64,000 nt of DNA. It comes from Aquabacterium sp. OR-4. Its GTDB lineage: Bacteria; Pseudomonadota; Gammaproteobacteria; Burkholderiales; Burkholderiaceae_C. The translations under genes were made by a program, and so were the position numbers. Below the pieces are notes generated by a model. It ran no database searches. It worked only from the letters and a program-made list of their open reading frames with translations, and was not told the DNA's origin. The stretch covers positions 1,612,001-1,676,000 of the forward strand of contig NZ_JAOCQD020000002.1 in assembly GCF_025290835.2 (NCBI RefSeq), read 5' to 3'. Below, piece by piece: positions 1 through 64,000 of the stretch (positions within the stretch are counted from its first letter, which is position 1; each line of letters begins with the position of its first letter).

Positions 1-1542
1 CAACTGTCGCTGGCGCCCGGCGCCCGGCCACGCCTGACCGTGGCCGAGGCCGCCTTGACCGATTTCTACAGCCGGCTGGTGATCACCGAGGACGGCCGCT
101 TCAACCTGCGCGACATGGCCGCCGCGCCCGATGGCGCGACGGCGGCTGCACCCGCTGCACCTGCTGCGGCATCGGCTGAACCTGCGGCAGCCAACGCGGC
201 GCCCGCCGCATCGGCCGCATCGAACGCCGCAGCCACACCGCCCACACCACCCGCTTCGGCGCCCGCGGCGGCCTTTCCGATCGCGCTCGAAGTCGGCGCC
301 ACGCGCCTGGTCAACGGCCGGGTCGATTTCACCGACCGCTTCATCCGCCCGAACTACAGCGCGCGCCTGTCGGCGCTGAACGGCCAGCTCGGCACGCTGC
401 GCTCCGACACGCGCGAGATGGCCACGCTGACGCTGTCGGGCCGTGCCGCCGACACCGCCACACTCGAGATCAGCGGCCAGCTCAACCCCACGGCCCAGCC
501 GCTGGCGCTGGACATCCGCGCCCGCGCCAGCGACCTGGAGCTGGCGCCGCTGTCGCCCTACGCCGGCAAGTACGCCGGCTACGCCATCGAGCGCGGCAAG
601 CTGAGCATGGACGTGCACTACCGGATCGAGCCCGACGGCCGGCTGGACGCCAAGAACCAGGTCATCCTCAACCAGCTCACCTTCGGCGAGCGCGTCGAGT
701 CGCCCGACGCCACCCAGCTGCCGGTGCGCCTGGCCATCGCGCTGCTGAAAGACCGGCACGGCGTGATCGACATCAACCTGCCGGTCTCGGGCAGCCTCGA
801 CGACCCGCAGTTCAGCGTGGGCGGGCTGATCTTCAAGGTCATCGTCAACCTGCTGGGCAAGGCCTTGACGGCCCCGTTCTCGCTGCTCAGCGGCGGCGGC
901 GGCCCCGACATCAGCCAGGTGCAGTTCGAGCCCGGTGTGGCCCGCGTGACGCCCGCCGGCCAGCAGGTGCTCGACAAGGTGGCGCAGGCCCTGCTCGACC
1001 GGCCGGCCTTGCAGATGACCGTGGCCGGCGCCGCCGACCCATTGAGCGAGCGCGAGGCCTGGCAGGCGGCCACGCTGGAAGCCCGCCTGCTGGCCGAACA
1101 CCGGCGCGCCCAGCGGCGTGCCGCGCCCGCCACGGCAGCGACCGCAGCACCGGCAGCGGCCGCCGCATCTGCATCTGCATCGGCATCCGCCGCCGCCTCA
1201 CCCATCGCCGAGGCGCCACCGATCCCGGGTGACGAACGCACCCGCCTGCTGCGCGAGCTGTACCGCAACAGCGCCCTGCCCGACCGGCCACGCAATCTGG
1301 TGGGCCTGCTGCGCGAACTGCCGGCCGCCGAGATGGCGGCACGGCTGAAGGCCGGCCTGGTGGTCAGCACCGAGGTGATGCGCGAGCTGGCGCTGCAGCG
1401 CGGCCTGGCGGTGCGCGACGCGCTGGTGGCCCGCGGCCTGCCGGCCGAGCGCCTGTTTCTGGCCGCCCCGCTGCTGCGCGCCTCGGGCGAGGATGACGCC
1501 GCCTGGGTGCCCAGCGTCAAGCTCACGCTGGCCCTGCCCTGA
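1..1542 (+). CDS. DUF748 family protein, C-terminal part (5' end outside window)
   Basis: The reading frame is open from the first base, so 513 residues of the C-terminal part are visible and the true start lies upstream; an internal GTG at 40 is not a convincing start. The sequence resembles DUF748 (AsmA-like) envelope proteins: a beta-rich region describing inner products of a field-like domain, then a C-terminal OmpA-like segment (FEPGVARVTPAGQQVLDKVAQ) typical of the family. Two low-complexity Ala/Pro/Ser inserts interrupt it, near visible residues 44-90 and 376-405. Family members are large periplasm-facing proteins thought to act at the inner membrane; the precise role is unknown. It is separated from groES by a promoter, so it is not part of the chaperonin operon. 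Confidence 0.75.
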   Translation, partial: QLSLAPGARPRLTVAEAALTDFYSRLVITEDGRFNLRDMAAAPDGATAAAPAAPAAASAEPAAANAAPAASAASNAAATPPTPPASAPAAAFPIALEVGATRLVNGRVDFTDRFIRPNYSARLSALNGQLGTLRSDTREMATLTLSGRAADTATLEISGQLNPTAQPLALDIRARASDLELAPLSPYAGKYAGYAIERGKLSMDVHYRIEPDGRLDAKNQVILNQLTFGERVESPDATQLPVRLAIALLKDRHGVIDINLPVSGSLDDPQFSVGGLIFKVIVNLLGKALTAPFSLLSGGGGPDISQVQFEPGVARVTPAGQQVLDKVAQALLDRPALQMTVAGAADPLSEREAWQAATLEARLLAEHRRAQRRAAPATAATAAPAAAAASASASASAAASPIAEAPPIPGDERTRLLRELYRNSALPDRPRNLVGLLRELPAAEMAARLKAGLVVSTEVMRELALQRGLAVRDALVARGLPAERLFLAAPLLRASGEDDAAWVPSVKLTLALP

Positions 1543-1569
1543 CGCGGCGCCGGCCGGTGCCCCCCCCTC

Positions 1570-1597
1570 TTGAAAGCCGGCAACCGAACCCTATAAT
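1570..1597 (+). promoter_or_regulatory. sigma-70 type promoter of groESL
   Basis: A TTGAAA hexamer at 1570-1575 and a perfect TATAAT at 1592-1597 are separated by 16 bp. The predicted start site falls near 1604, just at the edge of the CIRCE operator, which is the usual arrangement for HrcA-repressed heat-shock operons. Confidence 0.85.
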
Positions 1598-1604
1598 CGT
1601 TTTG

Positions 1605-1631
1605 CTAGCACTCACAAGGTTTGAGTGCTAA
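1605..1631. promoter_or_regulatory. CIRCE operator (HrcA binding site)
   Basis: An inverted repeat CTAGCACTC - 9 bp - GAGTGCTAA matches the CIRCE consensus (TTAGCACTC-N9-GAGTGCTAA) at 17 of 18 arm positions; only the first base differs. It overlaps the predicted transcription start, so HrcA bound here should block groESL transcription until heat shock. hrcA itself is not in the window. Confidence 0.95.
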
Positions 1632-1738
1632 CACCCGGACACAGGCCTCGCCTGGCCGGCCCCTCTAGCCGTTGAATGGGCCCCGCCCGCTGCGGCGCCC
1701 GTTCGTTCAAGCTGATCTGAGATCCCCAAGGAGATACG

Positions 1739-2029
1739 ATGAAACTGCGTCCGTTGCATGATCGAGTGATCGTCAAGCGCCTGGAACAAGAGACCAAGAC
1801 CGCTTCGGGCATCGTCATCCCCGACAACGCCGCCGAGAAGCCCGACCAGGGTGAAGTGCTGGCCGTCGGTCCGGGCAAGCGCAATGACAAGGGCGACTTC
1901 GTGGCCCTGAACGTGGCCGTGGGCGACCGCGTGCTGTTCGGCAAGTACAGCGGCCAGACCGTCAAGGTCGATGGCGACGAACTGCTGGTGATGCGCGAAG
2001 AAGACCTCTTCGCCGTCGTCGCCAAGTAA
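1739..2029 (+). CDS. groES: Co-chaperonin GroES (Hsp10)
   Basis: The 96-residue protein has the full GroES length and begins [14 protein letters not shown], the canonical N-terminus. The mobile loop that docks on GroEL lies around residues 17-34 ([17 protein letters not shown]), and the roof/C-terminal strand ends in [10 protein letters not shown]. It forms the heptameric lid of the GroEL folding chamber in the cytoplasm. A strong ribosome binding site AAGGAG (1728-1733) sits 5 bp upstream of the ATG. It is the first gene of the CIRCE-controlled operon; groEL follows after an unusually long 181-bp spacer. Confidence 0.98.
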
Positions 2030-2077
2030 AGCCACTGCGCGGCGCGCTGGCGTCGTTGCGCGGTGCTCGGAATCCTC

Positions 2078-2094
2078 ACGTAGCGCTGCTACGT
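2078..2094. repeat. Short hairpin in the groES-groEL spacer
   Basis: ACGTAGC (2078-2084) and GCTACGT (2088-2094) form a perfect 7-bp stem with a 3-base loop, flanked by CGGAA (2068-2072) and TTCCG (2094-2098). The surrounding segment, roughly 2040-2125, looks like a dispersed repeat rather than coding DNA. It may act as an mRNA stability or processing element between the two chaperonin cistrons. Confidence 0.5.
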
Positions 2095-2168
2095 TCCGGT
2101 TCCTGCGCTCCGTGCGCCTAGCCAGCCCGCTGCTCGCTACGCTTTCCTTCCCGACGACAGTGCGGTGA

Positions 2169-3860
<1,692 letters not shown>

Positions 3861-3914
3861 GTCCAGCCCGCAGGCCAGCGCTTCGGCGCCGGCCTGCACC
3901 GGCACGCATTGCCA

Positions 3915-3942
3915 CAACGGGCCACCTTCGGGTGGCCCGTTG
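3915..3942 (+). terminator. Intrinsic terminator of groESL
   Basis: A perfect 12-bp stem (CAACGGGCCACC / GGTGGCCCGTTG) encloses a UUCG tetraloop and is followed by CATTTCC. The U-tract is short, but the stem is very stable and lies 55 bp after the groEL stop. Confidence 0.8.
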
Positions 3943-3974
3943 CATTTCCGGCGTTCGGGCCGCGTCGGCCCGCT

Positions 3975-3980
3975 GATAAT
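3975..3980 (+). promoter_or_regulatory. Candidate -10 box giving a near-leaderless mRNA
   Basis: GATAAT lies 9 bp before the ATG at 3990, so transcription would start at or within a few bases of the initiation codon. No ribosome binding site is visible in between, and no clear -35 was found. The same spacing recurs upstream of resB. Confidence 0.4.
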
Positions 3981-3989
3981 CCCTCTGCC

Positions 3990-5510
3990 ATGCACCGCCA
4001 GCCCACGCTGAACGACTTCATCGACGACGAACTGCTGCGCGCGCCGATGAGCTTCGACCGCGTGATCGACGCGGTGCTCGACCGCTGGCGCCTGCGCCTG
4101 CCCAGCCACGACCGCCACGACGCGCAGGCCGACCGCGTGCTGCAGCAAAGCCGTGGCGATGTGGTGAACACCGCCACACGCACGCTGCGCCGCGGCACCG
4201 AGCCGCCCGCGGCGGCCACCACCAGCAGCCCGCGCGCCACCGGCGCGCCGCGCGAGCTGGCCCTGATCGGCGACGACGACGTGGCCGTCGACATCGAGAT
4301 CGCGCACTGCGTCGAGGCCATCCGCGTGCGCGCCGAGGGCGAGCTGCGCGAGCTCACCACCTACACCTCGGGCCTGGTGGGCGACCACAACGTGGCCCGC
4401 GACACCAATCCCTTCGGCCCCGAGCCCTACACCCGCGCGCTGTGGGAGGGCGTGCGCACGCTGCCGCTGTCGCGCCAGGCCCATGCGGCCTTCATGCGCG
4501 AGGCCGCGCATCCGCTGGCCGAGGCCCTGCGCCTGGCCTATGCCGGCGCGGTGGCGCGGCTGCAGGAGCAGGGCGTGGAGCCGGCCGCCCACCGCACCAT
4601 CATCTACAGCAGCTCGGCCTGGGGTGCGCGCCTGCCGCGCTACCGGCCGCCGGCCGACCTGTCGGCGCTGCAGGCACCGCTGTCGCCGGCCAGCACCGGC
4701 GTGCCGCCCCGCCTGCCGGCCGAGCCGCCCGGCGCGCCCGAGTCGCGCGGCGAGCGTGGCGCACCCGATCTGCTGACCCAGCTGTTCGAGGCGGTGGTGC
4801 AAGACCCGGCCATGCCGCCCGAGCTGCCGCCGCTGCTGCTGCGCCTGCATCCGCTGGCCGACCGCCTGGCGGTGCAGGACCGCTCGCTGCTGGTGCTGCA
4901 CGAGCATGCGCTGTGGCGCTTCATCGACACCGCGGTGCACCAGGTGGCGGTGGCCACCGCCGCCGAGCGCCCGCGCATGCTGGGCCTGGCCCGCAACCTG
5001 ATCGATCACCTGTGCGCCGAGGAGCAGACCGACCCCTCGCGTTTTGCCTGGGCCACCGAGCGCCTGGCCGCCAGCCAGCGCCATGCGCTGGACCAGGCCC
5101 TGGCCGCCGCCGCGCCGCTGATCGAGCGCCTGCTGCGCATCACGCGCGAAGAGGCCGGCCCCAGCACCTCGACCATGCCGCTGGACGTGGGCTCGCTCGA
5201 CACCGTGCCGGCCGAGCTGCTGGAGGCCGATCCGGCGCTGGCCGCCGACAGCGCCAGCGGCCACCTGCACCAGGCCGTGCCGGGCAGCCACTGGCGGCTG
5301 TACCTGCAGGGCGACTGGCGCACGCTGCAGCTGCTGTGGGGCGACGACGGCGCCGGCCTGTGGCTGCTGCGCGAGCCGGCCGCCGACCGCCCCTGGGCGC
5401 TGCGCGCCTCGGCGCTGGACCAGCTGGCGCGCGAGCACCTGGTGCAGCCGCTGCACATGCGCTCGCTGGTGCGCCGGGCAGCCAGCCGCATGCTGGGCGC
5501 GCGCCACTGA
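3990..5510 (+). CDS. DUF1631-like protein
   Basis: This 506-residue protein is weakly recognisable as a DUF1631 relative: the segment LTQLFEAVVQDPAMPPELPP followed by a helix ending in HALWRFIDTAVHQ resembles the conserved core of that family, which is common in Burkholderiales. DUF1631 proteins are usually longer, so this is a short or divergent member. Much of the chain is predicted helical, with an Ala/Pro-rich linker around residues 235-255. The ATG at 3990 was chosen because an upstream in-frame start would lie inside the groEL terminator. Its stop overlaps the start of the patatin gene by one base, implying translational coupling. The function is unknown. Confidence 0.6.
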   Translation: MHRQPTLNDFIDDELLRAPMSFDRVIDAVLDRWRLRLPSHDRHDAQADRVLQQSRGDVVNTATRTLRRGTEPPAAATTSSPRATGAPRELALIGDDDVAVDIEIAHCVEAIRVRAEGELRELTTYTSGLVGDHNVARDTNPFGPEPYTRALWEGVRTLPLSRQAHAAFMREAAHPLAEALRLAYAGAVARLQEQGVEPAAHRTIIYSSSAWGARLPRYRPPADLSALQAPLSPASTGVPPRLPAEPPGAPESRGERGAPDLLTQLFEAVVQDPAMPPELPPLLLRLHPLADRLAVQDRSLLVLHEHALWRFIDTAVHQVAVATAAERPRMLGLARNLIDHLCAEEQTDPSRFAWATERLAASQRHALDQALAAAAPLIERLLRITREEAGPSTSTMPLDVGSLDTVPAELLEADPALAADSASGHLHQAVPGSHWRLYLQGDWRTLQLLWGDDGAGLWLLREPAADRPWALRASALDQLAREHLVQPLHMRSLVRRAASRMLGARH

Positions 5511-7900
5511 TGCGCCAGCCGGGGCGCTGGCCACGCAGGGGCGGCCTGGCCGCCGCGGCCGTGGCCATGGCCCTGCAGTGGCCGGCCAGCCATGCGCAAG
5601 TGCCCGGCAGCACGCCGGCCGCACCGGCAACAGCGGCAACAGCGGCAACAGCGGCAACAGCGGCAACAGCGGCCACAGCGGCCGCACCGGCCACACCGCC
5701 CACGCCGGCCACATCCGACACCAGCGCACCCGCACTGCAGCGCCCACGCATCGGCCTGGTGCTGTCGGGCGGGGGCGCACGCGGCCTCAGCCATGTGGGC
5801 GTGCTGAAGGTGCTGGAGCAGCTGCAGGTGCCGGTGGACGTGATTGCCGGCACCTCGATGGGCGCCATCGTCGGCGGCCTGTATGCCAGCGGCATGCGCG
5901 CGGCCGAGATCGAGCGCGAGCTGTCGGCCGTCTCGTGGGGCAGCCTGTTTGCCAACCGCATCGAGCGGCGCGAGCTGTCGCAGCGCCGCAAGGAAGAAGA
6001 CTACGAGATCTCGCCCCTGATCGAGCTGGGCTGGCGCGACGGCGAGCTGCGGGCGCCGATCGGTGCGGTGTCCAGCCGTGGGCTCGAATCGCTGCTGCGC
6101 CGCTTCACGCTGCCGGTGCGCCATGTGCGGCACTTCGACGCGCTGCCGATCCCGTTTCGCGCCGTGGCCACCGACATGGAGACCGGCGCCGCCACCATCC
6201 TCGACCAGGGCGACCTGGCGCTGGCGCTGCGCTCGTCGATGAGCGTGCCCGGCGTGTTCTCGCCCACCGAGGTGGCCAGCCGCGTGCTGGGCGATGGCGG
6301 CCTGGTGAACAACGTGCCGGTGGACGTGGCCCGTGCGATGGGCGCCGACATCGTGATCGTGGTCAACATCGGCACGCCGCTGGCCGGCCGCGAGACGCTG
6401 GCCTCGGCGGTGGGCCTGACCGGCCAGATGATCAACATCCTCACCGAGCAGAACGTGCAGCGCAGCCTGGCCACGCTGACGTCGCGCGACCTGCTGATCA
6501 CGCCGCAGCTGGGCACGCTGACCTCGGCCGACTTCGACCAGGCGCCGCGCTTTGTGGCACTGGGCGACGCCGCGGCGCGCGGCCTCAGTGACCGCCTGGC
6601 GGCGCTGGCCCTCGACGCCCGCGCCTACGCGCACTGGCAGCAGTCGCACCCGGTGCCGCCCACGCCGGCGGCACGGCTGGCCCAGGTGCGGGTGGAAGGC
6701 ACCCAGGTGGGCAACCCCGAGCGCCTGGTGAAGCTGCTTGAATCGCAGGCCGGCCAGGCCTTCGACGCCGCACGCGCCGAGCGCGACACCCGCCGCCTGG
6801 CCGCCGGCGGCGACTACACCCGCAGCGACTACCAGCTGCTGCCCGCCGACCCCGGCGTGGTGGGCGGCGACACGCTGGTGTTCGATCTGGAAGACAAGCC
6901 CTGGGGCCCCAGCTACCTGCGACTGGGGCTGGACATGGGCACCGACTTTGCCGGCCACAGCAAGTTCAACCTCAAGCTCAGCCACAACCGCCACTGGCTC
7001 ACCCGCACCGGCACCGAGTGGCGCAACCGCCTGCAGATCGGCGAGGTGCCGCAGATCGCCACCGAGCTGTATCACCCGCTGGCCTGGAACGACTCACCCG
7101 CCAACGACTGGTTTGCCGCCGCCAACGCCGGGCTCGAGCGCCGCCTGCTGCAGCGCTATGACAGCAGCAGCGGCCAGGCCCTGGCCACGGTGCTGCTCAA
7201 CACTGCACGCCTGGGGCTCGACATCGGCCAGCCCTGGGGCGAGTTTGGCGAGCTGCGGCTGGGCTGGTCGCGCCAGGTGCTGCAGGGCCGCACCGAGCTG
7301 GTGGCGGCGGCGCTGGGCGTCGGCGGCCAGGTGCGCGCGCGCTGGGTGGAAGACGGCATCCGCGCCCGCGCGGTGGTCGACCAGCTCGACTTCGCGGTGT
7401 TTCCGCAGCGCGGCTACCGCGGCGAGCTGCAGCTGGTGCTGGGCCAGCTGGGCGGCGATCTGCGCGGGCGCTTCACCCGCATCGAGGCCGAGGGCACCGC
7501 GGTGCGCAGCTGGGGCCGCAACACCTTCACGCTGCACCTGCTGGCGCAAAGCGCCGACGCCGATGGCGGCACGCTGCTGCAGCGCTACACGCTGGGCGGC
7601 TTTCAGCGCCTGTCGGGCTACCACGACGGTCAGCTGATCGGCAACCATGTGCTGTTCGGCCGCTTGGGCTGGTACCGCCGGCTGAGCCAGACGCCGGTGC
7701 TCACCCGCGGCTTTTTCATCGGCGCCACCGCCGAGCTGGGCAATGCCTGGGAGCGCGGCGGCCAGATGAAGCTCAGCGGCCTGCGCAGCGGCTACAGCCT
7801 GTACCTGGGCGCCGACACCGGCATCGGCCCGCTCTACCTGGGCATCACCCACGCGCCGCGCGGCAGCACCGGCCTGGCCCTGTTTCTCGGCCGGCCCTGA
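5510..7900 (+). CDS. Patatin-like phospholipase with C-terminal BamA/surface-antigen barrel
   Basis: The 796-residue protein starts with a signal peptide (residues 1-30, cleavage near SHAQ), followed by an Ala/Thr-rich linker made by a 9-bp DNA repeat. The patatin domain has the oxyanion-hole GGGARG (87-92), nucleophile motif GTSMG (Ser116) and catalytic Asp262 in DGGLVNNVP. After a POTRA-like linker the C-terminal third is beta-rich with repeated aromatic strands, as in Omp85/BamA barrels. The architecture matches type V secretion of the PlpD kind, where the barrel exports the lipase to the surface. Such proteins hydrolyse phospholipids or lysophospholipids. The start overlaps the preceding stop (TGATG). 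Confidence 0.88.
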   Translation: MRQPGRWPRRGGLAAAAVAMALQWPASHAQVPGSTPAAPATAATAATAATAATAATAAAPATPPTPATSDTSAPALQRPRIGLVLSGGGARGLSHVGVLKVLEQLQVPVDVIAGTSMGAIVGGLYASGMRAAEIERELSAVSWGSLFANRIERRELSQRRKEEDYEISPLIELGWRDGELRAPIGAVSSRGLESLLRRFTLPVRHVRHFDALPIPFRAVATDMETGAATILDQGDLALALRSSMSVPGVFSPTEVASRVLGDGGLVNNVPVDVARAMGADIVIVVNIGTPLAGRETLASAVGLTGQMINILTEQNVQRSLATLTSRDLLITPQLGTLTSADFDQAPRFVALGDAAARGLSDRLAALALDARAYAHWQQSHPVPPTPAARLAQVRVEGTQVGNPERLVKLLESQAGQAFDAARAERDTRRLAAGGDYTRSDYQLLPADPGVVGGDTLVFDLEDKPWGPSYLRLGLDMGTDFAGHSKFNLKLSHNRHWLTRTGTEWRNRLQIGEVPQIATELYHPLAWNDSPANDWFAAANAGLERRLLQRYDSSSGQALATVLLNTARLGLDIGQPWGEFGELRLGWSRQVLQGRTELVAAALGVGGQVRARWVEDGIRARAVVDQLDFAVFPQRGYRGELQLVLGQLGGDLRGRFTRIEAEGTAVRSWGRNTFTLHLLAQSADADGGTLLQRYTLGGFQRLSGYHDGQLIGNHVLFGRLGWYRRLSQTPVLTRGFFIGATAELGNAWERGGQMKLSGLRSGYSLYLGADTGIGPLYLGITHAPRGSTGLALFLGRP
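5626..5679 (+). repeat. 9-bp tandem repeat inside the patatin gene
   Basis: GGCAACAGC is repeated five times exactly and once with one change. It encodes an Ala-Thr-Ala tract in the linker between signal peptide and patatin domain. Copy number changes would lengthen or shorten this linker by three residues without breaking the frame. Confidence 0.9.
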
Positions 7901-7907
7901 AGCAGCG

Positions 7908-8822
7908 CTAAGCCAGCAAGGCCTTCAGGTGCGCGATCACCCAGGCCGGCTGCTCGTGCACGATCCAGTGGCTGGCCTGCGGGTGGCGGTGCACCGTGAG
8001 CTCGGGCACCCACTGCTGCAGCCCGTCCAGCAGGCCGGGCAGCAGGGCGTGGTCGGCCTCGCCCCACAGCAGCGTGGTGGGCACGCTCACCCGCACCACC
8101 GAGTCGGGCAGCTGCAGCTGCGCCAGCGCCTGGTCATGCGGGCCGGTGGGCGGGCGCAGCGGCGAGGCGCGGTACCAGTTCAGCGCGCCGTCCAGGCCCT
8201 GCGACCACACCGCACGGTGCTGCGCCCGCAAGGCCGGCGTGAGCCAGTGCGCATCGCCAAAACGCTCGAGCATCGCCAGCAGCGCGGCAAAGCCGTCGGC
8301 CGCCAGCCGCGCCGCCGCATCGGGCTGCACCAGATCGTGCATGTAGGCACTGGCCGCGCGCTGCGCCGGGCTGGCCAGCAGCTCGCGGCGAAAGGTGGCC
8401 GGGTGCGGCGAGTTCAGGATCACCAGGCGGCGGATCAGCTCGGGCCGCAGGGCGGCCAGGTTCCAGGCCACGCCGCCGCCCCAGTCGTGCGCCACCAGCA
8501 GGTCGAGCGGGCGCTCGGCGCTGACGCCCAGGTGTGCCAGCAGCGCCAGCGCATCGGCCACCAGATGCCGCACGCGGTAGGCGGCCACCTCGGCCGGCGC
8601 GCTGCTGCCGGCGTAACCGCGCTGGTTGGGGGCCAGCGCATAGGCCTCGGGGGCCAGCGCCAGCAGCACCTCGTCCCAGGCGAACGCGGCTTGCGGAAAG
8701 CCGTGCAGCAGCAGCACGCGGCGCGCCGCATCGGGCCGGCCGGCGGCGCGGCAGGCCAGGCTGACCGGCTGAGGCTGGCTGCCCGGCAGCGGCAGGTCGA
8801 ACTGGGAGATGGCATCGCGCAT
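7908..8822 (-). CDS. Alpha/beta hydrolase, epoxide hydrolase / haloalkane dehalogenase-like
   Basis: The 304-residue cytoplasmic protein has the features of the epoxide-hydrolase branch: oxyanion motif HGFP (40-43), nucleophile-elbow HDWGG with Asp113 in place of the usual Ser, and a C-terminal catalytic His in ASHWIVHEQP. The SPHP motif following the elbow is also typical. An Asp nucleophile supports epoxide or C-halogen bond hydrolysis via an ester intermediate, but the substrate cannot be told from sequence. It is convergent with the patatin gene, with only 7 bp between the stops, and lies 107 bp downstream of engB on the same strand. Confidence 0.8.
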   Translation of the reverse strand: MRDAISQFDLPLPGSQPQPVSLACRAAGRPDAARRVLLLHGFPQAAFAWDEVLLALAPEAYALAPNQRGYAGSSAPAEVAAYRVRHLVADALALLAHLGVSAERPLDLLVAHDWGGGVAWNLAALRPELIRRLVILNSPHPATFRRELLASPAQRAASAYMHDLVQPDAAARLAADGFAALLAMLERFGDAHWLTPALRAQHRAVWSQGLDGALNWYRASPLRPPTGPHDQALAQLQLPDSVVRVSVPTTLLWGEADHALLPGLLDGLQQWVPELTVHRHPQASHWIVHEQPAWVIAHLKALLA

Positions 8823-8929
8823 GCGCCGCAGTGTGCGGGCCGGCGCGCGGCCGGCGCGTCAAGCGGGGGACAGCCGGCCAGCGCCGGGCGGCCGCCCGGC
8901 GCGGCCGGCCCGCCGTGCGCCCGCACCGC

Positions 8930-9976
8930 TCACAGCGTGGGCGGCAGCTCCTGCACGTCGAAGTCATCGCCCAGCGCCGAGGGCTCCCAGCCCTGCAGCG
9001 CACCCAGGCGCCAGCCGTGCAGCACCTGCGCCGCGTCGGCCACGCCCTGGCGCTTGAGCGCCGAGAACAGCGACACGGCGATGTCGGCATCGTCGGTGGC
9101 CAGCTCGGCCAGCACGGCCTGCGCGGCGGCCAGCGACTGCGCGGCCTCCACCCGGGTGAGCTTGTCCGACTTGGTCAGCAGCACCAGCAGGCGCACCTCG
9201 CCGCCGGCCACACGCTCGGCCACGAAATCGAGCAGCTGCTGGTCGAGCGGCGTGAAGCCGTGGCGGCTGTCGACCATCATCACGATGCCGGCCAGCGGCT
9301 CGCGCTCGACCAGGTAGTCGGCCATCACCTTCTGCCAGCGCTGCTTGTCGCTGCGCGACACCGCGGCATGGCCGTAGCCGGGCAGGTCGACCCAGCGGGC
9401 ATCGGCAGCCTCGCGCGGGCCGACCTCGAACACGTTCAGGTGCTGGGTGCGGCCCGGGGTCTTGGACGCGAAGGCCAGGCGCTTGTGGTCGGCCAGGGTG
9501 TTGATGGCGGTCGACTTGCCGGCATTGCTGCGGCCCACGAAGGCCACCTCGGGCAGCACACCCGGCGGCATCTGGTTGAGCTTGCTGGCGGTGATGAAAA
9601 AGCGCGCGCTGCGCGCCCAGGTCACGGCCTCGCGCTCGGCCACCAGCGCCGCCTCGCGCTCGGCCTTTCGGGCGGCCTGCTCGGCGGTCTTCAAGGCCGC
9701 TTCTTCGGGGCTCAGCGACGAGGCCCGCGCCGCCTTGGCGGCCGGCTGGGCCGGCACCTTCCTGGCCGGCCTGGCGGCGGCCTTCTTGGCGGGTGCACTT
9801 GCCGCCTTCTTGGCGGGTGTGCCGGCCACCTTCTTGGCAGGTGTGCCGGCCGCCTCTTTGGCGGGTGCGCCAGCCGCCTTTTTGGCGGGTGCGCCAGCCG
9901 CTGCAGTGGGGGCCGACTCAGGTCGGGAAGCGGCGGGCGCAGCATCTGCGCCACGGTGGTCGGCTTTGCGAATCAT
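8930..9976 (-). CDS. engB: Ribosome biogenesis GTP-binding protein EngB (YihA/YsxC) with long basic N-terminal tail
   Basis: The C-terminal 225 residues are a complete EngB GTPase: G1 GRSNAGKST (148-156), G3 DLPGYGHA, G4 LTKSDK and G5 SALKRQG. EngB assists late assembly of the large ribosomal subunit. The 348-residue length is about 140 more than usual because of an N-terminal extension containing seven 8-residue repeats of the type G-A/T-P-A-K-K-A-A (residues 28-83), similar in character to histone H1 or AlgP tails. The start MIRKADHRGAD at 9976 is preferred; a longer frame upstream would run into the divergent cytochrome gene. A divergent arrangement with cytochrome c4 appears conserved in this order. 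Confidence 0.9.
   Translation of the reverse strand: MIRKADHRGADAAPAASRPESAPTAAAGAPAKKAAGAPAKEAAGTPAKKVAGTPAKKAASAPAKKAAARPARKVPAQPAAKAARASSLSPEEAALKTAEQAARKAEREAALVAEREAVTWARSARFFITASKLNQMPPGVLPEVAFVGRSNAGKSTAINTLADHKRLAFASKTPGRTQHLNVFEVGPREAADARWVDLPGYGHAAVSRSDKQRWQKVMADYLVEREPLAGIVMMVDSRHGFTPLDQQLLDFVAERVAGGEVRLLVLLTKSDKLTRVEAAQSLAAAQAVLAELATDDADIAVSLFSALKRQGVADAAQVLHGWRLGALQGWEPSALGDDFDVQELPPTL
9728..9895 (-). repeat. 24-bp tandem repeat encoding Lys/Ala octads in EngB
   Basis: Seven degenerate 24-bp units encode octads ending in PAKKAA or close variants, degrading toward the GTPase domain (ARPARKVP, AQPAAKAA). The repeat gives the otherwise compact GTPase a flexible, positively charged tail suited to RNA binding. 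Confidence 0.85.
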
Positions 9977-9991
9977 GGAGCATTGTAAAAT
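9966..9991 (+). promoter_or_regulatory. Candidate promoter of cytochrome c4, overlapping the engB start
   Basis: TAAAAT at 9986-9991 is preceded by TG, making an extended -10 element, with TTGCGA at 9966-9971 only 14 bp upstream. The short spacing makes the -35 doubtful. The site lies across the engB start codon, so the two divergent genes could interfere. Confidence 0.35.
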
Positions 9992-10065
9992 CCGCAGGTT
10001 TGGTTTCCCGCGCCGCCTTTCACGGACCAGGCGCCCCGACCGTCCCACCGTCAAGGTTCCTCGAC

Positions 10066-10704
10066 ATGAAGTCGCTGCTCGCCGCTCTGCCCAAGCTCGT
10101 GCCCTCGCTCGCGCTGTCCGCCCTTCTTGTCGGCCCGACACTGGCCGCCGACGTGAAAGGCCCGGCCAAACCCGATCTGGCCAAGGGCCAGGAGAAGGCC
10201 GCCGCCTGCATGGCCTGCCACACCGCCGATGGCTCGCGCGGCAGCCCGGCCAACCCGATCCTGCAGGGCCAGCACGCCGAGTACCTGGTCAAGCAGCTGG
10301 TCGAGTTCAAGTCGGGCAAGCGCCAGAACCCGGTGATGAGCGGCATGGCCGCGCCGCTGAGCGAAGACGACATGCGCAACATCGCCGCCTTCTACGCCAG
10401 CAAGCAGCCCAAGGCCGGCGCCGCCAAGAACAAGGATCTGGTGAGCCTGGGCGAAAAGATCTACCGCGGCGGCATCGCCGCCAAGCAGGTGCCGGCCTGC
10501 GCGGGCTGTCACAGCCCCAACGGCGCCGGCATCCCTGCGCAGTACCCGCGCGTGGGTGGCCAGCACAGCGACTACACCGAGGCGCAGCTGGGCACCTTCC
10601 GCTCCGGCGCGCGCGGCAACTCGGCCCAGATGGTCAGCATCGCCGCGCGCATGAGCGACAAAGAGATCAAGGCCGTGGCCGACTACATCGCCGGCCTGCG
10701 CTGA
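10066..10704 (+). CDS. Cytochrome c4 (dihaem periplasmic cytochrome)
   Basis: The 212-residue precursor has a signal peptide of about 28 residues (cleavage near TLAADV) and two class I cytochrome domains, each with one haem site: CMACH (Cys48, Cys51, His52) and CAGCH (Cys145, Cys148, His149). Methionine ligands are likely in VMSGMA and in MVSIAARMS. The double-domain layout is that of cytochrome c4, a periplasmic electron carrier that delivers electrons to terminal oxidases. The System II maturation genes resB-ccsB lie just downstream, after a terminator hairpin, consistent with a shared physiological role. Confidence 0.93.
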   Translation: MKSLLAALPKLVPSLALSALLVGPTLAADVKGPAKPDLAKGQEKAAACMACHTADGSRGSPANPILQGQHAEYLVKQLVEFKSGKRQNPVMSGMAAPLSEDDMRNIAAFYASKQPKAGAAKNKDLVSLGEKIYRGGIAAKQVPACAGCHSPNGAGIPAQYPRVGGQHSDYTEAQLGTFRSGARGNSAQMVSIAARMSDKEIKAVADYIAGLR

Positions 10705-10753
10705 AGGCCGCGCCGGCCGAGCCCCACCCTCCCCCTGCGGCTCCGCCAGCGCT

Positions 10754-10780
10754 GAAGGGCCGGTCACTGACCGGCCCTTC
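10754..10780 (+). terminator. Terminator hairpin after cytochrome c4
   Basis: GAAGGGCCGGT (10754-10764) pairs perfectly with ACCGGCCCTTC (10770-10780) around a 5-base loop. Only a weak T-rich stretch follows. It separates the cytochrome gene from resB. Confidence 0.7.
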
Positions 10781-10804
10781 GCACTTGGGCGGCACCTGAA
10801 CTCG

Positions 10805-10810
10805 GATAAT
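10805..10810 (+). promoter_or_regulatory. Candidate -10 box of resB (near-leaderless)
   Basis: GATAAT ends 8 bp before the resB ATG at 10819, and TTGGGC lies at 10785-10790, 14 bp upstream. The predicted transcript would begin at about the initiation codon. No Shine-Dalgarno sequence is seen. Confidence 0.4.
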
Positions 10811-10818
10811 CGCGGCCC

Positions 10819-13080
10819 ATGTCGACTGCCCAGCCCAACGGCCCCTTCAGCGAGCCAGCCCGGTCCGCAACGCGCCCCATGCGCGAGCTGCTCGATCTGC
10901 TGGCCTCGATGCGCTTTGCGATCACCCTGCTGTCGGTGATCTGCATCGCCTCGGTGATCGGCACCGTGGTCAAGCAGCACGAGCCGTACAACAACTACGT
11001 CAACCAGTTCGGCCCGTTCTGGGCCGAGGTGTTCGACAAGGTCGGCCTCTACGCCGTCTACAGCGCCGGCTGGTTTCTGCTGATCCTGGCCTTTCTGGTG
11101 ATCTCCACCAGCCTGTGCATTGCGCGCAACACGCCCAAGATCCTCAGCGACCTCAAGAGCTACAAGGAAGGCCTGCGCGAGCAGGCCATGCGCTCCTTCC
11201 ACCACAAGGCCGAGGGCCGGCTGGCGCTGGCGCCCGCCGCCGCACTGACCCGGGTCAACGAGCTGCTGGTGGCGCACGGCTGGCAGGCCCGCGCCCAGGT
11301 GCGTGCCAACGGCACCATGGTGGCCGCACGCAAGGGCATGGCCAACAAGATCGGCTACCTGGCGGCGCACTCGTCGATCGTGCTGATCTGCCTGGGCGGC
11401 CTGCTCGACGGCGACCTGGTGGTGCGCGCGCAGATGGCCCTGCTGGACAAGAAGGCCTATGCCGGCGGCGGCCTGATCGCCGACGTGAAGCCCGAGCACC
11501 GGCTGCCGCTGGCCAACCCCACCTACCGCGGCAACCTGCTGGTCACCGAGGGCGGGCGCGCCGGCACGGCGGTGATCAGCATGTCCGACGGCGTGGTGCT
11601 GCAAGACCTGCCGTTTGACGTGGAGCTGAAGAAGTTCATCGTCGAGTACTACGAAACCGGCATGCCCAAGCTGTTTGCCAGCGAGATCGTGATCCACGAC
11701 CGCGACAGCGGCAGCACCACCGCGGCCACGGTCAAGGTCAACGAGCCGGTGTTCCACCGCGGCGTGGCGCTGTACCAGAGCAGCTTCGACGACGGCGGCA
11801 GCCAGCTCACGCTGCGCGCACTGCCGCTGAAGGGCCGCGGCGAGCCCTTCACGGTGCAGGGCGCGGTGGGCGGCAGCACGCGGCTCACCAAGGCCCCGGC
11901 CGGCGCCGACGGCCAGGCCGATGCCGAGGCGCTGACGCTCGAGTTCACCGGCCTGCGCGTGATCAACGTCGAGAACTTCGGCGACGCCGAGACCCCGCAG
12001 GCCGCCGGCAGCGCCACCGATGTGCGCAAGGTCGACCTGGCCAACACGCTGGACAAGCACCTGGGCTCGGGCGTCAAGGGCAGCCGCGACAAGCTGTTGC
12101 GCAACATCGGCCCCTCGGTGAGCTACAAGCTGCGCGACGCCAGCGGCCAGGCGCGCGAGTTCAACAACTACATGCTGCCGGTCGAGCTGGACGGCCAGCG
12201 CGTGTTCCTGGCCGGCGTGCGCGAGACGCCAGCCGAGCCCTTCCGCTACCTGCGCATTCCGGCCGACGAGCAGGGCGCCATCGATGGCTGGTGGCGCATG
12301 GCCGGCGCGCTGCGCGACGAGACCCTGCGTGACAAGGCGGTGCGCCGCTACGTGGCCAAGGCCACGCCGCCCGACAAGCCGCAGATGGCCGAGCAGCTGT
12401 TCACCACCGCCCAGCGCGCGCTGGCGCTGTTTGCCGGCGCCGAGCCGGTGCGCGCCAGCGCCGCCCGGCCGCAGGACAACGCCCTCGGCGGCCTGCCGGC
12501 GCTGGCCCAGTTTGTCGAGGCCAGCGTGCCCGAGGGCGAGCGGGCGCGCATCTCGGAGGTGCTGCTGCGCATCGTCAACGGCTGCCTGCTCGAGCTGGCC
12601 AACCTCAGCCGCGAGCAGGCCGGCCAGCCGCCGCTGGGCAGCGACGAGGCCACCCAGCGCTTCATGACCCAGGCCGTGCTGTCGCTGTCGGACGCCGCCT
12701 TCTACCCGGCGCCGATGCTGCTGCAGCTGGGCGACTTCAAGCAGGTGCAGGCCAGCGTGTTCCAGGTTGCGCGTGCACCGGGCAAGACCCTGGTCTACCT
12801 GGGCGCCGTGCTGCTGATCGTGGGCGTGTTCGCCATGCTCTACATCCGCGAGCGCCGGCTGTGGATCTGGCTGGCCCCGGCCGATGCCGCCGCCGACACC
12901 CCCAACGACAGCCCCGCCAAGCCCCATGCCGAGGGCCCGGCCGGCGGAACCAAACTGCAGGCGGCGCTGTCCACCACCCGCCGCACGCTGGACACCGACG
13001 CCGAGTTCGACATGCTGAAGACCGCGCTGCTGCACGATGCCGCGCCCGCCGCCGCCGCCGCTCCGAAGGACACGCCATGA
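10819..13080 (+). CDS. resB: Cytochrome c biogenesis protein ResB (Ccs1)
   Basis: The 753-residue inner-membrane protein has the ResB/Ccs1 layout: transmembrane segments near residues 28-50 and 74-96, a third around 185-205 preceded by the charged loop RKGMANKIGYLAAHSS, a large periplasmic domain, and a last helix near residues 655-675 (TLVYLGAVLLIVGVFAML). ResB forms the haem-delivering synthase of cytochrome c maturation System II together with CcsA/ResC. The periplasmic domain is longer than in Gram-positive ResB, as usual in betaproteobacteria. The stop overlaps the start of ccsB by four bases (ATGA), so the pair is translationally coupled. Confidence 0.93.
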   Translation: MSTAQPNGPFSEPARSATRPMRELLDLLASMRFAITLLSVICIASVIGTVVKQHEPYNNYVNQFGPFWAEVFDKVGLYAVYSAGWFLLILAFLVISTSLCIARNTPKILSDLKSYKEGLREQAMRSFHHKAEGRLALAPAAALTRVNELLVAHGWQARAQVRANGTMVAARKGMANKIGYLAAHSSIVLICLGGLLDGDLVVRAQMALLDKKAYAGGGLIADVKPEHRLPLANPTYRGNLLVTEGGRAGTAVISMSDGVVLQDLPFDVELKKFIVEYYETGMPKLFASEIVIHDRDSGSTTAATVKVNEPVFHRGVALYQSSFDDGGSQLTLRALPLKGRGEPFTVQGAVGGSTRLTKAPAGADGQADAEALTLEFTGLRVINVENFGDAETPQAAGSATDVRKVDLANTLDKHLGSGVKGSRDKLLRNIGPSVSYKLRDASGQAREFNNYMLPVELDGQRVFLAGVRETPAEPFRYLRIPADEQGAIDGWWRMAGALRDETLRDKAVRRYVAKATPPDKPQMAEQLFTTAQRALALFAGAEPVRASAARPQDNALGGLPALAQFVEASVPEGERARISEVLLRIVNGCLLELANLSREQAGQPPLGSDEATQRFMTQAVLSLSDAAFYPAPMLLQLGDFKQVQASVFQVARAPGKTLVYLGAVLLIVGVFAMLYIRERRLWIWLAPADAAADTPNDSPAKPHAEGPAGGTKLQAALSTTRRTLDTDAEFDMLKTALLHDAAPAAAAAPKDTP

Positions 13081-14456
13081 ACAGCACCACCACCGTTGCC
13101 GGCACCACCACGCTGGTGATGGGCCGCCCCGGCCTGATCGGTCGCCTGACGCGGCGCAGCCTCTTCGACTGGCTGTTCGCGCTGCTGGTGGCGCTGGGTG
13201 CGGGCTATGCCTTCCAGCGCTACAACGCCTCGATGGACGGCTACGAAAAGGCCATCCTGCTGGGCAGCGTGCCGGCGCTGGTGGCGCTGGGCTGGGCCTG
13301 GGGCCCGCTGCGCGTGCTGGCCCTTGGCGTGGGTGCCGCCACGCTGGGCGCGATTGCGCTGTACGGCCGCCACAGCGACGCCTTTGGCGCCGACCTGGCG
13401 ATGGCCGATCAGGTGTTCCTGCTGAAGTACTTCCTGTCGAGCCAGAGCGCGATCCTGTGGATGAGCGTGCTGTTCTTCATGAGCACGGTGATGTACTGGA
13501 TCGGCCTGCTGGCGCGCAAGGATGCCGGTGGCGACAACACCGGCCTCAAGCTGGGCTCGCGCCTGGCCTGGGCCGGCGTGATCATGGCCCTGGTGGGCAC
13601 CCTGGTGCGCTGGTTCGAGAGCCACCAGATCGGCCCCGACATCGGCCACATCCCGGTCAGCAACCTGTACGAGGTGTTCGTGCTGTTCTGCTGGCTGACC
13701 ACACTGTTCTACCTGTACTACGAGCAGCACTACCGCAACCGCGCGCTGGGCGGCTTCGTGATGCTGGTGGTCAGCGCGGCGGTGGGTTTTCTGCTCTGGT
13801 ACACGGTGGCGCGCGAGGCGCAGCAGATCCAGCCCCTGGTGCCGGCCCTGCAGAGTTGGTGGATGAAGCTGCACGTGCCGGCCAACTTCATCGGCTACGG
13901 CACCTTTGCGCTGGCGGCCATGGTGGCCTTTGCCTACCTGATCCAGCGCCAGGCCGAAGAAACCCGCTGGTGGAAGCTGGCACCGCTGGGCGCGCTGGGC
14001 CTGGTGCTGTGCTTCGAGCCGATCGTCTTTCGCGCCAGCAAGCTCAGCAGCTCGGCCAGCTACTGGGCGGTGTATGCCGGCGTCAGCCTGCTGATCGTCA
14101 TCGCCATCCTGGCCGCCCGCAGGCGCATTGCCGCGGCGCTGCCGGCACCCGAGGTGCTGGACGACATGATGTACAAGGCCATCGCGGTCGGCTTCGCGTT
14201 TTTCACCATCGCCACCATCCTGGGCGCCTTCTGGGCGGCCGAGGCCTGGGGCGGCTACTGGAGCTGGGACCCGAAGGAGACCTGGGCGCTGATCGTCTGG
14301 CTCAACTACGCCGCCTGGCTGCACATGCGCCTGATGAAGGGCCTGCGCGGCACCGTCTCGGCCTGGTGGGCGCTGGTGGGCCTGGTGATCACCACCTTCG
14401 CGTTCCTGGGCGTGAACATGTTCCTGTCCGGCCTGCATTCCTACGGCGAGCTGTGA
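13077..14456 (+). CDS. ccsB: Cytochrome c biogenesis protein CcsB/CcsA (ResC), haem handling
   Basis: The 459-residue polytopic membrane protein carries the tryptophan-rich haem-binding signature WGGYWSWDPKETW starting at Trp391, together with His residues in flanking loops (for example SHQIGPD and the Ala-Trp-Leu-His segment near the C-terminus) that act as haem ligands in this family. With ResB it exports haem and attaches it to CXXCH motifs of apocytochromes such as the neighbouring c4. The name CcsB or CcsA varies between databases. Translation is coupled to resB through the ATGA overlap, which also fixes the start. Confidence 0.93.
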   Translation: MNSTTTVAGTTTLVMGRPGLIGRLTRRSLFDWLFALLVALGAGYAFQRYNASMDGYEKAILLGSVPALVALGWAWGPLRVLALGVGAATLGAIALYGRHSDAFGADLAMADQVFLLKYFLSSQSAILWMSVLFFMSTVMYWIGLLARKDAGGDNTGLKLGSRLAWAGVIMALVGTLVRWFESHQIGPDIGHIPVSNLYEVFVLFCWLTTLFYLYYEQHYRNRALGGFVMLVVSAAVGFLLWYTVAREAQQIQPLVPALQSWWMKLHVPANFIGYGTFALAAMVAFAYLIQRQAEETRWWKLAPLGALGLVLCFEPIVFRASKLSSSASYWAVYAGVSLLIVIAILAARRRIAAALPAPEVLDDMMYKAIAVGFAFFTIATILGAFWAAEAWGGYWSWDPKETWALIVWLNYAAWLHMRLMKGLRGTVSAWWALVGLVITTFAFLGVNMFLSGLHSYGEL

Positions 14457-14543
14457 GCGCGGGCTGAGCCCGGCGGGCTAGGCTCGCCGGCTGGCCGCCC
14501 GTCCGCCTCGTCCACCTGCCCGCCTGCCCGCACCGGATCGCCC

Positions 14544-14924
14544 ATGCCCTACGTTCACCGCGACGCCGACCGCCGCATCGACCGCCTGTGCCGCGACGCC
14601 GAGTCCGATGCGCTCGAGTTCCTGCCCGCCGGCGACCCCGAGGTTCAGGCCTTCCTGGGCCGCGGCGAGACCGGGGCCGACGGCACGCCCGACTTCCGCG
14701 CCCTCGATGCCGACTTCGTGCGCGTCATCGAGGACGTGGTCGACGTGCTGATCAGCCGCCACATCATCGCCATCACCGACCTGCCGCCCGAGGCGCGCGC
14801 CAAGCTGATGTCGCGCAAGAGCTACCGCGACAGCCTGTTTCCGGGCGGTGGCGACCTGGTCTCCGGCGCCGACATCGACGAAGCCGTGGCCCGCACGCTG
14901 TTCGGCCGCCCGAGCGAAGAGTAG
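14544..14924 (+). CDS. Small conserved protein annotated elsewhere as tryptophan synthase beta-like
   Basis: The 126-residue acidic protein resembles a small family in beta- and gammaproteobacteria with the pattern MPY.-[35 protein letters not shown] and [16 protein letters not shown]. These are often labelled tryptophan synthase subunit beta-like, but the protein is far too short to be TrpB and has no pyridoxal phosphate motif, so that name should not be read as a function. No signal peptide or membrane segment is present. It lies 87 bp after ccsB and could be cotranscribed. Confidence 0.7.
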
Positions 14925-15130
14925 GGCACCCGGCCTCGCGGGTACGCGAGGCCACCCGCCGGGCGGGTGCGGGCCGGCTTGCGGCGGCCCGGCGCTCGGC
15001 CCGCTGGATGGGCACCCGGCCTCGCGGGTACGCGAGGCCACCCGCCGGGCGGGTGCGGGCCGGCTTGGGGCGGCCCGGCGCTCGGCCCGCTGGTTAGGGC
15101 ACTCGGCCTCGCGGGTACCCCAGGCCTCCC
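14924..15130. repeat. 86-bp tandem intergenic repeat with two hairpins per unit
   Basis: Two nearly identical units begin at 14924 and 15010, and a third diverged partial unit begins at 15097. Each full unit contains CCTCGCG-GGTA-CGCGAGG and then CACCCGCC next to GGCGGGTG, two very stable adjacent hairpins. The first unit begins at the last base of the preceding stop codon. It fills most of the 280-bp gap before msrP and may terminate transcription or stabilise the upstream mRNA. Confidence 0.85.
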
Positions 15131-15204
15131 GTCCAGTAAGGTTTGAACCTTGGCGGCGACTGACCGTCATACCCACTCCGCCTGGCTTGCCCTGGAGACC
15201 CGCG

Positions 15205-16194
<990 letters not shown>

Positions 16195-16207
16195 ACCCGC
16201 GCCGGCC

Positions 16208-16822
16208 TTGAACACGCTGCTGCTGCACCCGGCGGCCAAGCCGCTGCTGTGGGTGCTGATGCTGCTGCCGGCCGCCTGGCTGCTGGGTGGCGCGCTGAAC
16301 GACAGCCTGGGGCCCAACCCCGCTGAGGCGCTGCTGCGCGGCACCGGCGACTGGGTCTTGCGCAGCCTGATGCTGGCGCTGGCCGTGACGCCCCTGCGCG
16401 AGGCCACCGGCTGGACGGCGCTGGCGCGCTGGCGGCGCCTGCTGGGCCTGTTCGCGTTTTTCTACGGCCTGCTGCACCTGCTGTGCTACGCCTGGCTGGA
16501 CATGGGTTTCGTGCTGCACGACATGCTGCGCGACCTGGCCAAGCGGCCCTTCATCCTGGTGGGCACGGCGGCGCTGCTGGCCATGCTGCCGCTGGCCGCC
16601 ACCTCGTTCAATGGCGCCATCCGCGCGCTCGGCGCGGCGCGCTGGCGGGCGCTGCACCGGCTGGTGTTCGTGGCCATCGGCCTGGGCCTGCTGCACTTCT
16701 TCTGGATGCGCGCGGCCAAGCAGAATTTCGGCGAATGGGCCGTGCACGCCGGCATCGTGGCCCTGCTGCTGGGCTGGCGCCTGCGCCGGCGGCTGCAGCG
16801 CCGCCGCCTGACGCCGGCCTGA
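16208..16822 (+). CDS. msrQ: Haem-binding membrane subunit MsrQ
   Basis: The 204-residue protein has about six hydrophobic helices and the ferric-reductase-like haem histidines expected of MsrQ (FFYGLLHLLCY, ALHRLVFVAIGLGLLHFFW). It passes electrons from the respiratory chain to MsrP in the periplasm. The best start is a TTG at 16208, 13 bp after the msrP stop; the first residues (NTLLLHPAAKPLLWVLML) fit the family N-terminus. msrP and msrQ form a two-gene operon. Confidence 0.92.
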   Translation: MNTLLLHPAAKPLLWVLMLLPAAWLLGGALNDSLGPNPAEALLRGTGDWVLRSLMLALAVTPLREATGWTALARWRRLLGLFAFFYGLLHLLCYAWLDMGFVLHDMLRDLAKRPFILVGTAALLAMLPLAATSFNGAIRALGAARWRALHRLVFVAIGLGLLHFFWMRAAKQNFGEWAVHAGIVALLLGWRLRRRLQRRRLTPA

Positions 16823-16968
16823 GCCGCCGGCCGTGGCAGCAGTCACGGCCCGCGCCGCGCCATGGCCAAGCACCCCGTGCCCGGGGGGGAAGGCCGGCCC
16901 TGGCGGCACCGTAGCATCCCGTTACGCCGACGCCAGGCCTGCAGCCTGTCGCGGCCAAGGATGCCGAC

Positions 16969-17610
16969 ATGACCGACCCCGCCCGCAGCGCCAGCAAGCG
17001 CCCCAAGAAGACCAGCCCCACGGCGCACCACCAGCGCGCGCTGAACCTGGCCCTGGTGGGCGTGGACGCCGCCGCCGTGCGCAGCCGGCCCACCGACATG
17101 GCCCACTGCCTGGCCGAGGTGGCGCGCTGCCTGATGCGCCTGCACGACCTGCGCAGCGCCGACGCCTTTCTGGCGCGCGCCATCGCCTGGGCCGGACTGA
17201 TCCCCTCGGATGCCGGCCAGGCCGCACGCGCCGACCTGATCTGCCTGCAGGCCGACCTGGCCTGCCAGGCCGCCGACCGCCACGACCAGCAACTCGACGC
17301 CGCCGCCGAGGCCGGTGACGACGAACTGCCCGCCGCACCCGAGCCGCGCGCCGACCGCGAGCGCGCGCGCGAGCTGGCGCTGGAGGCCGCCATGCTGGCC
17401 GGCCGCGGCGCCGACGCGATGTGGGAGGTGAAGCTGCTGCTGCGCGCCAGCGACGTGCTCGAGCGCTGCGGCGAGCACGACGACGCCGCCGCCATCCAGA
17501 ACCGGGCGATGGCGCTGATGGGCCTGATGCAGGCCGAGCCCAGCACCGTGCCATCGATTCCACCCTCGCGTGATGCGATGCGGGTGGCGGGCCCCTCGGC
17601 ACTGATGTAA
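16969..17610 (+). CDS. Conserved hypothetical protein, helical repeat type
   Basis: The 213-residue soluble protein is not assigned to a named family. A basic N-terminal tail (SASKRPKKTSPTAHHQ) is followed by Ala-rich helices with a TPR-like rhythm: AEVARCLMRLHDLRSADAFLARAIAW near residues 52-80 and a second helical pair after an acidic linker of residues 105-125 (EAGDDELPAAPEPRADRER). No catalytic motif, signal peptide or membrane segment is visible. It is followed at 37 bp by an acyltransferase gene and is preceded by a 146-bp gap after msrQ. A scaffold or regulatory role is possible but unsupported. Confidence 0.6.
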   Translation: MTDPARSASKRPKKTSPTAHHQRALNLALVGVDAAAVRSRPTDMAHCLAEVARCLMRLHDLRSADAFLARAIAWAGLIPSDAGQAARADLICLQADLACQAADRHDQQLDAAAEAGDDELPAAPEPRADRERARELALEAAMLAGRGADAMWEVKLLLRASDVLERCGEHDDAAAIQNRAMALMGLMQAEPSTVPSIPPSRDAMRVAGPSALM

Positions 17611-17646
17611 TACCGGCCTCGCGCGCCGGGATCGGCCTGAGCGCCG

Positions 17647-18255
17647 ATGCCCCAGCGCGCCATGCACCGCACCATCTTCACCACCCCCGGCGTCAACACC
17701 CTGCTGCGCGCCGCCTCGGTGGCCTTCTTGCGGCTCACCGGCTGGCAGATCAGCGGCAGCCTGCCGCCTGGCCAGCCCAAGTGCGTGCTGATCGCCGCGC
17801 CGCACACCAGCAACTGGGATCTGCCCTACACGCTGATGGTGGCCTTTGCGCTGCGCATCAACATCCACTGGATGGGCAAGGCGCAGATCTTTCGCTGGCC
17901 CTTCGGCGGGCTGATGCGCTGGCTGGGCGGCATTGCGGTTGACCGTGGCCAGGCCAACAACCTGGTGGCCGCCTCGGCCCAGGCGCTGCGCGAGGCCGAT
18001 GGCGCGGTGGCCCTGGTGGTGCCGCCCGAAGGCACGCGCAGCAAGACGCGGCACTGGAAGACCGGCTTCTACTGGATCGCCCATGGCGCCGGCGTGCCCA
18101 TCGTGATGGCCTACATGGACTACCCGCGCAAGCTCAGCGGCCTGGGCCCGGTGCTGCAACCTTCAGGCGACATCGAGGCCGACATGGTGACGGTGAAGGC
18201 CTACTACGCGCAGTTCAAGGGCAAGAACTGGCAGCAGTTCGACTCTGGCTCTTGA
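17647..18255 (+). CDS. Lysophospholipid acyltransferase family protein (PlsC-like)
   Basis: The 202-residue protein has acyltransferase motif I in the variant form HTSNWD (53-58) and motif III PEGTRS (127-132), the signatures of 1-acyl-glycerol-3-phosphate and related acyltransferases. A hydrophobic stretch precedes motif I. Members with HTSNWD are found widely in beta- and gammaproteobacteria and transfer acyl chains to glycerolipids or other acceptors; the acceptor here is unknown. ATG codons at 17647 and 17662 are both possible starts. The gene is convergent with uvrA, and a structured repeat fills the gap. Confidence 0.82.
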   Translation: MPQRAMHRTIFTTPGVNTLLRAASVAFLRLTGWQISGSLPPGQPKCVLIAAPHTSNWDLPYTLMVAFALRINIHWMGKAQIFRWPFGGLMRWLGGIAVDRGQANNLVAASAQALREADGAVALVVPPEGTRSKTRHWKTGFYWIAHGAGVPIVMAYMDYPRKLSGLGPVLQPSGDIEADMVTVKAYYAQFKGKNWQQFDSGS

Positions 18256-18295
18256 CTTGTTTATGGCTTGCCACGGCCTGCGGGTGATGGCATGC

Positions 18296-18413
18296 CACCG
18301 CGCCTCGGGACGAGGACGGTGGGTGGCCGGCCGGCGTAGGTAAAAGGAGGAGGGCCGAAGGCCCGGGGGACACGAAGCCGGCCGGTCACCCGCCGGCCTT
18401 GGCCATGCGCCAA
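18296..18413 (+). repeat. Structured dispersed element, copy 1
   Basis: On this strand an 18-bp stem (18318-18335 with 18377-18394, including two G-U pairs) encloses the unpaired segment GTAGGTAAAAGGAGGAG, a hairpin GGGCC-GAA-GGCCC (18352-18364) and the segment GGGGGACACGAA. A small hairpin CTCG-GGA-CGAG (18304-18314) precedes it. A second copy on the opposite strand at 31461-31585 keeps the unpaired segments but has different, still fully complementary stems. It lies between the ends of the acyltransferase gene and uvrA. Confidence 0.75.
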
Positions 18414-18432
18414 AGCAGGCAAGCAAAACGCG

Positions 18433-21400
18433 TCAAGAAGCCACCCGCGCCAACACCGGCGCCAAAGCCACCCCCGTGTGCGTGCCACGCGCCACCAGCA
18501 GCTCCGGCGGACCCGCGGCCACCACCGTGCCCCCTGCGGTGCCGCCTTCGGGCCCCATGTCGATGACCCAATCGGCCTCGGCAATCACGTCGAGGTCGTG
18601 CTCGATCACCACCACGCTGTGGCCACCGGCCACCAGGCGATGCAGTACGCGGATCAGGCGTTCCACATCGGCCATGTGCAGGCCCACGGTGGGTTCGTCC
18701 AGCACGTACAGCGTGTGCGGCGGCTTCTGGCCACGCCGGGTCACATCGTCACGCACCTTGGACAGCTCGGTCACCAGCTTGATGCGCTGGGCCTCGCCAC
18801 CGCTCAGCGTGGGGCTGGGCTGGCCCAGCGTCAGGTAGCCCAGGCCCACGTCCTGCAGCAGCTGCAGCGGATGGGCGATGCTGGGCATGCTGGCGAAAAA
18901 CTCCACCGCCTCGTCCACGCTCATCTGCAGCACATCGCCGATGCTCTTGCCGCGCCAGCTCACGGCCAGCGTCTCGGGGGCAAAGCGCTGGCCGTGGCAC
19001 TGGTCGCAGGGCACCTTCACATCGGGCAGAAAACTCATCTCGATGGTGCGCATGCCCTGGCCCTCGCAGCCCGGGCAGCGGCCGTCGCCGGTGTTGAAGC
19101 TGAAGCGGCTGGCCGCATAGCCGCGGGCCTTGGATTCCAGCGTCTCGGCAAACAGCTTGCGGATCGCGTCCCAGAAACCGATGTAGGTGGCCGGGCAGCT
19201 GCGCGGTGTCTTGCCGATCGGCGTCTGGTCGACCTCGAGCACCCGGTCGATCAGGTCGAAGCCGGCCAGCCCGGTGCAGCCCGTCCAGCCGCCGGCCGGC
19301 AACTCGCCGGCGGCCAGCGCATCGCGGCCGGCCTTGCTGACCTTCATGGCCACGGCGGCCTGCACATTGGCCAGCAGCACGTCGCGCGCCAGCGTGCTCT
19401 TGCCCGAGCCGCTGACGCCGGTCACGGCCACCAGGCGCTGCAGCGGCACCTCGATGTCGACCTGCTGCAGGTTGTGCAGGTGCGCGCCGCGCAGCTGCAT
19501 CTGGAAGGTGGCGCGGTTCACCACACGCCGGGCCTGCAGCGGATGGATCAGCGGCCGCGCCAGGAAGCGCCCGGTGAGTGACTCGGCCACCGCGGCCAGA
19601 TCGGCCGCGCTGCCCTGGGCGATCAGCCGGCCGCCGCGCTTGCCGGCGCCGGGGCCGATGTCGATGATGTGGTCGGCGCGGCGGATGGTGTCTTCGTCGT
19701 GCTCCACCACCACCAGGGTGTTGCCCTGCTCGCTGAGCCGGCCCAGCGCCTTCAGCAGCACGCCGTTGTCGCGCGGGTGCAGGCCGTTGGTGGGCTCGTC
19801 GAGCACGTAGCACACGCCCTGCAGATTGCTGCCCAGCTGCGCGGCCAGGCGGATGCGCTGTGCCTCGCCGCCGCTCAGCGTGGGCGCCGCGCGGTCCAGC
19901 GTCAGGTAGCCCAGGCCCACTTCCTCGAGAAACTGCAGGCGGTTGCGGATCTCGGTGACCACGTCGCGGGCGATGGCCGCATCGCGGCCTTCCAGCGCCA
20001 GCGCTTGCACCCACTGCCGCGCCTGGCCCACCGACCATTGCGCCACCGTGGTGATGGCCTGGCCGTCAAAGCCGATGGCGCGCGCGGTGGGGTTCAGGCG
20101 CGTGCCCTGGCAATCGGGGCAGGGCTCGCCCGACAGGCCTTCCACCTCGGCCTCCTCGGACGGAAAGCTCTGCTCGCGGCCCTTGTCGCTGTCGTCGCGC
20201 ACGCTGTCATCGAGCGCCTTGCGCTGCTCGCGTGTCAGCGTCAGCCCGGTGCCCACGCAGCTGGTGCACCAGCCGTGCTTGCTGTTGTAGCTGAACATGC
20301 GCGGGTCCAGCTCGGGGTAGCTGGTGCCGCATTGCGGGCAGGCGCGCTTGGTGGAAAACACCTTCAGCGTGCCGATGCCCAGCGTGGGCGTGCCGGCCTC
20401 CATCGCGGCCGACAGGCCATCCAGCGGGCTGAGCAGGTGCAGCACGCCCTTGCCATGGTCCAGCGCCTTGGCCAGGGCCTCGCGCAGCGCGGCCTCGTCG
20501 GCCACGTTGACCACGAAGTCGGCCACCGGCAGCTCGAGCGTGTGCTCTTTGAAGCGGTCGAGCCGCGGCCACGGATCGGTCTTGATGAACTCGCCGTCCA
20601 CGCGCAGATGGCTGTGGCCGCGGGCCTTGGCCCACTTGGCCAGGTCGGTGTAGACACCCTTGCGGTTGACCACCAGCGGCGCCAGCAGGCCCACGTGCTG
20701 GCCGCGGTAATCGCGCAAGATCTGCGCGGCGATGCTCTCCACGCTTTGCGGCCGCACCTCGGCGCCATCGTGCACGCAGCGCTGGATGCCCAGCTTCACC
20801 CACAGCAGGCGCAGAAAGTGCCACACCTCGGTGGTGGTGGCCACCGTGCTCTTGCGCCCGCCACGGCTCAAGCGCTGCTCGATGGCCACCGTGGGCGGAA
20901 TGCCGTACACCGCGTCCACCTCGGGCCGGCCGGCCGGCTGCACGATGCTGCGCGCATAGGCGTTGAGGCTTTCGAGGTAGCGGCGCTGGCCCTCGTTGAA
21001 CAGGATGTCGAAGGCCAGCGTGCTCTTGCCCGAGCCCGACACCCCGGTGATGACGCTGAACTTGCCGTGCGGGATGTCGACGTTGAGGCTCTTGAGGTTG
21101 TGCTCCTTGGCATTGACGATGCGGATGTTGTCGCCACCCTGGGCTGCGCGCAGCGCACGCGCCGCATCACGCCGGGCCTTGGCCACCAGCTGCAGCGGCC
21201 GGCCCTCCTCGGCCTGCAGCGGGCCCTGGCCGATGGCCTGCTCGTAGTCGCGCAGCGCCGCGCCGGTGTGCGAGCTGGCATGCGCCTTCAGGTCTTCGGG
21301 CGTGCCCTGGGCCACCAGCGCGCCACCGCCCTCGCCGCCCTCGGGGCCGAGGTCGATCAGCCAGTCGGCGCTGCGGATGACATCGAGGTTGTGCTCGATG

Positions 21401-24186
21401 ACGATCAGCGAATGCCCGGCATCGAGCAGCCTGCGCAGGCTGCGCATCAGCTTGGCGATGTCGTCGAAGTGCAGGCCGGTGGTGGGCTCGTCGAACAGGA
21501 ACAGCGTGCCCTTCTTCGAGGCCGGCTGCCGGGGTCCGCTGGCGGCCTCGGCCAGAAAGCCGGCCAGCTTCAGGCGCTGGGCCTCGCCGCCGCTGAGCGT
21601 GGGCACCGGCTGGCCCAGGCGCACGTAGTCGAGGCCCACATCGACGATGGGCGCCAGCCGCGCCACCACCGCCGGGTCGCCGCTGAACACCACGCTGGCC
21701 TCGGCCACGGTGAGCTCCAGCACATCGGCCACGCTGAGCTTGTAGGCGCCGCGGATCAGCTTGACCTCGAGCAGCTCGGCGCGAAAGCGCTTGCCGTCGC
21801 AATCGGGGCAGCGCAGGTACACGTCGGACAGGAACTGCATCTCCACATGCTCGAAGCCCGAGCCGCCGCAGCTGGGGCAGCGGCCATCGCCGGCATTGAA
21901 GCTGAACATGCCGGCGGTGTACTTGCGCTCCACCGCCAGCGGCGCCAGCGCAAACAGCTTGCGGATCTCGTCCCAGGCGCCCACATAGCTCACCGGGTTG
22001 CTGCGCGCGGTCTTGCCGATCGGGCTCTGGTCGACAAACACCGTGTCGGCCAGCCAGTCGGCACCCAGCAGGCGATCGTGGGCGCCGGGCGTCTCGGTGG
22101 CCTTGCCGAAGTGGCGCAGCAGGGCCGGCACCAGCACGTCCTGCACCAGGGTGCTCTTGCCCGAGCCCGACACGCCGGTCACCACGGTCAGGCGCTGCAG
22201 CGGAAAGGCCACGTCGATGCCGCGCAGGTTGTGCTCGCGCACGCCTTCCAGGATCAGCTTGGGCGTGCTCTCGTTGACGAAGCGGCGCAGGCCGATGCCC
22301 ACCTGCTTGCGCCCGCCCAGGTAGGCGCCGGTCAGCGTGTCGGCGCTGCGCGCGGCCTCGGGCGTGCCGTCGTACACGATCTGGCCGCCACGCTCGCCAG
22401 GGCCCGGGCCCATGTCGATCAGGCGGTCGGCGGCCAGCATCACGGCCGGGTCGTGCTCCACCACCACCAGGGTGTTGCCGGCATCGCGCAGGCGCTGCAT
22501 GGCCTCGACGATGCGGTTCATGTCGCGCGGATGCAGGCCGATGCTGGGCTCGTCGAGCACGAACATGGTGTTGACCAGGCTGGTGCCCAGCGCGGTGGTC
22601 AGGTTGATGCGCTGCACCTCGCCGCCGCTGAGGGTGCGGCTCTGGCGGTCGAGCGTGAGGTAGGCCAGGCCCACGTCGCACAGGTACTTCAGGCGCGTGC
22701 GCACCTCGTCGAGCAGCAGCTTCAGCGCCTCGTCGAGCATGGTGCTGGGCAGCGTGAGGCCGTCGAAGAAGCGGCGCAGGCGCTCGATCGGCAGCAGCAT
22801 CAGGTCGTGCAGGGCCAGGCCGGGCAAGGCATCCAGCTGGGCGCGGCTCCACTGCACGCCGGCCGGCATGAAGCGCTGGTAGCGCCCGCCGTCCATGGCC
22901 GCATCGGCATCGGCCTGGCCGCCGATGCGCCACTGCAGGGCCTCGGTCTTGAGCCGCGCGCCGTGGCAGCTGCCGCAGGGCGTGTAGCTGCGGTACTTGG
23001 ACAGCAAGACGCGGATGTGCATCTTGTAGGCCTTGCTCTCCAGGTACTCGAAGAAGCGGTGCACGCCGTACCACTGCTTGTTCCAGTTGCCGGTCCAGTG
23101 CGGGCTGCCGTTGATCACCCAGTCGTGCTGCGCCGCACTGAGCTGGCTCCAGGGCGTGTCGCGCGGGATGCCGGCCTCGCCGGCGTACTTGATCAGGTCG
23201 TCCTGGCACTCGGCCCAGGCCGGCGTCTGCAGCGGCTTGATGGCGCCGTTGCGCAGGGTCTTGCGGTGGTCGGGGATCACCAGGCCCAGGTCGACACCGA
23301 TCACGCGGCCAAAGCCGCGGCAGGCCTCGCAGGCACCGAAGGCCGAGTTGAAGCTGAACAGCGCCGGCTGCGGCTCGGCATAGCGCAGGTCGCTGTCGGG
23401 GCAGTGCAGGCCGGTGGAAAAGCGCCACAGCTCGGGCTCGGCATCCCCTTCCTGCAAGGCATAGACGTTGACCCGGCCGCTGCCGCGCTTGAGCGCGGTC
23501 TCGATGGCCTCGACCACGCGCACCTTCTCGGCGCCGGCCAGGCGCAGGCGGTCGGCCACCACGTCCAGGACTTTGCGGGCGCTCGCGGCTTGGGACGCCC
23601 CGGCGCCGCTCGTGCGCTCATTGACCACCCGCTCGGCCTGCACGCGTGTGAAGCCGCTGGCGCTGAGCCACTGCGCCACCTCGTCCGGGGTCACGCTGGC
23701 CGGCAGCTCCACCGGAAAGGTGATCACCACGCGCGGGTCACCCTGGGCCGCGGCGCGCTCGCACAGCGCGCGGTAGATGGTTTCGGGTGAATCGTGGCGC
23801 ACACGCTGTGCGGTCTGGCGGTCAAACAGCTCGGCGGCGCGGGCGAACAGCAGCTTCAGGTGGTCGTTCAGCTCGGTCATCGTGCCGACCGTGCTGCGAC
23901 TGGTGCGCACCGGGTTGGTCTGGTCGATGGCGATGGCCGGCGGCACGCCGTCGACCTTGTCGACCGCCGGCCGGTCCATGCGGTCGAGAAACTGCCGTGC
24001 GTAGGCGCTGAAGGTCTCCACGTAGCGCCGCTGCCCCTCGGCATACAGGGTGTCGAACACCAGGCTGCTCTTGCCCGAGCCGCTGGGCCCGGTCACCACG
24101 GTCAGCTCGCCGGTGCGGATGTCCAGGTCGAGGTTCTTCAGGTTGTGCTGACGGGCGCCACGGATGCGGATCAGGCCGGAGGACAT
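18433..24186 (-). CDS. uvrA: Double-length UvrA-type excinuclease ABC subunit
   Basis: The 1917-residue protein contains two complete UvrA units in tandem, the second starting near residue 1010. Four Walker A motifs are visible: GPSGSGKSS (33-41) and three GVSGSGKST copies near residues 674, 1049 and 1594. Several LSGGE signatures and zinc-finger CXXC pairs (for example CPSCGGSG with CPDC, and CPGCEGQG with CDQC) are retained. UvrA is the damage-recognition ATPase of nucleotide excision repair; normally two 940-residue chains dimerise, so this fusion could fold as an intramolecular dimer. The ATG at 24186 ([16 protein letters not shown]) matches the UvrA N-terminus. Whether a standard uvrA also exists elsewhere in the genome cannot be seen. 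Confidence 0.9.
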
Positions 24187-24447
24187 GGTGTGGGTGCAGG
24201 TGGCGCGGGGGTGGGGGCGGGCCATTCTAGGCAGCACCCCCCGCGCGCCAGCGGTGGCGTGCCGAAGCCCCACGCCCGGCGGGGCAAGGCCCCGGCGCGG
24301 CCGCCGGGCGCTGGCCGGCCGCCTGCGCGTGGACAGCCCGCTTTGACGGCACATTTCGTCCGAGCACCGGTACGCGATACCCCTAAGATGAAGGCTGTGA
24401 TCTTCGTCACACACTTGCGCCACCATTGGCCTTGGAGGACTTGCGCG

Positions 24448-25581
24448 ATGCCATTTCTGTCTGTTTTGCCACGGATCACGCTGTGCAGCCTGGCCGCGTG
24501 GCTGGGGCTGATCGGCCCGGCGTCTGCGCAATTGCGGGTCGGCCAGACGGCCGGCCACAGCGGCGCGGTGGCAGCCACGGTCAAGGAGGCCACCGCCGGC
24601 GCACGCCTGGTGTTCGAGCAGGTCAATGCGCGCGGCGGCATCGGCGGACAGAAGATCGAGCTGGTGCAGATGGACGACAAGTTCGAGCCCGCGCTGGCCG
24701 CCGCCAATGCGCGCCAACTGGCCGACCAGGGCGTGATCGCGCTGTTTCTCACCCGCGGCACGCCGCACAACCAGGCCATCCTGCCGCTGCTGGAGCAGGC
24801 CCGGCTGCCGCTGGTGGCGCCCAGCACCGGCGCCATGCTGCTGCACCAGCCGGTCAACCCGTGGGTGTTCAATGTGCGCGCCTCGTACCAGCGCGAGGCC
24901 GAGCGCCTGGTGCGCCACCTGCTGCAGACCGGCGTCTCGCGCCTGGCCATCGTGCAGGTGGCCGACAGCTTTGGCGACGACGGCGCCGCCGGCGCGCTGC
25001 GCGGCTTTGCGCCGGGCAAGCCGCCGGTGGCCCACCTCAAGTACGACCGCAGCAAGCCCGACTTTGCGCCGGTGGTCAAGCAGCTGATGGGCAGCGACGC
25101 GCAGGCGGTGCTGTTCGTCGGCTCGGGCACGGCGGTGGTCGACGGCATGAAGGCGCTGCGCGCCGGCGGCAGCGCGGCCCAGCTGGCCACGCTGTCGAAC
25201 AACGCCTCGTCAGGCTTCGTCAAGTCGCTCGGGCCGCTGGCCCATGGCGTGATCGTGAGCCAGGTGCTGCCCGGCGAGCGCGCACTGGCGGTGCCGCTGG
25301 TGAAGGAGGCCCACGACCTGCTGGCCCAGCACCCCGGCCTGGCCACCGAGGTGACGCCCGCGCTGCTGGAAGGCCTGGTCAGCGCCAAGGTGCTGGTGGA
25401 AGGCCTGCGCCGCGCCGCCGCGGCGCGCGACCTCAGCCGCGCCGGCCTGCAGCAGGCGCTCAACGGCATCAGCAAGCTCAACCTGGGCGGGCTGGAGCTG
25501 AGCTACTCGCCCAGCGACCACAGCGGCCTCGACTACGCCGACCTGTCGATCATCGGCGCCGACGGCCGCTTCAAGCGCTGA
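24448..25581 (+). CDS. ABC transporter substrate-binding protein, Leu/Ile/Val-binding family
   Basis: The 377-residue precursor has a signal peptide ending near ASAQ (about residue 29) and then a type I periplasmic-binding fold of the LivJ-like family (LRVGQTAGHSG at the start, GLELSYSPSDHSGLDYADLSII near the end). These proteins bind amino acids, amides or aromatic acids for an ABC importer; no permease or ATPase gene is nearby, so this is an orphan binding protein that could also feed a sensory system. The start at 24448 has GGAGG at 24434-24438. An ATG at 24388 would add 20 residues but has no ribosome binding site. The 261-bp gap to uvrA must hold divergent promoters; none was clear. Confidence 0.85.
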   Translation: MPFLSVLPRITLCSLAAWLGLIGPASAQLRVGQTAGHSGAVAATVKEATAGARLVFEQVNARGGIGGQKIELVQMDDKFEPALAAANARQLADQGVIALFLTRGTPHNQAILPLLEQARLPLVAPSTGAMLLHQPVNPWVFNVRASYQREAERLVRHLLQTGVSRLAIVQVADSFGDDGAAGALRGFAPGKPPVAHLKYDRSKPDFAPVVKQLMGSDAQAVLFVGSGTAVVDGMKALRAGGSAAQLATLSNNASSGFVKSLGPLAHGVIVSQVLPGERALAVPLVKEAHDLLAQHPGLATEVTPALLEGLVSAKVLVEGLRRAAAARDLSRAGLQQALNGISKLNLGGLELSYSPSDHSGLDYADLSIIGADGRFKR

Positions 25582-25717
25582 TGGCTGCGGGTGTGCACGA
25601 AGCGAATGCGCAACGACACAGAAACACCCGGTTACCGATGTTAGAGTCAGCGCAGGTAGGGAGTGGATCCGCATCGAGCCGAGCAACGGCCGCGGGCCAA
25701 GCATCGTCGCTGTACGG

Positions 25718-27745
<2,028 letters not shown>

Positions 27746-27895
27746 CGGCCGGCGCGCCTGCGCCGTACCAGGCGGGCGCCCCGGCACCCGGCGCCGGGCC
27801 CGTGTTGCTGCTCGGTGAAGCCCCGGTAAATAGGCCGCGGCCGGCTGCACAGATCGGCTGTTGAGCGCGGCGGCTGGCCGCGTACCGTAGCGGTC

Positions 27896-28801
27896 ATGAC
27901 AGCCGCCGTCCGAACCCTGCCCGAGCCTGCCCCGCCGCCCCTGCCGGCGCGCGTGCTGGTGGTCGACCCCGATGCCCAGGTGCAGCAATGGCTGGCCCAG
28001 TGCCTGCGGCCGCATGGCCACCGCGTGCATGCCGCGCGGCACGCCGAAGCGATTGCCCAGGCGCCGGCGCGTGGCTTCGAGCTGGTGATGATGAGCCCGC
28101 GCGCGCCCTCGGCCCAGCCCGACTGGCCGCGTGCGGCCGGCAGCGCGGGCGATGCCTGGCAGCGGCTGCGCGGCCTGCGCGACGCCGCGCCGCGGTTGCC
28201 GGTGATCGTGCTGCAGCCGCATGCCGACGCCACCGACCGCGCCGTGGCGCTGGAGCTGGGCGCCGACGCGGTGGTGGACGACGACTGCGGCCCGCGCGAA
28301 CTGCGCGCCCGCGTGGCCGCGCTGCTGCGCCGCCACCGCGACGATCGGCGCGGCCTGCCCGCCGAAGGCCCGGCCGCCGCCGGCGGCTGGCGCCTGGATG
28401 CCGCGCGCCGCGGCGTGCACGCCCCGGACGGCACCGATGGCGACGCGGCCGGCGAGCTGTTCATCGCGCTGTCGGCCAGCGAGTTCAGGCTGCTGCGGGC
28501 GCTGATGCAGCAGCCCGGGCGGCCGCTGCAGCGCGCCGATCTGCTGAGCCTGGCGCTCGGCGCCGCCGAGGCGCAGCGCGAGCGCAGCATCGACCTGCTG
28601 GTCTCGCGCCTGCGCCGCACGCTGGGCGACGACCCGCAGATGCCGCGCCTGATCCGCACCGTGCGTGGCGCCGGCTACTGCTTCGAGCCGCTCATCCGGC
28701 GTGCTGGGTCGCTGCGCGCGCCGATGGTGTCAAACGCCTCACACCAAGGCGACACCGGATTGACAGACGGCGCCGACGATCACATCACCGGCATTCCGTG
28801 A
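27896..28801 (+). CDS. OmpR-type response regulator with degenerate receiver
   Basis: The 301-residue protein has a receiver fold (18-140) and a winged-helix DNA-binding domain (about 190-265, ending RTVRGAGYCFEPL as in OmpR/PhoB). The acidic pair (Asp24, Asp26) is kept, but the phosphoacceptor position is Ser67 (ELVMMSPRAP), the conserved Thr/Ser is Gln107 and the conserved Lys is lost (VVDDDCG). Classical phosphorylation is therefore unlikely, and it should act as an atypical, constitutive or ligand-controlled regulator. A Pro-rich N-terminal tail of 17 residues is unusual. It follows the hybrid kinase on the same strand after 150 bp. Confidence 0.85.
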   Translation: MTAAVRTLPEPAPPPLPARVLVVDPDAQVQQWLAQCLRPHGHRVHAARHAEAIAQAPARGFELVMMSPRAPSAQPDWPRAAGSAGDAWQRLRGLRDAAPRLPVIVLQPHADATDRAVALELGADAVVDDDCGPRELRARVAALLRRHRDDRRGLPAEGPAAAGGWRLDAARRGVHAPDGTDGDAAGELFIALSASEFRLLRALMQQPGRPLQRADLLSLALGAAEAQRERSIDLLVSRLRRTLGDDPQMPRLIRTVRGAGYCFEPLIRRAGSLRAPMVSNASHQGDTGLTDGADDHITGIP

Positions 28802-28877
28802 CCGCCAAAGGGCGCGTTGACGGGCGACCGGCAGCACTCCTCGCTCACGACGCGATCCACGCCACGAAAGGTTCACG

Positions 28878-29627
28878 ATGAATGTCTCCTCCTCCTCGAT
28901 GCAGGCCAGCCAGGCCTGGGCCATGCAGACCATGCGCGCGGCCTCGGCCGGCGCCAGCCAGGGCAGCAGCGCCACCAGCGCCAGCAGCAGCGACTACGCC
29001 GCGGTGGCCCGCCAGGGCGGCGAAGGCGGCCGCGGCGGCCCGCCACCGGGCCCGCCGCCCGATGCCGCCGGCAGCAGCAGCGCCACGGCCGGCCTGTCGA
29101 CGATGCAGTTCGCCGCGATGGGCGCTGGCGGTGGCGCGCCGCAAGACCCGATCGCCTCGCTCGACAGCGACGGCGACGGCAGCGTCTCGGGCAGCGAGTT
29201 CGGCCTCGACAGCGCCAGCGACGCGGCCCAGCAGTTCTTCTCGGCCATCGACACCAGCGGCGACGGCGCACTGAGCAGCGACGAGATCACCGCGATGCGC
29301 GAGCAGATGATGGCCGCGCACGAGGCCCAACGCGCCAGCGGCAGCCAGGGCAGCAGCGCCACCGACGGCACGCAAGCCACCGAAGGCCCGCGCGGCCCGC
29401 ACCGTGGCCCGCCGCCCCCGCCGCCAGCGGGCGAGGACGACAGCACGACGACCGGCACGGCCACCACCACCACCACCACGGCCACGTCCAGCACCACCGC
29501 CACCGCCACCCCATCCAGCGGCACGGCCACCGGCTTCGACGCCAAGGCCATGATCGAGAAGATCGCCCAGCACTACGCGGCCTACACCGCCTCGCAGGCC
29601 ACCAGCGGCCTCACCGCAACGGCTTGA
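28878..29627 (+). CDS. EF-hand domain protein, Ser/Gly/Pro-rich
   Basis: The 249-residue protein contains two canonical EF-hand loops, Asp96-x-Asp98-x-Asp100-Gly ... Glu107 and Asp125-x-Ser127-x-Asp129-Gly ... Glu136, within otherwise low-complexity sequence (Ser-rich start, GGPPPGPPP segment, a Thr-rich stretch near residues 190-215). No standard signal peptide is present, although the N-terminus resembles EF-hand proteins of Xanthomonas and Burkholderiales such as XopAW-like ones. It should bind calcium; the partner is unknown. It lies 76 bp downstream of the degenerate response regulator on the same strand, so the kinase, regulator and this protein may form one unit. Confidence 0.8.
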   Translation: MNVSSSSMQASQAWAMQTMRAASAGASQGSSATSASSSDYAAVARQGGEGGRGGPPPGPPPDAAGSSSATAGLSTMQFAAMGAGGGAPQDPIASLDSDGDGSVSGSEFGLDSASDAAQQFFSAIDTSGDGALSSDEITAMREQMMAAHEAQRASGSQGSSATDGTQATEGPRGPHRGPPPPPPAGEDDSTTTGTATTTTTTATSSTTATATPSSGTATGFDAKAMIEKIAQHYAAYTASQATSGLTATA

Positions 29628-29708
29628 TGGCGCCGCCGGGCCGCCCCGGGCCGGCCCGTGCACACCGGGCGGGCGGCGTGGCGTGCCCGCGCCGCCGGGT
29701 GCCCGAAC

Positions 29709-30635
29709 TCAGTACCGCTCGGGCACGAACATCTCCGGCGGCACCGGGTTGCGCACGTAGTCGGCATGGCGCTCGCGCTGCGGCAGCAGGATCTCGGCGC
29801 GCTCGACCTCGTGGTAGTCAAACTGCGCCAGCAGATGCTGGATGCAGTTCAGCCGCGCGCGCTTCTTGTCCACCGCCTGCACCACCCACCACGGCGCCTC
29901 GGGGATGTGGGTGCGCTCGAGCATGGCCTCCTTGGCCTTGGTGTACTCCTCCCAGCGGCGGCGGCTTTCGAGGTCCATCGGGCTGAGCTTCCACTGCTTC
30001 AGCGGATCATGGATGCGGCCGAGGAAGCGCACATGCTGCTCCTCGTCGGTGATCGAGAACCAGTACTTGATCAGCGTGATGCCCGATCGCACCAGCATGC
30101 GCTCGAACTCGGGCACCGAGCGGAAGAACTCCTCCACCTCGTCTTCCGAGCAAAAGCCCATCACCCGCTCGACGCCGGCGCGGTTGTACCAGCTGCGGTC
30201 GAACAGCACCATCTCGCCGGCCGCCGGCAGGTGCGGCACATAGCGCTGGAAGTACCACTGGGTCTTCTCGCGGTCGTTGGGCGCCGGCAGCGCCACCACG
30301 CGGCATACGCGCGGGTTCAGGCGCTGGGTGATGCGCTTGATGGCGCCGCCCTTGCCCGCCGCGTCGCGCCCCTCGAACAGGATCACCACCTTCTGGCGCG
30401 TGTGCGCCACCCAGTCCTGCAGCGTGACCAGTTCGCGCTGCAGGCGAAACAGCTCCTTGAAATAGGCCACGCGCTCGCTGCGCGCCACCGACTCGTCGGG
30501 CGAGGCGTCCAGCCCGGCCAGGGCCTCGTCGACGGTGCGGTCCTCGATCTCGAGCTCGAGTTCCTCGTCGTAGCCATCGAGCAGATCGCGGCGGATGCGC
30601 TCGATGAGCGCGTCATGGTCAGGGGGCAGGGTCAT
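29709..30635 (-). CDS. ppk2: Polyphosphate kinase 2
   Basis: The 308-residue protein has the PPK2 catalytic core: Walker A GRDAAGKGG (89-97), the lid segment with PNDREKTQWYFQRY, and Walker B region DRSWYNRAG beginning at Asp146. Later motifs KYWFSITDEEQ and PLKQWKLSPMD are also those of single-domain class I PPK2. The enzyme phosphorylates nucleoside diphosphates (or the reverse) with inorganic polyphosphate in the cytoplasm. The start MTLPPDHDALIERI at 30635 was preferred because the upstream open frame is low-complexity and overlaps the divergent thioesterase region. Confidence 0.93.
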   Translation of the reverse strand: MTLPPDHDALIERIRRDLLDGYDEELELEIEDRTVDEALAGLDASPDESVARSERVAYFKELFRLQRELVTLQDWVAHTRQKVVILFEGRDAAGKGGAIKRITQRLNPRVCRVVALPAPNDREKTQWYFQRYVPHLPAAGEMVLFDRSWYNRAGVERVMGFCSEDEVEEFFRSVPEFERMLVRSGITLIKYWFSITDEEQHVRFLGRIHDPLKQWKLSPMDLESRRRWEEYTKAKEAMLERTHIPEAPWWVVQAVDKKRARLNCIQHLLAQFDYHEVERAEILLPQRERHADYVRNPVPPEMFVPERY

Positions 30636-30927
30636 GCGGACGACGGCGCGGGGCCGGTGCGGTGCGGGCGTCGAAACGCCGGGAGGGGTGAAACAACGGT
30701 GCCTGCATGCTTGGCCCGGCAGATGACAGTGGCATGACACCCGAAGCCACCACCCCGCAAGCCTTGCGCCGCAGCGCCCCGGCCTGCCAAGGCGGCAACA
30801 ACGGCCAGGGCGGCCAGACCCGCCCATGCTGCCACGGCGGCCGCCGAGATGAGCGTTCCGGCCAATCGCGGCGGCCGGCCCGGCCATCGCCAGTGCGGCC
30901 AGGCTTGCGGCATGCTCGGGCCCCAGC
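30636..30927. other. Intergenic region between ppk2 and the thioesterase gene
   Basis: This 292-bp divergent gap should hold promoters for both neighbours, but no convincing -35/-10 pair was found. A minus-strand reading frame (30632-30913) with one hydrophobic stretch exists; it is judged doubtful because it lacks a ribosome binding site and overlaps the ppk2 start. Confidence 0.4.
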
Positions 30928-31416
30928 ATGACGTCACACCCCACCACGCCACCCGCAGCAGCCTCGCCCTCGGCCCCGGACGAGGCCTCGCCACCCGAGC
31001 CTGCACTGCACGGGCGCGAGCGCCATGTGCCCTTCATTGCGCACCTGGGCATCCACCGCGTGCGGGCCGACCATGGCGAGGCGCTGATCGAGCTCACGCT
31101 GCGGCCCGAGCTGTGCAACAACCATGGCGGCGGCCATGGCGGTGTGATGATGACCCTGCTCGACTGCGCCATGGCCCATGCGGCGCTGAGCCGCATCGAC
31201 TACAGCCGCGAGGTGGTGACGGTGGACATGCACATCGCCTTCATGCACCCCGCCAGCGGCCGGCTGCAGGCCACCGGCCGCGCCACCGGCGGTGGCCGCT
31301 CGGTGTGCTTTTGCGAGGCCGAGATCCGCGACGACCACGGCCATGTCATCGCCAAGAGCATGGGCACGTTCCGCTACCGGGCGCCGGCCACGGGGGATGG
31401 GCCGGGGCGGGTTTGA
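30928..31416 (+). CDS. PaaI-family hotdog thioesterase
   Basis: The 162-residue protein is a hotdog-fold acyl-CoA thioesterase: the motif HGGGHGGVMMTLLDCAMAHA (His70, Gly71, Gly72, Asp79) matches the PaaI/4HBT signature with the catalytic acid on the long helix, and the end of the fold (MGTFRYR) is conserved. The first 35 residues are a Pro/Ala-rich tail unlikely to be folded. It would release free CoA and acid from acyl- or aroyl-CoA. It lies 630 bp upstream of the catabolic island on the same strand but separated by repeats, so it may or may not belong to it. Confidence 0.85.
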   Translation: MTSHPTTPPAAASPSAPDEASPPEPALHGRERHVPFIAHLGIHRVRADHGEALIELTLRPELCNNHGGGHGGVMMTLLDCAMAHAALSRIDYSREVVTVDMHIAFMHPASGRLQATGRATGGGRSVCFCEAEIRDDHGHVIAKSMGTFRYRAPATGDGPGRV

Positions 31417-31460
31417 TTCTGTTGTCGCCTGCCCAGCCTGTTTGGCTTGCCCAGGCCGGT

Positions 31461-31585
31461 GCACGGCCAAGGCCGCCGGGTACCGGGCTGACTCCGTGTC
31501 CCCCGCCAGGCCGCTCCCGCGACCCGGCTCCTCCTTTACCTGCGTCAGCCCGATACCCGACGTCCTCGTCCCGAGACACTGTGGC
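31461..31585 (-). repeat. Structured dispersed element, copy 2
   Basis: Read on the minus strand, the 18-bp outer stem (31544-31561 with 31475-31492, two G-U pairs) encloses GCAGGTAAAGGAGGAG, a 9-bp hairpin with a GGGA loop (CCGGGTCGC and GCGGCCTGG), and GGGGGACACGGA. The CTCG-GGA-CGAG mini-hairpin is kept at 31565-31575. Compared with copy 1 the stems differ at seven positions and all remain paired. Confidence 0.75.
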
Positions 31586-31615
31586 ACGCGACGATCCGCA
31601 TGTCGCGGTGGTGCC

Positions 31616-31856
31616 GCCAAGCCGTGGCCGGGTGCCCGGCGGCGTGAATCTGCGCCGGTGAGGCGCGCAGGGCGCGTGGCCGCGCGCGCAGCGCGCATCG
31701 TCCCTCTGACTCGCATCGCCTGTTCGAGCACAGTGAGCGACAGCGAACGGCGCGAGTTGCGATGCGCGGCCACGGGCCCGAGCACCGCAACGAAGTCCGC
31801 CGCTTGCGGCGGACCGGCGCAGTTGAGCGCCGCCGGGCACCCGGCCACGGCTTGGC
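31616..31856. repeat. Long-arm palindromic dispersed repeat, degenerate copy
   Basis: The outer 29 bp of the arms, beginning GCCAAGCCGTGGCCGGGTGC, are perfect inverted complements; the inner parts have diverged and the right arm is about 20 bp longer. The centre (CTCTGACTCGCATCGCCTGTT) is shared with the copy at 39340-39558. It contains no gene. Confidence 0.85.
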
Positions 31857-32046
31857 CCGCGCCCACCCCAGCAAGCTCAACCGCAACAGCAGCAAGCGCC
31901 CGCCACCACAAATCCTGAACCCCTCGTAAACCCAGGCCGAAGCCTGAGCGTTTCAGCCAATCGCCAGCCACCATCCCTGCCATTGCCCCATCCGGCAGCC
32001 GGCGCGCACACTCGAAGCACAACGCAGGCCGAGCAGGAGACAAGGC

Positions 32047-33234
32047 ATGGGCACATCGGTGCATGTGGTGGGTGTGGGCATGATCCCGTTCACCAAGCCG
32101 GGCGCCAGCGCGCCCTATCCGCAGATGGGTGCCGAGGCCGCGCGCCGCGCCCTGGCCGATGCCGGCCTCGATGTTGCACGCATCGAGCAGGCCTACGTGG
32201 GCTATGTGTTCGGTGACTCGTGCGCCGGCCAGGCGGCGGTGTACGAGGTGGGCCTCACCGGCGTGCCGGTGATCAACGTCAACAACAACTGCGCCACCGG
32301 CTCCACCGCGCTGTTCCTGGCGCGGCAGGCCGTGGCCTCGGGGGCCATCGAGTGCGCGCTGGCGCTGGGCTTCGAGCAGATGGTGCCCGGCCCGCTGAAG
32401 GGCGCGTGGACCGACCGGCCCAGCCCGCTGGCGCGCTTTCTCGACACCATGGCGCAAGACCAGGGCTATGACGAAGCCCTGCCGCGCGCGGCGCAGTTCT
32501 TTGGTGGCGCGGCGCGCGCCTACATGGCCGAGCATGGCATCGCCGCCAGCACCTTTGCGCGCATCTCGGTCAAGGCGCGCCAGCACGCGGCGCGCAACCC
32601 GCTGGCGGTGTTCCGCCAGACCGTCACGCTGGACGAGGTGCTGGCCTCGCCCACCGTGTTCGACCCGCTCACCCGCCTGCAGTGCTGCCCGCCCACCTGC
32701 GGCGCCGCGGCCGCCATCGTGTGCAGCGAAGACTTTGCCCGCCGCCACGGCCTGGACCTGCGCGTGCGCATCGCCGCCCAGGCCATGAGCACTGACACCG
32801 CCAGCACCTTCGGCAGCCACGACATGCGCAAGCTGGTGGGCGCCGACATGGCGCTGGCCGCATCGAAGAAGGTGTACGAAGCCGCCGGCATCGGCCCCGA
32901 AGACATCGACGTGGTGGAGCTGCACGACTGCTTCACCGCCAACGAGCTGATCACCTACGAGGCGCTGGGCCTCACGCCGCCGGGCACGGCCGAGAAGTTC
33001 ATCCTGGACGGCGACAACACCTACGGCGGACGCGTCGTCACCAACCCCTCGGGCGGCCTGCTCAGCAAGGGCCACCCGCTGGGCGCCACCGGCCTGGCGC
33101 AATGTGCCGAGCTGACCTGGCAGCTGCGGGGGCAGGCCGAGCAGCGCCAGGTGGAAGGCGCGCGGCTGGCGCTGCAGCACAACCTGGGCCTGGGCGGCGC
33201 TTGCGTCGTCACGCTCTACGAGAGGAGCCATTGA
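32047..33234 (+). CDS. Thiolase / lipid-transfer type acetyl-CoA acetyltransferase
   Basis: The 395-residue protein is an SCP2-type thiolase. The nucleophilic Cys82 is in NVNNNCATGSTAL, His293 in VVELHDCFTANEL and the C-terminal His343 in SKGHPLGATG, so the active site is intact. It cleaves a 3-ketoacyl-CoA into acetyl- or propionyl-CoA and a shortened acyl-CoA. AGGAGA precedes the ATG. It heads a gene run of thiolase, two hotdog hydratases, acyl-CoA dehydrogenase, Bug protein, DUF35 protein, second thiolase-fold protein and second dehydrogenase, all on the plus strand. Confidence 0.9.
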   Translation: MGTSVHVVGVGMIPFTKPGASAPYPQMGAEAARRALADAGLDVARIEQAYVGYVFGDSCAGQAAVYEVGLTGVPVINVNNNCATGSTALFLARQAVASGAIECALALGFEQMVPGPLKGAWTDRPSPLARFLDTMAQDQGYDEALPRAAQFFGGAARAYMAEHGIAASTFARISVKARQHAARNPLAVFRQTVTLDEVLASPTVFDPLTRLQCCPPTCGAAAAIVCSEDFARRHGLDLRVRIAAQAMSTDTASTFGSHDMRKLVGADMALAASKKVYEAAGIGPEDIDVVELHDCFTANELITYEALGLTPPGTAEKFILDGDNTYGGRVVTNPSGGLLSKGHPLGATGLAQCAELTWQLRGQAEQRQVEGARLALQHNLGLGGACVVTLYERSH

Positions 33235-33235
33235 G

Positions 33236-33679
33236 ATGATGAACAAAGCCTACATCGGCCACGAGCTGCCCGCCTTCACGGTGGATGTCGAGCAAGGCCG
33301 GCTGAAGTTCTTCGCCCAGGCCATCGGCCAGACCGACCCGGTCTACACCGACGAAGACGCGGCCCGGGCCGCCGGCCATCCCGGCCTGCCGGTGCCGCCC
33401 AGCTTCCTGTTCTGCCTGGAGATGGACGCCCCCAACCCCGGCGCTTTGCGCGAGCTGCTCGACATCGACATCGCCAAGGTGCTGCACGGCGAGCAGCGCT
33501 TTCGCTACCACCGCGGCGCCCATGCCGGCGACCGGCTGAGCTTCCAGCAGCGCATTGCTGACATCTACGACAAGAAGAACGGCGCGCTGGAGTTCGTGGT
33601 GCGCGAAACCCGCGTCACCAACCAGCGCGGCGAGCATGTGGCCGATCTGGTCGGCACCACCGTGGTGAGGAATGGATAG
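33236..33679 (+). CDS. FAS1-like / MaoC N-terminal-type dehydratase subunit
   Basis: The 147-residue hotdog protein resembles the N-terminal half of MaoC-type enoyl-CoA hydratases (FAS1-like dehydratase): AFTVDVEQGRLKFFAQAIGQ at the start, DPVYTDEDAARAAG, PPSFLF and RFRYHRGAHAGDRL. In two-component hydratases this subunit pairs with a short MaoC subunit carrying the catalytic Asp/His, which is encoded two positions on (33816). The start has GAGGAG 8 bp upstream and lies 1 bp after the thiolase stop. A dispersed repeat separates it from its likely partner. Confidence 0.82.
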   Translation: MMNKAYIGHELPAFTVDVEQGRLKFFAQAIGQTDPVYTDEDAARAAGHPGLPVPPSFLFCLEMDAPNPGALRELLDIDIAKVLHGEQRFRYHRGAHAGDRLSFQQRIADIYDKKNGALEFVVRETRVTNQRGEHVADLVGTTVVRNG

Positions 33680-33762
33680 CCCCCCCCGAAGCGCCTTCGG
33701 CGCCTCCCCCCAGGGGGCGCCGCCTGCGGCCCGGCAAAGCCGGTTCCGCGGCGACCGCTGGC
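33679..33762. repeat. GC-rich dispersed repeat, copy 1
   Basis: This segment begins with seven C, then the hairpin GCGCC-TTC-GGCGC, a CCCCC/GGGGG hairpin and CCGGCAAAGCCGGTTCCGC. Inverted copies occur at 43351-43436 and 46034-46113. Here it sits inside an operon, directly after the hydratase stop codon. Confidence 0.85.
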
Positions 33763-33815
33763 CTCGGGCCTGAGCAGTGCCTCAAGCGTGCTGCCGAGAA
33801 GCATGGAGAACTGAC

Positions 33816-34226
33816 ATGACCGATCTGAGCCAACTGAAGGTGGGCGACGCCCTGCCCGCCTTCACCACCGAGCCCGTCTCGCGCCTGACGCTGGCGCTGT
33901 ACTGCGGCGCCTCGGGTGACCACAACCCGATCCATGTAGACACCGACTTTGCCAAGCGCGCCGGCTACCCCGATGTGTTTGCCCACGGCATGCTGTCGAT
34001 GGCCTACCTGAGCCGCCTGCTCACCAACTGGGTGCCGCAGCAGCGCCTGCGCGAGTACGGCGTGCGCTTTGTCGCCATCACCCAGGTGGGCGACGCCATC
34101 ACCTGCAGCGGCACGGTGACCGAGATCTTCGAGCAGGCCGGCGAACGCCGCGCGCGGCTGGAACTGAAGACCGTCAACCAGGCCGGCCAGGTGAAGCTGA
34201 CCGGCGACGCCGTGGTGGCGATCTGA
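33816..34226 (+). CDS. MaoC-family enoyl-CoA hydratase subunit
   Basis: The 136-residue hotdog protein has the MaoC hydratase-2 motif: GASGDHNPIHVDTDFAKRAG, with the catalytic Asp and His (D-x-N-P-x-H), followed by the conserved VFAHGMLSMAYLSRLL. The catalytic half therefore lies here, while the partner hotdog without it is encoded at 33236. Together they should hydrate a 2-enoyl-CoA, probably a bulky one since two-subunit hydratases have open substrate tunnels. GGAG is 8 bp upstream of the ATG at 33816, and the dehydrogenase gene follows after 13 bp. Confidence 0.9.
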   Translation: MTDLSQLKVGDALPAFTTEPVSRLTLALYCGASGDHNPIHVDTDFAKRAGYPDVFAHGMLSMAYLSRLLTNWVPQQRLREYGVRFVAITQVGDAITCSGTVTEIFEQAGERRARLELKTVNQAGQVKLTGDAVVAI

Positions 34227-34239
34227 ACAGGACGACCAG

Positions 34240-35394
34240 ATGATCCAGACCCCCAAGCCCGAGTGGCTGACGCCCGACCTCGAGATGCTGGCCGACACGG
34301 CCGCCCGGTTCGCCGAGAAGGAAATGCTGCCCAACGACGCCCGCTGGCGTGAGCAGAAGCATGGCGACCGCGCGCTCTGGAACAAGGCCGGCGCGGCCGG
34401 CCTGCTGTGCGCCAGCATCCCCGAGCAATACGGCGGCGGTGGTGGCGACTTCCGCCACGACATGGTCATCCTGCAGACCTGGGCACGGCAGATGGCCGGC
34501 GGCTTCAGCAACAGCGTGCACTCGGGCATCGTGGCCCAGTACCTGCTGCGTTATGGCACCGAGGCGCAGAAGCAGCACTATCTGCCGAAGATGGCCACCG
34601 GCGAGTGCGTGGCCGCCATCGCGATGACCGAGCCCGGCGCCGGCACCGACCTGCAGGCCATCCGCACCCGTGCGGTGAAGGAGGGCGGCGACTACGTCAT
34701 CAACGGCAGCAAGATCTTCATCACCAACGGCCACCACGCCGACCTGGTGGTGCTGGTGTGCCGCACCGGCGAAGAAAAAGGCGGCAAGGGCGTGAGCCTG
34801 GTGCTGGTGGACGCCAGCACCAAGGGCTTTCGCCGCGGCAAGCTGCTCGACAAGGTGGGCCAGCACACGGTGGACACCGCCGAGCTGTTCTTCGAGGACA
34901 TGCGCGTGCCGCAAAGCCAATTGCTGGGCACGCAGGAAGGCCGCGGCTTCGTGCAGCTGATGGAGGAGCTGCCGCGCGAGCGCCTGATCATCGCCGCCGG
35001 CGGCGTGGCCACCCTGCAGCGCGCCATTGCCGACACCGTGGCCTACGTGAAGCAGCGCAGCATCTTCGGCCAGACGCTGATGAGCATGCAGAACACCCGC
35101 TTCAAGCTGGCCGAGTGCCAGATGAAGGCCAGCATCGCCGAGAGCTTTGTCAACGACCTGGTGGCGCGCTCGCTGCGCGGCGAACTCGACCTGCCGACCT
35201 CGGCCATTGCCAAGTGCTGGGTGAGTGATGCCGTGTGCCAGGTGGTGGACGAATGCGTGCAGCTGCACGGCGGCTACGGCTACATGATGGAGTACCCGAT
35301 CGCCCGGCTGTATGCCGACACCCGCGTGGGCCGCATCTACGGCGGCAGCAACGAGGTGATGAAGGAGCTCATCGCCCGCGCGATGGAGAAATGA
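34240..35394 (+). CDS. Acyl-CoA dehydrogenase (long-chain/isovaleryl-like)
   Basis: The 384-residue flavoprotein has the standard family blocks: AIAMTEPGAGTDLQAIRT near the FAD site, the interior strands (FFEDMRVPQSQLLG) and the C-terminal helix with YGGSNEVMKELIAR. The ELPRERLIIA segment carries the Glu used as catalytic base in the long-chain and isovaleryl branches, where the C-terminal motif lacks the Glu of YEGT. It introduces the alpha-beta double bond in an acyl-CoA and passes electrons to ETF. It is the fourth gene of the island. Confidence 0.9.
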   Translation: MIQTPKPEWLTPDLEMLADTAARFAEKEMLPNDARWREQKHGDRALWNKAGAAGLLCASIPEQYGGGGGDFRHDMVILQTWARQMAGGFSNSVHSGIVAQYLLRYGTEAQKQHYLPKMATGECVAAIAMTEPGAGTDLQAIRTRAVKEGGDYVINGSKIFITNGHHADLVVLVCRTGEEKGGKGVSLVLVDASTKGFRRGKLLDKVGQHTVDTAELFFEDMRVPQSQLLGTQEGRGFVQLMEELPRERLIIAAGGVATLQRAIADTVAYVKQRSIFGQTLMSMQNTRFKLAECQMKASIAESFVNDLVARSLRGELDLPTSAIAKCWVSDAVCQVVDECVQLHGGYGYMMEYPIARLYADTRVGRIYGGSNEVMKELIARAMEK

Positions 35395-35438
35395 CTGGCC
35401 GCCCCGCCCACCCCAGGAGACAACAGCCATGAACCCCA

Positions 35439-35443
35439 CCCCC
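35439..35443 (+). other. Apparent one-base frameshift in the Bug signal peptide
   Basis: An ATG at 35429 with a good AGGAGA upstream starts MNPTP and then runs into the wrong frame. One extra C in this run of five C would join it to the downstream frame and give a complete signal peptide (MNPTPLPRRSLLALACAM and onward). Either the base is missing in the sequence, or the gene is genuinely out of frame with its best start. Confidence 0.65.
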
Positions 35444-35478
35444 TGCCCCGCCGCAGCCTGCTGGCCCTGGCCTGCGCC

Positions 35479-36429
35479 ATGGCGGCCGCGCTGGCCGGCA
35501 CCACCCTGCCCGGCACCGCCATGGCCCAGGCGCCCGCCTGGCCCAGCAAGCCGATCAAGCTGGTGGTGCCCTATGCGCCCGGCGGCGCCACCGACATCCT
35601 GGCCCGCCTGGTGGCCACCCATCTGCAAACCGGTCTCGGCCAGAACGTGGTGGTCGAGAACAGGCCCGGCGCCAGCGGCGTGCTGGGCAACGACGCGGTG
35701 GCCAAGTCGGCGCCCGACGGCCACACCGTGCTGCTGGGCATCACCGCCATCATCCAGAGCGCCACGCTGCTGAAGCTGCCCTACGACCCGTACAAGGACC
35801 TGGCGCCGGTGGCCATGCTGGCCAGCAGCACCAGCCTGCTGGCCGTGCCCAAGACCCTGCCGGTGAAGAACGTGGCCGAGTTCGTGGCCCTGGTCAAGAG
35901 CCAGCCCGGCAAGCACAGCTACGGCACCTATGGCGCCGGCAGCAGCTCGCACATCCAGGGCGAGGCGCTCAAGGCCCAGGCCGGGCTCGACCTGGTGCAT
36001 GTGCCCTACAAGGGCGCCGCGCCCATGGTCACCGACTTGCTGGGCGGCCAGATCAGCGCCGCCTTCGTGGATGCCGGCACCGCACGCGCCCATGTGGGCG
36101 CCGGCGCGTTCAAGGTGCTGGCCGTCACCGGCACCGAGCGCCTGAAGATGGCACCCGACGCGCCAGTGCTGTCCGAGCTGGGCTACCAGCACTTCGATCC
36201 CAAGGGCTGGTTCGGCTTCTTCGTGCCGGCCGGCACGCCGGCACCGGTGATCAGCAAGCTCTCGGCCGAGATCGCCCGCATCACCCGCCTGCCCGAGGTG
36301 AGCAAGCGCATCGACGAGCTGGGCCAGGTGCCGGTGGGCAGCACGCCCGAGGCCTTTGCCGAAGCCATCCGCAAGGACGGGCCGCTGTACGCCCGGCTCA
36401 TCAAGGACCTGAACATCAAACTCGACTGA
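35479..36429 (+). CDS. Bug-family tripartite tricarboxylate transporter substrate-binding protein
   Basis: The 316-residue frame is a periplasmic binding protein of the Bug/TctC family: WPSKPIKLVVPYAPGGATDILARL near the start, ENRPGASGVLGNDAVAKS, LKAQAGLDLVHVPYKGAAPMVTDLLGGQISAAF in the middle and PEVSKRIDELG near the end. Bug proteins bind carboxylates or amides. No TctA/TctB membrane genes are nearby, as is usual for this expanded Burkholderiales family. The true start is probably ATG 35429 after correction of a one-base deletion; as read, the frame can only start at ATG 35479 or a CTG at 35443, which shortens the signal peptide. Stop and next ATG are 4 bp apart. Confidence 0.85.
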   Translation: MAAALAGTTLPGTAMAQAPAWPSKPIKLVVPYAPGGATDILARLVATHLQTGLGQNVVVENRPGASGVLGNDAVAKSAPDGHTVLLGITAIIQSATLLKLPYDPYKDLAPVAMLASSTSLLAVPKTLPVKNVAEFVALVKSQPGKHSYGTYGAGSSSHIQGEALKAQAGLDLVHVPYKGAAPMVTDLLGGQISAAFVDAGTARAHVGAGAFKVLAVTGTERLKMAPDAPVLSELGYQHFDPKGWFGFFVPAGTPAPVISKLSAEIARITRLPEVSKRIDELGQVPVGSTPEAFAEAIRKDGPLYARLIKDLNIKLD

Positions 36430-36433
36430 CGCC

Positions 36434-36853
36434 ATGTCCGACGCCAACGAACCCACGGGCAACGCCCACCAGGCCTGGCAGCGCGCGCTGGACGAAGGCC
36501 GCTTCCTGATCCAGCGCTGCGGCGGCTGCGCCCAGGCCGTGTTCCAGCCGCGCGAGCTGTGCCCGCACTGCGGCCATGGCAGGCTGGCCTTCGAGGCGCC
36601 GGCCGGCACCGGCACCGTCTACGCCACCACCGTGGTGCGGCGCAAGCCGGCCGAGGGCGGCGACTACAACGTGGCCCTGATCGATCTGGACGAAGGCTGC
36701 CGCCTGATGAGCCGCGTGGAAGGCGTGCCGCCCGCCGAGGTGCGCATCGGCCAGCGCGTGGCCGCACGCGTGCAGGTCAGCAAGGACGGCAAGGGCCTGG
36801 TGCTTTTTGATCCGCTCACCGCAGCCACCGCCACCCCAGCAGGAGCCGCCTGA
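36434..36853 (+). CDS. DUF35 zinc-ribbon / OB-fold acyl-CoA-associated protein
   Basis: The 139-residue protein has an N-terminal helix, a rubredoxin-like zinc ribbon (CGGC then CPHCGHG, residues about 30-50) and an OB-fold domain (GTGTVYATTVVRRKP onwards), the DUF35 architecture. DUF35 proteins partner thiolase-fold enzymes, for example in HMG-CoA synthase/thiolase complexes and the steroid aldolase Ltp2-ChsH2. Its stop overlaps the start of the adjacent thiolase-fold gene by one base (TGATG), which strongly suggests the two products form a complex. Confidence 0.88.
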   Translation: MSDANEPTGNAHQAWQRALDEGRFLIQRCGGCAQAVFQPRELCPHCGHGRLAFEAPAGTGTVYATTVVRRKPAEGGDYNVALIDLDEGCRLMSRVEGVPPAEVRIGQRVAARVQVSKDGKGLVLFDPLTAATATPAGAA

Positions 36854-38043
36854 TGCGCCCCGCCCGCACCCCCGACAACCGCGCGCTGCGCGGCGCTTGC
36901 GCCATCGCCGGCGTGGCCACCTTCGGCTGTGGCGAAGCCCATGGCCACGACGACATGTCGCTGCTGGCCCAAGCCGCGCGGCTGGCGGTGGCCGATGCCG
37001 GCCTGACGATGGACGACATCGACGGCATCGCCACCTGCAGCGCCGGCGCATCGATGTGGGTGATGCCCGCCATCGAGCACCTGGGCATCAACGCCAACTA
37101 CATCGACGGCACCATGCTGGGCGGCAGCAGCTTCATCGCCCACCTGCTGCCGGCCATGCGCGCGCTGGCCAGCGGCCAGTGCAATGCGGTGCTGGTGTGC
37201 TACGGCAGCGCGCAGCGCACCAGCACGCTCAGCCGCGGCGCCATCGGCCAGGCCCGCCGCGCGCTCGACCCCCAGCCCTACGAGCAGCCGTATGAGCCCT
37301 TCATGCCGGCCAGTGCCTATGCGCTGGCGGCCTCGCGCCATATGCACCAGTACGGCACCACGCGGCGTCAGTTGGCTGAAGTTGCGGTGGCGGCCCGCGC
37401 CTGGGCGCAGCTGAACCCCGAGGCCTTCATGCGCGAGCCGCTCAGCATCGACGATGTGCTGAACGCGCGCATGGTGAGCGACCCGCTGAGCGTGCGCGAC
37501 TGCTGCCTGGTGACCGATGGCGGCGGCGCCCTGGTGCTGGTGCGCAGCGACCGCGCCAAGGATCTGCCGCACAAGCCGGTGCATGTGCTGGGCGCTGCCA
37601 CCGCCTGCTGGAACCGCCAGATCAGCAGCATGCCCGACCTCACCGTCACCGCCGCCAGCCAGTCGGGCGCGCAGGCCTATGCGATGGCCGGCCTGGCCGC
37701 GAAGGACATGGACGTGGTGGCGCTGTACGACGCCTTCACCATCAACACCCTGCTGTTCCTGGAAGACCTGGGCTTTTGCGCCAAGGGCGAGGCGGGGCCG
37801 TTCGTGGAAGGTGGCGCCATCGCCCCGGGCGGGCGGCTGGCGGTCAACACCAATGGCGGGGGCCTGTCCTGCGTGCACCCCGGCATGTACGGCATCTACA
37901 CGCTGATCGAGGGCGTGCGCCAGCTGCGCGGCCAGGGCGGCGAGCGCCAGGTGGCCGGTGCGAAGCTGGCGCTGTGCCACGGCAATGGCGGCACGCTGAG
38001 CAGCCAGGCCACGGCCATTCTCGGCACGGCCGAAACGCTCTGA
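36853..38043 (+). CDS. Thiolase-fold protein without nucleophilic Cys, probable DUF35 partner
   Basis: The 396-residue protein has the thiolase fold, but the Cys position is Met88 (NYIDGTMLGGSSF, aligned with Cys82 of the thiolase at 32047), and the His of the HDCF motif is Tyr292 (VALYDAFTINTLL). The C-terminal His342 (CVHPG) is kept, followed by Tyr346. It therefore cannot use the thiolase mechanism. The pattern, plus coupling to a DUF35 gene, resembles Ltp2-like retro-aldolases that cleave a beta-hydroxyacyl-CoA side chain; alternatively it is a binding or structural member. Translation is coupled to the DUF35 gene, and the dehydrogenase gene follows after 13 bp. Confidence 0.8.
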   Translation: MRPARTPDNRALRGACAIAGVATFGCGEAHGHDDMSLLAQAARLAVADAGLTMDDIDGIATCSAGASMWVMPAIEHLGINANYIDGTMLGGSSFIAHLLPAMRALASGQCNAVLVCYGSAQRTSTLSRGAIGQARRALDPQPYEQPYEPFMPASAYALAASRHMHQYGTTRRQLAEVAVAARAWAQLNPEAFMREPLSIDDVLNARMVSDPLSVRDCCLVTDGGGALVLVRSDRAKDLPHKPVHVLGAATACWNRQISSMPDLTVTAASQSGAQAYAMAGLAAKDMDVVALYDAFTINTLLFLEDLGFCAKGEAGPFVEGGAIAPGGRLAVNTNGGGLSCVHPGMYGIYTLIEGVRQLRGQGGERQVAGAKLALCHGNGGTLSSQATAILGTAETL

Positions 38044-38056
38044 GCAGGCGCCGCCG

Positions 38057-39217
38057 ATGATCCGCGATGCCGACACCCTGACCGCCCTGTGCGACGCCGT
38101 GCGCCGCTTCGTGCGCGAGCGCCTGGTTCCGGCCGAACACGAGGTGGCCGAGACCGACCAGATCCCCGAAGACATCGTGCAGCAGATGCGCGAGCTGGGG
38201 CTGTTCGGGCTGACCATCCCCGAGTCGTACGGCGGCCTGGGCCTGACGATGGAAGAAGAGGTGCGCGTGCTGCTGGAGCTGTGCCAGACCTCGCCGGCCT
38301 TTCGCTCGGTGATCGGCACCACGGTGGGCATTGGCGCGATGGGCATCCTGATGGATGGCACGCCCGCGCAGAAGGATCTGTGGCTGCCCAAGATGGCCAC
38401 CGGCGAGGTGATGGCCAGCTTTGCGCTCACCGAGCCCGAGTCGGGGTCAGATGCGGCCTCGCTGCGCACCACGGCGATCCGGCAGGGTGACCATTACGTC
38501 GTCAACGGCAGCAAGCGCTACATCACCAACGCGCCGCAGGCCGGGGTGTTCACGCTGATGGCGCGCACCAACCCTGCCGACAAGGGCGCGGGCGGCGTGT
38601 CGGCCTTCATCGTCGATGCCAAGAGCCCCGGCATCTCGCTGGGCAAGCCCGATCAGAAGATGGGCCAGCGCGGCGCCCACACCTGCGACGTGGTGTTCGA
38701 CAACGTGCGCGTGCCGGCCGCCAACCTGATCGGCGGCGTGGAAGGGCGCGGCTTCAAGACCGCGATGAAGGTGCTGGAAAAGGGCCGCATCCACATTGCC
38801 GCGGTGTGCGTGGGCGTGGCCCGGCGCATGCTGGACGATGCGCTGAAGTACGCGATGGAGCGCCAGCAGTTCGGCCAGAAGATCGCCGAGTTTCAGCTGG
38901 TGCAGGCCCTGCTGGCCGACAGCCAGGCCGAGCTGTACGCGGCCGAGTGCATGACGCTGGACGCCGCCCGCAAGCGCGACGAGGGCCGCGACGTGGCGCT
39001 GGAAGCCAGCTGCTGCAAGATGTTCGCCAGCGAGATGTGCGGCCGCGTGGCCGACCGCGCGGTGCAGATCCTGGGCGGCGCCGGCTACATGAGCGAATAC
39101 GGCATCGAGCGCTTCTACCGCGATGTGCGCATCTTCCGCATCTACGAAGGCACCACGCAGATCCAGCAGATCGTGATTGCGCGGGCGATGGTGAAGGCGG
39201 CTGCGGCCTCGGCTTGA
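38057..39217 (+). CDS. Acyl-CoA dehydrogenase (medium/short-chain type)
   Basis: The 386-residue flavoprotein has the full family pattern: GLTIPESYGGLGL, FALTEPESGSDAASLRT, a conserved GQRGAHTCDVVFDNVRVPAANLIG stretch and RIYEGTTQIQQIVIARAM at the end. The Glu of YEGT is the catalytic base of the MCAD/SCAD branch, so this enzyme is distinct from the one at 34240. It would act on a different chain length or intermediate. It is the last gene of the plus-strand run; a gene-free, palindrome-containing 404-bp region follows. Confidence 0.9.
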   Translation: MIRDADTLTALCDAVRRFVRERLVPAEHEVAETDQIPEDIVQQMRELGLFGLTIPESYGGLGLTMEEEVRVLLELCQTSPAFRSVIGTTVGIGAMGILMDGTPAQKDLWLPKMATGEVMASFALTEPESGSDAASLRTTAIRQGDHYVVNGSKRYITNAPQAGVFTLMARTNPADKGAGGVSAFIVDAKSPGISLGKPDQKMGQRGAHTCDVVFDNVRVPAANLIGGVEGRGFKTAMKVLEKGRIHIAAVCVGVARRMLDDALKYAMERQQFGQKIAEFQLVQALLADSQAELYAAECMTLDAARKRDEGRDVALEASCCKMFASEMCGRVADRAVQILGGAGYMSEYGIERFYRDVRIFRIYEGTTQIQQIVIARAMVKAAAASA

Positions 39218-39339
39218 ATCCTTCTCTTCCCGTCGCTCGCTTGCTGCGTATTGAGCGAGGCCAAGGCACTGCGGCGTGCCGAAAGCAACATGCGATGCCC
39301 GAGTGATTTGTGTTCACCGCCGCATGCGCAGACCGTGCC

Positions 39340-39558
39340 GCCAAGCCGTGCCCGGGTGTCCGGCACAGCGAATCTGCGCTGGCGAGGAGCGCAGCAGGCG
39401 TGGCCGCGCGCGTGAGCGCGCATCGACCCTCTGACTCGCATCGCCTGTTCGAGCGCAGTGAGCGTCAGCGAACGCAGCGAGTTGCGATGCGCGGCCACGC
39501 CTGCTGCGCTCCTCGCCAGCGCAGATTCGCTGTGCCGGACACCCGGGCACGGCTTGGC
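39340..39558. repeat. Long-arm palindromic dispersed repeat, perfect copy
   Basis: The 70-bp left arm (39340-39409, starting GCCAAGCCGTGCCCGGGTGT) is the exact reverse complement of the right arm (39489-39558), separated by a 79-bp centre. The centre shares CTCTGACTCGCATCGCCTGTT with the copy at 31616-31856. It lies between converging genes and could form a cruciform or a bidirectional terminator. Confidence 0.93.
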
Positions 39559-39574
39559 CCGCTCAACCCCCAGC

Positions 39575-39606
39575 AAGCCAAAGCCAAAGCCAAAGCCAAA
39601 GCCAAA
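39575..39606. repeat. AAAGCC hexanucleotide tandem repeat
   Basis: About five copies of AAAGCC lie just downstream of the MFS gene (minus strand) and after the long palindrome. It is non-coding in the assigned annotation. Confidence 0.85.
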
Positions 39607-39621
39607 CCAGACCAAAAAAAG

Positions 39622-40848
39622 CTATCGAGCAGAGGGCCGACGAGCCAAGCCAAAACAAACCACCGCCACCAAGCCCAACAGACACAAGGCCAGCAGCAAG
39701 CCCCGATAGCCCCCCAGCCACACCAGCAGGCCCGAAGCCGCCACCGGCGCAAAGGCCCGGCTCACCGCGCCGATGCCGCCCATCAGCCCACCGATGCGGC
39801 CGATGTGCGCGCGGCCGAAAAACTGCGGCACCAGCGCCCCGCGCACGATGGTGACCAGGCCGTTGGCAATGCCGAAGGCGGTGGCGAAGGCCACCCACAC
39901 CAGCGGCCCCGACCCCAGGGCCAGCAAGGCATACGACAGCGGCAGGGTCAGCAGCACGCCCACGCCCACCACGCGCAGGCTCCAGGCACGGCCGGCAAAC
40001 ACGTACAGCAGGCGGCCGGCCACCTGGGCCGGGCCGATGATCATCAGCACCTTCACGGCCTCGGCCTCGGTGGCCCCGCGATCGGCAAAGGCCGGCATCA
40101 CATGCGACCAGAAGGCCGATTGCGAAAACGAGTACAGCGTGAAGCACAGCGTCAGCAGCCAGAACGCACTGTGGCGCAGCGCCTGGTGCAGCGTGGCATC
40201 GGCCTGCGCGTCGGCACGTGGCGGCGTGGCCACCAGCATCGGCCCGCGCAGCGCCCAGGCATGCAAGGGCGCCACGCCCAGCAACAGCAGCAGGCCCATC
40301 ACCTGCAGCGAGGCGCGCCAACCCCACTGCAGCAGCCAGGCCACGGCCGGAAAGCTCAGCGTGCTGGCAAAACCGCCCAGCAGCGTGAGCATGGTGATGC
40401 CATGCGCATAACGCTCGGGGTAGCGCTTGGTCAACACCGCAAAGGCGGGCTCGTACAGCGTCATGGCCATGGCCGCGCCCAACACCGCCCACACGGCGTA
40501 CAGCATCCAGGGCGCGCTCACCAGGCTCCAGCCCAGGCAGCCCAGGCCGCCCAGCACGGCGCCGGCGGTCATCACCCGGCGGCCGCGCCCGGCGTCGATG
40601 GCCGCACCCACCGCGTAGCCCGTGACCCCGCTCACCGCCAGGCCCAGCGTGAAGGCCCCCATCAGCGTGGCCTGCTGCCAGCCCAGCTCGCGGCCCATCG
40701 GCAGCACCAGGCTCGAGAAGGCATAGAACAACACGGCCCAGGCCAGCACCTGGCCCACGGCCAGGCCCGCCACGGTGGCCCAGTAGCCGGGGCCGCCCGC
40801 CCCGCCGTTTGCGGCCATTCCACCTGGCGGATCGCTGCGTTGAGTCAT
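39622..40848 (-). CDS. MFS transporter
   Basis: The 408-residue protein has about twelve hydrophobic helices and a major-facilitator layout. The loop after helix 2 (AAIDAGRGRRVM) is the shortened motif A, and the segment EPAFAVLTKRYPERYAHGITML is typical of the CynX/oxalate-formate-like or monocarboxylate-type branches. The N-terminal 20 residues are Gly-rich and probably cytoplasmic. The substrate is unknown; its place beside acyl-CoA genes fits uptake of an organic acid. It is convergent with the dehydrogenase at 38057 and divergent from that at 41013, with a 164-bp gap that must hold both promoters. Confidence 0.85.
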   Translation of the reverse strand: MTQRSDPPGGMAANGGAGGPGYWATVAGLAVGQVLAWAVLFYAFSSLVLPMGRELGWQQATLMGAFTLGLAVSGVTGYAVGAAIDAGRGRRVMTAGAVLGGLGCLGWSLVSAPWMLYAVWAVLGAAMAMTLYEPAFAVLTKRYPERYAHGITMLTLLGGFASTLSFPAVAWLLQWGWRASLQVMGLLLLLGVAPLHAWALRGPMLVATPPRADAQADATLHQALRHSAFWLLTLCFTLYSFSQSAFWSHVMPAFADRGATEAEAVKVLMIIGPAQVAGRLLYVFAGRAWSLRVVGVGVLLTLPLSYALLALGSGPLVWVAFATAFGIANGLVTIVRGALVPQFFGRAHIGRIGGLMGGIGAVSRAFAPVAASGLLVWLGGYRGLLLALCLLGLVAVVCFGLARRPSAR

Positions 40849-41012
40849 CTGGGGCGATTATCCCGAGCCCCGCTTGTCGCAGCAGGGACAAGGAAAAATC
40901 GAACGGTCGTGCTAAAAATCCGGCGTTGTGCACAGCCGGCCGTTCCGCACTGCGCACGCCCCATCCGCCGGCCCCAGCCGGCCTCCCCGCACGCCCAGGA
41001 GACACGCCCGCC

Positions 41013-42191
41013 ATGGACCTGAACTTCACCCCGGAAGAACTCGCCTTCCGCGCCGAGATCCGGCAATGGGTGGCCGAGAGCCTGCCCAAGGACTTGAGCC
41101 ACAAGGTTTTGAACTCGCTGCGCCTGTCGCGCGACGACATGCAGCGCTGGGCCAAGATCCTCGGCGCCAAGGGCTGGCTGGGCTATGGCTGGCCCAAGCA
41201 GTTTGGCGGCCCGGGCTGGACGGCGATCCAGAAGCACCTGTTCGAGGAAGAGTGCGCGCTGGCCGGTGCGCCGCGCATCGTGCCCTTCGGCCCGGTGATG
41301 GTGGCGCCGGTGATCATGGCCTTCGGCACGCCCGAGCAGCACCAGCGCTTTCTGCCCGGCATCGCCTCGGGCGAGGTGTGGTGGAGCCAGGGCTACTCCG
41401 AGCCGGGCTCGGGCTCCGACCTGGCGTCGCTGAAGACCCGCGCCGAACGCCAGGGCGACAAGTTCATCGTCAACGGCCAGAAGACCTGGACCACGCTGGG
41501 CCAGTTTGGCGAGTGGATCTTCTGCCTGGTGCGCACCAGCACCGAGGGCAAGCCGCAAACCGGCATCAGCTTCCTGCTGATCGACATGAAGAGCCCCGGC
41601 ATCACCGTGCGGCCGATCATCACGCTCGATGGCGAGCACGAGGTCAACGAGGTGTTCTTCGACAACGTCGAGGTGCCGGCCGAGAACCTGATCGGCGAAG
41701 AGAACAAGGGCTGGACCTACGCCAAGCACCTGCTGGCGCACGAGCGCACCAACATCGCCGACGTCAACCGCGCCAAGCGCGAGCTCGAGCGCCTGAAGCG
41801 CGTGGCCCGCGCCGAGGGCGTGTACGACGAGCCGCGCTTTCGCGACCAGATCGCGCTGCTGGAAGTGGACGTGGTGGCGCTCGAGATGCTGGTGCTGCGC
41901 GTGCTGTCGGCCGAGAAGAGCGGCAAGCAGAGCCTGGACATCGCCGGCCTGCTGAAGATCCGCGGCAGCGAGATGCAGCAGCGCTACACCGAGCTGATGA
42001 TGCTGGCCGCCGGCCCTGTGACCCAGCTCTATGCGCACGAGGCCATGGAGGCCGGCTGGCAGGGCGACTTTGCCGGTGCTGCCGCCGTGGCGCCGCTGGC
42101 CGGCACCTACTTCAACATGCGCAAGACCACCATCTACGGCGGCTCGAACGAAGTGCAGCGCAACATCATTGCGCAGACCGTGCTCGGCTGA
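41013..42191 (+). CDS. Acyl-CoA dehydrogenase, large-subunit type
   Basis: The 392-residue protein has the ACAD fold: GWPKQFGGPGWTAIQKHLFEEE, WWSQGYSEPGSGSDLASLKT for FAD binding, TWTTLGQFGEWIFCLVRT and the C-terminal IYGGSNEVQRNIIAQTVLG. The E of the YEGT motif is absent, so the catalytic base must be elsewhere. The next gene encodes a shorter, more divergent ACAD; adjacent unlike ACAD genes often form heterotetramers, as in steroid side-chain oxidation. The start at 41013 follows CAGGAGA by several bases. Confidence 0.88.
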   Translation: MDLNFTPEELAFRAEIRQWVAESLPKDLSHKVLNSLRLSRDDMQRWAKILGAKGWLGYGWPKQFGGPGWTAIQKHLFEEECALAGAPRIVPFGPVMVAPVIMAFGTPEQHQRFLPGIASGEVWWSQGYSEPGSGSDLASLKTRAERQGDKFIVNGQKTWTTLGQFGEWIFCLVRTSTEGKPQTGISFLLIDMKSPGITVRPIITLDGEHEVNEVFFDNVEVPAENLIGEENKGWTYAKHLLAHERTNIADVNRAKRELERLKRVARAEGVYDEPRFRDQIALLEVDVVALEMLVLRVLSAEKSGKQSLDIAGLLKIRGSEMQQRYTELMMLAAGPVTQLYAHEAMEAGWQGDFAGAAAVAPLAGTYFNMRKTTIYGGSNEVQRNIIAQTVLG

Positions 42192-42206
42192 TCAGGAGAA
42201 AGACAC

Positions 42207-43340
42207 ATGGACTTCGAATTCACCGACGACCAGGTCTCGCTGCGCGACGCAGTGGCCAAGTGGGTCGACAAGGGCTTTGATTTCTCGCGCCGGCATGCGC
42301 TGGCCAAGGCCGGTGGCAAGACCCGCGCGGTCTATGCCGAGCTGGCCGAACTGGGCCTCACCGGCATGGCCGTGCCCGAGGCCCATGGCGGCATGGCCTT
42401 TGGCGCCGTGGAAGCCATGGTGGTGATGGAAGAACTGGGCCGCGGCCTGGTGAACGCGCCCTTCGCCGCCGGCGCGCTGATGAGCCCGGTGCTGCTGCAG
42501 GCCGCGCCGGCCGAGGTGCAGGCCGCCTGGCTGCCGAAGGTGGCCGACGCCTCGGCCCTGGTGGTGCCGGCGCTGCAGGAGCGCGCCGCGCGCTACAAGC
42601 TCAGCCACGTCACCACCACCGCCACGCCGGCCAACGGCGGCTGGCAGCTCAGCGGCCAGAAGAGCGTGGTGCCGGCGGCCGACGAGGCCGATGCCTTCAT
42701 CGTGCCGGCCCGCCTGTCGGGCGGCACCAGCGACACCGCCGGCATCGGCCTGTTCCTGGTGGAACAGGGCGGCCCGGGCGTCAGCACCACCGGCTATGCC
42801 ACGCAGGACGGCGGCCGCGCCGGCGAGCTGAAGCTGGCCAACGCCACCGCCACGCTGATCACCACCGACGGCTGGGCCACGCTGGAGCAGGCGGTGGACG
42901 TGGGCATTGCCGCGGCCTGTGCCGAGGGCGTGGGCGCGATGGACCGCATGGTGGCGATCACGGTCGACTACATGAACACGCGCAAGCAGTTCGGCACCAC
43001 GCTGGCCACCTTCCAGGCACTGCGCCACCGCATTGCCGATGTGAAGATGCAGCTGGAGCTGGGCCGCTCGATGAGCTTCTTTGCCACGCTCAAGCTGGGC
43101 GAGGCCGCACCGCAGCGCCGCCGCGCCATCAGCCAGGCCAAGGTGCAGCTGGGCAACAGCATGCGCTTCGTGGGCCAGCACTGCACGCAGATCCACGGCG
43201 GCATCGGCGTGACCGACGAGTACATCAGCAGCCACTACTTCAAGCGGCTCACGATGCTGGAGATGGCCTACGGCGACACGCTGCACCACCTGGGCGAGGT
43301 GTCTGAGCGCATGCAGGACACCGCAGGGGTCTTCGCCTGA
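42207..43340 (+). CDS. Acyl-CoA dehydrogenase, small-subunit type
   Basis: The 377-residue protein is an ACAD homologue with divergent interior: FTDDQVSLRDAVAKWVDKGF at the start, the MNTRKQFGTTLATFQALRH helix and a C-terminal TQIHGGIGVTDEYISSHYFKRLT block. The usual TEPGSGSD flavin-loop motif is replaced, so it probably contributes structure or half of the FAD site to a mixed oligomer with the preceding gene (15 bp upstream, AGGAGA ribosome binding site). The electron acceptor is presumably ETF. Confidence 0.85.
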   Translation: MDFEFTDDQVSLRDAVAKWVDKGFDFSRRHALAKAGGKTRAVYAELAELGLTGMAVPEAHGGMAFGAVEAMVVMEELGRGLVNAPFAAGALMSPVLLQAAPAEVQAAWLPKVADASALVVPALQERAARYKLSHVTTTATPANGGWQLSGQKSVVPAADEADAFIVPARLSGGTSDTAGIGLFLVEQGGPGVSTTGYATQDGGRAGELKLANATATLITTDGWATLEQAVDVGIAAACAEGVGAMDRMVAITVDYMNTRKQFGTTLATFQALRHRIADVKMQLELGRSMSFFATLKLGEAAPQRRRAISQAKVQLGNSMRFVGQHCTQIHGGIGVTDEYISSHYFKRLTMLEMAYGDTLHHLGEVSERMQDTAGVFA

Positions 43341-43350
43341 GGTAACCCCA

Positions 43351-43436
43351 CCCAGCGGCCGCCGCGGAACCGGCTCCGCCGGGCCGCTGGCGGCGCCCCC
43401 TCGGGGGGAGGCGGCGAAGCCGCTTCGGGGGGGGCT
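43351..43436. repeat. GC-rich dispersed repeat, copy 2 (inverted)
   Basis: This is the reverse-complement form of the repeat at 33679-33762, running from CCCAGCGGCC to GGGGGGGGCT. It fills the gap between two converging genes and reaches the stop codon of the TonB-dependent receptor gene, where it probably acts as a terminator. Confidence 0.88.
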
Positions 43437-45846
43437 AAAACATCACGTGGAGCTTCGCGAAATAGGACGCGCCGCTCAGCCCGAACTGCACGCTGTCGTA
43501 CTTGAAGCCGTTGTCGGTTTCGTTGGCGTCCTGGGTGGACGGCTTGACGTTGAAGATGTTGTTGCCGCCCACCGTGATGCGCACGTTCTTGGCCAGCGCG
43601 GTGCTCACCGACAGGTCGGCCGAGGTGCGCGGCGCATAACGCGCATTGGGCACGCCCGCGGCCGTGCCCGAGAAGGTGCCCAGGGTCTGGCTGCCGAAGT
43701 GGATGATCTTGAAATCGGTGGTCCAGGCGCCCTGCTGGTATTCGAAGCCCAGCGTGGCCTTCAGGCTGGGTGCACCCTGCTCGATGAACAGGCGCTCGCG
43801 CTCTGACAGCAGCACATCCTCGAAGCCCACCAGCGACGCCGGCGCATGCACGCCGGTCACGCGGGTGCGGCCCTTGTTCAGCGCCAGCCGGGTGTCGAGC
43901 TGGCCGCCGGCCAGCTTCAGGGTGTGCGCGGCGGTCAGGTCGATGCCCTGGGTGCGCGTATCGACCGAGTTGACGAAGAACTGCGCCTGGCCCACGCCGA
44001 GTGAGGCCAGCAGGCTGCCGAGCGCCGGGTAGTTGCTGTCGTCGAAGCGGCCCGACAGCACGATGCGGTCGCGGATGTCGATGTGGTACAGGTCGGCGGT
44101 GAAGGTCCAGCCCGGCGCCGGCTTCAGGCTGCCCCCCAGCGTGAAGTGCTTGCTGCGCTCCTGCTTGAGCTTGGGGATGCCGGCGGCATTGGCCACCGCG
44201 CCGCCATTGGGCGCCAGCACCACGTCCATCGGGTTGCCGTTGATGAAGTCGGTGAAGGTGGACGAGAAGAACACCTGCTGCAGGCTGGGCGCGCGAAAGC
44301 CCGAACTGGCCGAGCCGCGCAGCAGCGCCGCCGGGCCGAGCTTCCAGGCGCCGGCCAGCTTGCCGGTGGTGGTGGCGCCAAAGTCGGAGTAGCGCTCGTG
44401 GCGCAGCGCGGCCTGGGTGGTCAGGGCCGCCGTGGGCGTGCTTTCCAGCTCGAGGTAGAGCGCCCGGCTGGAGCGGCGCTTGCGCGTGGCATCGCCCGGC
44501 TGGAAGCCCGGGAAGCCCTGGCTGCCGGCGTTGCCGCCAAAGCCCACGCCATCCACATCGTTGTACGAGCCCGCCTCGCCGGCCACGATGCGGTACTGCT
44601 CGCGCCGGTACTCGGCGCCGAAGGCCAGGTTGGTGCCGCCCAGCACGCCATCAAAGTAGCGCGACACGTCGAGGTTGCTGGTGTCCTGGCGGAACGAGAA
44701 GCCGCCGGCATCAAAGCGGCTGGGGCTCAGGCCGGCGCCGCCGTTGAGCAGGTCGAGGTTGGCGATCGACGCGTTCAGCGTGCGGCTGATGTCGTAGCGC
44801 ATCTCGTTGAAGCCATGGGTCTGCGACAGGTCCAGCGTCCAGCCGCCGCCAACGCCGGCCTTCCAGCCCAGCGTGCCCCAGCGGTCGTCGATGTCGGCGT
44901 TGATGTAGGGCACGAAGCCGTCGGGGTACATGGCCGCCGAGTTGCGCGACGGGATGTCGTCGCTGCCCACACCGCCACGCGCCCAGGCCGCCGACGAGGC
45001 GCGCCGCTGCTGCAGGCCCAGCGTGGTGTACAGCCGGGCATCGCCGCCGGTGGGCCATTCGCCGTTGAGGTAGAGCGTCTGGTTGCGCACCTGGCTGTCG
45101 CCGATGGTGCGCGGGCTGTCGGCCTCGGCGCGGTTCGAGCGGCCGCGGTCCTGCCACTCGCCGGTGATGGCCAGCGTGCCGGCGCCCAGCTTCCAGCCGC
45201 AGTAGGCCGAGACCAGGCCGTTGCGGCCATCGCCCGCGCTGTACTGGCCGGCGGCGGCCACGCCTTCGCAGCCCACGCGTTTTTTCAGCGCCACGTTGAT
45301 GACGCCGGCAATCGCGTCCGAGCCGTACTGCGCCGCCGCGCCGTCGCGCAGCACCTGCAGGTTGTCGATGGCCAGCAGCGGCAGCGCATTCATGTCGGTG
45401 CCGGTGTTGCCACGGTTGCGCGCGCCAAACAGGTTGACCAGGGCCACCGTGTGGCGCCGCTTGCCGTTCACCAGCACCAGGGTCTGGTCGCTGCCCAGGC
45501 CGCGCAGCGCGGCCGAGTCGACCAGGTCGGCCCCGTCGGCGCCGGTCTGGCGGGTGGAGTTGAACGAGGGCGACAGGTACTGCAGCGACTGCGCCAGGTC
45601 GAACTGGCCGCCGCTCTCGGCGGTGCGGCCGAGCGAGTACAGATCGACCGGCACCGTGGTGTCGAGCGCGGTGCTCACCGGCGCGGCGCGGCGCGAGCCG
45701 ACGATGACCACACGTTCGTCGGCGGGCGCGGCCGAGGCGCTCGCCTGGGCCGCCAGCGGCGGCGTCCACAGGGCGGACAGGCTGCCAAGCGCGGCAGCCA
45801 CGGCCAGCGACAGGCGCTGCGGGCGGTGGGTCAGGGCAGGATTCAT
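43435..45846 (-). CDS. TonB-dependent outer-membrane receptor
   Basis: The 803-residue precursor has a signal peptide (cleavage near AAQASA, about residue 37), a plug domain (about 45-185: VVIVGSRR, LRGLGSDQTLVLVNGKRR, IDNLQVLRDGAAAQYGSDAI) and a beta-barrel ending in the outer-membrane signature AKLHVMF. It resembles the branch without an N-terminal signalling domain. Such receptors import scarce large nutrients with TonB energy; the ligand cannot be told. It is convergent with the last dehydrogenase gene and divergent from the peptidase gene. Linkage to the island suggests that the island's substrate may enter through it. Confidence 0.92.
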   Translation of the reverse strand: MNPALTHRPQRLSLAVAAALGSLSALWTPPLAAQASASAAPADERVVIVGSRRAAPVSTALDTTVPVDLYSLGRTAESGGQFDLAQSLQYLSPSFNSTRQTGADGADLVDSAALRGLGSDQTLVLVNGKRRHTVALVNLFGARNRGNTGTDMNALPLLAIDNLQVLRDGAAAQYGSDAIAGVINVALKKRVGCEGVAAAGQYSAGDGRNGLVSAYCGWKLGAGTLAITGEWQDRGRSNRAEADSPRTIGDSQVRNQTLYLNGEWPTGGDARLYTTLGLQQRRASSAAWARGGVGSDDIPSRNSAAMYPDGFVPYINADIDDRWGTLGWKAGVGGGWTLDLSQTHGFNEMRYDISRTLNASIANLDLLNGGAGLSPSRFDAGGFSFRQDTSNLDVSRYFDGVLGGTNLAFGAEYRREQYRIVAGEAGSYNDVDGVGFGGNAGSQGFPGFQPGDATRKRRSSRALYLELESTPTAALTTQAALRHERYSDFGATTTGKLAGAWKLGPAALLRGSASSGFRAPSLQQVFFSSTFTDFINGNPMDVVLAPNGGAVANAAGIPKLKQERSKHFTLGGSLKPAPGWTFTADLYHIDIRDRIVLSGRFDDSNYPALGSLLASLGVGQAQFFVNSVDTRTQGIDLTAAHTLKLAGGQLDTRLALNKGRTRVTGVHAPASLVGFEDVLLSERERLFIEQGAPSLKATLGFEYQQGAWTTDFKIIHFGSQTLGTFSGTAAGVPNARYAPRTSADLSVSTALAKNVRITVGGNNIFNVKPSTQDANETDNGFKYDSVQFGLSGASYFAKLHVMF

Positions 45847-46033
45847 GGCGGCGGCAGATCCAGGTGGGTTGGCCGGCCCGCAGCCCCGGGCCGGAAGGTG
45901 CGGGCCAGTGTGTCACAGCGCCGACACGCCTCGCGGCACGGCGACCGCCGGTGTGGCGTTCTCGCCTACGATGCCGGGTCAGCCCAGACCGGGCCCCATC
46001 CACTTTCGAACCCACCGCCCGGCCCTTGCCCAC

Positions 46034-46113
46034 CCGGCCGTCGCCGCGGAACCGGCGCCGCCGGGCCGCTGGCGACGCCCCCCTGGCGGAAGGCGCCGCA
46101 GACGCTTCGAAGG
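46034..46113. repeat. GC-rich dispersed repeat, copy 3 (inverted, diverged)
   Basis: This copy has the same orientation as the one at 43351 and retains GTCGCCGCGGAACCGG, CGCCGGGCCGCTGGCGAC and GACGCTTCGAAGGG. It ends a few bases before the peptidase start codon and supplies the GAAGGG that may serve as its ribosome binding site. Confidence 0.8.
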
Positions 46114-46119
46114 GAACCC

Positions 46120-47130
46120 ATGTACCCAGGCGCCATCACCGACATCGCCGGCCTTGCCGTCGGCCACTGGACCAGCCCGCAGCGCCCCACCGGCTGCACC
46201 GTGCTGCTGTGCCCGCAGGGCGCCGTGGCCGGCGTTGACGTGCGCGGCGCCGCCCCCGGCACGCGTGAGACCGATCTGCTGCACCCGCTGGCCACGCTGG
46301 AGACCGTGCACGCGCTGCTGCTGACCGGCGGCAGCGCCTTCGGCCTGGATGCCGCCACCGGCGTGATGCGCTGGCTGGAAGAGCACGGCCATGGCGTGCA
46401 GGTGGGCCCGAAGCCCCGGGAAGGATCGTCCGACCGGCCGATCCGGGTGCCCATCGTGCCCGCCGCGGTGCTGTTCGACCTGTGGGTGGGCGATGCCCGC
46501 ATCCGCCCCGATGCCGCCGCCGGCCACGCCGCCTGCGTGGCCGCCAGCACGGCTCACCCGGCCCAGGGCAGCGTGGGTGCCGGCGCCGGCGCCACGGTGG
46601 GCAAGCTGTTCGGCATCCACAGCGCGATGAAGGGCGGCATCGGCACCGCGTCGATCAAGGTTGGCGCCATCACCGTGGCCGCGCTGATCGCGGTGAACGC
46701 CATCGGCGACGTGGTCGATCCGGCCAGCGGCCGCGTCATCGCCGGTGCGCGCGGGCCCGATGGCCGCACGCCGCTGGACACCCTGGCCGCCCTGTGCGAT
46801 GGCCAGCTCCCCGCGCACCTGATGGACGGCATGGCCACCACCATCGGCATCGTGGCCACCGATGCCCGGCTCACCAAGGCCCAGGCCAACAAGCTGGCCA
46901 GCATGGCCCACGACGGCCTGGCGCGCAGCATCAACCCGGTGCACACCGCCACCGACGGCGATGCCTTGTTCGCCGTGGCCACCGGCGGCAGCGGCAAGCC
47001 CGGCCACCTCAGCGTGCTGGGTGCGCTGGCCGCCGAGGTGACAGCCCGCGCAGTGCTGAACGCGGTGCGCGCCGCCCACGGCCTGGCCGAGCCCGATCTG
47101 CCCTCGGCGCGCGAGCTCGGCCTGGCCTGA
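46120..47130 (+). CDS. P1-family peptidase (DmpA/L-aminopeptidase-like)
   Basis: The 336-residue protein belongs to the P1 (DmpA/BapA) family of N-terminal nucleophile hydrolases: ITDIAGLAVGHWT at the start, LLTGGSAFGLDAATGVMRWLEE, GSVGAGAGATVGKL and the conserved NPVHTATDGDALFAVATG. The enzymes mature by self-cleavage and release amino acids from D- or beta-peptides or act on esters. The cellular role is unclear. The ATG at 46120 follows GAAGGG contributed by a dispersed repeat. The coding sequence has no signal peptide. Confidence 0.87.
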   Translation: MYPGAITDIAGLAVGHWTSPQRPTGCTVLLCPQGAVAGVDVRGAAPGTRETDLLHPLATLETVHALLLTGGSAFGLDAATGVMRWLEEHGHGVQVGPKPREGSSDRPIRVPIVPAAVLFDLWVGDARIRPDAAAGHAACVAASTAHPAQGSVGAGAGATVGKLFGIHSAMKGGIGTASIKVGAITVAALIAVNAIGDVVDPASGRVIAGARGPDGRTPLDTLAALCDGQLPAHLMDGMATTIGIVATDARLTKAQANKLASMAHDGLARSINPVHTATDGDALFAVATGGSGKPGHLSVLGALAAEVTARAVLNAVRAAHGLAEPDLPSARELGLA

Positions 47131-47192
47131 AGCCGGCGCTCCCCTCAACCACCCCACCACCACCCCACCACCACCCCACTGCAACCCCGCCC

Positions 47193-48611
47193 ATGCCCAT
47201 GCCCGCCCCCATGCCCGCCCTGCCCCGCCGCGCCTGGATCGCCCTGGCCGCCAGCGCCCTGCTGTCGGCCTGCGCCGGCCTGGGCCCGGGCCGCACCGAC
47301 GCGCAGCCGCCCATCGTGTTCGTGCACGGCAATGGCGACTCGGCCGCCACCTGGCAGACCACGCTGTGGCGCTGGGAGAGCCAGGGCTGGCCGCGTGCGC
47401 GCCTGCATGCGGTGAACTTTGCCAACCCGCTGGCGCGCGACGACGACACCCAGGCCCAGGCCGGCCGCAGCGGCACGGCCGAGCAGCGCGACTTTCTGGC
47501 CGCCGAGGTCGACCGCGTGCTCGCCGCCACCGGGGCCAGGCAGGTGGTGCTGATGGCCAATTCGCGCGGCGGCAACGCCATCCGCCACTGCATCCAGAGC
47601 GGCGGCTGCGCCGGCAAGGTGTCGCATGCCATCCTGGGCGGCACGCCCAACCACGGCGTGTGGGCCAACCCCGGTTTCCGGCCGAACAACGAGTTCAATG
47701 GCGCCGGCCCGTTCCTGACCGCACTGAACGCGCCCAAGGGCCCCGATGGCCAGCTGCTGCCGGCCGGCGCGGTGGGTGTCGAGGTCACGCCCGGCCTGCG
47801 GTGGATGACGATCCGCTCGGACAACAACGACAAGTTCGCGCAGCCCGACGGCCTGTGGATCGGCGCCAAGGGCACGCCAACCAACGTCACCGCCGAGGGC
47901 CCGGCGCTGCGCGGCGCCGACAACGTGGTGCTGCCCGGGCGTGATCACCGCGAGGTGAGCTACCACGCCGAAGCCTTTGCGCAGGCCTGGCGCTTCGTCA
48001 CCGGCCGCGCGCCGGCCAGCACCGCGGTGCAGCCCGAAGAACGGGTGCTGCTCGATGGCCTGGCCACCGGCATCACCGCGGGCAGCCCCAGCAACCAGCC
48101 GGCGCCCGGCGCGCGCGTGAGCGTGTACGCGGTGGATGCCGCCACCGGCGCGCGCCTGGGCGCGCCGCTGCTCGACAAGACCGTGGCCGCCGACGGCCGC
48201 TGGGGCCCGCTGGCCACCGATGCGCGCACGGCGCTCGAGTTTGTGCTGGCGGTGCCGGGCCTGGCCACCACGCATGTCTACCGCGCGCCGTTTGCGCGCT
48301 CGTCGGCCGTGGTGCACCTGCGCCCCGAACGCCTGCTGCCGGCCGACGCCCAGGCCGCTGCGGCGGTGGTCAACCTCAGCCGCCCGCGCGGCTATTTCGG
48401 CCTGCCGCGCGACGTGGTGCTGCTGGATGGCGCCCCGGCGCCCGGCATCGCGCCCGGCGTGGCCGGCGTGTCCAGCAGCAAGAAGCTGCTGGCCGAGCCC
48501 GACCGGCCGGTGGTGGCCGAGTTTCGTTCGGGGCCGATTGCCGAGCGCATCGTCGGCCGCGGCTGGCCGGCCAAGGAGGGCCATGTGACCCTGATCGAGC
48601 TGCACGAATGA
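47193..48611 (+). CDS. Alpha/beta hydrolase lipoprotein with C-terminal beta domain
   Basis: The 472-residue protein begins with a short leader (ALPRRAWIALAASALLSAC) containing a lipobox (LSAC), so it is probably a lipoprotein. The hydrolase domain has oxyanion motif HGNGDSAATW, nucleophile elbow NSRGG and a likely catalytic His in GRDHREVSYH, which together resemble secreted lipases or polyester hydrolases. From about residue 280 a second beta-rich domain follows (GARVSVYAVDAATGARLG). Three in-frame ATG codons at 47193, 47199 and 47211 leave the start uncertain. Its stop overlaps the pseudouridine synthase start by four bases. Confidence 0.82.
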   Translation: MPMPAPMPALPRRAWIALAASALLSACAGLGPGRTDAQPPIVFVHGNGDSAATWQTTLWRWESQGWPRARLHAVNFANPLARDDDTQAQAGRSGTAEQRDFLAAEVDRVLAATGARQVVLMANSRGGNAIRHCIQSGGCAGKVSHAILGGTPNHGVWANPGFRPNNEFNGAGPFLTALNAPKGPDGQLLPAGAVGVEVTPGLRWMTIRSDNNDKFAQPDGLWIGAKGTPTNVTAEGPALRGADNVVLPGRDHREVSYHAEAFAQAWRFVTGRAPASTAVQPEERVLLDGLATGITAGSPSNQPAPGARVSVYAVDAATGARLGAPLLDKTVAADGRWGPLATDARTALEFVLAVPGLATTHVYRAPFARSSAVVHLRPERLLPADAQAAAAVVNLSRPRGYFGLPRDVVLLDGAPAPGIAPGVAGVSSSKKLLAEPDRPVVAEFRSGPIAERIVGRGWPAKEGHVTLIELHE

Positions 48612-49396
48612 GCACCCACAAGACCAAACCCGGCAAGCCCGAACGCCTGGACGAACTGCTGTTCAGCCAGGGCTTCGGCACACGGCGGGTGTGTGCCGGC
48701 CTGATCGAACAAGGCCTGGTGCGGGTGCACGACGAGACGGTCACCGACCCCGGCGCGCTGTTCGCGGCCGATGGCCTGGTGCTCGAGGTCGAGGGCCAGG
48801 CCTGGCCGGTGCAGGCCACGGCCCTGGTGCTGCTCAACAAGCCGGCGGGCTACGAGTGCTCGCAAAAACCCGGCGCCTGGCCCAGCGTGATGCTGCTGCT
48901 GCCGCCGCCGCTGCGCACCCGCGGCGTGCAGCCGGTGGGCCGGCTCGACCAGGACACCACCGGCGCGCTGCTGCTCACCGACGACGGCAGCCTGATCCAC
49001 CGCCTCACCTCGCCCAAGCACCATGTGCCCAAGGTCTACGAGGTGCACACCGCGCGCCCGGTCGACGAGGCCCAGGTCAAGCGCCTGCGCGAGGGCGTGG
49101 TGCTGCTCGACGACCCGGTGGCCGTGCACGCCGAGGGCTGCGAGATCATCGGCCCGCAGCACCTGCGCCTGACCCTGGTGCAGGGCAAGTACCACCAGGT
49201 CAAGCGCATGGTGGCGGCGGTGGGCAACCACTGCGAGGCGCTGCACCGCAGCGGCTTTGGCGCCATCGCCGTGCCCGAGCCGCCGGCCGAGGCCGATCCG
49301 GCGCCGGGGCGCTGGCGCTTCGTCAGCGCGGCCGAGCGCGCCGCGCTGCTGGCCGCCGGCAAGGGTGGCGGCAAGCCGGCGCCGGCCGCCGGATAA
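48608..49396 (+). CDS. Pseudouridine synthase, RsuA family
   Basis: The 262-residue protein has an N-terminal S4 RNA-binding domain (RLDELLFSQGFGTRRVCAGL) and the RsuA/RluB catalytic motif GRLDQDTTGALLLTDDG, in which the first Asp is the catalytic nucleophile, followed by KVYEV and KYHQVKRM. RsuA enzymes convert a uridine of 16S rRNA (and relatives act on 23S) to pseudouridine. The C-terminal 40 residues are Ala/Gly-rich. It is translationally coupled to the preceding hydrolase (ATGA overlap), an unusual pairing. Which uridine it modifies is unknown. Confidence 0.9.
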   Translation: MSTHKTKPGKPERLDELLFSQGFGTRRVCAGLIEQGLVRVHDETVTDPGALFAADGLVLEVEGQAWPVQATALVLLNKPAGYECSQKPGAWPSVMLLLPPPLRTRGVQPVGRLDQDTTGALLLTDDGSLIHRLTSPKHHVPKVYEVHTARPVDEAQVKRLREGVVLLDDPVAVHAEGCEIIGPQHLRLTLVQGKYHQVKRMVAAVGNHCEALHRSGFGAIAVPEPPAEADPAPGRWRFVSAAERAALLAAGKGGGKPAPAAG

Positions 49397-49397
49397 T
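49392..49397 (+). promoter_or_regulatory. Candidate -10 box ahead of ribF
   Basis: GATAAT overlaps the stop codon of the pseudouridine synthase and lies 6 bp before an ATG at 49404 that opens a 38-codon frame overlapping the ribF start. A -35 was not found. Confidence 0.3.
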
Positions 49398-49403
49398 GCC
49401 GCG

Positions 49404-49520
49404 ATGGGCCAGCAGATGATGAGCGCAAGCGGGCCGGGTGGTGCCGGTCCAGGGCCAGCCCGGCCGGTGATCGCCTTGGGCCGGCGGCCGAGGCGCCGCC
49501 CGGGCGCGGGGCCGGCATGA
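49404..49520 (+). CDS. Possible 38-residue leader peptide of ribF
   Basis: The frame starts MGQQMMSASGPGG and ends in an ATGA overlap with the ribF ATG at 49517. The composition (Gly, Pro, Arg rich) gives no convincing coding signal, so this may be chance; if translated it would couple initiation at ribF. No conservation could be tested. Confidence 0.2.
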   Translation: MGQQMMSASGPGGAGPGPARPVIALGRRPRRRPGAGPA

Positions 49521-50491
49521 AGGTCTTTCGCGGCTTCCACCACCCGCGTCGCGCCGCGGCCTGCGCGCTGACCATCGGCAACTTCGACGGCGTGCACCGC
49601 GGCCACCAGGCCATGCTGGCGCTGCTGATCAGCGAGGCCCGCCACCGCGGCCTGGCCAGCTGCGTGATGAGCTTCGAGCCGCACCCGCGCGACTTCTTTG
49701 CCGCGCGCCTGGGCAAGCCCGAGCTGGCACCGGCACGCATCGCCACGCTGCGCGACAAGCTGCAGGAGCTCGAGCGCTGCGGCATCGACCAGGCCGTGGT
49801 GCTGCGCTTCGACGAGGCCCTGGCCGGCCTGGCCCCCGAAGACTTCGTGCAGCGCGTGCTGGTGCAGGGCCTGGGCGCGCGCTATGTGCTGGTGGGCGAC
49901 GACTTCCGCTTCGGGGCGCGCCGGGCCGGCGACTATGCGCTGCTCGACGCCCTGGGCGAGCAGCAAGGCTTCGACGTGGCCCGCATGATGAGCTACGAGG
50001 TGCACGGCCTGCGCGTCTCAAGCTCGGCCGTGCGCGAGGCGCTGGCCGCCGGCGACATGGCCCGCGCCGCCGCGCTGCTGGGCCGGCCCTACGCCATCAG
50101 CGGCCATGTGGTGCATGGCCGCAAGCTGGGCCGCGAACTGGGCTTTCGCACGCTGAACCTGCGCTTTGCGCATGCCAAGCCGGCGGCGCAGGGCATCTTC
50201 GTGGTGCAGGTGCGTGGCCTGGCCGGGCAGCCGCTGCCGGGCGTGGCCAGCCTGGGCGTGCGGCCCACGGTGGAAGACGCCGGCCGCGTGCTGCTGGAAA
50301 CCCATTGCCTCGACTGGCCCGGCAGCCTGGGCAGCGAAGCCGCCTACGGCCGCAGCATCACGGTCGAGCTGATGCACAAGCTGCACGACGAGCGCAAGTA
50401 CCCGTCGCTGGACGCCCTGCGCGCCGGCATTGCGCAAGACACCGCCGACGCGCGCGCCTGGTTCAGCGCACACCCGCCGCGCGGGGTCTAG
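49517..50491 (+). CDS. ribF: Bifunctional riboflavin kinase / FAD synthetase
   Basis: The 324-residue protein has an N-terminal nucleotidyltransferase domain (TIGNFDGVHRGHQAML, GDDFRFGARRAGDY) that adenylates FMN to FAD and a C-terminal kinase domain (GRPYAISGHVVHGRKLGRELGFRTLNL, GVASLGVRPT) that phosphorylates riboflavin. Length and order are typical. The FAD made here serves the many acyl-CoA dehydrogenases nearby. The start is preceded by a GC-rich 120-bp spacer without a clear ribosome binding site. It is convergent with tolC. Confidence 0.95.
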   Translation: MKVFRGFHHPRRAAACALTIGNFDGVHRGHQAMLALLISEARHRGLASCVMSFEPHPRDFFAARLGKPELAPARIATLRDKLQELERCGIDQAVVLRFDEALAGLAPEDFVQRVLVQGLGARYVLVGDDFRFGARRAGDYALLDALGEQQGFDVARMMSYEVHGLRVSSSAVREALAAGDMARAAALLGRPYAISGHVVHGRKLGRELGFRTLNLRFAHAKPAAQGIFVVQVRGLAGQPLPGVASLGVRPTVEDAGRVLLETHCLDWPGSLGSEAAYGRSITVELMHKLHDERKYPSLDALRAGIAQDTADARAWFSAHPPRGV

Positions 50492-50560
50492 GGCCGGCGG
50501 CGTGGCCGGCGCACCCGGCCGGCCGGGCCCGCTCGCACCGCGTGGCCGGCACTGCGCGGG

Positions 50561-51976
50561 TCAGTTCTCGAGGTTCAGCGCCGGCAGCAGGCCGCCGCTG
50601 AGCGACAGCTGGCGCAGCCGCGCCTGCAACAGCCGGTGCGATTGCTCCACCCGGCGCTGCTCGGCGGCAAAGCGGCTGTCGTGCAGCTGCACCAGCTGCG
50701 GCAGGGTGCGGCGGCCGGCCTCGAACTGCAGCTCGCCGGCGCGCACCAGGGTGTTGTACTGCTCGATCTGGCGCTCGATCTGGGCCATGGCCTGGGTGGC
50801 CTGCGCCATGCGCGGCGGCAGCGTGACCAGCTCGGTCATCGCGGCGCGCTGCACCCGCTCGGCCTCGGCGGCGGCGGCCTCGGCGCGGCGCTCGCCCTCG
50901 TTGCGGCGGGCCATGCTCTCGCCGCCGACGGGGATGTCCCAGCGTGCGCTGAGGGTCCAGCCGTAACGCTCGGTGGTGGTGCTGGCCGGCGTGGTGCGGT
51001 CGCTGAGGCGGTGGCGGTATTCCACATCCACCTTCGGCGCGGCCAGCGAGATCACCGGCCGCACCCGTTCACGCGCGGCCTGGGCGCGCTCACGCGCCGC
51101 GTTGACCTGGCCGTTGCCGGGCTCCACGGTGGCGGCGGCGGCCGGCAGCTGCACCGGCACGGCCTCGCGCATCTCGCTGCCGGTCACCGCGGCCAGGCGT
51201 TCGCGCGCGCTGCTCAGGTCGGCCAGCCACTGCTCGTGCACCACCTCGGCGTCCAGCAGCGAGGCCTGGGCCTGCTGCAGGTCGGCATCCGACACCTTGC
51301 CGGCCTCGTTCTGCCGCCCCACCTGCTGCACCAGGCGCCGCACCGCGGCCAGGCGCTGGGCCGAGCGCGGCACGATCTGCTGCACGCGCAGCAGGTCGGC
51401 ATACACCTCGGCAATGCGCTCGGCGGTTTCTTCGCGGGCGCGGCGCAGCTCTTCGGTGGCGGCGGCCAGGTCGCGCGCGGCACCACGCAGCTCGGCGCCA
51501 TCGTTGCCGTAGTTGTAGAGGTTCCAGCGCACCGTGGCTTCGGTGCGGTCGGTGCGCCGCTCGAAGGGCGTGGCGCTGCCGAACAGGCTTTCTTCGCTGA
51601 CGTTGGCGCTGCCGCGGCTGCTGCTCAGCCCGATGGTGGGCCACATGCGCGAGCCGGCCTGCTGGCGGCGCTCGTCGCTGGCCTGCAGCAGGTGGCCCTG
51701 CACGCGCACGGCCGGGTCTTGCGCCAGCACGCGGGCCACCATGGCCCCCAGGCTCTCGACCGGCGGTGCGGCCTGCGCCGCCGCCGAGGTGCCGGCACTG
51801 GCCGCCGTGGTGGCCGCGGCGCTGGCGCTGGCGCTGGCCGTGCCATCGCCGGCGGCCGCCCACGCGCCCGGCGTGGCCGCACCGAGGGCCAGCCACAGCA
51901 GGCCGGCGCGCGGCCAGGCCGGCCGCTGGGTGGAGGTGCGGCCGGTGGCCGGCGGGCTGGGCTGTGATCGGTTCAT
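50561..51976 (-). CDS. TolC-family outer-membrane channel of the type I secretion system
   Basis: The 471-residue precursor has a signal peptide (cleavage near GAWAAA) followed by an Ala/Ser/Thr-rich segment (residues 44-75). The rest is the TolC repeat: long amphipathic helices (AAATEELRRAREETAERIAEVYADLL) and short beta segments (TVRWNLYNYGNDG, LSARWDIPVGG). It forms the outer-membrane exit of a type I system. Its start overlaps the HlyD stop by four bases (minus strand), so the two are coupled. It lies 69 bp from ribF, convergent. Confidence 0.9.
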   Translation of the reverse strand: MNRSQPSPPATGRTSTQRPAWPRAGLLWLALGAATPGAWAAAGDGTASASASAAATTAASAGTSAAAQAAPPVESLGAMVARVLAQDPAVRVQGHLLQASDERRQQAGSRMWPTIGLSSSRGSANVSEESLFGSATPFERRTDRTEATVRWNLYNYGNDGAELRGAARDLAAATEELRRAREETAERIAEVYADLLRVQQIVPRSAQRLAAVRRLVQQVGRQNEAGKVSDADLQQAQASLLDAEVVHEQWLADLSSARERLAAVTGSEMREAVPVQLPAAAATVEPGNGQVNAARERAQAARERVRPVISLAAPKVDVEYRHRLSDRTTPASTTTERYGWTLSARWDIPVGGESMARRNEGERRAEAAAAEAERVQRAAMTELVTLPPRMAQATQAMAQIERQIEQYNTLVRAGELQFEAGRRTLPQLVQLHDSRFAAEQRRVEQSHRLLQARLRQLSLSGGLLPALNLEN

Positions 51977-53292
51977 CGTTCCTGCAAAGCTCCCTGAATG
52001 CCCCGCAGCACCGGCTTGAACAGGTACTGCAGCACGCTGCGCTGGCCCGTGAGGATGCCCACATCGCAGGGCATGCCCGGCGTGATGGGCAAGGGCTTGC
52101 CGTGCAGCTTGATCTGATCGCGTGCAGCGGTGAGCTGCACCTCGAAATAGGACTCGCCCTTGTCGTCGACGATGGCGTCGGCGCCCACGCGCTCGACCTC
52201 GGCATCCAGCGCGCCGTAGGTGCCCGAGTCGTAGGTGAGCATCTTCACGTGGGCCTTCTGGCCGGCGCGGATGAAACCGATGTCGGCCGGCCGCACGCGC
52301 GCGGTGAGCTGCAGGCGGGCCTCGTCGGGCACCACCTCCAGCACCGCCTTGCCGGGCTGGGCCACGCCGCCCAGGGTGTTGACCAGCACGCGATTGACCA
52401 CGCCATCCATCGGCGAGACCAGCTCGCGGCGGTCGGCACGGTCTTGCTTGCCGCCGATGGCCGCGCCCAGCGTGGCCACCTTCACCTCGTACTCGGCGCG
52501 CTGCGTGCCCCACTGGGCCTTGGCGCGCGCCTCGGCCTCGGCGGCCTGCGCGCGGGCCTCGGCCAGGCCGGCGCGCAGGCGCGGCAGCGACTGCTGCAGG
52601 CCGTCGAGCTCGGTGCGCACCTGCAGCAGGCGCTGCTGGGCCGCCAGAAAGTCGGCGCGTGCGCCGGCGCCTTCCTTGAACAGCCGCTCCTCGATCGCGA
52701 AGGCCTCCTCGGCCACCTTCATCGAGGCCTGCACCGAGGCGATGCGCGCCTCGGCCTCGACCAGCTCGCCGCGCCGCCGCGAGGCGGCCTCGCGCGCCAC
52801 GGCCTGGCCCGACTGGTACTCGCGCTGGGCGTCGCGCCAGAGCTGGGTTTCCTTCTCGACCAGGCCGGGCGCCTCACGGCGCAGCTCGTCGTCGAAGCGC
52901 GGCATGGTGCCGTTGATCAGCGCCTCGGAGCGCGCCCGCGCGGCCAGCGCGGCCTGGCGCTGCTGGCGGCTTTCGTCCACATCGGCGGTGGTCTGGGCGG
53001 TGTCCAGCCGGGCCAGCACCTGGCCCTTCTTCACCCGCTCGCCCGGCGCCACCAGCAGCTCCTTGACGATGCCGCCTTCCAGGCTCTGCACCTCCTGCAG
53101 GCGGCTGGGCGGCACGACCACGCCGCGCGCCTGGGCGGCCACGTCCAGCTCGGCCAGCGCGCCCCAGGTGATCAGCACCACCAGAAAGGCCAGCACCAGG
53201 GCCACCACGCCCAGCGCCATGCGGCGCGGGCCCTGGTCGGGATCGGGGTGCGGCGAGGCCAGCGGCCGCAATGCCACAGCTTGGCCGCTCAT
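51973..53292 (-). CDS. HlyD-family type I secretion periplasmic adaptor
   Basis: The 439-residue adaptor has a transmembrane helix near residues 25-47 (MALGVVALVLAFLVVLITWGA), the first lipoyl half (SLEGGIVKELLVAPGERVKKGQVLARLD), a long coiled coil (about 100-260) and the second lipoyl/barrel part (SPMDGVVNRVLVNTLGG, LPITPGMPCDVGILTGQRSVLQYL). This is the PrtE/LapC type. It bridges the ABC transporter and TolC. ATG 53292 overlaps the ABC stop by one base; a GTG at 53295 would add one residue. Confidence 0.93.
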   Translation of the reverse strand: MSGQAVALRPLASPHPDPDQGPRRMALGVVALVLAFLVVLITWGALAELDVAAQARGVVVPPSRLQEVQSLEGGIVKELLVAPGERVKKGQVLARLDTAQTTADVDESRQQRQAALAARARSEALINGTMPRFDDELRREAPGLVEKETQLWRDAQREYQSGQAVAREAASRRRGELVEAEARIASVQASMKVAEEAFAIEERLFKEGAGARADFLAAQQRLLQVRTELDGLQQSLPRLRAGLAEARAQAAEAEARAKAQWGTQRAEYEVKVATLGAAIGGKQDRADRRELVSPMDGVVNRVLVNTLGGVAQPGKAVLEVVPDEARLQLTARVRPADIGFIRAGQKAHVKMLTYDSGTYGALDAEVERVGADAIVDDKGESYFEVQLTAARDQIKLHGKPLPITPGMPCDVGILTGQRSVLQYLFKPVLRGIQGALQER

Positions 53293-55688
53293 CACAGGTC
53301 TCCCGACACGGTGGTGCCATCGCGGCGGATGCGGTCGCCGCGCGGCGCCGCCGCGGCGCTGGCTGCTGCGCTGCCGGCCGCGCTGCTGAACCCGCTGCCG
53401 GCCGCTGGCGGCACCCTGGGCGATGCGGCATGGCCCAGCGGCGTGCTGTCGGCCTGGCCCTTCACCGCGCTGCTGGCGGCGTCGGCGGCGGCGCGGGCGG
53501 TGGCGGCCCGGGCGGCGGCGGCGGCGTCTTCGCTCTGGCGCTGTGCGCTCAGGGCCTGCAGCACCTGGTCGCGCGGGCCGTCGGCCACGATGCGGCCGCG
53601 GTCCATCACCACCAGGCGGTCCACCAGGGCCAGCATGGCCATGCGGTGGGTCACCAGCACGATGGTCGTGTTCTGCAGCCCGCGCATGCGCTCGATGAGC
53701 CTTTGCTCGCTGGCCGGATCGACCATCGAGCTGGGCTCGTCCAGCAGCAGCAGGCGCGGCTTGTTGAGCAGCGCGCGGGCGATGGCCACGCTCTGGCGCT
53801 GGCCGCCCGACAGGCGCTCGCCGCGCTCGCCCACCTGGGTGCCCACACCCTCGGGCAGCTGGGCCACGATCTCGTCGAGGCAGGCGATGCGCGCGGCCTC
53901 GAGCAGGCGCGCGTCGTCGGTGCGCACGCGGCCGAGCTCGATGTTCTCGCGCAGCGTGCCGTGGAACAGGGTCACGTCCTGCGGCACATAGCCGATCTGG
54001 CGGCGCAGCGACAGCGGCTCGAGCTGGGTGGTCACCAGGTTGTCCACCAGCACGCTGCCCGTGCTGGGCTCGTACTGGTTGAGGATCAGCTTGAGCAGCG
54101 TGCTCTTGCCCGAACCCAGCTTGCCGATGATGCCCACGCGCTCGCCGGGGCGCACGCGCAGCGAGATGCGCTCAACGACCGGGGGTTGGTTCGGGTAGGC
54201 AAAGCTGACATCGCGGAACTCGAGCTGGCCGGTGAGCGGCGGCGCCTGCAGCGCGTTGGGCGCCTCGTCGGTGGGCGCGTTCATGATCTTGTCGAGCGCC
54301 TCGTAGCTCATCTTGGTCTGTTCCCAGCGCACGATCAGGCTGGCGATCTGGGCCACCGGGGCCAGCGCCCGGCCGGCCAGCAGGCTCACGCCGATGATCT
54401 GGCCCAGCGTGATGGCCTGCTCGGCCACCATCACCGAGCCCGCCGCCACCACCGCCACCGTGGACAGCGCCATCACCGCGGCATTGCCGTAGTTGATGCG
54501 CGCCATGATCTCGCGGGTTTCGAGGTTGTTCTCGGCGATGGCCTGGGTCAGGCCCTCCCATTTGCGCCGGCTCCAGGCCTCGGCACCGATGGCCTTGACC
54601 GTGTCGAGCCCGTTCATGGTCTCGAACAGGTGGGCGGTGCGCTGCGAGCTCTCGCGCATCGACTCGTTGACCTTGCGCGACAGCGCACCGCGCGACAGCA
54701 GGCTGATCGCCAGCAGCAGCGGTATGCAGGCCACCGGCACCCAGCCCAGCGGCCCGCCCACCATGAAGATGATGGCGATGTAGAGCAGCAGGAAGGGCAG
54801 GTCGCCCAGCACGGTGAGCGTGGTGGTGGCGAAGAAGTCGCGCACCGCCTCGAAGTCGCGCACGGTGTTGGCCAGCACCCCGCCCGAGGCCGGCCGGTTG
54901 GCCGCGCGCAGCTTCAGGCACTGCGCGAACACCCGCGCCGACAGCGCCACGTCGATGCGCCGCGCCGCGGTTTCGAGCAGGTGGCTGCGCATCAGCCGCA
55001 TCACGAACTCGAACACGATCAGCAGCATCACGCCGGTGGTCAGGACCGCCAGGCTGCCGAGCGCGTTGTTGGGGATCACGCGGTCGTAGACCGCCATCGA
55101 ATAGAAGGGCACCAGGGCGCCGAAGATGTTCAGCGCCACGGTGCCGGCCAGCGCCCAGTGGTAGATCCACTGGTTGCGGCGGAACACGCCCCAGAACCAG
55201 CGCGCCGGTTCGGGCAGCGCGTACAGCAGGCTGCGCTGGTCGAAGAACAGGCGCGGGCGCACCGCGTACCAGCGCCCGCCCGGCACCTCGGCGGCCAGCG
55301 CCGCGGCGTCCAGCCAGGTGGTGCCGGCAATGCCCGGCAGCTGGCACTCGAACAGGCGCCCGTCCTTGAGGTTGACCACGGCCACCGTCTGGCCGCCCTC
55401 GCCCACCACCAGGGCCGGCATCTCGGTGGGCTTGCGCTGGCGGTTGGCCGACAGCGGCGAGGCCACCAGGCCGGCATTGGCCAGCAGGCGGCGCAGCAGA
55501 TCGGGGTCGATCTCGCCGTGGCGCGAGCTGTCCTGCCCGGCCAGGGTGTCGCGCAGGCGCTCCAGCTGCACCGCGGTGCCGAGAAAACGCGCCAGGAACA
55601 GCACGCTCTCGTGCACGGGCACCGGACTCAGCTGCTGCGTGTCGCCCGACAGATCGGGCGACAGCGTCGTGGGGCTGGAGTGCTTCAT
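53292..55688 (-). CDS. Type I secretion ABC transporter (LapB/LssB-like)
   Basis: The 798-residue protein has an N-terminal peptidase-like domain without the catalytic Cys (residues about 1-150), a transmembrane domain (about 165-450) and an ABC ATPase: Walker A GKLGSGKST near residue 524, signature LSGGQRQ and Walker B LLLLDEPSSMVD near 653. The layout is that of LapB/LssB, which export giant adhesins of the LapA type without processing. The last 100 residues are an Ala-rich disordered tail. It lies downstream of the giant adhesin gene on the same strand, separated by two strong hairpins, and is coupled to hlyD. Confidence 0.95.
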   Translation of the reverse strand: MKHSSPTTLSPDLSGDTQQLSPVPVHESVLFLARFLGTAVQLERLRDTLAGQDSSRHGEIDPDLLRRLLANAGLVASPLSANRQRKPTEMPALVVGEGGQTVAVVNLKDGRLFECQLPGIAGTTWLDAAALAAEVPGGRWYAVRPRLFFDQRSLLYALPEPARWFWGVFRRNQWIYHWALAGTVALNIFGALVPFYSMAVYDRVIPNNALGSLAVLTTGVMLLIVFEFVMRLMRSHLLETAARRIDVALSARVFAQCLKLRAANRPASGGVLANTVRDFEAVRDFFATTTLTVLGDLPFLLLYIAIIFMVGGPLGWVPVACIPLLLAISLLSRGALSRKVNESMRESSQRTAHLFETMNGLDTVKAIGAEAWSRRKWEGLTQAIAENNLETREIMARINYGNAAVMALSTVAVVAAGSVMVAEQAITLGQIIGVSLLAGRALAPVAQIASLIVRWEQTKMSYEALDKIMNAPTDEAPNALQAPPLTGQLEFRDVSFAYPNQPPVVERISLRVRPGERVGIIGKLGSGKSTLLKLILNQYEPSTGSVLVDNLVTTQLEPLSLRRQIGYVPQDVTLFHGTLRENIELGRVRTDDARLLEAARIACLDEIVAQLPEGVGTQVGERGERLSGGQRQSVAIARALLNKPRLLLLDEPSSMVDPASEQRLIERMRGLQNTTIVLVTHRMAMLALVDRLVVMDRGRIVADGPRDQVLQALSAQRQSEDAAAAARAATARAAADAASSAVKGQADSTPLGHAASPRVPPAAGSGFSSAAGSAAASAAAAPRGDRIRRDGTTVSGDL

Positions 55689-55993
55689 GGTCGGCAGGGG
55701 CTAAGGCAGGGAACGAACAACGCCGGAACCTGTGCCCTCGGCACGGCAGGCCCGGTACTGCGCAGCAGCCGGCGCATCGAAACCGTTATCGGAGATTCTG
55801 CCTGCGGCTTGACGCCGGCCCAGGCCGGCCAGCGGGCTGCGGTGGCGGCGGCACGGCTTTTCGCGCAGCAATGCCCGCCCCAGCGCGCCGGCGGCACCTG
55901 AAGCACGACGCGCCACGCACCCCGGGCGGGGTGGCGTGGCGCGGTGGCAGGCGCCCGCCGGGGCTTGCGGCCCCGGCGGAAGTCGGCGTGCGG
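55689..55993. other. 305-bp gap between adhesin and type I secretion genes
   Basis: It carries two strong hairpins near the adhesin stop (55910-55944 and 55955-55979). The remaining bases should hold the promoter or ribosome binding site of the ABC gene; none could be identified. Confidence 0.5.
55910..55979 (-). terminator. Tandem hairpins after the adhesin gene
   Basis: CCGCCGGGGC (55955-55964) pairs perfectly with GCCCCGGCGG (55970-55979) around a 5-base loop, and GCGCCACGCACCCC pairs with GGGGTGGCGTGGCGC (55910-55944) with one bulge. No T-run follows, so they may attenuate or protect rather than stop transcription. Confidence 0.5.
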
Positions 55994-58900
55994 TCAGGCG
56001 GCGCTGGTCTGCTGGCATTGCTCCTGCGACAGACCGGCCAGCTTGCGCAGCACTTCGCTGGCATCGCCGGCGCCGCAGCCGCTGGCACAGGCCTGGGCGC
56101 TGGCCAGCGCCACCGGCACGGCCGCGCTGGCACCCAGCACGCCGTCGAGCGAGCGGTCGTCGCCCAGCAGGTCAGCGATGGTGGGCAGGCTCACGCCGGC
56201 GGCCAGGGCATCCTCGGCGGCGACGTTGAAGTACACGTCGGTCATGTCGGTGCTGCTGCCGTCGGCCAGGGTGGCCGTGCTGCGCTCGAGGTGCAGGTTG
56301 CCCTGCGCGTCAAGGAAGGGCAGCTCGGTGTAACCCACCGTCAGCGCCGCCACACCGGCCTGGGCCAGCGTCACCAGCTCGCCGTCGTCGGTCTGGTGGT
56401 TGCCGTTGGCGTCCTGCCAGATGCGCAGGTCGGCAAAGGCGGCGTCGTCGGCGTTGACCTGGCCGTCGCTGTTGCTGTCGTAGCTGGCCAGTTGCGCAAA
56501 ACCCGCGCCCTTGGTCGTGCCGCCGAACAGCTCGGTGATGTCGTCGATCTTGCCGTTGCCGTTGCTGTCCACCGCCAGGAAGCCGTCGCTGCCCGAGATC
56601 CAGCCCGACTTGACGGCGCTGCCGTTGCCGAACAGGTCGAAGGTGGCGTCCGAAGCCGAGCGCGCCACGGTCTGGATGCCGTCGCCGTTGAGGTCGATGA
56701 CGATCGGCGTGATGCCGGCGTCCTTGCTCATGTCGGACTGGCCCGAGACCAGCGTGAACGCCGAGGTCTTGCTGACGTTGGTGGTGGCCACCGCGTCGCC
56801 CGCCACGTCGGAGTCGATGCCGTCGTTGCTGCCGATGTCCTTCTTGGCCCACTTCCAGGTCGACAGGTTGTAGGTGCCGCCCCAGGTCGACGAGTAGTAC
56901 GACACGTTGGTCTTGTCGAACTGCAGCACGTAGGCGCCCGGATCCAGGTTCGAGAACAGGTAGTTGCCGCTGCTGTTGGTGGTGGTGGTGGCCAGCACGG
57001 TGGTGCCGGTCGAGTCCATCAGCTTGACGGTGATGCCGCCGATGCCCTTCTCGCCGGCGTCCTGCACGTTGTCGTGGTCGGCGTCTTCCCACACCTTGTC
57101 GCCCACGCTGGCCTTGCGGTAGGCGCCGGCGTCGACCGTCATGTTCTGCTCGCCGGCGGCCAGCGTGATCACGCCGGTGGTGCCGGTGGCGTCGATGTCG
57201 GAATCCTTGGCGTCGTTGGTGCCCTGGTTCTGCTTGGTGACGTACCAGCCGGTGGTGGCGCTGCTGCTGCCGTCGCCGAACACCACCTGGTACTTGCCGG
57301 CGGCCAGGTCCTTGAACGCGTAGGCGCCGTTGCTGCCGGTGTAGGTGACCGCGGTGATGTCGTCGGCAGTGCCGAAGCTGCCGTCGGTGCCCGCGCCCTT
57401 GAGCGTGACCTTCACGCCCGACAGGCCGCCCTCGCCGGCATCCTGGATGCCGTTGAAGTTGCAGTCTTCCCACACGCGGTCGCCGATGGCGCCCTTGGCG
57501 GCGGTGGAGTTGACGCCGGTGTAGTAGGCCGCGTCCTTGTCGGTGACGCTCTCGGTGCCGCTCAGCGCATCGACGGCCGTGACGGTGCCGATGTTCTTGA
57601 TGGTGCCGGCCGAGGCGGCCTCCTTGGCGGTGTAGGTCCAGGTCTCGTTGGTGTCGAGCTGGCCGTCGGCGTCGGTGTCACCGCTGACATAGGTGACGGT
57701 GCTGATGCGGTCGTCGGTGAGGACAACGTTCTTCAGCGCGGTGTCGCCGGTGTTCTTCACCAGGTAGGTGAAGGTCACGGTGCTGCCGGTGGTCACTTCC
57801 AGTCCGGGCGGGGTGTCGGCGTCGTACAGCTTGGTGTCGACCGTGCTGGTGTAGCTGGTCTTGGTGGTGGTCCAGTCGCAGCCACGCTCGTTCTGGCTGG
57901 AGAAGGCGTTGCAGGTCTCGTCGTACTTGCCGCAACCGATGGCGTACTTGACCTGCGCGCACACCTGGTCCTTGGTGTACGAGTAGTCCACCTTGTCATG
58001 GCAGGCGTTCAGGTAGGCCGACACGCATTCGCGCATCATCTTGTCGAGCGCCGTGGTGCCGGTGCCGCACAGCACCTGCCAGATGCTCTGGGTGCCGCCG
58101 GTGCAGTTCACGCCGAACAGCTGGTTGAAAGTGGTGCTCGACTTGCAGCCCGTGCCTGCCCAGCTGTAGTCGTTCAGCGACGAATCCCACACCCGGCAGC
58201 TCTTCCACCAGCTCACCGAGGCGCCTTCGCCACCGCAGTTGTTGCTGCTGGTGACCAGGTTGCCGGAGACGTACTTCTCGACGTCGATGCCCACCTTGGT
58301 GAGGCCGGCATCGACCGACAGGTTCTGTTCACCCGCGGTCAGCGTGATCACGCCGGTGGTGCCGGTGCTGACGTTGGCGTCGGAATCCTTGGCGTCGTTG
58401 CCGCCGTGGTCGGCCTTGGTGAAGGCGTAGCCGGTGGGGCCGTCGAAGTTGACGGTGTACTTGCCGGCCACCAGGTCCTTGAACAGGTACTGGCCGTTGC
58501 TGGCGGTGGTGGTGGTGGCGGTGATGTCGTCGGCGGTGCCGAAGGTGCCATCGGTGCCGGCGCCGGTCAGCGTGACCTTCACGCCGGCCAGGCCCACCTC
58601 GCCCGAATCCTGCACGCCATTGGCATTGCAGTCGTACCACACCTTGTCGCCCAGCGAGGCCTTGGCCACGGTGGAGCCCACGCCGGTGTAGTAGGCCGGG
58701 TCGTTGTCGCTGACACCGATCGACTTGGTGATCGCATCGACGGCGGTGACGGTGCCGATGTTCTTGATCGTGCCAGCCTGGGCCACCTCGGTGGCGGTGT
58801 AGGTCCAGGTCTCGTTGGTGTCGAGCAGGCCGTCCTTGTCGGTGTCGCCGCTGATGTAGGTGACGTTGGCGATGCGGTCATCCACCAGGGCCACGTTGGC

Positions 58901-61900
58901 CAGGGCCACGTCGCCGGTGTTCTTCACCACGTAGGTGAAGGTCACGGTGCTGCCGGTGGTCACTTCCAGTCCGGGCGGGGTGTCGGCGTCGTACAGCTTG
59001 GTGTCGACCGTGCAGGTGTAGCTGCTCTTGCCGGTGTTCCAGTTGCAACCCTGCTCGTTCTCGTTCTTGAACAGCGCGCACACCTCGTCGTACTTGCCGC
59101 AGCTCAGCGCGTATTTGACCTGGGCGCACACCTGGTCCTTGGTGTACGAGTAGTCCACCTTGTCGTGGCAGCTGTTCAGGTAGGCCGTCACGCATTCGCG
59201 CATCAGCTTGTCCAGCGCCGTGGTGCCGGTGCCGCACAGGATCTGGTAGATCGACTTGTCGCCGCCGGTGCAGCTGACGCCGAAGATGCTGTTGAAGCTC
59301 TCGGTGCCCTTGCAGCCGGTGATGCCGCTCCAGCCGGTGGGCGTGGTGACTGTCTGCCAGTAGCCGCTGTACCAGCCGGTCGACACCCAGCTCTGGCTGC
59401 TGGTGGTGGTGCAGGCCGACTTCCAGTAGCTGCAGTCAGCGCCTTCGCCGCCGGTGTTCTGCGTGTAGGTGCAGGTGGTGCCCGACACGTACTTCTCGAC
59501 GTCGATGCCGGTCTTGAAGTTGGCGGTCAGGCCGGCGTCGATGGTCAGGTTGTCGGCGCAGGTGTTGATCGTGATCGGCGCGGTCTCGTACACCGTGGCG
59601 CAGGTCACCAGGCGCACGTTGTCGATGATGCCGCCCACGCTGTCGTCGTCAGCCGACTGTTCCTTGAACTCCAGGCGGTCATTGCCGCCGGTGCCCTTGA
59701 CGGTGAAGCTGTAGGTGCTCAGCGCGGTGCTGGTGGGATCGATGGTCGCGATCTTGGTGCCGGCCCAGTACACATCGACCGTGTTGGTCGAGGCGGCAAC
59801 GCCTGCACGCTGGGCCACGTCCACCGACAGCTGGTAGGTCTGGCCCGCGGTGGTGGCCACGTCCTGATACAGGCCGCCGACCGCGCAGTTGTTGGCATCC
59901 ACCTCGACCACCTGGTTGCCGGTGGCGCCGGTGACGCCGTAGCCCGAGGCCGTGCCGACCTCGATCTTGTCGCCATTGCCGGTCCAGCCGGCGATGCTGG
60001 CGAACTGGCCGTAGCCGGTGACCGGGTTCTCGAAGCTGCCGTTGACGATCAGGTTGGTGCTGCCCTTGACCAGCGTGGCCACCACGTCCGAATCGATGGC
60101 GTCGTTGCTGCCCACGTTGGCCGTGGTGTAGCTGTAGAGGCTGGACGGCGCATCGAAGCGCACCTTGTAGGTCCCGTGGGCCACGTCCTGGAACAGGTAG
60201 TTGCCGTTGGCATCGGTGGTGGTGCTGCGGGTGGTGTCGTCGGCCGTGCCCAGCGCACCGTCGGCGCCGGCGCCGATCAGCGTCACCGAGATGCCGGCCA
60301 CGCCCTTCTCGCCAGCGTCCTGCAGACCGTCCTTGTCGGCGTCCAGCCAGACCTTGTCGCCGATGTCGACCAGGCACACCTTCTCGCCGAAATTGTTCTC
60401 GACGCTGGCGTCGCCCGACTTCAGCACGATGGCGCTGATCACGTCGTTGGTCACCGTGCCGCCGGTGGAGCCGGCGGTGTCCTTGCCGTCGATGTAGCCA
60501 GCCGGCTGGGTCTCGGTCACCGTGTAGGTGCCCGGACGCAGGTTGCTGAAGTTGTAGGCACCGTTGGCGTCGGTGGTGGTGGTCAGCGTGACCGGCTGGC
60601 CCAGGTCGTTGGTGCCGGTCAGCGTGACCGTGGCGCCAGGGATGCCGGCTTCACCGGTGCGTGCGCCATCGTCGTTGGCGTCGAAGTAGACGTAGCCCGC
60701 CAGGCTGGCCGCCTTGACCTCGCCGAAGTTGTTGTTGACGCTGCTCTGGCCATTGCCCAGCGTCACCGCGATGGTGTCGTTGGCAGTCACGGCCGCGCCG
60801 TTGGTGCCCGCGGTGTCCTTGCCGTCGAGGTAGCCCGCCGGCGTGGTCTCGGCCACCGTGTAGCTGCCCGGACGCAGTCCGGTGAAGCTGTAGTTGCCGT
60901 TGGCGTCGGTGGTCGTGGTCACGCTCACCGCGTTGCCCAGATCATCCGTGCCGGTCAGCTTGACCGTGGTGCCGGGGATGCCGGCCTCGCCGGCGTTGCT
61001 GCCGTCGTTGTTGACGTCGTGGTAGACCGTGCCGGCAATCGACGCGCCCTTCAGCTCGCCGAAGTTGTTGTTGCTGCTGGCATCACCCGACTTCAGCACG
61101 ATGGCGCTGAGCAGGTCGTTGCTCACCGTGCCGCCCGTGGTGCCGGCGGTGTCCTTGCCGTCCAGGAAGCCGGCCGGCTGCGTCTCGGCCACCGCGTAGG
61201 TGCCCGGGCGCAGGTTGGCGAAGCTGTAGAAGCCGTTGGCATCGGTGGTGGCGGTCACGCTCACCACCTGGCCCAGGTCGTTGGTGCCCGTCAGCGTCAC
61301 GGTCACGCCGGCAATGCCGGCTTCGCCCGCGCCCTTGACACCGTCGTTGCCGGCGTCCTGGTACACGTAGCCGGTCAGGCTGGCGGCCTTGACCTCGCCG
61401 AAGTTGTTGCTGACGCTGCTCTGGCCATTGCCCAGCGTCACCGCGATGGTGTCGTTGGCAGTCACGGCCGCGCCGTTGGTGCCCGCGGTGTCCTTGCCGT
61501 CGAGGTAGCCCGCCGGCGTGGTCTCGGCCACCGTGTAGCTGCCCGGACGCAGTCCGGTGAAGCTGTAGTTGCCGTTGGCGTCGGTGGTCGTGGTCACGCT
61601 CACCGCGTTGCCCAGATCATCCGTGCCGGTCAGCTTGACCGTGGTGCCGGGGATGCCGGCCTCGCCGGCGTTGCTGCCGTCGTTGTTGACGTCGTGGTAG
61701 ACCGTGCCGGCAATCGACGCGCCCTTCAGCTCGCCGAAGTTGTTGTTGCTGCTGGCATCACCCGACTTCAGCACGATGGCGCTGAGCAGGTCGTTGCTCA
61801 CCGTGCCGCCCGTGGTGCCGGCGGTGTCCTTGCCGTCCAGGAAGCCGGCCGGCTGCGTCTCGGCCACCGCGTAGGTGCCCGGGCGCAGGTTGGCGAAGCT

Positions 61901-64000
61901 GTAGAAGCCGTTGGCATCGGTGGTGGCGGTCACGCTCACCACCTGGCCCAGGTCGTTGGTGCCCGTCAGCGTCACGGTCACGCCGGCAATGCCGGCTTCG
62001 CCCGCGCCCTTGACACCGTCGTTGCCGGCGTCCTGGTACACGTAGCCGGTCAGGCTGGCGGCCTTGACCTCGCCGAAGTTGTTGCTGACGCTGCTCTGGC
62101 CATTGCCCAGCGTCACCGCGATGGTGTCGTTGGCAGTCACGGCCGCGCCGTTGGTGCCCGCGGTGTCCTTGCCGTCGAGGTAGCCCGCCGGCGTGGTCTC
62201 GGCCACCGTGTAGCTGCCCGGACGCAGTCCGGTGAAGCTGTAGTTGCCGTTGGCGTCGGTGGTCGTGGTCACGCTCACCGCGTTGCCCAGATCATCCGTG
62301 CCGGTCAGCTTGACCGTGGTGCCGGGGATGCCGGCCTCGCCGGCGTTGCTGCCGTCGTTGTTGACGTCGTGGTAGACCGTGCCGGCAATCGACGCGCCCT
62401 TCAGCTCGCCGAAGTTGTTGTTGCTGCTGGCATCACCCGACTTCAGCACGATGGCGCTGAGCAGGTCGTTGCTCACCGTGCCGCCCGTGGTGCCGGCGGT
62501 GTCCTTGCCGTCCAGGAAGCCGGCCGGCTGCGTCTCGGCCACCGCGTAGGTGCCCGGGCGCAGGTTGGCGAAGCTGTAGAAGCCGTTGGCATCGGTGGTG
62601 GCGGTCACGCTCACCACCTGGCCCAGGTCGTTGGTGCCCGTCAGCGTCACGGTCACGCCGGCAATGCCGGCTTCGCCCGCGCCCTTGACACCGTCGTTGC
62701 CGGCGTCCTGGTACACGTAGCCGGTCAGGCTGGCGGCCTTGACCTCGCCGAAGTTGTTGCTCGTGCTGCTCTGGCCCGCGCCCAGCGTCACCGAGATGCC
62801 GTCGTTGGCCGTCACCGCCGCGCCGTTGGTGCCCGCGGTGTCCTTGCCGTCCAGGTAGCCCGCCGGCTGCGTCTCGCTCACCGTGTAGCTGCCCGGGCGC
62901 AGCCCGTCGAAGCTGTAGTTGCCGTTGGCGTCGGTGGTCGTGGTCACGCTCACCGGCTGGCCCAGGTCGTTGGTGCCCGTCAGCGTCACCGTCGTGCCCG
63001 GAATGCCCGTCTCGCCGGCGTTGCTGCCGTCGTTGTTGACGTCGTGGTAGACCGTGCCGCTGATCGTGCCCGGCACGATCTCGCCAAAATTGTTCTCGAT
63101 GCTCGCGTCACCCGACTTGAGCACCACCGTGTTCACCACGTCGTTGCCCGCCACGCCGCTGGTCACGCCGCCCACCGTGCCGGCCGTGTCCTTGCCGTCC
63201 AGGTAAGGCGCCGGCACCGTGCCTTCGTTCACCGAGTAGGTGCCCGGGCGCAGGTCGTCGAACTTGTAGCTGCCGTCGGCCGCCGTCGTGGTCGTCAGCG
63301 TCACCGACTGACCCAGGTCGTTGGTGCCGGTCAGCGTGATCGTCACGCCACCGATGCCGGTGTCACCCGTGCGCGAACCGTCGTTGTTCGCGTCGAAGAA
63401 CACGTTGCCGGCCAGGCTGGCCGCCTTGACCTCACCGAAGTTGTTGCTCGTGCTGCTCTGGCCCGCGCCCAGCGTCACCGAGATGCCGTCGTTGGCCGTC
63501 ACCGCCGCGCCGTTGGTGCCCGCGGTGTCCTTGCCGTCCAGGTAGCCGGCCGGCTGCGTCTCGCTCACCGTGTAGCTGCCCGGGCGCAGCCCGTCGAAGC
63601 TGTAGTTGCCGTTGGCGTCGGTGGTCGTGGTCACGCTCACCGGCTGGCCCAGGTCGTTGGTGCCCGTCAGCGTCACCGTCGTGCCCGGAATGCCCGTCTC
63701 GCCGGCGTTGCTGCCGTCGTTGTTGACGTCGTGGTAGACCGTGCCGCTGATCGTGCCCGGCACGATCTCGCCAAAATTGTTCTCGATGCTCGCGTCACCC
63801 GACTTGAGCACCACCGTGTTCACCACGTCGTTGCCCGCCACGCCGCTGGTCACGCCGCCCACCGTGCCGGCCGTGTCCTTGCCGTCCAGGTAAGGCGCCG
63901 GCACCGTGCCTTCGTTCACCGAGTAGGTGCCCGGGCGCAGGTCGTCGAACTTGTAGCTGCCGTCGGCCGCCGTCGTGGTCGTCAGCGTCACCGACTGACC
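55994..64000 (-). CDS. Giant SdrD/Cna-B-repeat secreted adhesin (5' end outside window)
   Basis: At least 2668 residues are visible and the frame is still open at the right edge. It is built from one partial and 14 complete domains of about 112 residues beginning with patterns such as GTVYHDVNNDGSNAGE or GDKVWEDADHDNVQDAGE, as in SdrD/Cna-B repeats. Two stretches (57845-58290 and 59015-59515) are Cys-rich inserts next to DUF11-like domains (EVTTGSTVTFTYVVKNTGD). The C-terminal 250 residues hold calcium-binding dockerin-like loops (DLNGDGI, DSNGNGKIDD, DSNSDGQVNADDA) and a terminal region likely to be the type I secretion signal. It is followed by its probable exporter genes. Confidence 0.9.
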   Translation of the reverse strand, partial: GQSVTLTTTTAADGSYKFDDLRPGTYSVNEGTVPAPYLDGKDTAGTVGGVTSGVAGNDVVNTVVLKSGDASIENNFGEIVPGTISGTVYHDVNNDGSNAGETGIPGTTVTLTGTNDLGQPVSVTTTTDANGNYSFDGLRPGSYTVSETQPAGYLDGKDTAGTNGAAVTANDGISVTLGAGQSSTSNNFGEVKAASLAGNVFFDANNDGSRTGDTGIGGVTITLTGTNDLGQSVTLTTTTAADGSYKFDDLRPGTYSVNEGTVPAPYLDGKDTAGTVGGVTSGVAGNDVVNTVVLKSGDASIENNFGEIVPGTISGTVYHDVNNDGSNAGETGIPGTTVTLTGTNDLGQPVSVTTTTDANGNYSFDGLRPGSYTVSETQPAGYLDGKDTAGTNGAAVTANDGISVTLGAGQSSTSNNFGEVKAASLTGYVYQDAGNDGVKGAGEAGIAGVTVTLTGTNDLGQVVSVTATTDANGFYSFANLRPGTYAVAETQPAGFLDGKDTAGTTGGTVSNDLLSAIVLKSGDASSNNNFGELKGASIAGTVYHDVNNDGSNAGEAGIPGTTVKLTGTDDLGNAVSVTTTTDANGNYSFTGLRPGSYTVAETTPAGYLDGKDTAGTNGAAVTANDTIAVTLGNGQSSVSNNFGEVKAASLTGYVYQDAGNDGVKGAGEAGIAGVTVTLTGTNDLGQVVSVTATTDANGFYSFANLRPGTYAVAETQPAGFLDGKDTAGTTGGTVSNDLLSAIVLKSGDASSNNNFGELKGASIAGTVYHDVNNDGSNAGEAGIPGTTVKLTGTDDLGNAVSVTTTTDANGNYSFTGLRPGSYTVAETTPAGYLDGKDTAGTNGAAVTANDTIAVTLGNGQSSVSNNFGEVKAASLTGYVYQDAGNDGVKGAGEAGIAGVTVTLTGTNDLGQVVSVTATTDANGFYSFANLRPGTYAVAETQPAGFLDGKDTAGTTGGTVSNDLLSAIVLKSGDASSNNNFGELKGASIAGTVYHDVNNDGSNAGEAGIPGTTVKLTGTDDLGNAVSVTTTTDANGNYSFTGLRPGSYTVAETTPAGYLDGKDTAGTNGAAVTANDTIAVTLGNGQSSVNNNFGEVKAASLAGYVYFDANDDGARTGEAGIPGATVTLTGTNDLGQPVTLTTTTDANGAYNFSNLRPGTYTVTETQPAGYIDGKDTAGSTGGTVTNDVISAIVLKSGDASVENNFGEKVCLVDIGDKVWLDADKDGLQDAGEKGVAGISVTLIGAGADGALGTADDTTRSTTTDANGNYLFQDVAHGTYKVRFDAPSSLYSYTTANVGSNDAIDSDVVATLVKGSTNLIVNGSFENPVTGYGQFASIAGWTGNGDKIEVGTASGYGVTGATGNQVVEVDANNCAVGGLYQDVATTAGQTYQLSVDVAQRAGVAASTNTVDVYWAGTKIATIDPTSTALSTYSFTVKGTGGNDRLEFKEQSADDDSVGGIIDNVRLVTCATVYETAPITINTCADNLTIDAGLTANFKTGIDVEKYVSGTTCTYTQNTGGEGADCSYWKSACTTTSSQSWVSTGWYSGYWQTVTTPTGWSGITGCKGTESFNSIFGVSCTGGDKSIYQILCGTGTTALDKLMRECVTAYLNSCHDKVDYSYTKDQVCAQVKYALSCGKYDEVCALFKNENEQGCNWNTGKSSYTCTVDTKLYDADTPPGLEVTTGSTVTFTYVVKNTGDVALANVALVDDRIANVTYISGDTDKDGLLDTNETWTYTATEVAQAGTIKNIGTVTAVDAITKSIGVSDNDPAYYTGVGSTVAKASLGDKVWYDCNANGVQDSGEVGLAGVKVTLTGAGTDGTFGTADDITATTTTASNGQYLFKDLVAGKYTVNFDGPTGYAFTKADHGGNDAKDSDANVSTGTTGVITLTAGEQNLSVDAGLTKVGIDVEKYVSGNLVTSSNNCGGEGASVSWWKSCRVWDSSLNDYSWAGTGCKSSTTFNQLFGVNCTGGTQSIWQVLCGTGTTALDKMMRECVSAYLNACHDKVDYSYTKDQVCAQVKYAIGCGKYDETCNAFSSQNERGCDWTTTKTSYTSTVDTKLYDADTPPGLEVTTGSTVTFTYLVKNTGDTALKNVVLTDDRISTVTYVSGDTDADGQLDTNETWTYTAKEAASAGTIKNIGTVTAVDALSGTESVTDKDAAYYTGVNSTAAKGAIGDRVWEDCNFNGIQDAGEGGLSGVKVTLKGAGTDGSFGTADDITAVTYTGSNGAYAFKDLAAGKYQVVFGDGSSSATTGWYVTKQNQGTNDAKDSDIDATGTTGVITLAAGEQNMTVDAGAYRKASVGDKVWEDADHDNVQDAGEKGIGGITVKLMDSTGTTVLATTTTNSSGNYLFSNLDPGAYVLQFDKTNVSYYSSTWGGTYNLSTWKWAKKDIGSNDGIDSDVAGDAVATTNVSKTSAFTLVSGQSDMSKDAGITPIVIDLNGDGIQTVARSASDATFDLFGNGSAVKSGWISGSDGFLAVDSNGNGKIDDITELFGGTTKGAGFAQLASYDSNSDGQVNADDAAFADLRIWQDANGNHQTDDGELVTLAQAGVAALTVGYTELPFLDAQGNLHLERSTATLADGSSTDMTDVYFNVAAEDALAAGVSLPTIADLLGDDRSLDGVLGASAAVPVALASAQACASGCGAGDASEVLRKLAGLSQEQCQQTSAA
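57845..58290 (-). other. Cys-rich domain 2 of the adhesin
   Basis: About 145 residues between the conserved GIDVEKYVSG and TVDTKLYDADTPPGLEV segments. Shared pattern: YWK/WWKS, FNQLFGVNCTGG, VLCGTGTTALDKMMRECVSAYLN, CHDKVDY, QVCAQVKYA, CGKYDE and a final Cys. At least nine Cys residues are present, unusual for a secreted repeat protein. Confidence 0.65.
59015..59515 (-). other. Cys-rich domain 1 of the adhesin
   Basis: A paralogue of the domain at 57845-58290 with the same Cys spacing (SCTGGDKSIYQILCGTG, RECVTAYLNSCHDK, VCAQVKYALSCGKYDEVC) but a longer first part containing a Trp/Tyr-rich stretch (WVSTGWYSGYWQTV). Confidence 0.65.
60719..62743. repeat. Three 675-bp tandem repeats in the adhesin gene
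   Basis: A 675-bp unit (225 codons, two domains) occurs three times with near-identical DNA; marker sequences recur at 61021, 61696 and 62371. High identity indicates recent duplication or gene conversion, and the true copy number may differ if reads are shorter than the array. Confidence 0.9.
62761..64000. repeat. 687-bp tandem repeats running out of the window
   Basis: A second unit of 687 bp (229 codons) repeats with TCGTGCTGCT at 62761 and 63448 and TCACCGACTG at 63301 and 63988, extending beyond the right edge. It encodes a different domain pair of the adhesin from the 675-bp unit. Confidence 0.88.

Follow-up and report, generated by a model that had tools for sequence, protein, structure and literature searches.

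A dispersed repeat with a strand-specific hairpin fold in Aquabacterium sp. OR-4 and other betaproteobacteria

Introduction

A hairpin-forming sequence lies downstream of an acyltransferase gene (PF01553) in Aquabacterium sp. OR-4, and a second, differing copy lies on the opposite strand of the same window, by which we mean the whole 64,000-nt stretch of the genome that was analysed. The first-pass annotation read the two copies as a conserved RNA fold whose arms stay paired while their sequence changes. This raises the question of what such a fold is for: whether it serves the neighboring gene, acts as an RNA in its own right, or belongs to something that moves. Our findings place the element in a dispersed mobile repeat family present in many betaproteobacteria.

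Results

Geometry and stability of the window copies

Direct reading confirmed the originally described geometry in each detail compared. In copy 1, all 18 positions of the 18-nt arms are paired, two of them as G-U, and those of copy 2 are also fully paired (18 of 18). The two sets of arms differ at seven positions (2, 3, 8, 9, 11, 15 and 17) with pairing kept at each; positions 8, 11, 15 and 17 are Watson-Crick exchanges, and the other three differences involve G-U. The inner hairpins likewise agree with the description, having 5 bp and a GAA loop in copy 1 and 9 bp and a GGGA loop in copy 2. Two points needed revision. The 18-nt arms stand, but the stem is longer than stated, with 24 positions including one mismatch; and the segments between the arms, which had been called unpaired, are not free loops, as covariation was found there as well.

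Folded as RNA, copies 1 and 2 gave z = -3.98 and -3.86, with 0 of 200 shuffles equally stable in each case. Copy 1 also folds well as single-stranded DNA (z -3.37, 0 of 200 shuffles equal), so folding energy does not discriminate between RNA and DNA. On the minus strand, P2 at 18352-18364 together with the pyrimidine-rich core (TCCTCCTTTT) resembles a weak terminator (1 found, 0.6 expected).

Table 1. Features of the repeat in the window; the covariance-model E-values of copies 1 and 2 are partly by construction, as both are among the 34 sequences of the model.
Feature	Position	Strand	Evidence
Copy 1 hairpin (P1, core, P2)	18312..18400	+	Covariance model match, E 2.7e-14 (model member); fold
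Copy 1 P1, 5' arm	18312..18335	+	Arm pairing, fold, covariance model match
Copy 1 core, 5' strand GTAGGTAAAAGGAGGA	18336..18351	+	Conserved across the family
Copy 1 inner hairpin P2 (5 bp, GAA loop)	18352..18364	+	Reading, fold
Copy 1 core, 3' strand GGGGGACACGAA	18365..18376	+	Conserved across the family
Copy 1 P1, 3' arm	18377..18400	+	Arm pairing, fold, covariance model match
Copy 2 hairpin	31469..31567	-	Covariance model match, E 2.1e-16 (model member); fold
Composite repeat: copy 2 hairpin, linker, palindromic module B	31440..31880	-	blastn
Module B (51-nt arms, 86% complementary, 139 nt apart)	31616..31856		Repeat comparison

Stem covariation and its strand

In A3, a MAFFT alignment of 34 sequences that was not fitted to the structure, although the structure was derived from these same sequences, standard pairs occupied 95.3% of the pair cells; shuffling lowered this to a mean of 68.3%, and slid partners gave 32.6-46.0%. 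Double changes were found at 23 of 28 pairs, against a shuffled mean of 18.2. A cleaner test is provided by hairpins chosen by the core pattern alone, with the arms ignored: 127 pattern hits at 121 loci, from which 5 were dropped (no R motif) and 3 more (short arms), gave 118 distinct hairpins and, at <80% arm identity, 74 non-redundant ones. Arm cells of these 74 were paired in 94.8% of cases, comprising 1478 Watson-Crick and 135 G-U cells beside 14 A-C and 75 other cells, although copies within one genome are not independent. When arms were swapped, Watson-Crick pairs fell to 46.9%, with fractions of 0.132 for G-U and 0.082 for A-C (a ratio of about 1.6).

Because G-U exceeds A-C by 135 to 14, the GGAGGAG strand is the folded one, and the earlier argument that the G-U pairs fix the strand is borne out; together with the pairing on A3, this upholds a conserved, strand-specific fold. 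These counts point to selection on the fold, acting on a single strand. The G-U bias fits folded RNA and folded single-stranded DNA alike and cannot tell them apart.

Matched arms could also arise with no folding selection, if palindrome copies had their arms matched by template-switch correction and their loops were alike by recent descent. Such correction yields double changes that preserve pairing in the absence of selection. Under it, however, G-T should not greatly outnumber A-C, nor should it under selection of double-stranded DNA, and this is at odds with 135:14 against about 1.6 for swapped arms. The account also leaves unexplained both the covariation within the core and the sharing of that core by different arms across genera. 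We consider this account very improbable.

A paired, co-varying core

Core counts refer to the 217 hairpins parsed out of 239 distinct ones (22 unparsed, including antisense or cut-off rows; one genomic place, L059 = L180, is counted twice), and here too hairpins from one genome are not independent. Inward from P1, the order is C-G, then G.A, N-G and A.G. In a sub-family of 26 rows (L173 of the own genome, G003, G015 and others) that reads 5' GCGA / 3' GAGC, N and its partner G are both absent, which would look like a lost base pair. The R-Y position is GC in 142 hairpins, AT in 68, GT in 6 and AC in 1. It is followed inward by G-C, U-A, one bulged A and 2-5 variable nucleotides, and then by the purine strands, which read GGAGG/GGGGG in 178 hairpins and, swapped, GGGGG/GGAGG in 9 (carried by G020, G005, the own genome, L243 and L286). 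Rarer pairings are GAAGGG/GGAATG (10), GGCGG/GGGGG (8, every one in G008), GGAAGG/GGGGGG (6), GAAGG/GGGTG (2) and GGAGG/GGGCG (1), and the cells against the pairing rules are GGAGG/GGTGG, GGGGG/GGGGG and GGAGG/GGAGG, one each. The core is paired too, and it co-varies. Since this core is kept while the stems change in matched pairs, a cell factor probably recognizes the fold rather than the sequence.

Two known architectures were rejected for the core. A G-quadruplex of the GGNGG/GGNGG kind is contradicted by GAAGGG/GGAATG and GAAGG/GGGTG, which break the tracts and keep the pairing register, and the resemblance to a kink-turn is limited to the tandem G.A, with no adjacent three-base bulge seen by reading.

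The core also contains AAAGGAGG, which we take to be a match to the usual 16S anti-Shine-Dalgarno sequence, and it might therefore act on ribosomes as a decoy Shine-Dalgarno, in the manner of a toxic small RNA. Toxic small RNAs (RF02278) are described from Burkholderia in the excerpt of PMC4603805. Yet the variants GAAGGG, GGCGG and GGGGG lose the full match, the GAAGGG and GGGGG variants accompany changes on the opposite strand, and RF02278 was not among the relaxed Rfam matches, whose release may not include it. Of the explanations weighed, this is the one to which we give least credence.

Separate copies at L007, L041, L091 and L242 carry an inserted REP-like palindrome of another kind, at one shared point of the core directly after GGGGGA. 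It is of the CCCGGAC..CAAAC...GTTTG..CCTGG type (L242 carries another one), and the core loop looks like a preferred target for REP-like palindromes.

Twin units, outer ends and composite copies

Among sense-parsed hairpins lying less than 260 nt apart, 65 of 66 adjacent pairs are head to head (-+). The usual unit holds two hairpins of about 85-130 nt around a linker. The head-to-head gap is 45-104 nt, with a median of 53 (the place L059 = L180 being counted twice), and further pairs from the order and phylum samples have gaps of up to about 160 nt. Exceptions are L304, which is tail to tail, and G414, with two minus hairpins followed by one plus; several copies are singletons. When each member of a head-to-head pair is read in its own sense, G-U:A-C is 36:5 on the left and 42:5 on the right (35 and 33 distinct parsable hairpins, respectively). 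Both members are biased toward their own sense, which places the two sense strands on opposite strands of the DNA.

Clustered boundaries of many blast matches in G008 outline a unit of about 320 bp with inverted ends (GGGCTC...GAGCCC). Reading showed inverted outer ends in copies of G008, G003 and G210, but not clearly in the window copies; they differ between genera (G210 has an ATGAAAC...GTTTCAT type) while the twin hairpins are kept. Within the own genome, blastn found the composite repeat that includes copy 2 again at L002, L032 and, more weakly (68%), L003, with module B occupying the place that the partner hairpin has in two-hairpin units. Copy 1 is a solo end, and copy 2 is an end joined to another palindromic module. 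A solo module B at 39340-39558, with 70-nt arms that are 100% complementary and 79 nt apart, forms a very long perfect inverted repeat.

As candidates for an autonomous parent element, we considered L243, L253 and L270, where divergent hairpins lie 1.7-2.3 kb apart, and rejected them: they enclose ordinary-looking coding frames, and no transposase was recognized between the hairpins when the translations were read. A fourth apparent long-spaced case, L361 (G295), turned out to be a close pair of the usual kind, with a third hairpin standing apart. The copies at L253 4998-5087 and L270 3660-3749 lie inside long open frames, which read through them in frame.

Family size and taxonomic distribution

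Further copies in the own genome were found with copy 1 as the query, and copy 2 returned an overlapping set. A covariance-model search of this and related genomes, a check proposed in the first-pass annotation, found more, using a family model built from 34 copies. At the cut-off applied to the own genome and the genus (E<=1e-4), the own genome has 16 matches, and 16 of 21 genus genomes, the own one counted, have at least one; G008, with 30, and G006, with 25, have the most. With E<=1e-6 and stricter filters, matches were found in 9 of 300 genomes of the order sample and 3 of 299 of the phylum sample, the own genome again counted and many of the genomes compared being draft MAGs. The distribution beyond the genus is patchy.

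The exact core pattern occurs in at least 120 stretches in named genomes. Among the matches listed are Rhodoferax, Curvibacter, Hydrogenophaga, Paucibacter, Roseateles, Pelomonas, Ideonella, Rubrivivax, Aquabacterium, Janthinobacterium and Rhodocyclaceae, as well as a Luteimonas MAG and a MAG named Gammaproteobacteria, both on short or draft contigs. A match was also obtained in one viral contig, and a plasmid collection and a phage collection, searched with one query each, gave none.

Comparison with Rfam, which had also been suggested, identified no family for the element at the gathering threshold. The window has 0 matches at family threshold, and 19 relative loci have two tRNAs at threshold, both in L263, and nothing else; in relaxed scans all matches were sub-threshold, and the best (E 0.0041, in L005) lies outside the hairpin. 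Judged by title, literature searches turned up no description of the repeat family, and none of the papers containing the four core strings concerned bacterial repeats. Elsewhere in the window, ARAGORN called a tRNA-Ala (ggc) at 28326-28416 on the minus strand, inside a plus-strand open frame where the Rfam scan has no tRNA, and this is probably a false call.

Insertion history and gene context

Of 11 relative loci with the acyltransferase gene, two (G007 and G013, by reading) carry it with the same convergent neighbor, which we take to resemble UvrA, and no hairpin; the remaining 9 have different neighbors. Among 11 relative loci, 8 have the thioesterase (PF03061) and thiolase (PF00108) genes side by side without the element, their aligned parts separated by about 40-210 nt; in the own genome, a stretch of about 670 nt, which houses copy 2 and module B, lies between these genes. 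These comparisons indicate that both window copies are lineage-specific insertions. A search for empty sites gave no clean junction, and no target duplication was seen on reading the repeat boundaries.

With a rough gene caller, which missed the thioesterase gene at 30928-31416, and with units within 900 nt of a locus end omitted, 33 of 106 intergenic units lie between convergent genes and 12 of 106 between divergent ones; outside these 106, 13 more units lie inside predicted frames and 4 at edges. By the same rough calls, single hairpins between co-directional genes are sense in 12 cases and antisense in 15. The preponderance of convergent over divergent placement fits avoidance of promoters. 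It would also suit a cis-acting mRNA 3' element (a terminator, stabilizer or RNase processing site) serving the genes upstream, the acyltransferase gene among them, but promoter avoidance alone would yield a 3' bias, sense and antisense placement are equal, relatives lack the element at the same gene boundaries, copy 2 is antisense between two plus-strand genes, and no U-tract was seen by reading after the sense hairpin of copy 1. We therefore regard a 3' element as improbable.

For copy 1 itself, a search of 18200-18500 for promoters of the sigma-70 type found none. Because there is no orientation preference, placement resembles promoter avoidance and no sigma-70-like site is present, a cis role for the acyltransferase gene is unlikely. 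The tie to this gene that its position had suggested is thus not sustained, given the element-free boundary in G007 and G013 and the antisense copy 2.

Could the hairpins instead be transcribed outward and act as RNA? A new structured-RNA class on a mobile repeat, with a protein ligand or possibly catalytic, would account for the sense-strand G-U bias, the co-varying non-canonical core and RNA fold z-scores of about -4. Set against it are the indifferent orientation to flanking genes (12 sense, 15 antisense), the lack of a sigma-70-like promoter in the region searched at copy 1, the ability of the copy 1 stretch to fold as DNA (z -3.37) and the lack of an Rfam match at threshold. It is a tentative alternative, which we think somewhat unlikely.

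Search for a mobilizing enzyme

No mobilizing enzyme was found for the repeat. Of the 21 genus genomes, 9 have Y1 transposase genes, whose occurrence does not match the copy number of the repeat: the copy-richest genomes, G008 (30 matches) and G006 (25), have none, and 0 of 11 Y1 loci have hairpins in the flanking sequence examined. A link to RAYT (REP-associated Y1 transposase) was rejected on these grounds.

Discussion

Comparison with known repeats

CGTC-tagged REPs, as presented in the excerpt of PMC3733652, resemble our repeat in being mostly head-to-head dimers with no known dedicated transposase; they differ in being small palindromes with a CGTC tag, and that excerpt describes no internal purine core. 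REPs are given as 20-50 nt palindromes with a conserved GTAG in front (PMC8266576, in excerpt). There is also a close likeness to REPINs, or REP doublets (BIMEs), which the excerpted account in PMC3116915 portrays as short non-autonomous intergenic repeats whose two inverted hairpin-forming units replicate together, with singlets seen as remnants and compensatory changes in the hairpin spacer. Here too the repeated entity consists of two inverted units (65 of 66 adjacent pairs are -+), and single hairpins exist. Unlike REPINs, our hairpins measure about 85-130 nt, their stems vary freely, and an internal core is conserved. By reading, no common flanking tag (GTAG or CGTC) accompanies them, and no RAYT gene was found near the repeats, with Y1 in 9 of 21 genomes and 0 hairpins at 11 Y1 loci. 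We do not file the repeat as a REPIN because two defining features fail, though the element would work alike.

Prokaryotic MITEs, and mosaic elements such as RIME, share with the repeat a length of a few hundred bp, composite copies and, apparently, inverted outer ends. MITE ends are conserved as sequence, whereas the two ends of our repeat share fold and core and differ in stem sequence. Terminal inverted repeats appear by reading in the G008, G003 and G210 copies, differing between genera, and no parent insertion sequence was recognized between long-spaced divergent hairpins. In integron attC sites, the fold rather than the stem sequence is conserved and one strand is recognized. Our ends are similar in the first respect and would be in the second, but attC sites belong to a cassette array and the repeat has two inverted ends.

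A proposed mechanism

The many copies, the patchy distribution, the gene boundaries without the element in relatives and the clustered ends in G008 all suggest that the element moves. Our preferred reading, to which we give about an even chance, is a non-autonomous REPIN/MITE-like element whose two ends are read as folded single strands by a putative trans-acting factor. The usual unit comprises two hairpins head to head around a linker, with their senses on opposite DNA strands and each folding from its own sense strand, as RNA or single-stranded DNA. From the outside in, the predicted fold runs through a 20-24-bp stem of free sequence, C-G, G.A, an optional N-G and A.G; then R-Y, G-C and U-A with a bulged A, and 2-5 variable nucleotides; and finally a purine-purine helix (GGAGG/GGGGG), G-C and the variable hairpin P2. 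This full model draws partly on covariation and partly on inference. A protein acting in trans most likely reads the core of either end in its folded, single-stranded form and would thereby move the element. If the enzyme of a mobile element moved in trans read a folded single strand at each end, the element would be expected to look as ours does, with inverted ends that are conserved as folds, lie on opposite strands and enclose no recognized gene. A related proposal, which we hold to be a little less probable than the structured-RNA alternative above, is a new class of protein-binding or catalytic structured RNA with a G.A and purine-purine core, spread as divergent twin ends of a mobile element, the fold being the end-recognition signal. 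The carriers of such a class would be Betaproteobacteria and, perhaps, a few Gammaproteobacteria.

We know of few bacterial mobile repeats that combine fold-conserved ends, compensatory stem changes, strand-specific wobbles and co-varying non-canonical pairs. If the fold is indeed the recognition signal, the family would offer a route to a transposase or RNA-binding protein of a new, structure-reading kind, with the core serving as a natural set of variants on which to test G.A and purine-purine architecture.
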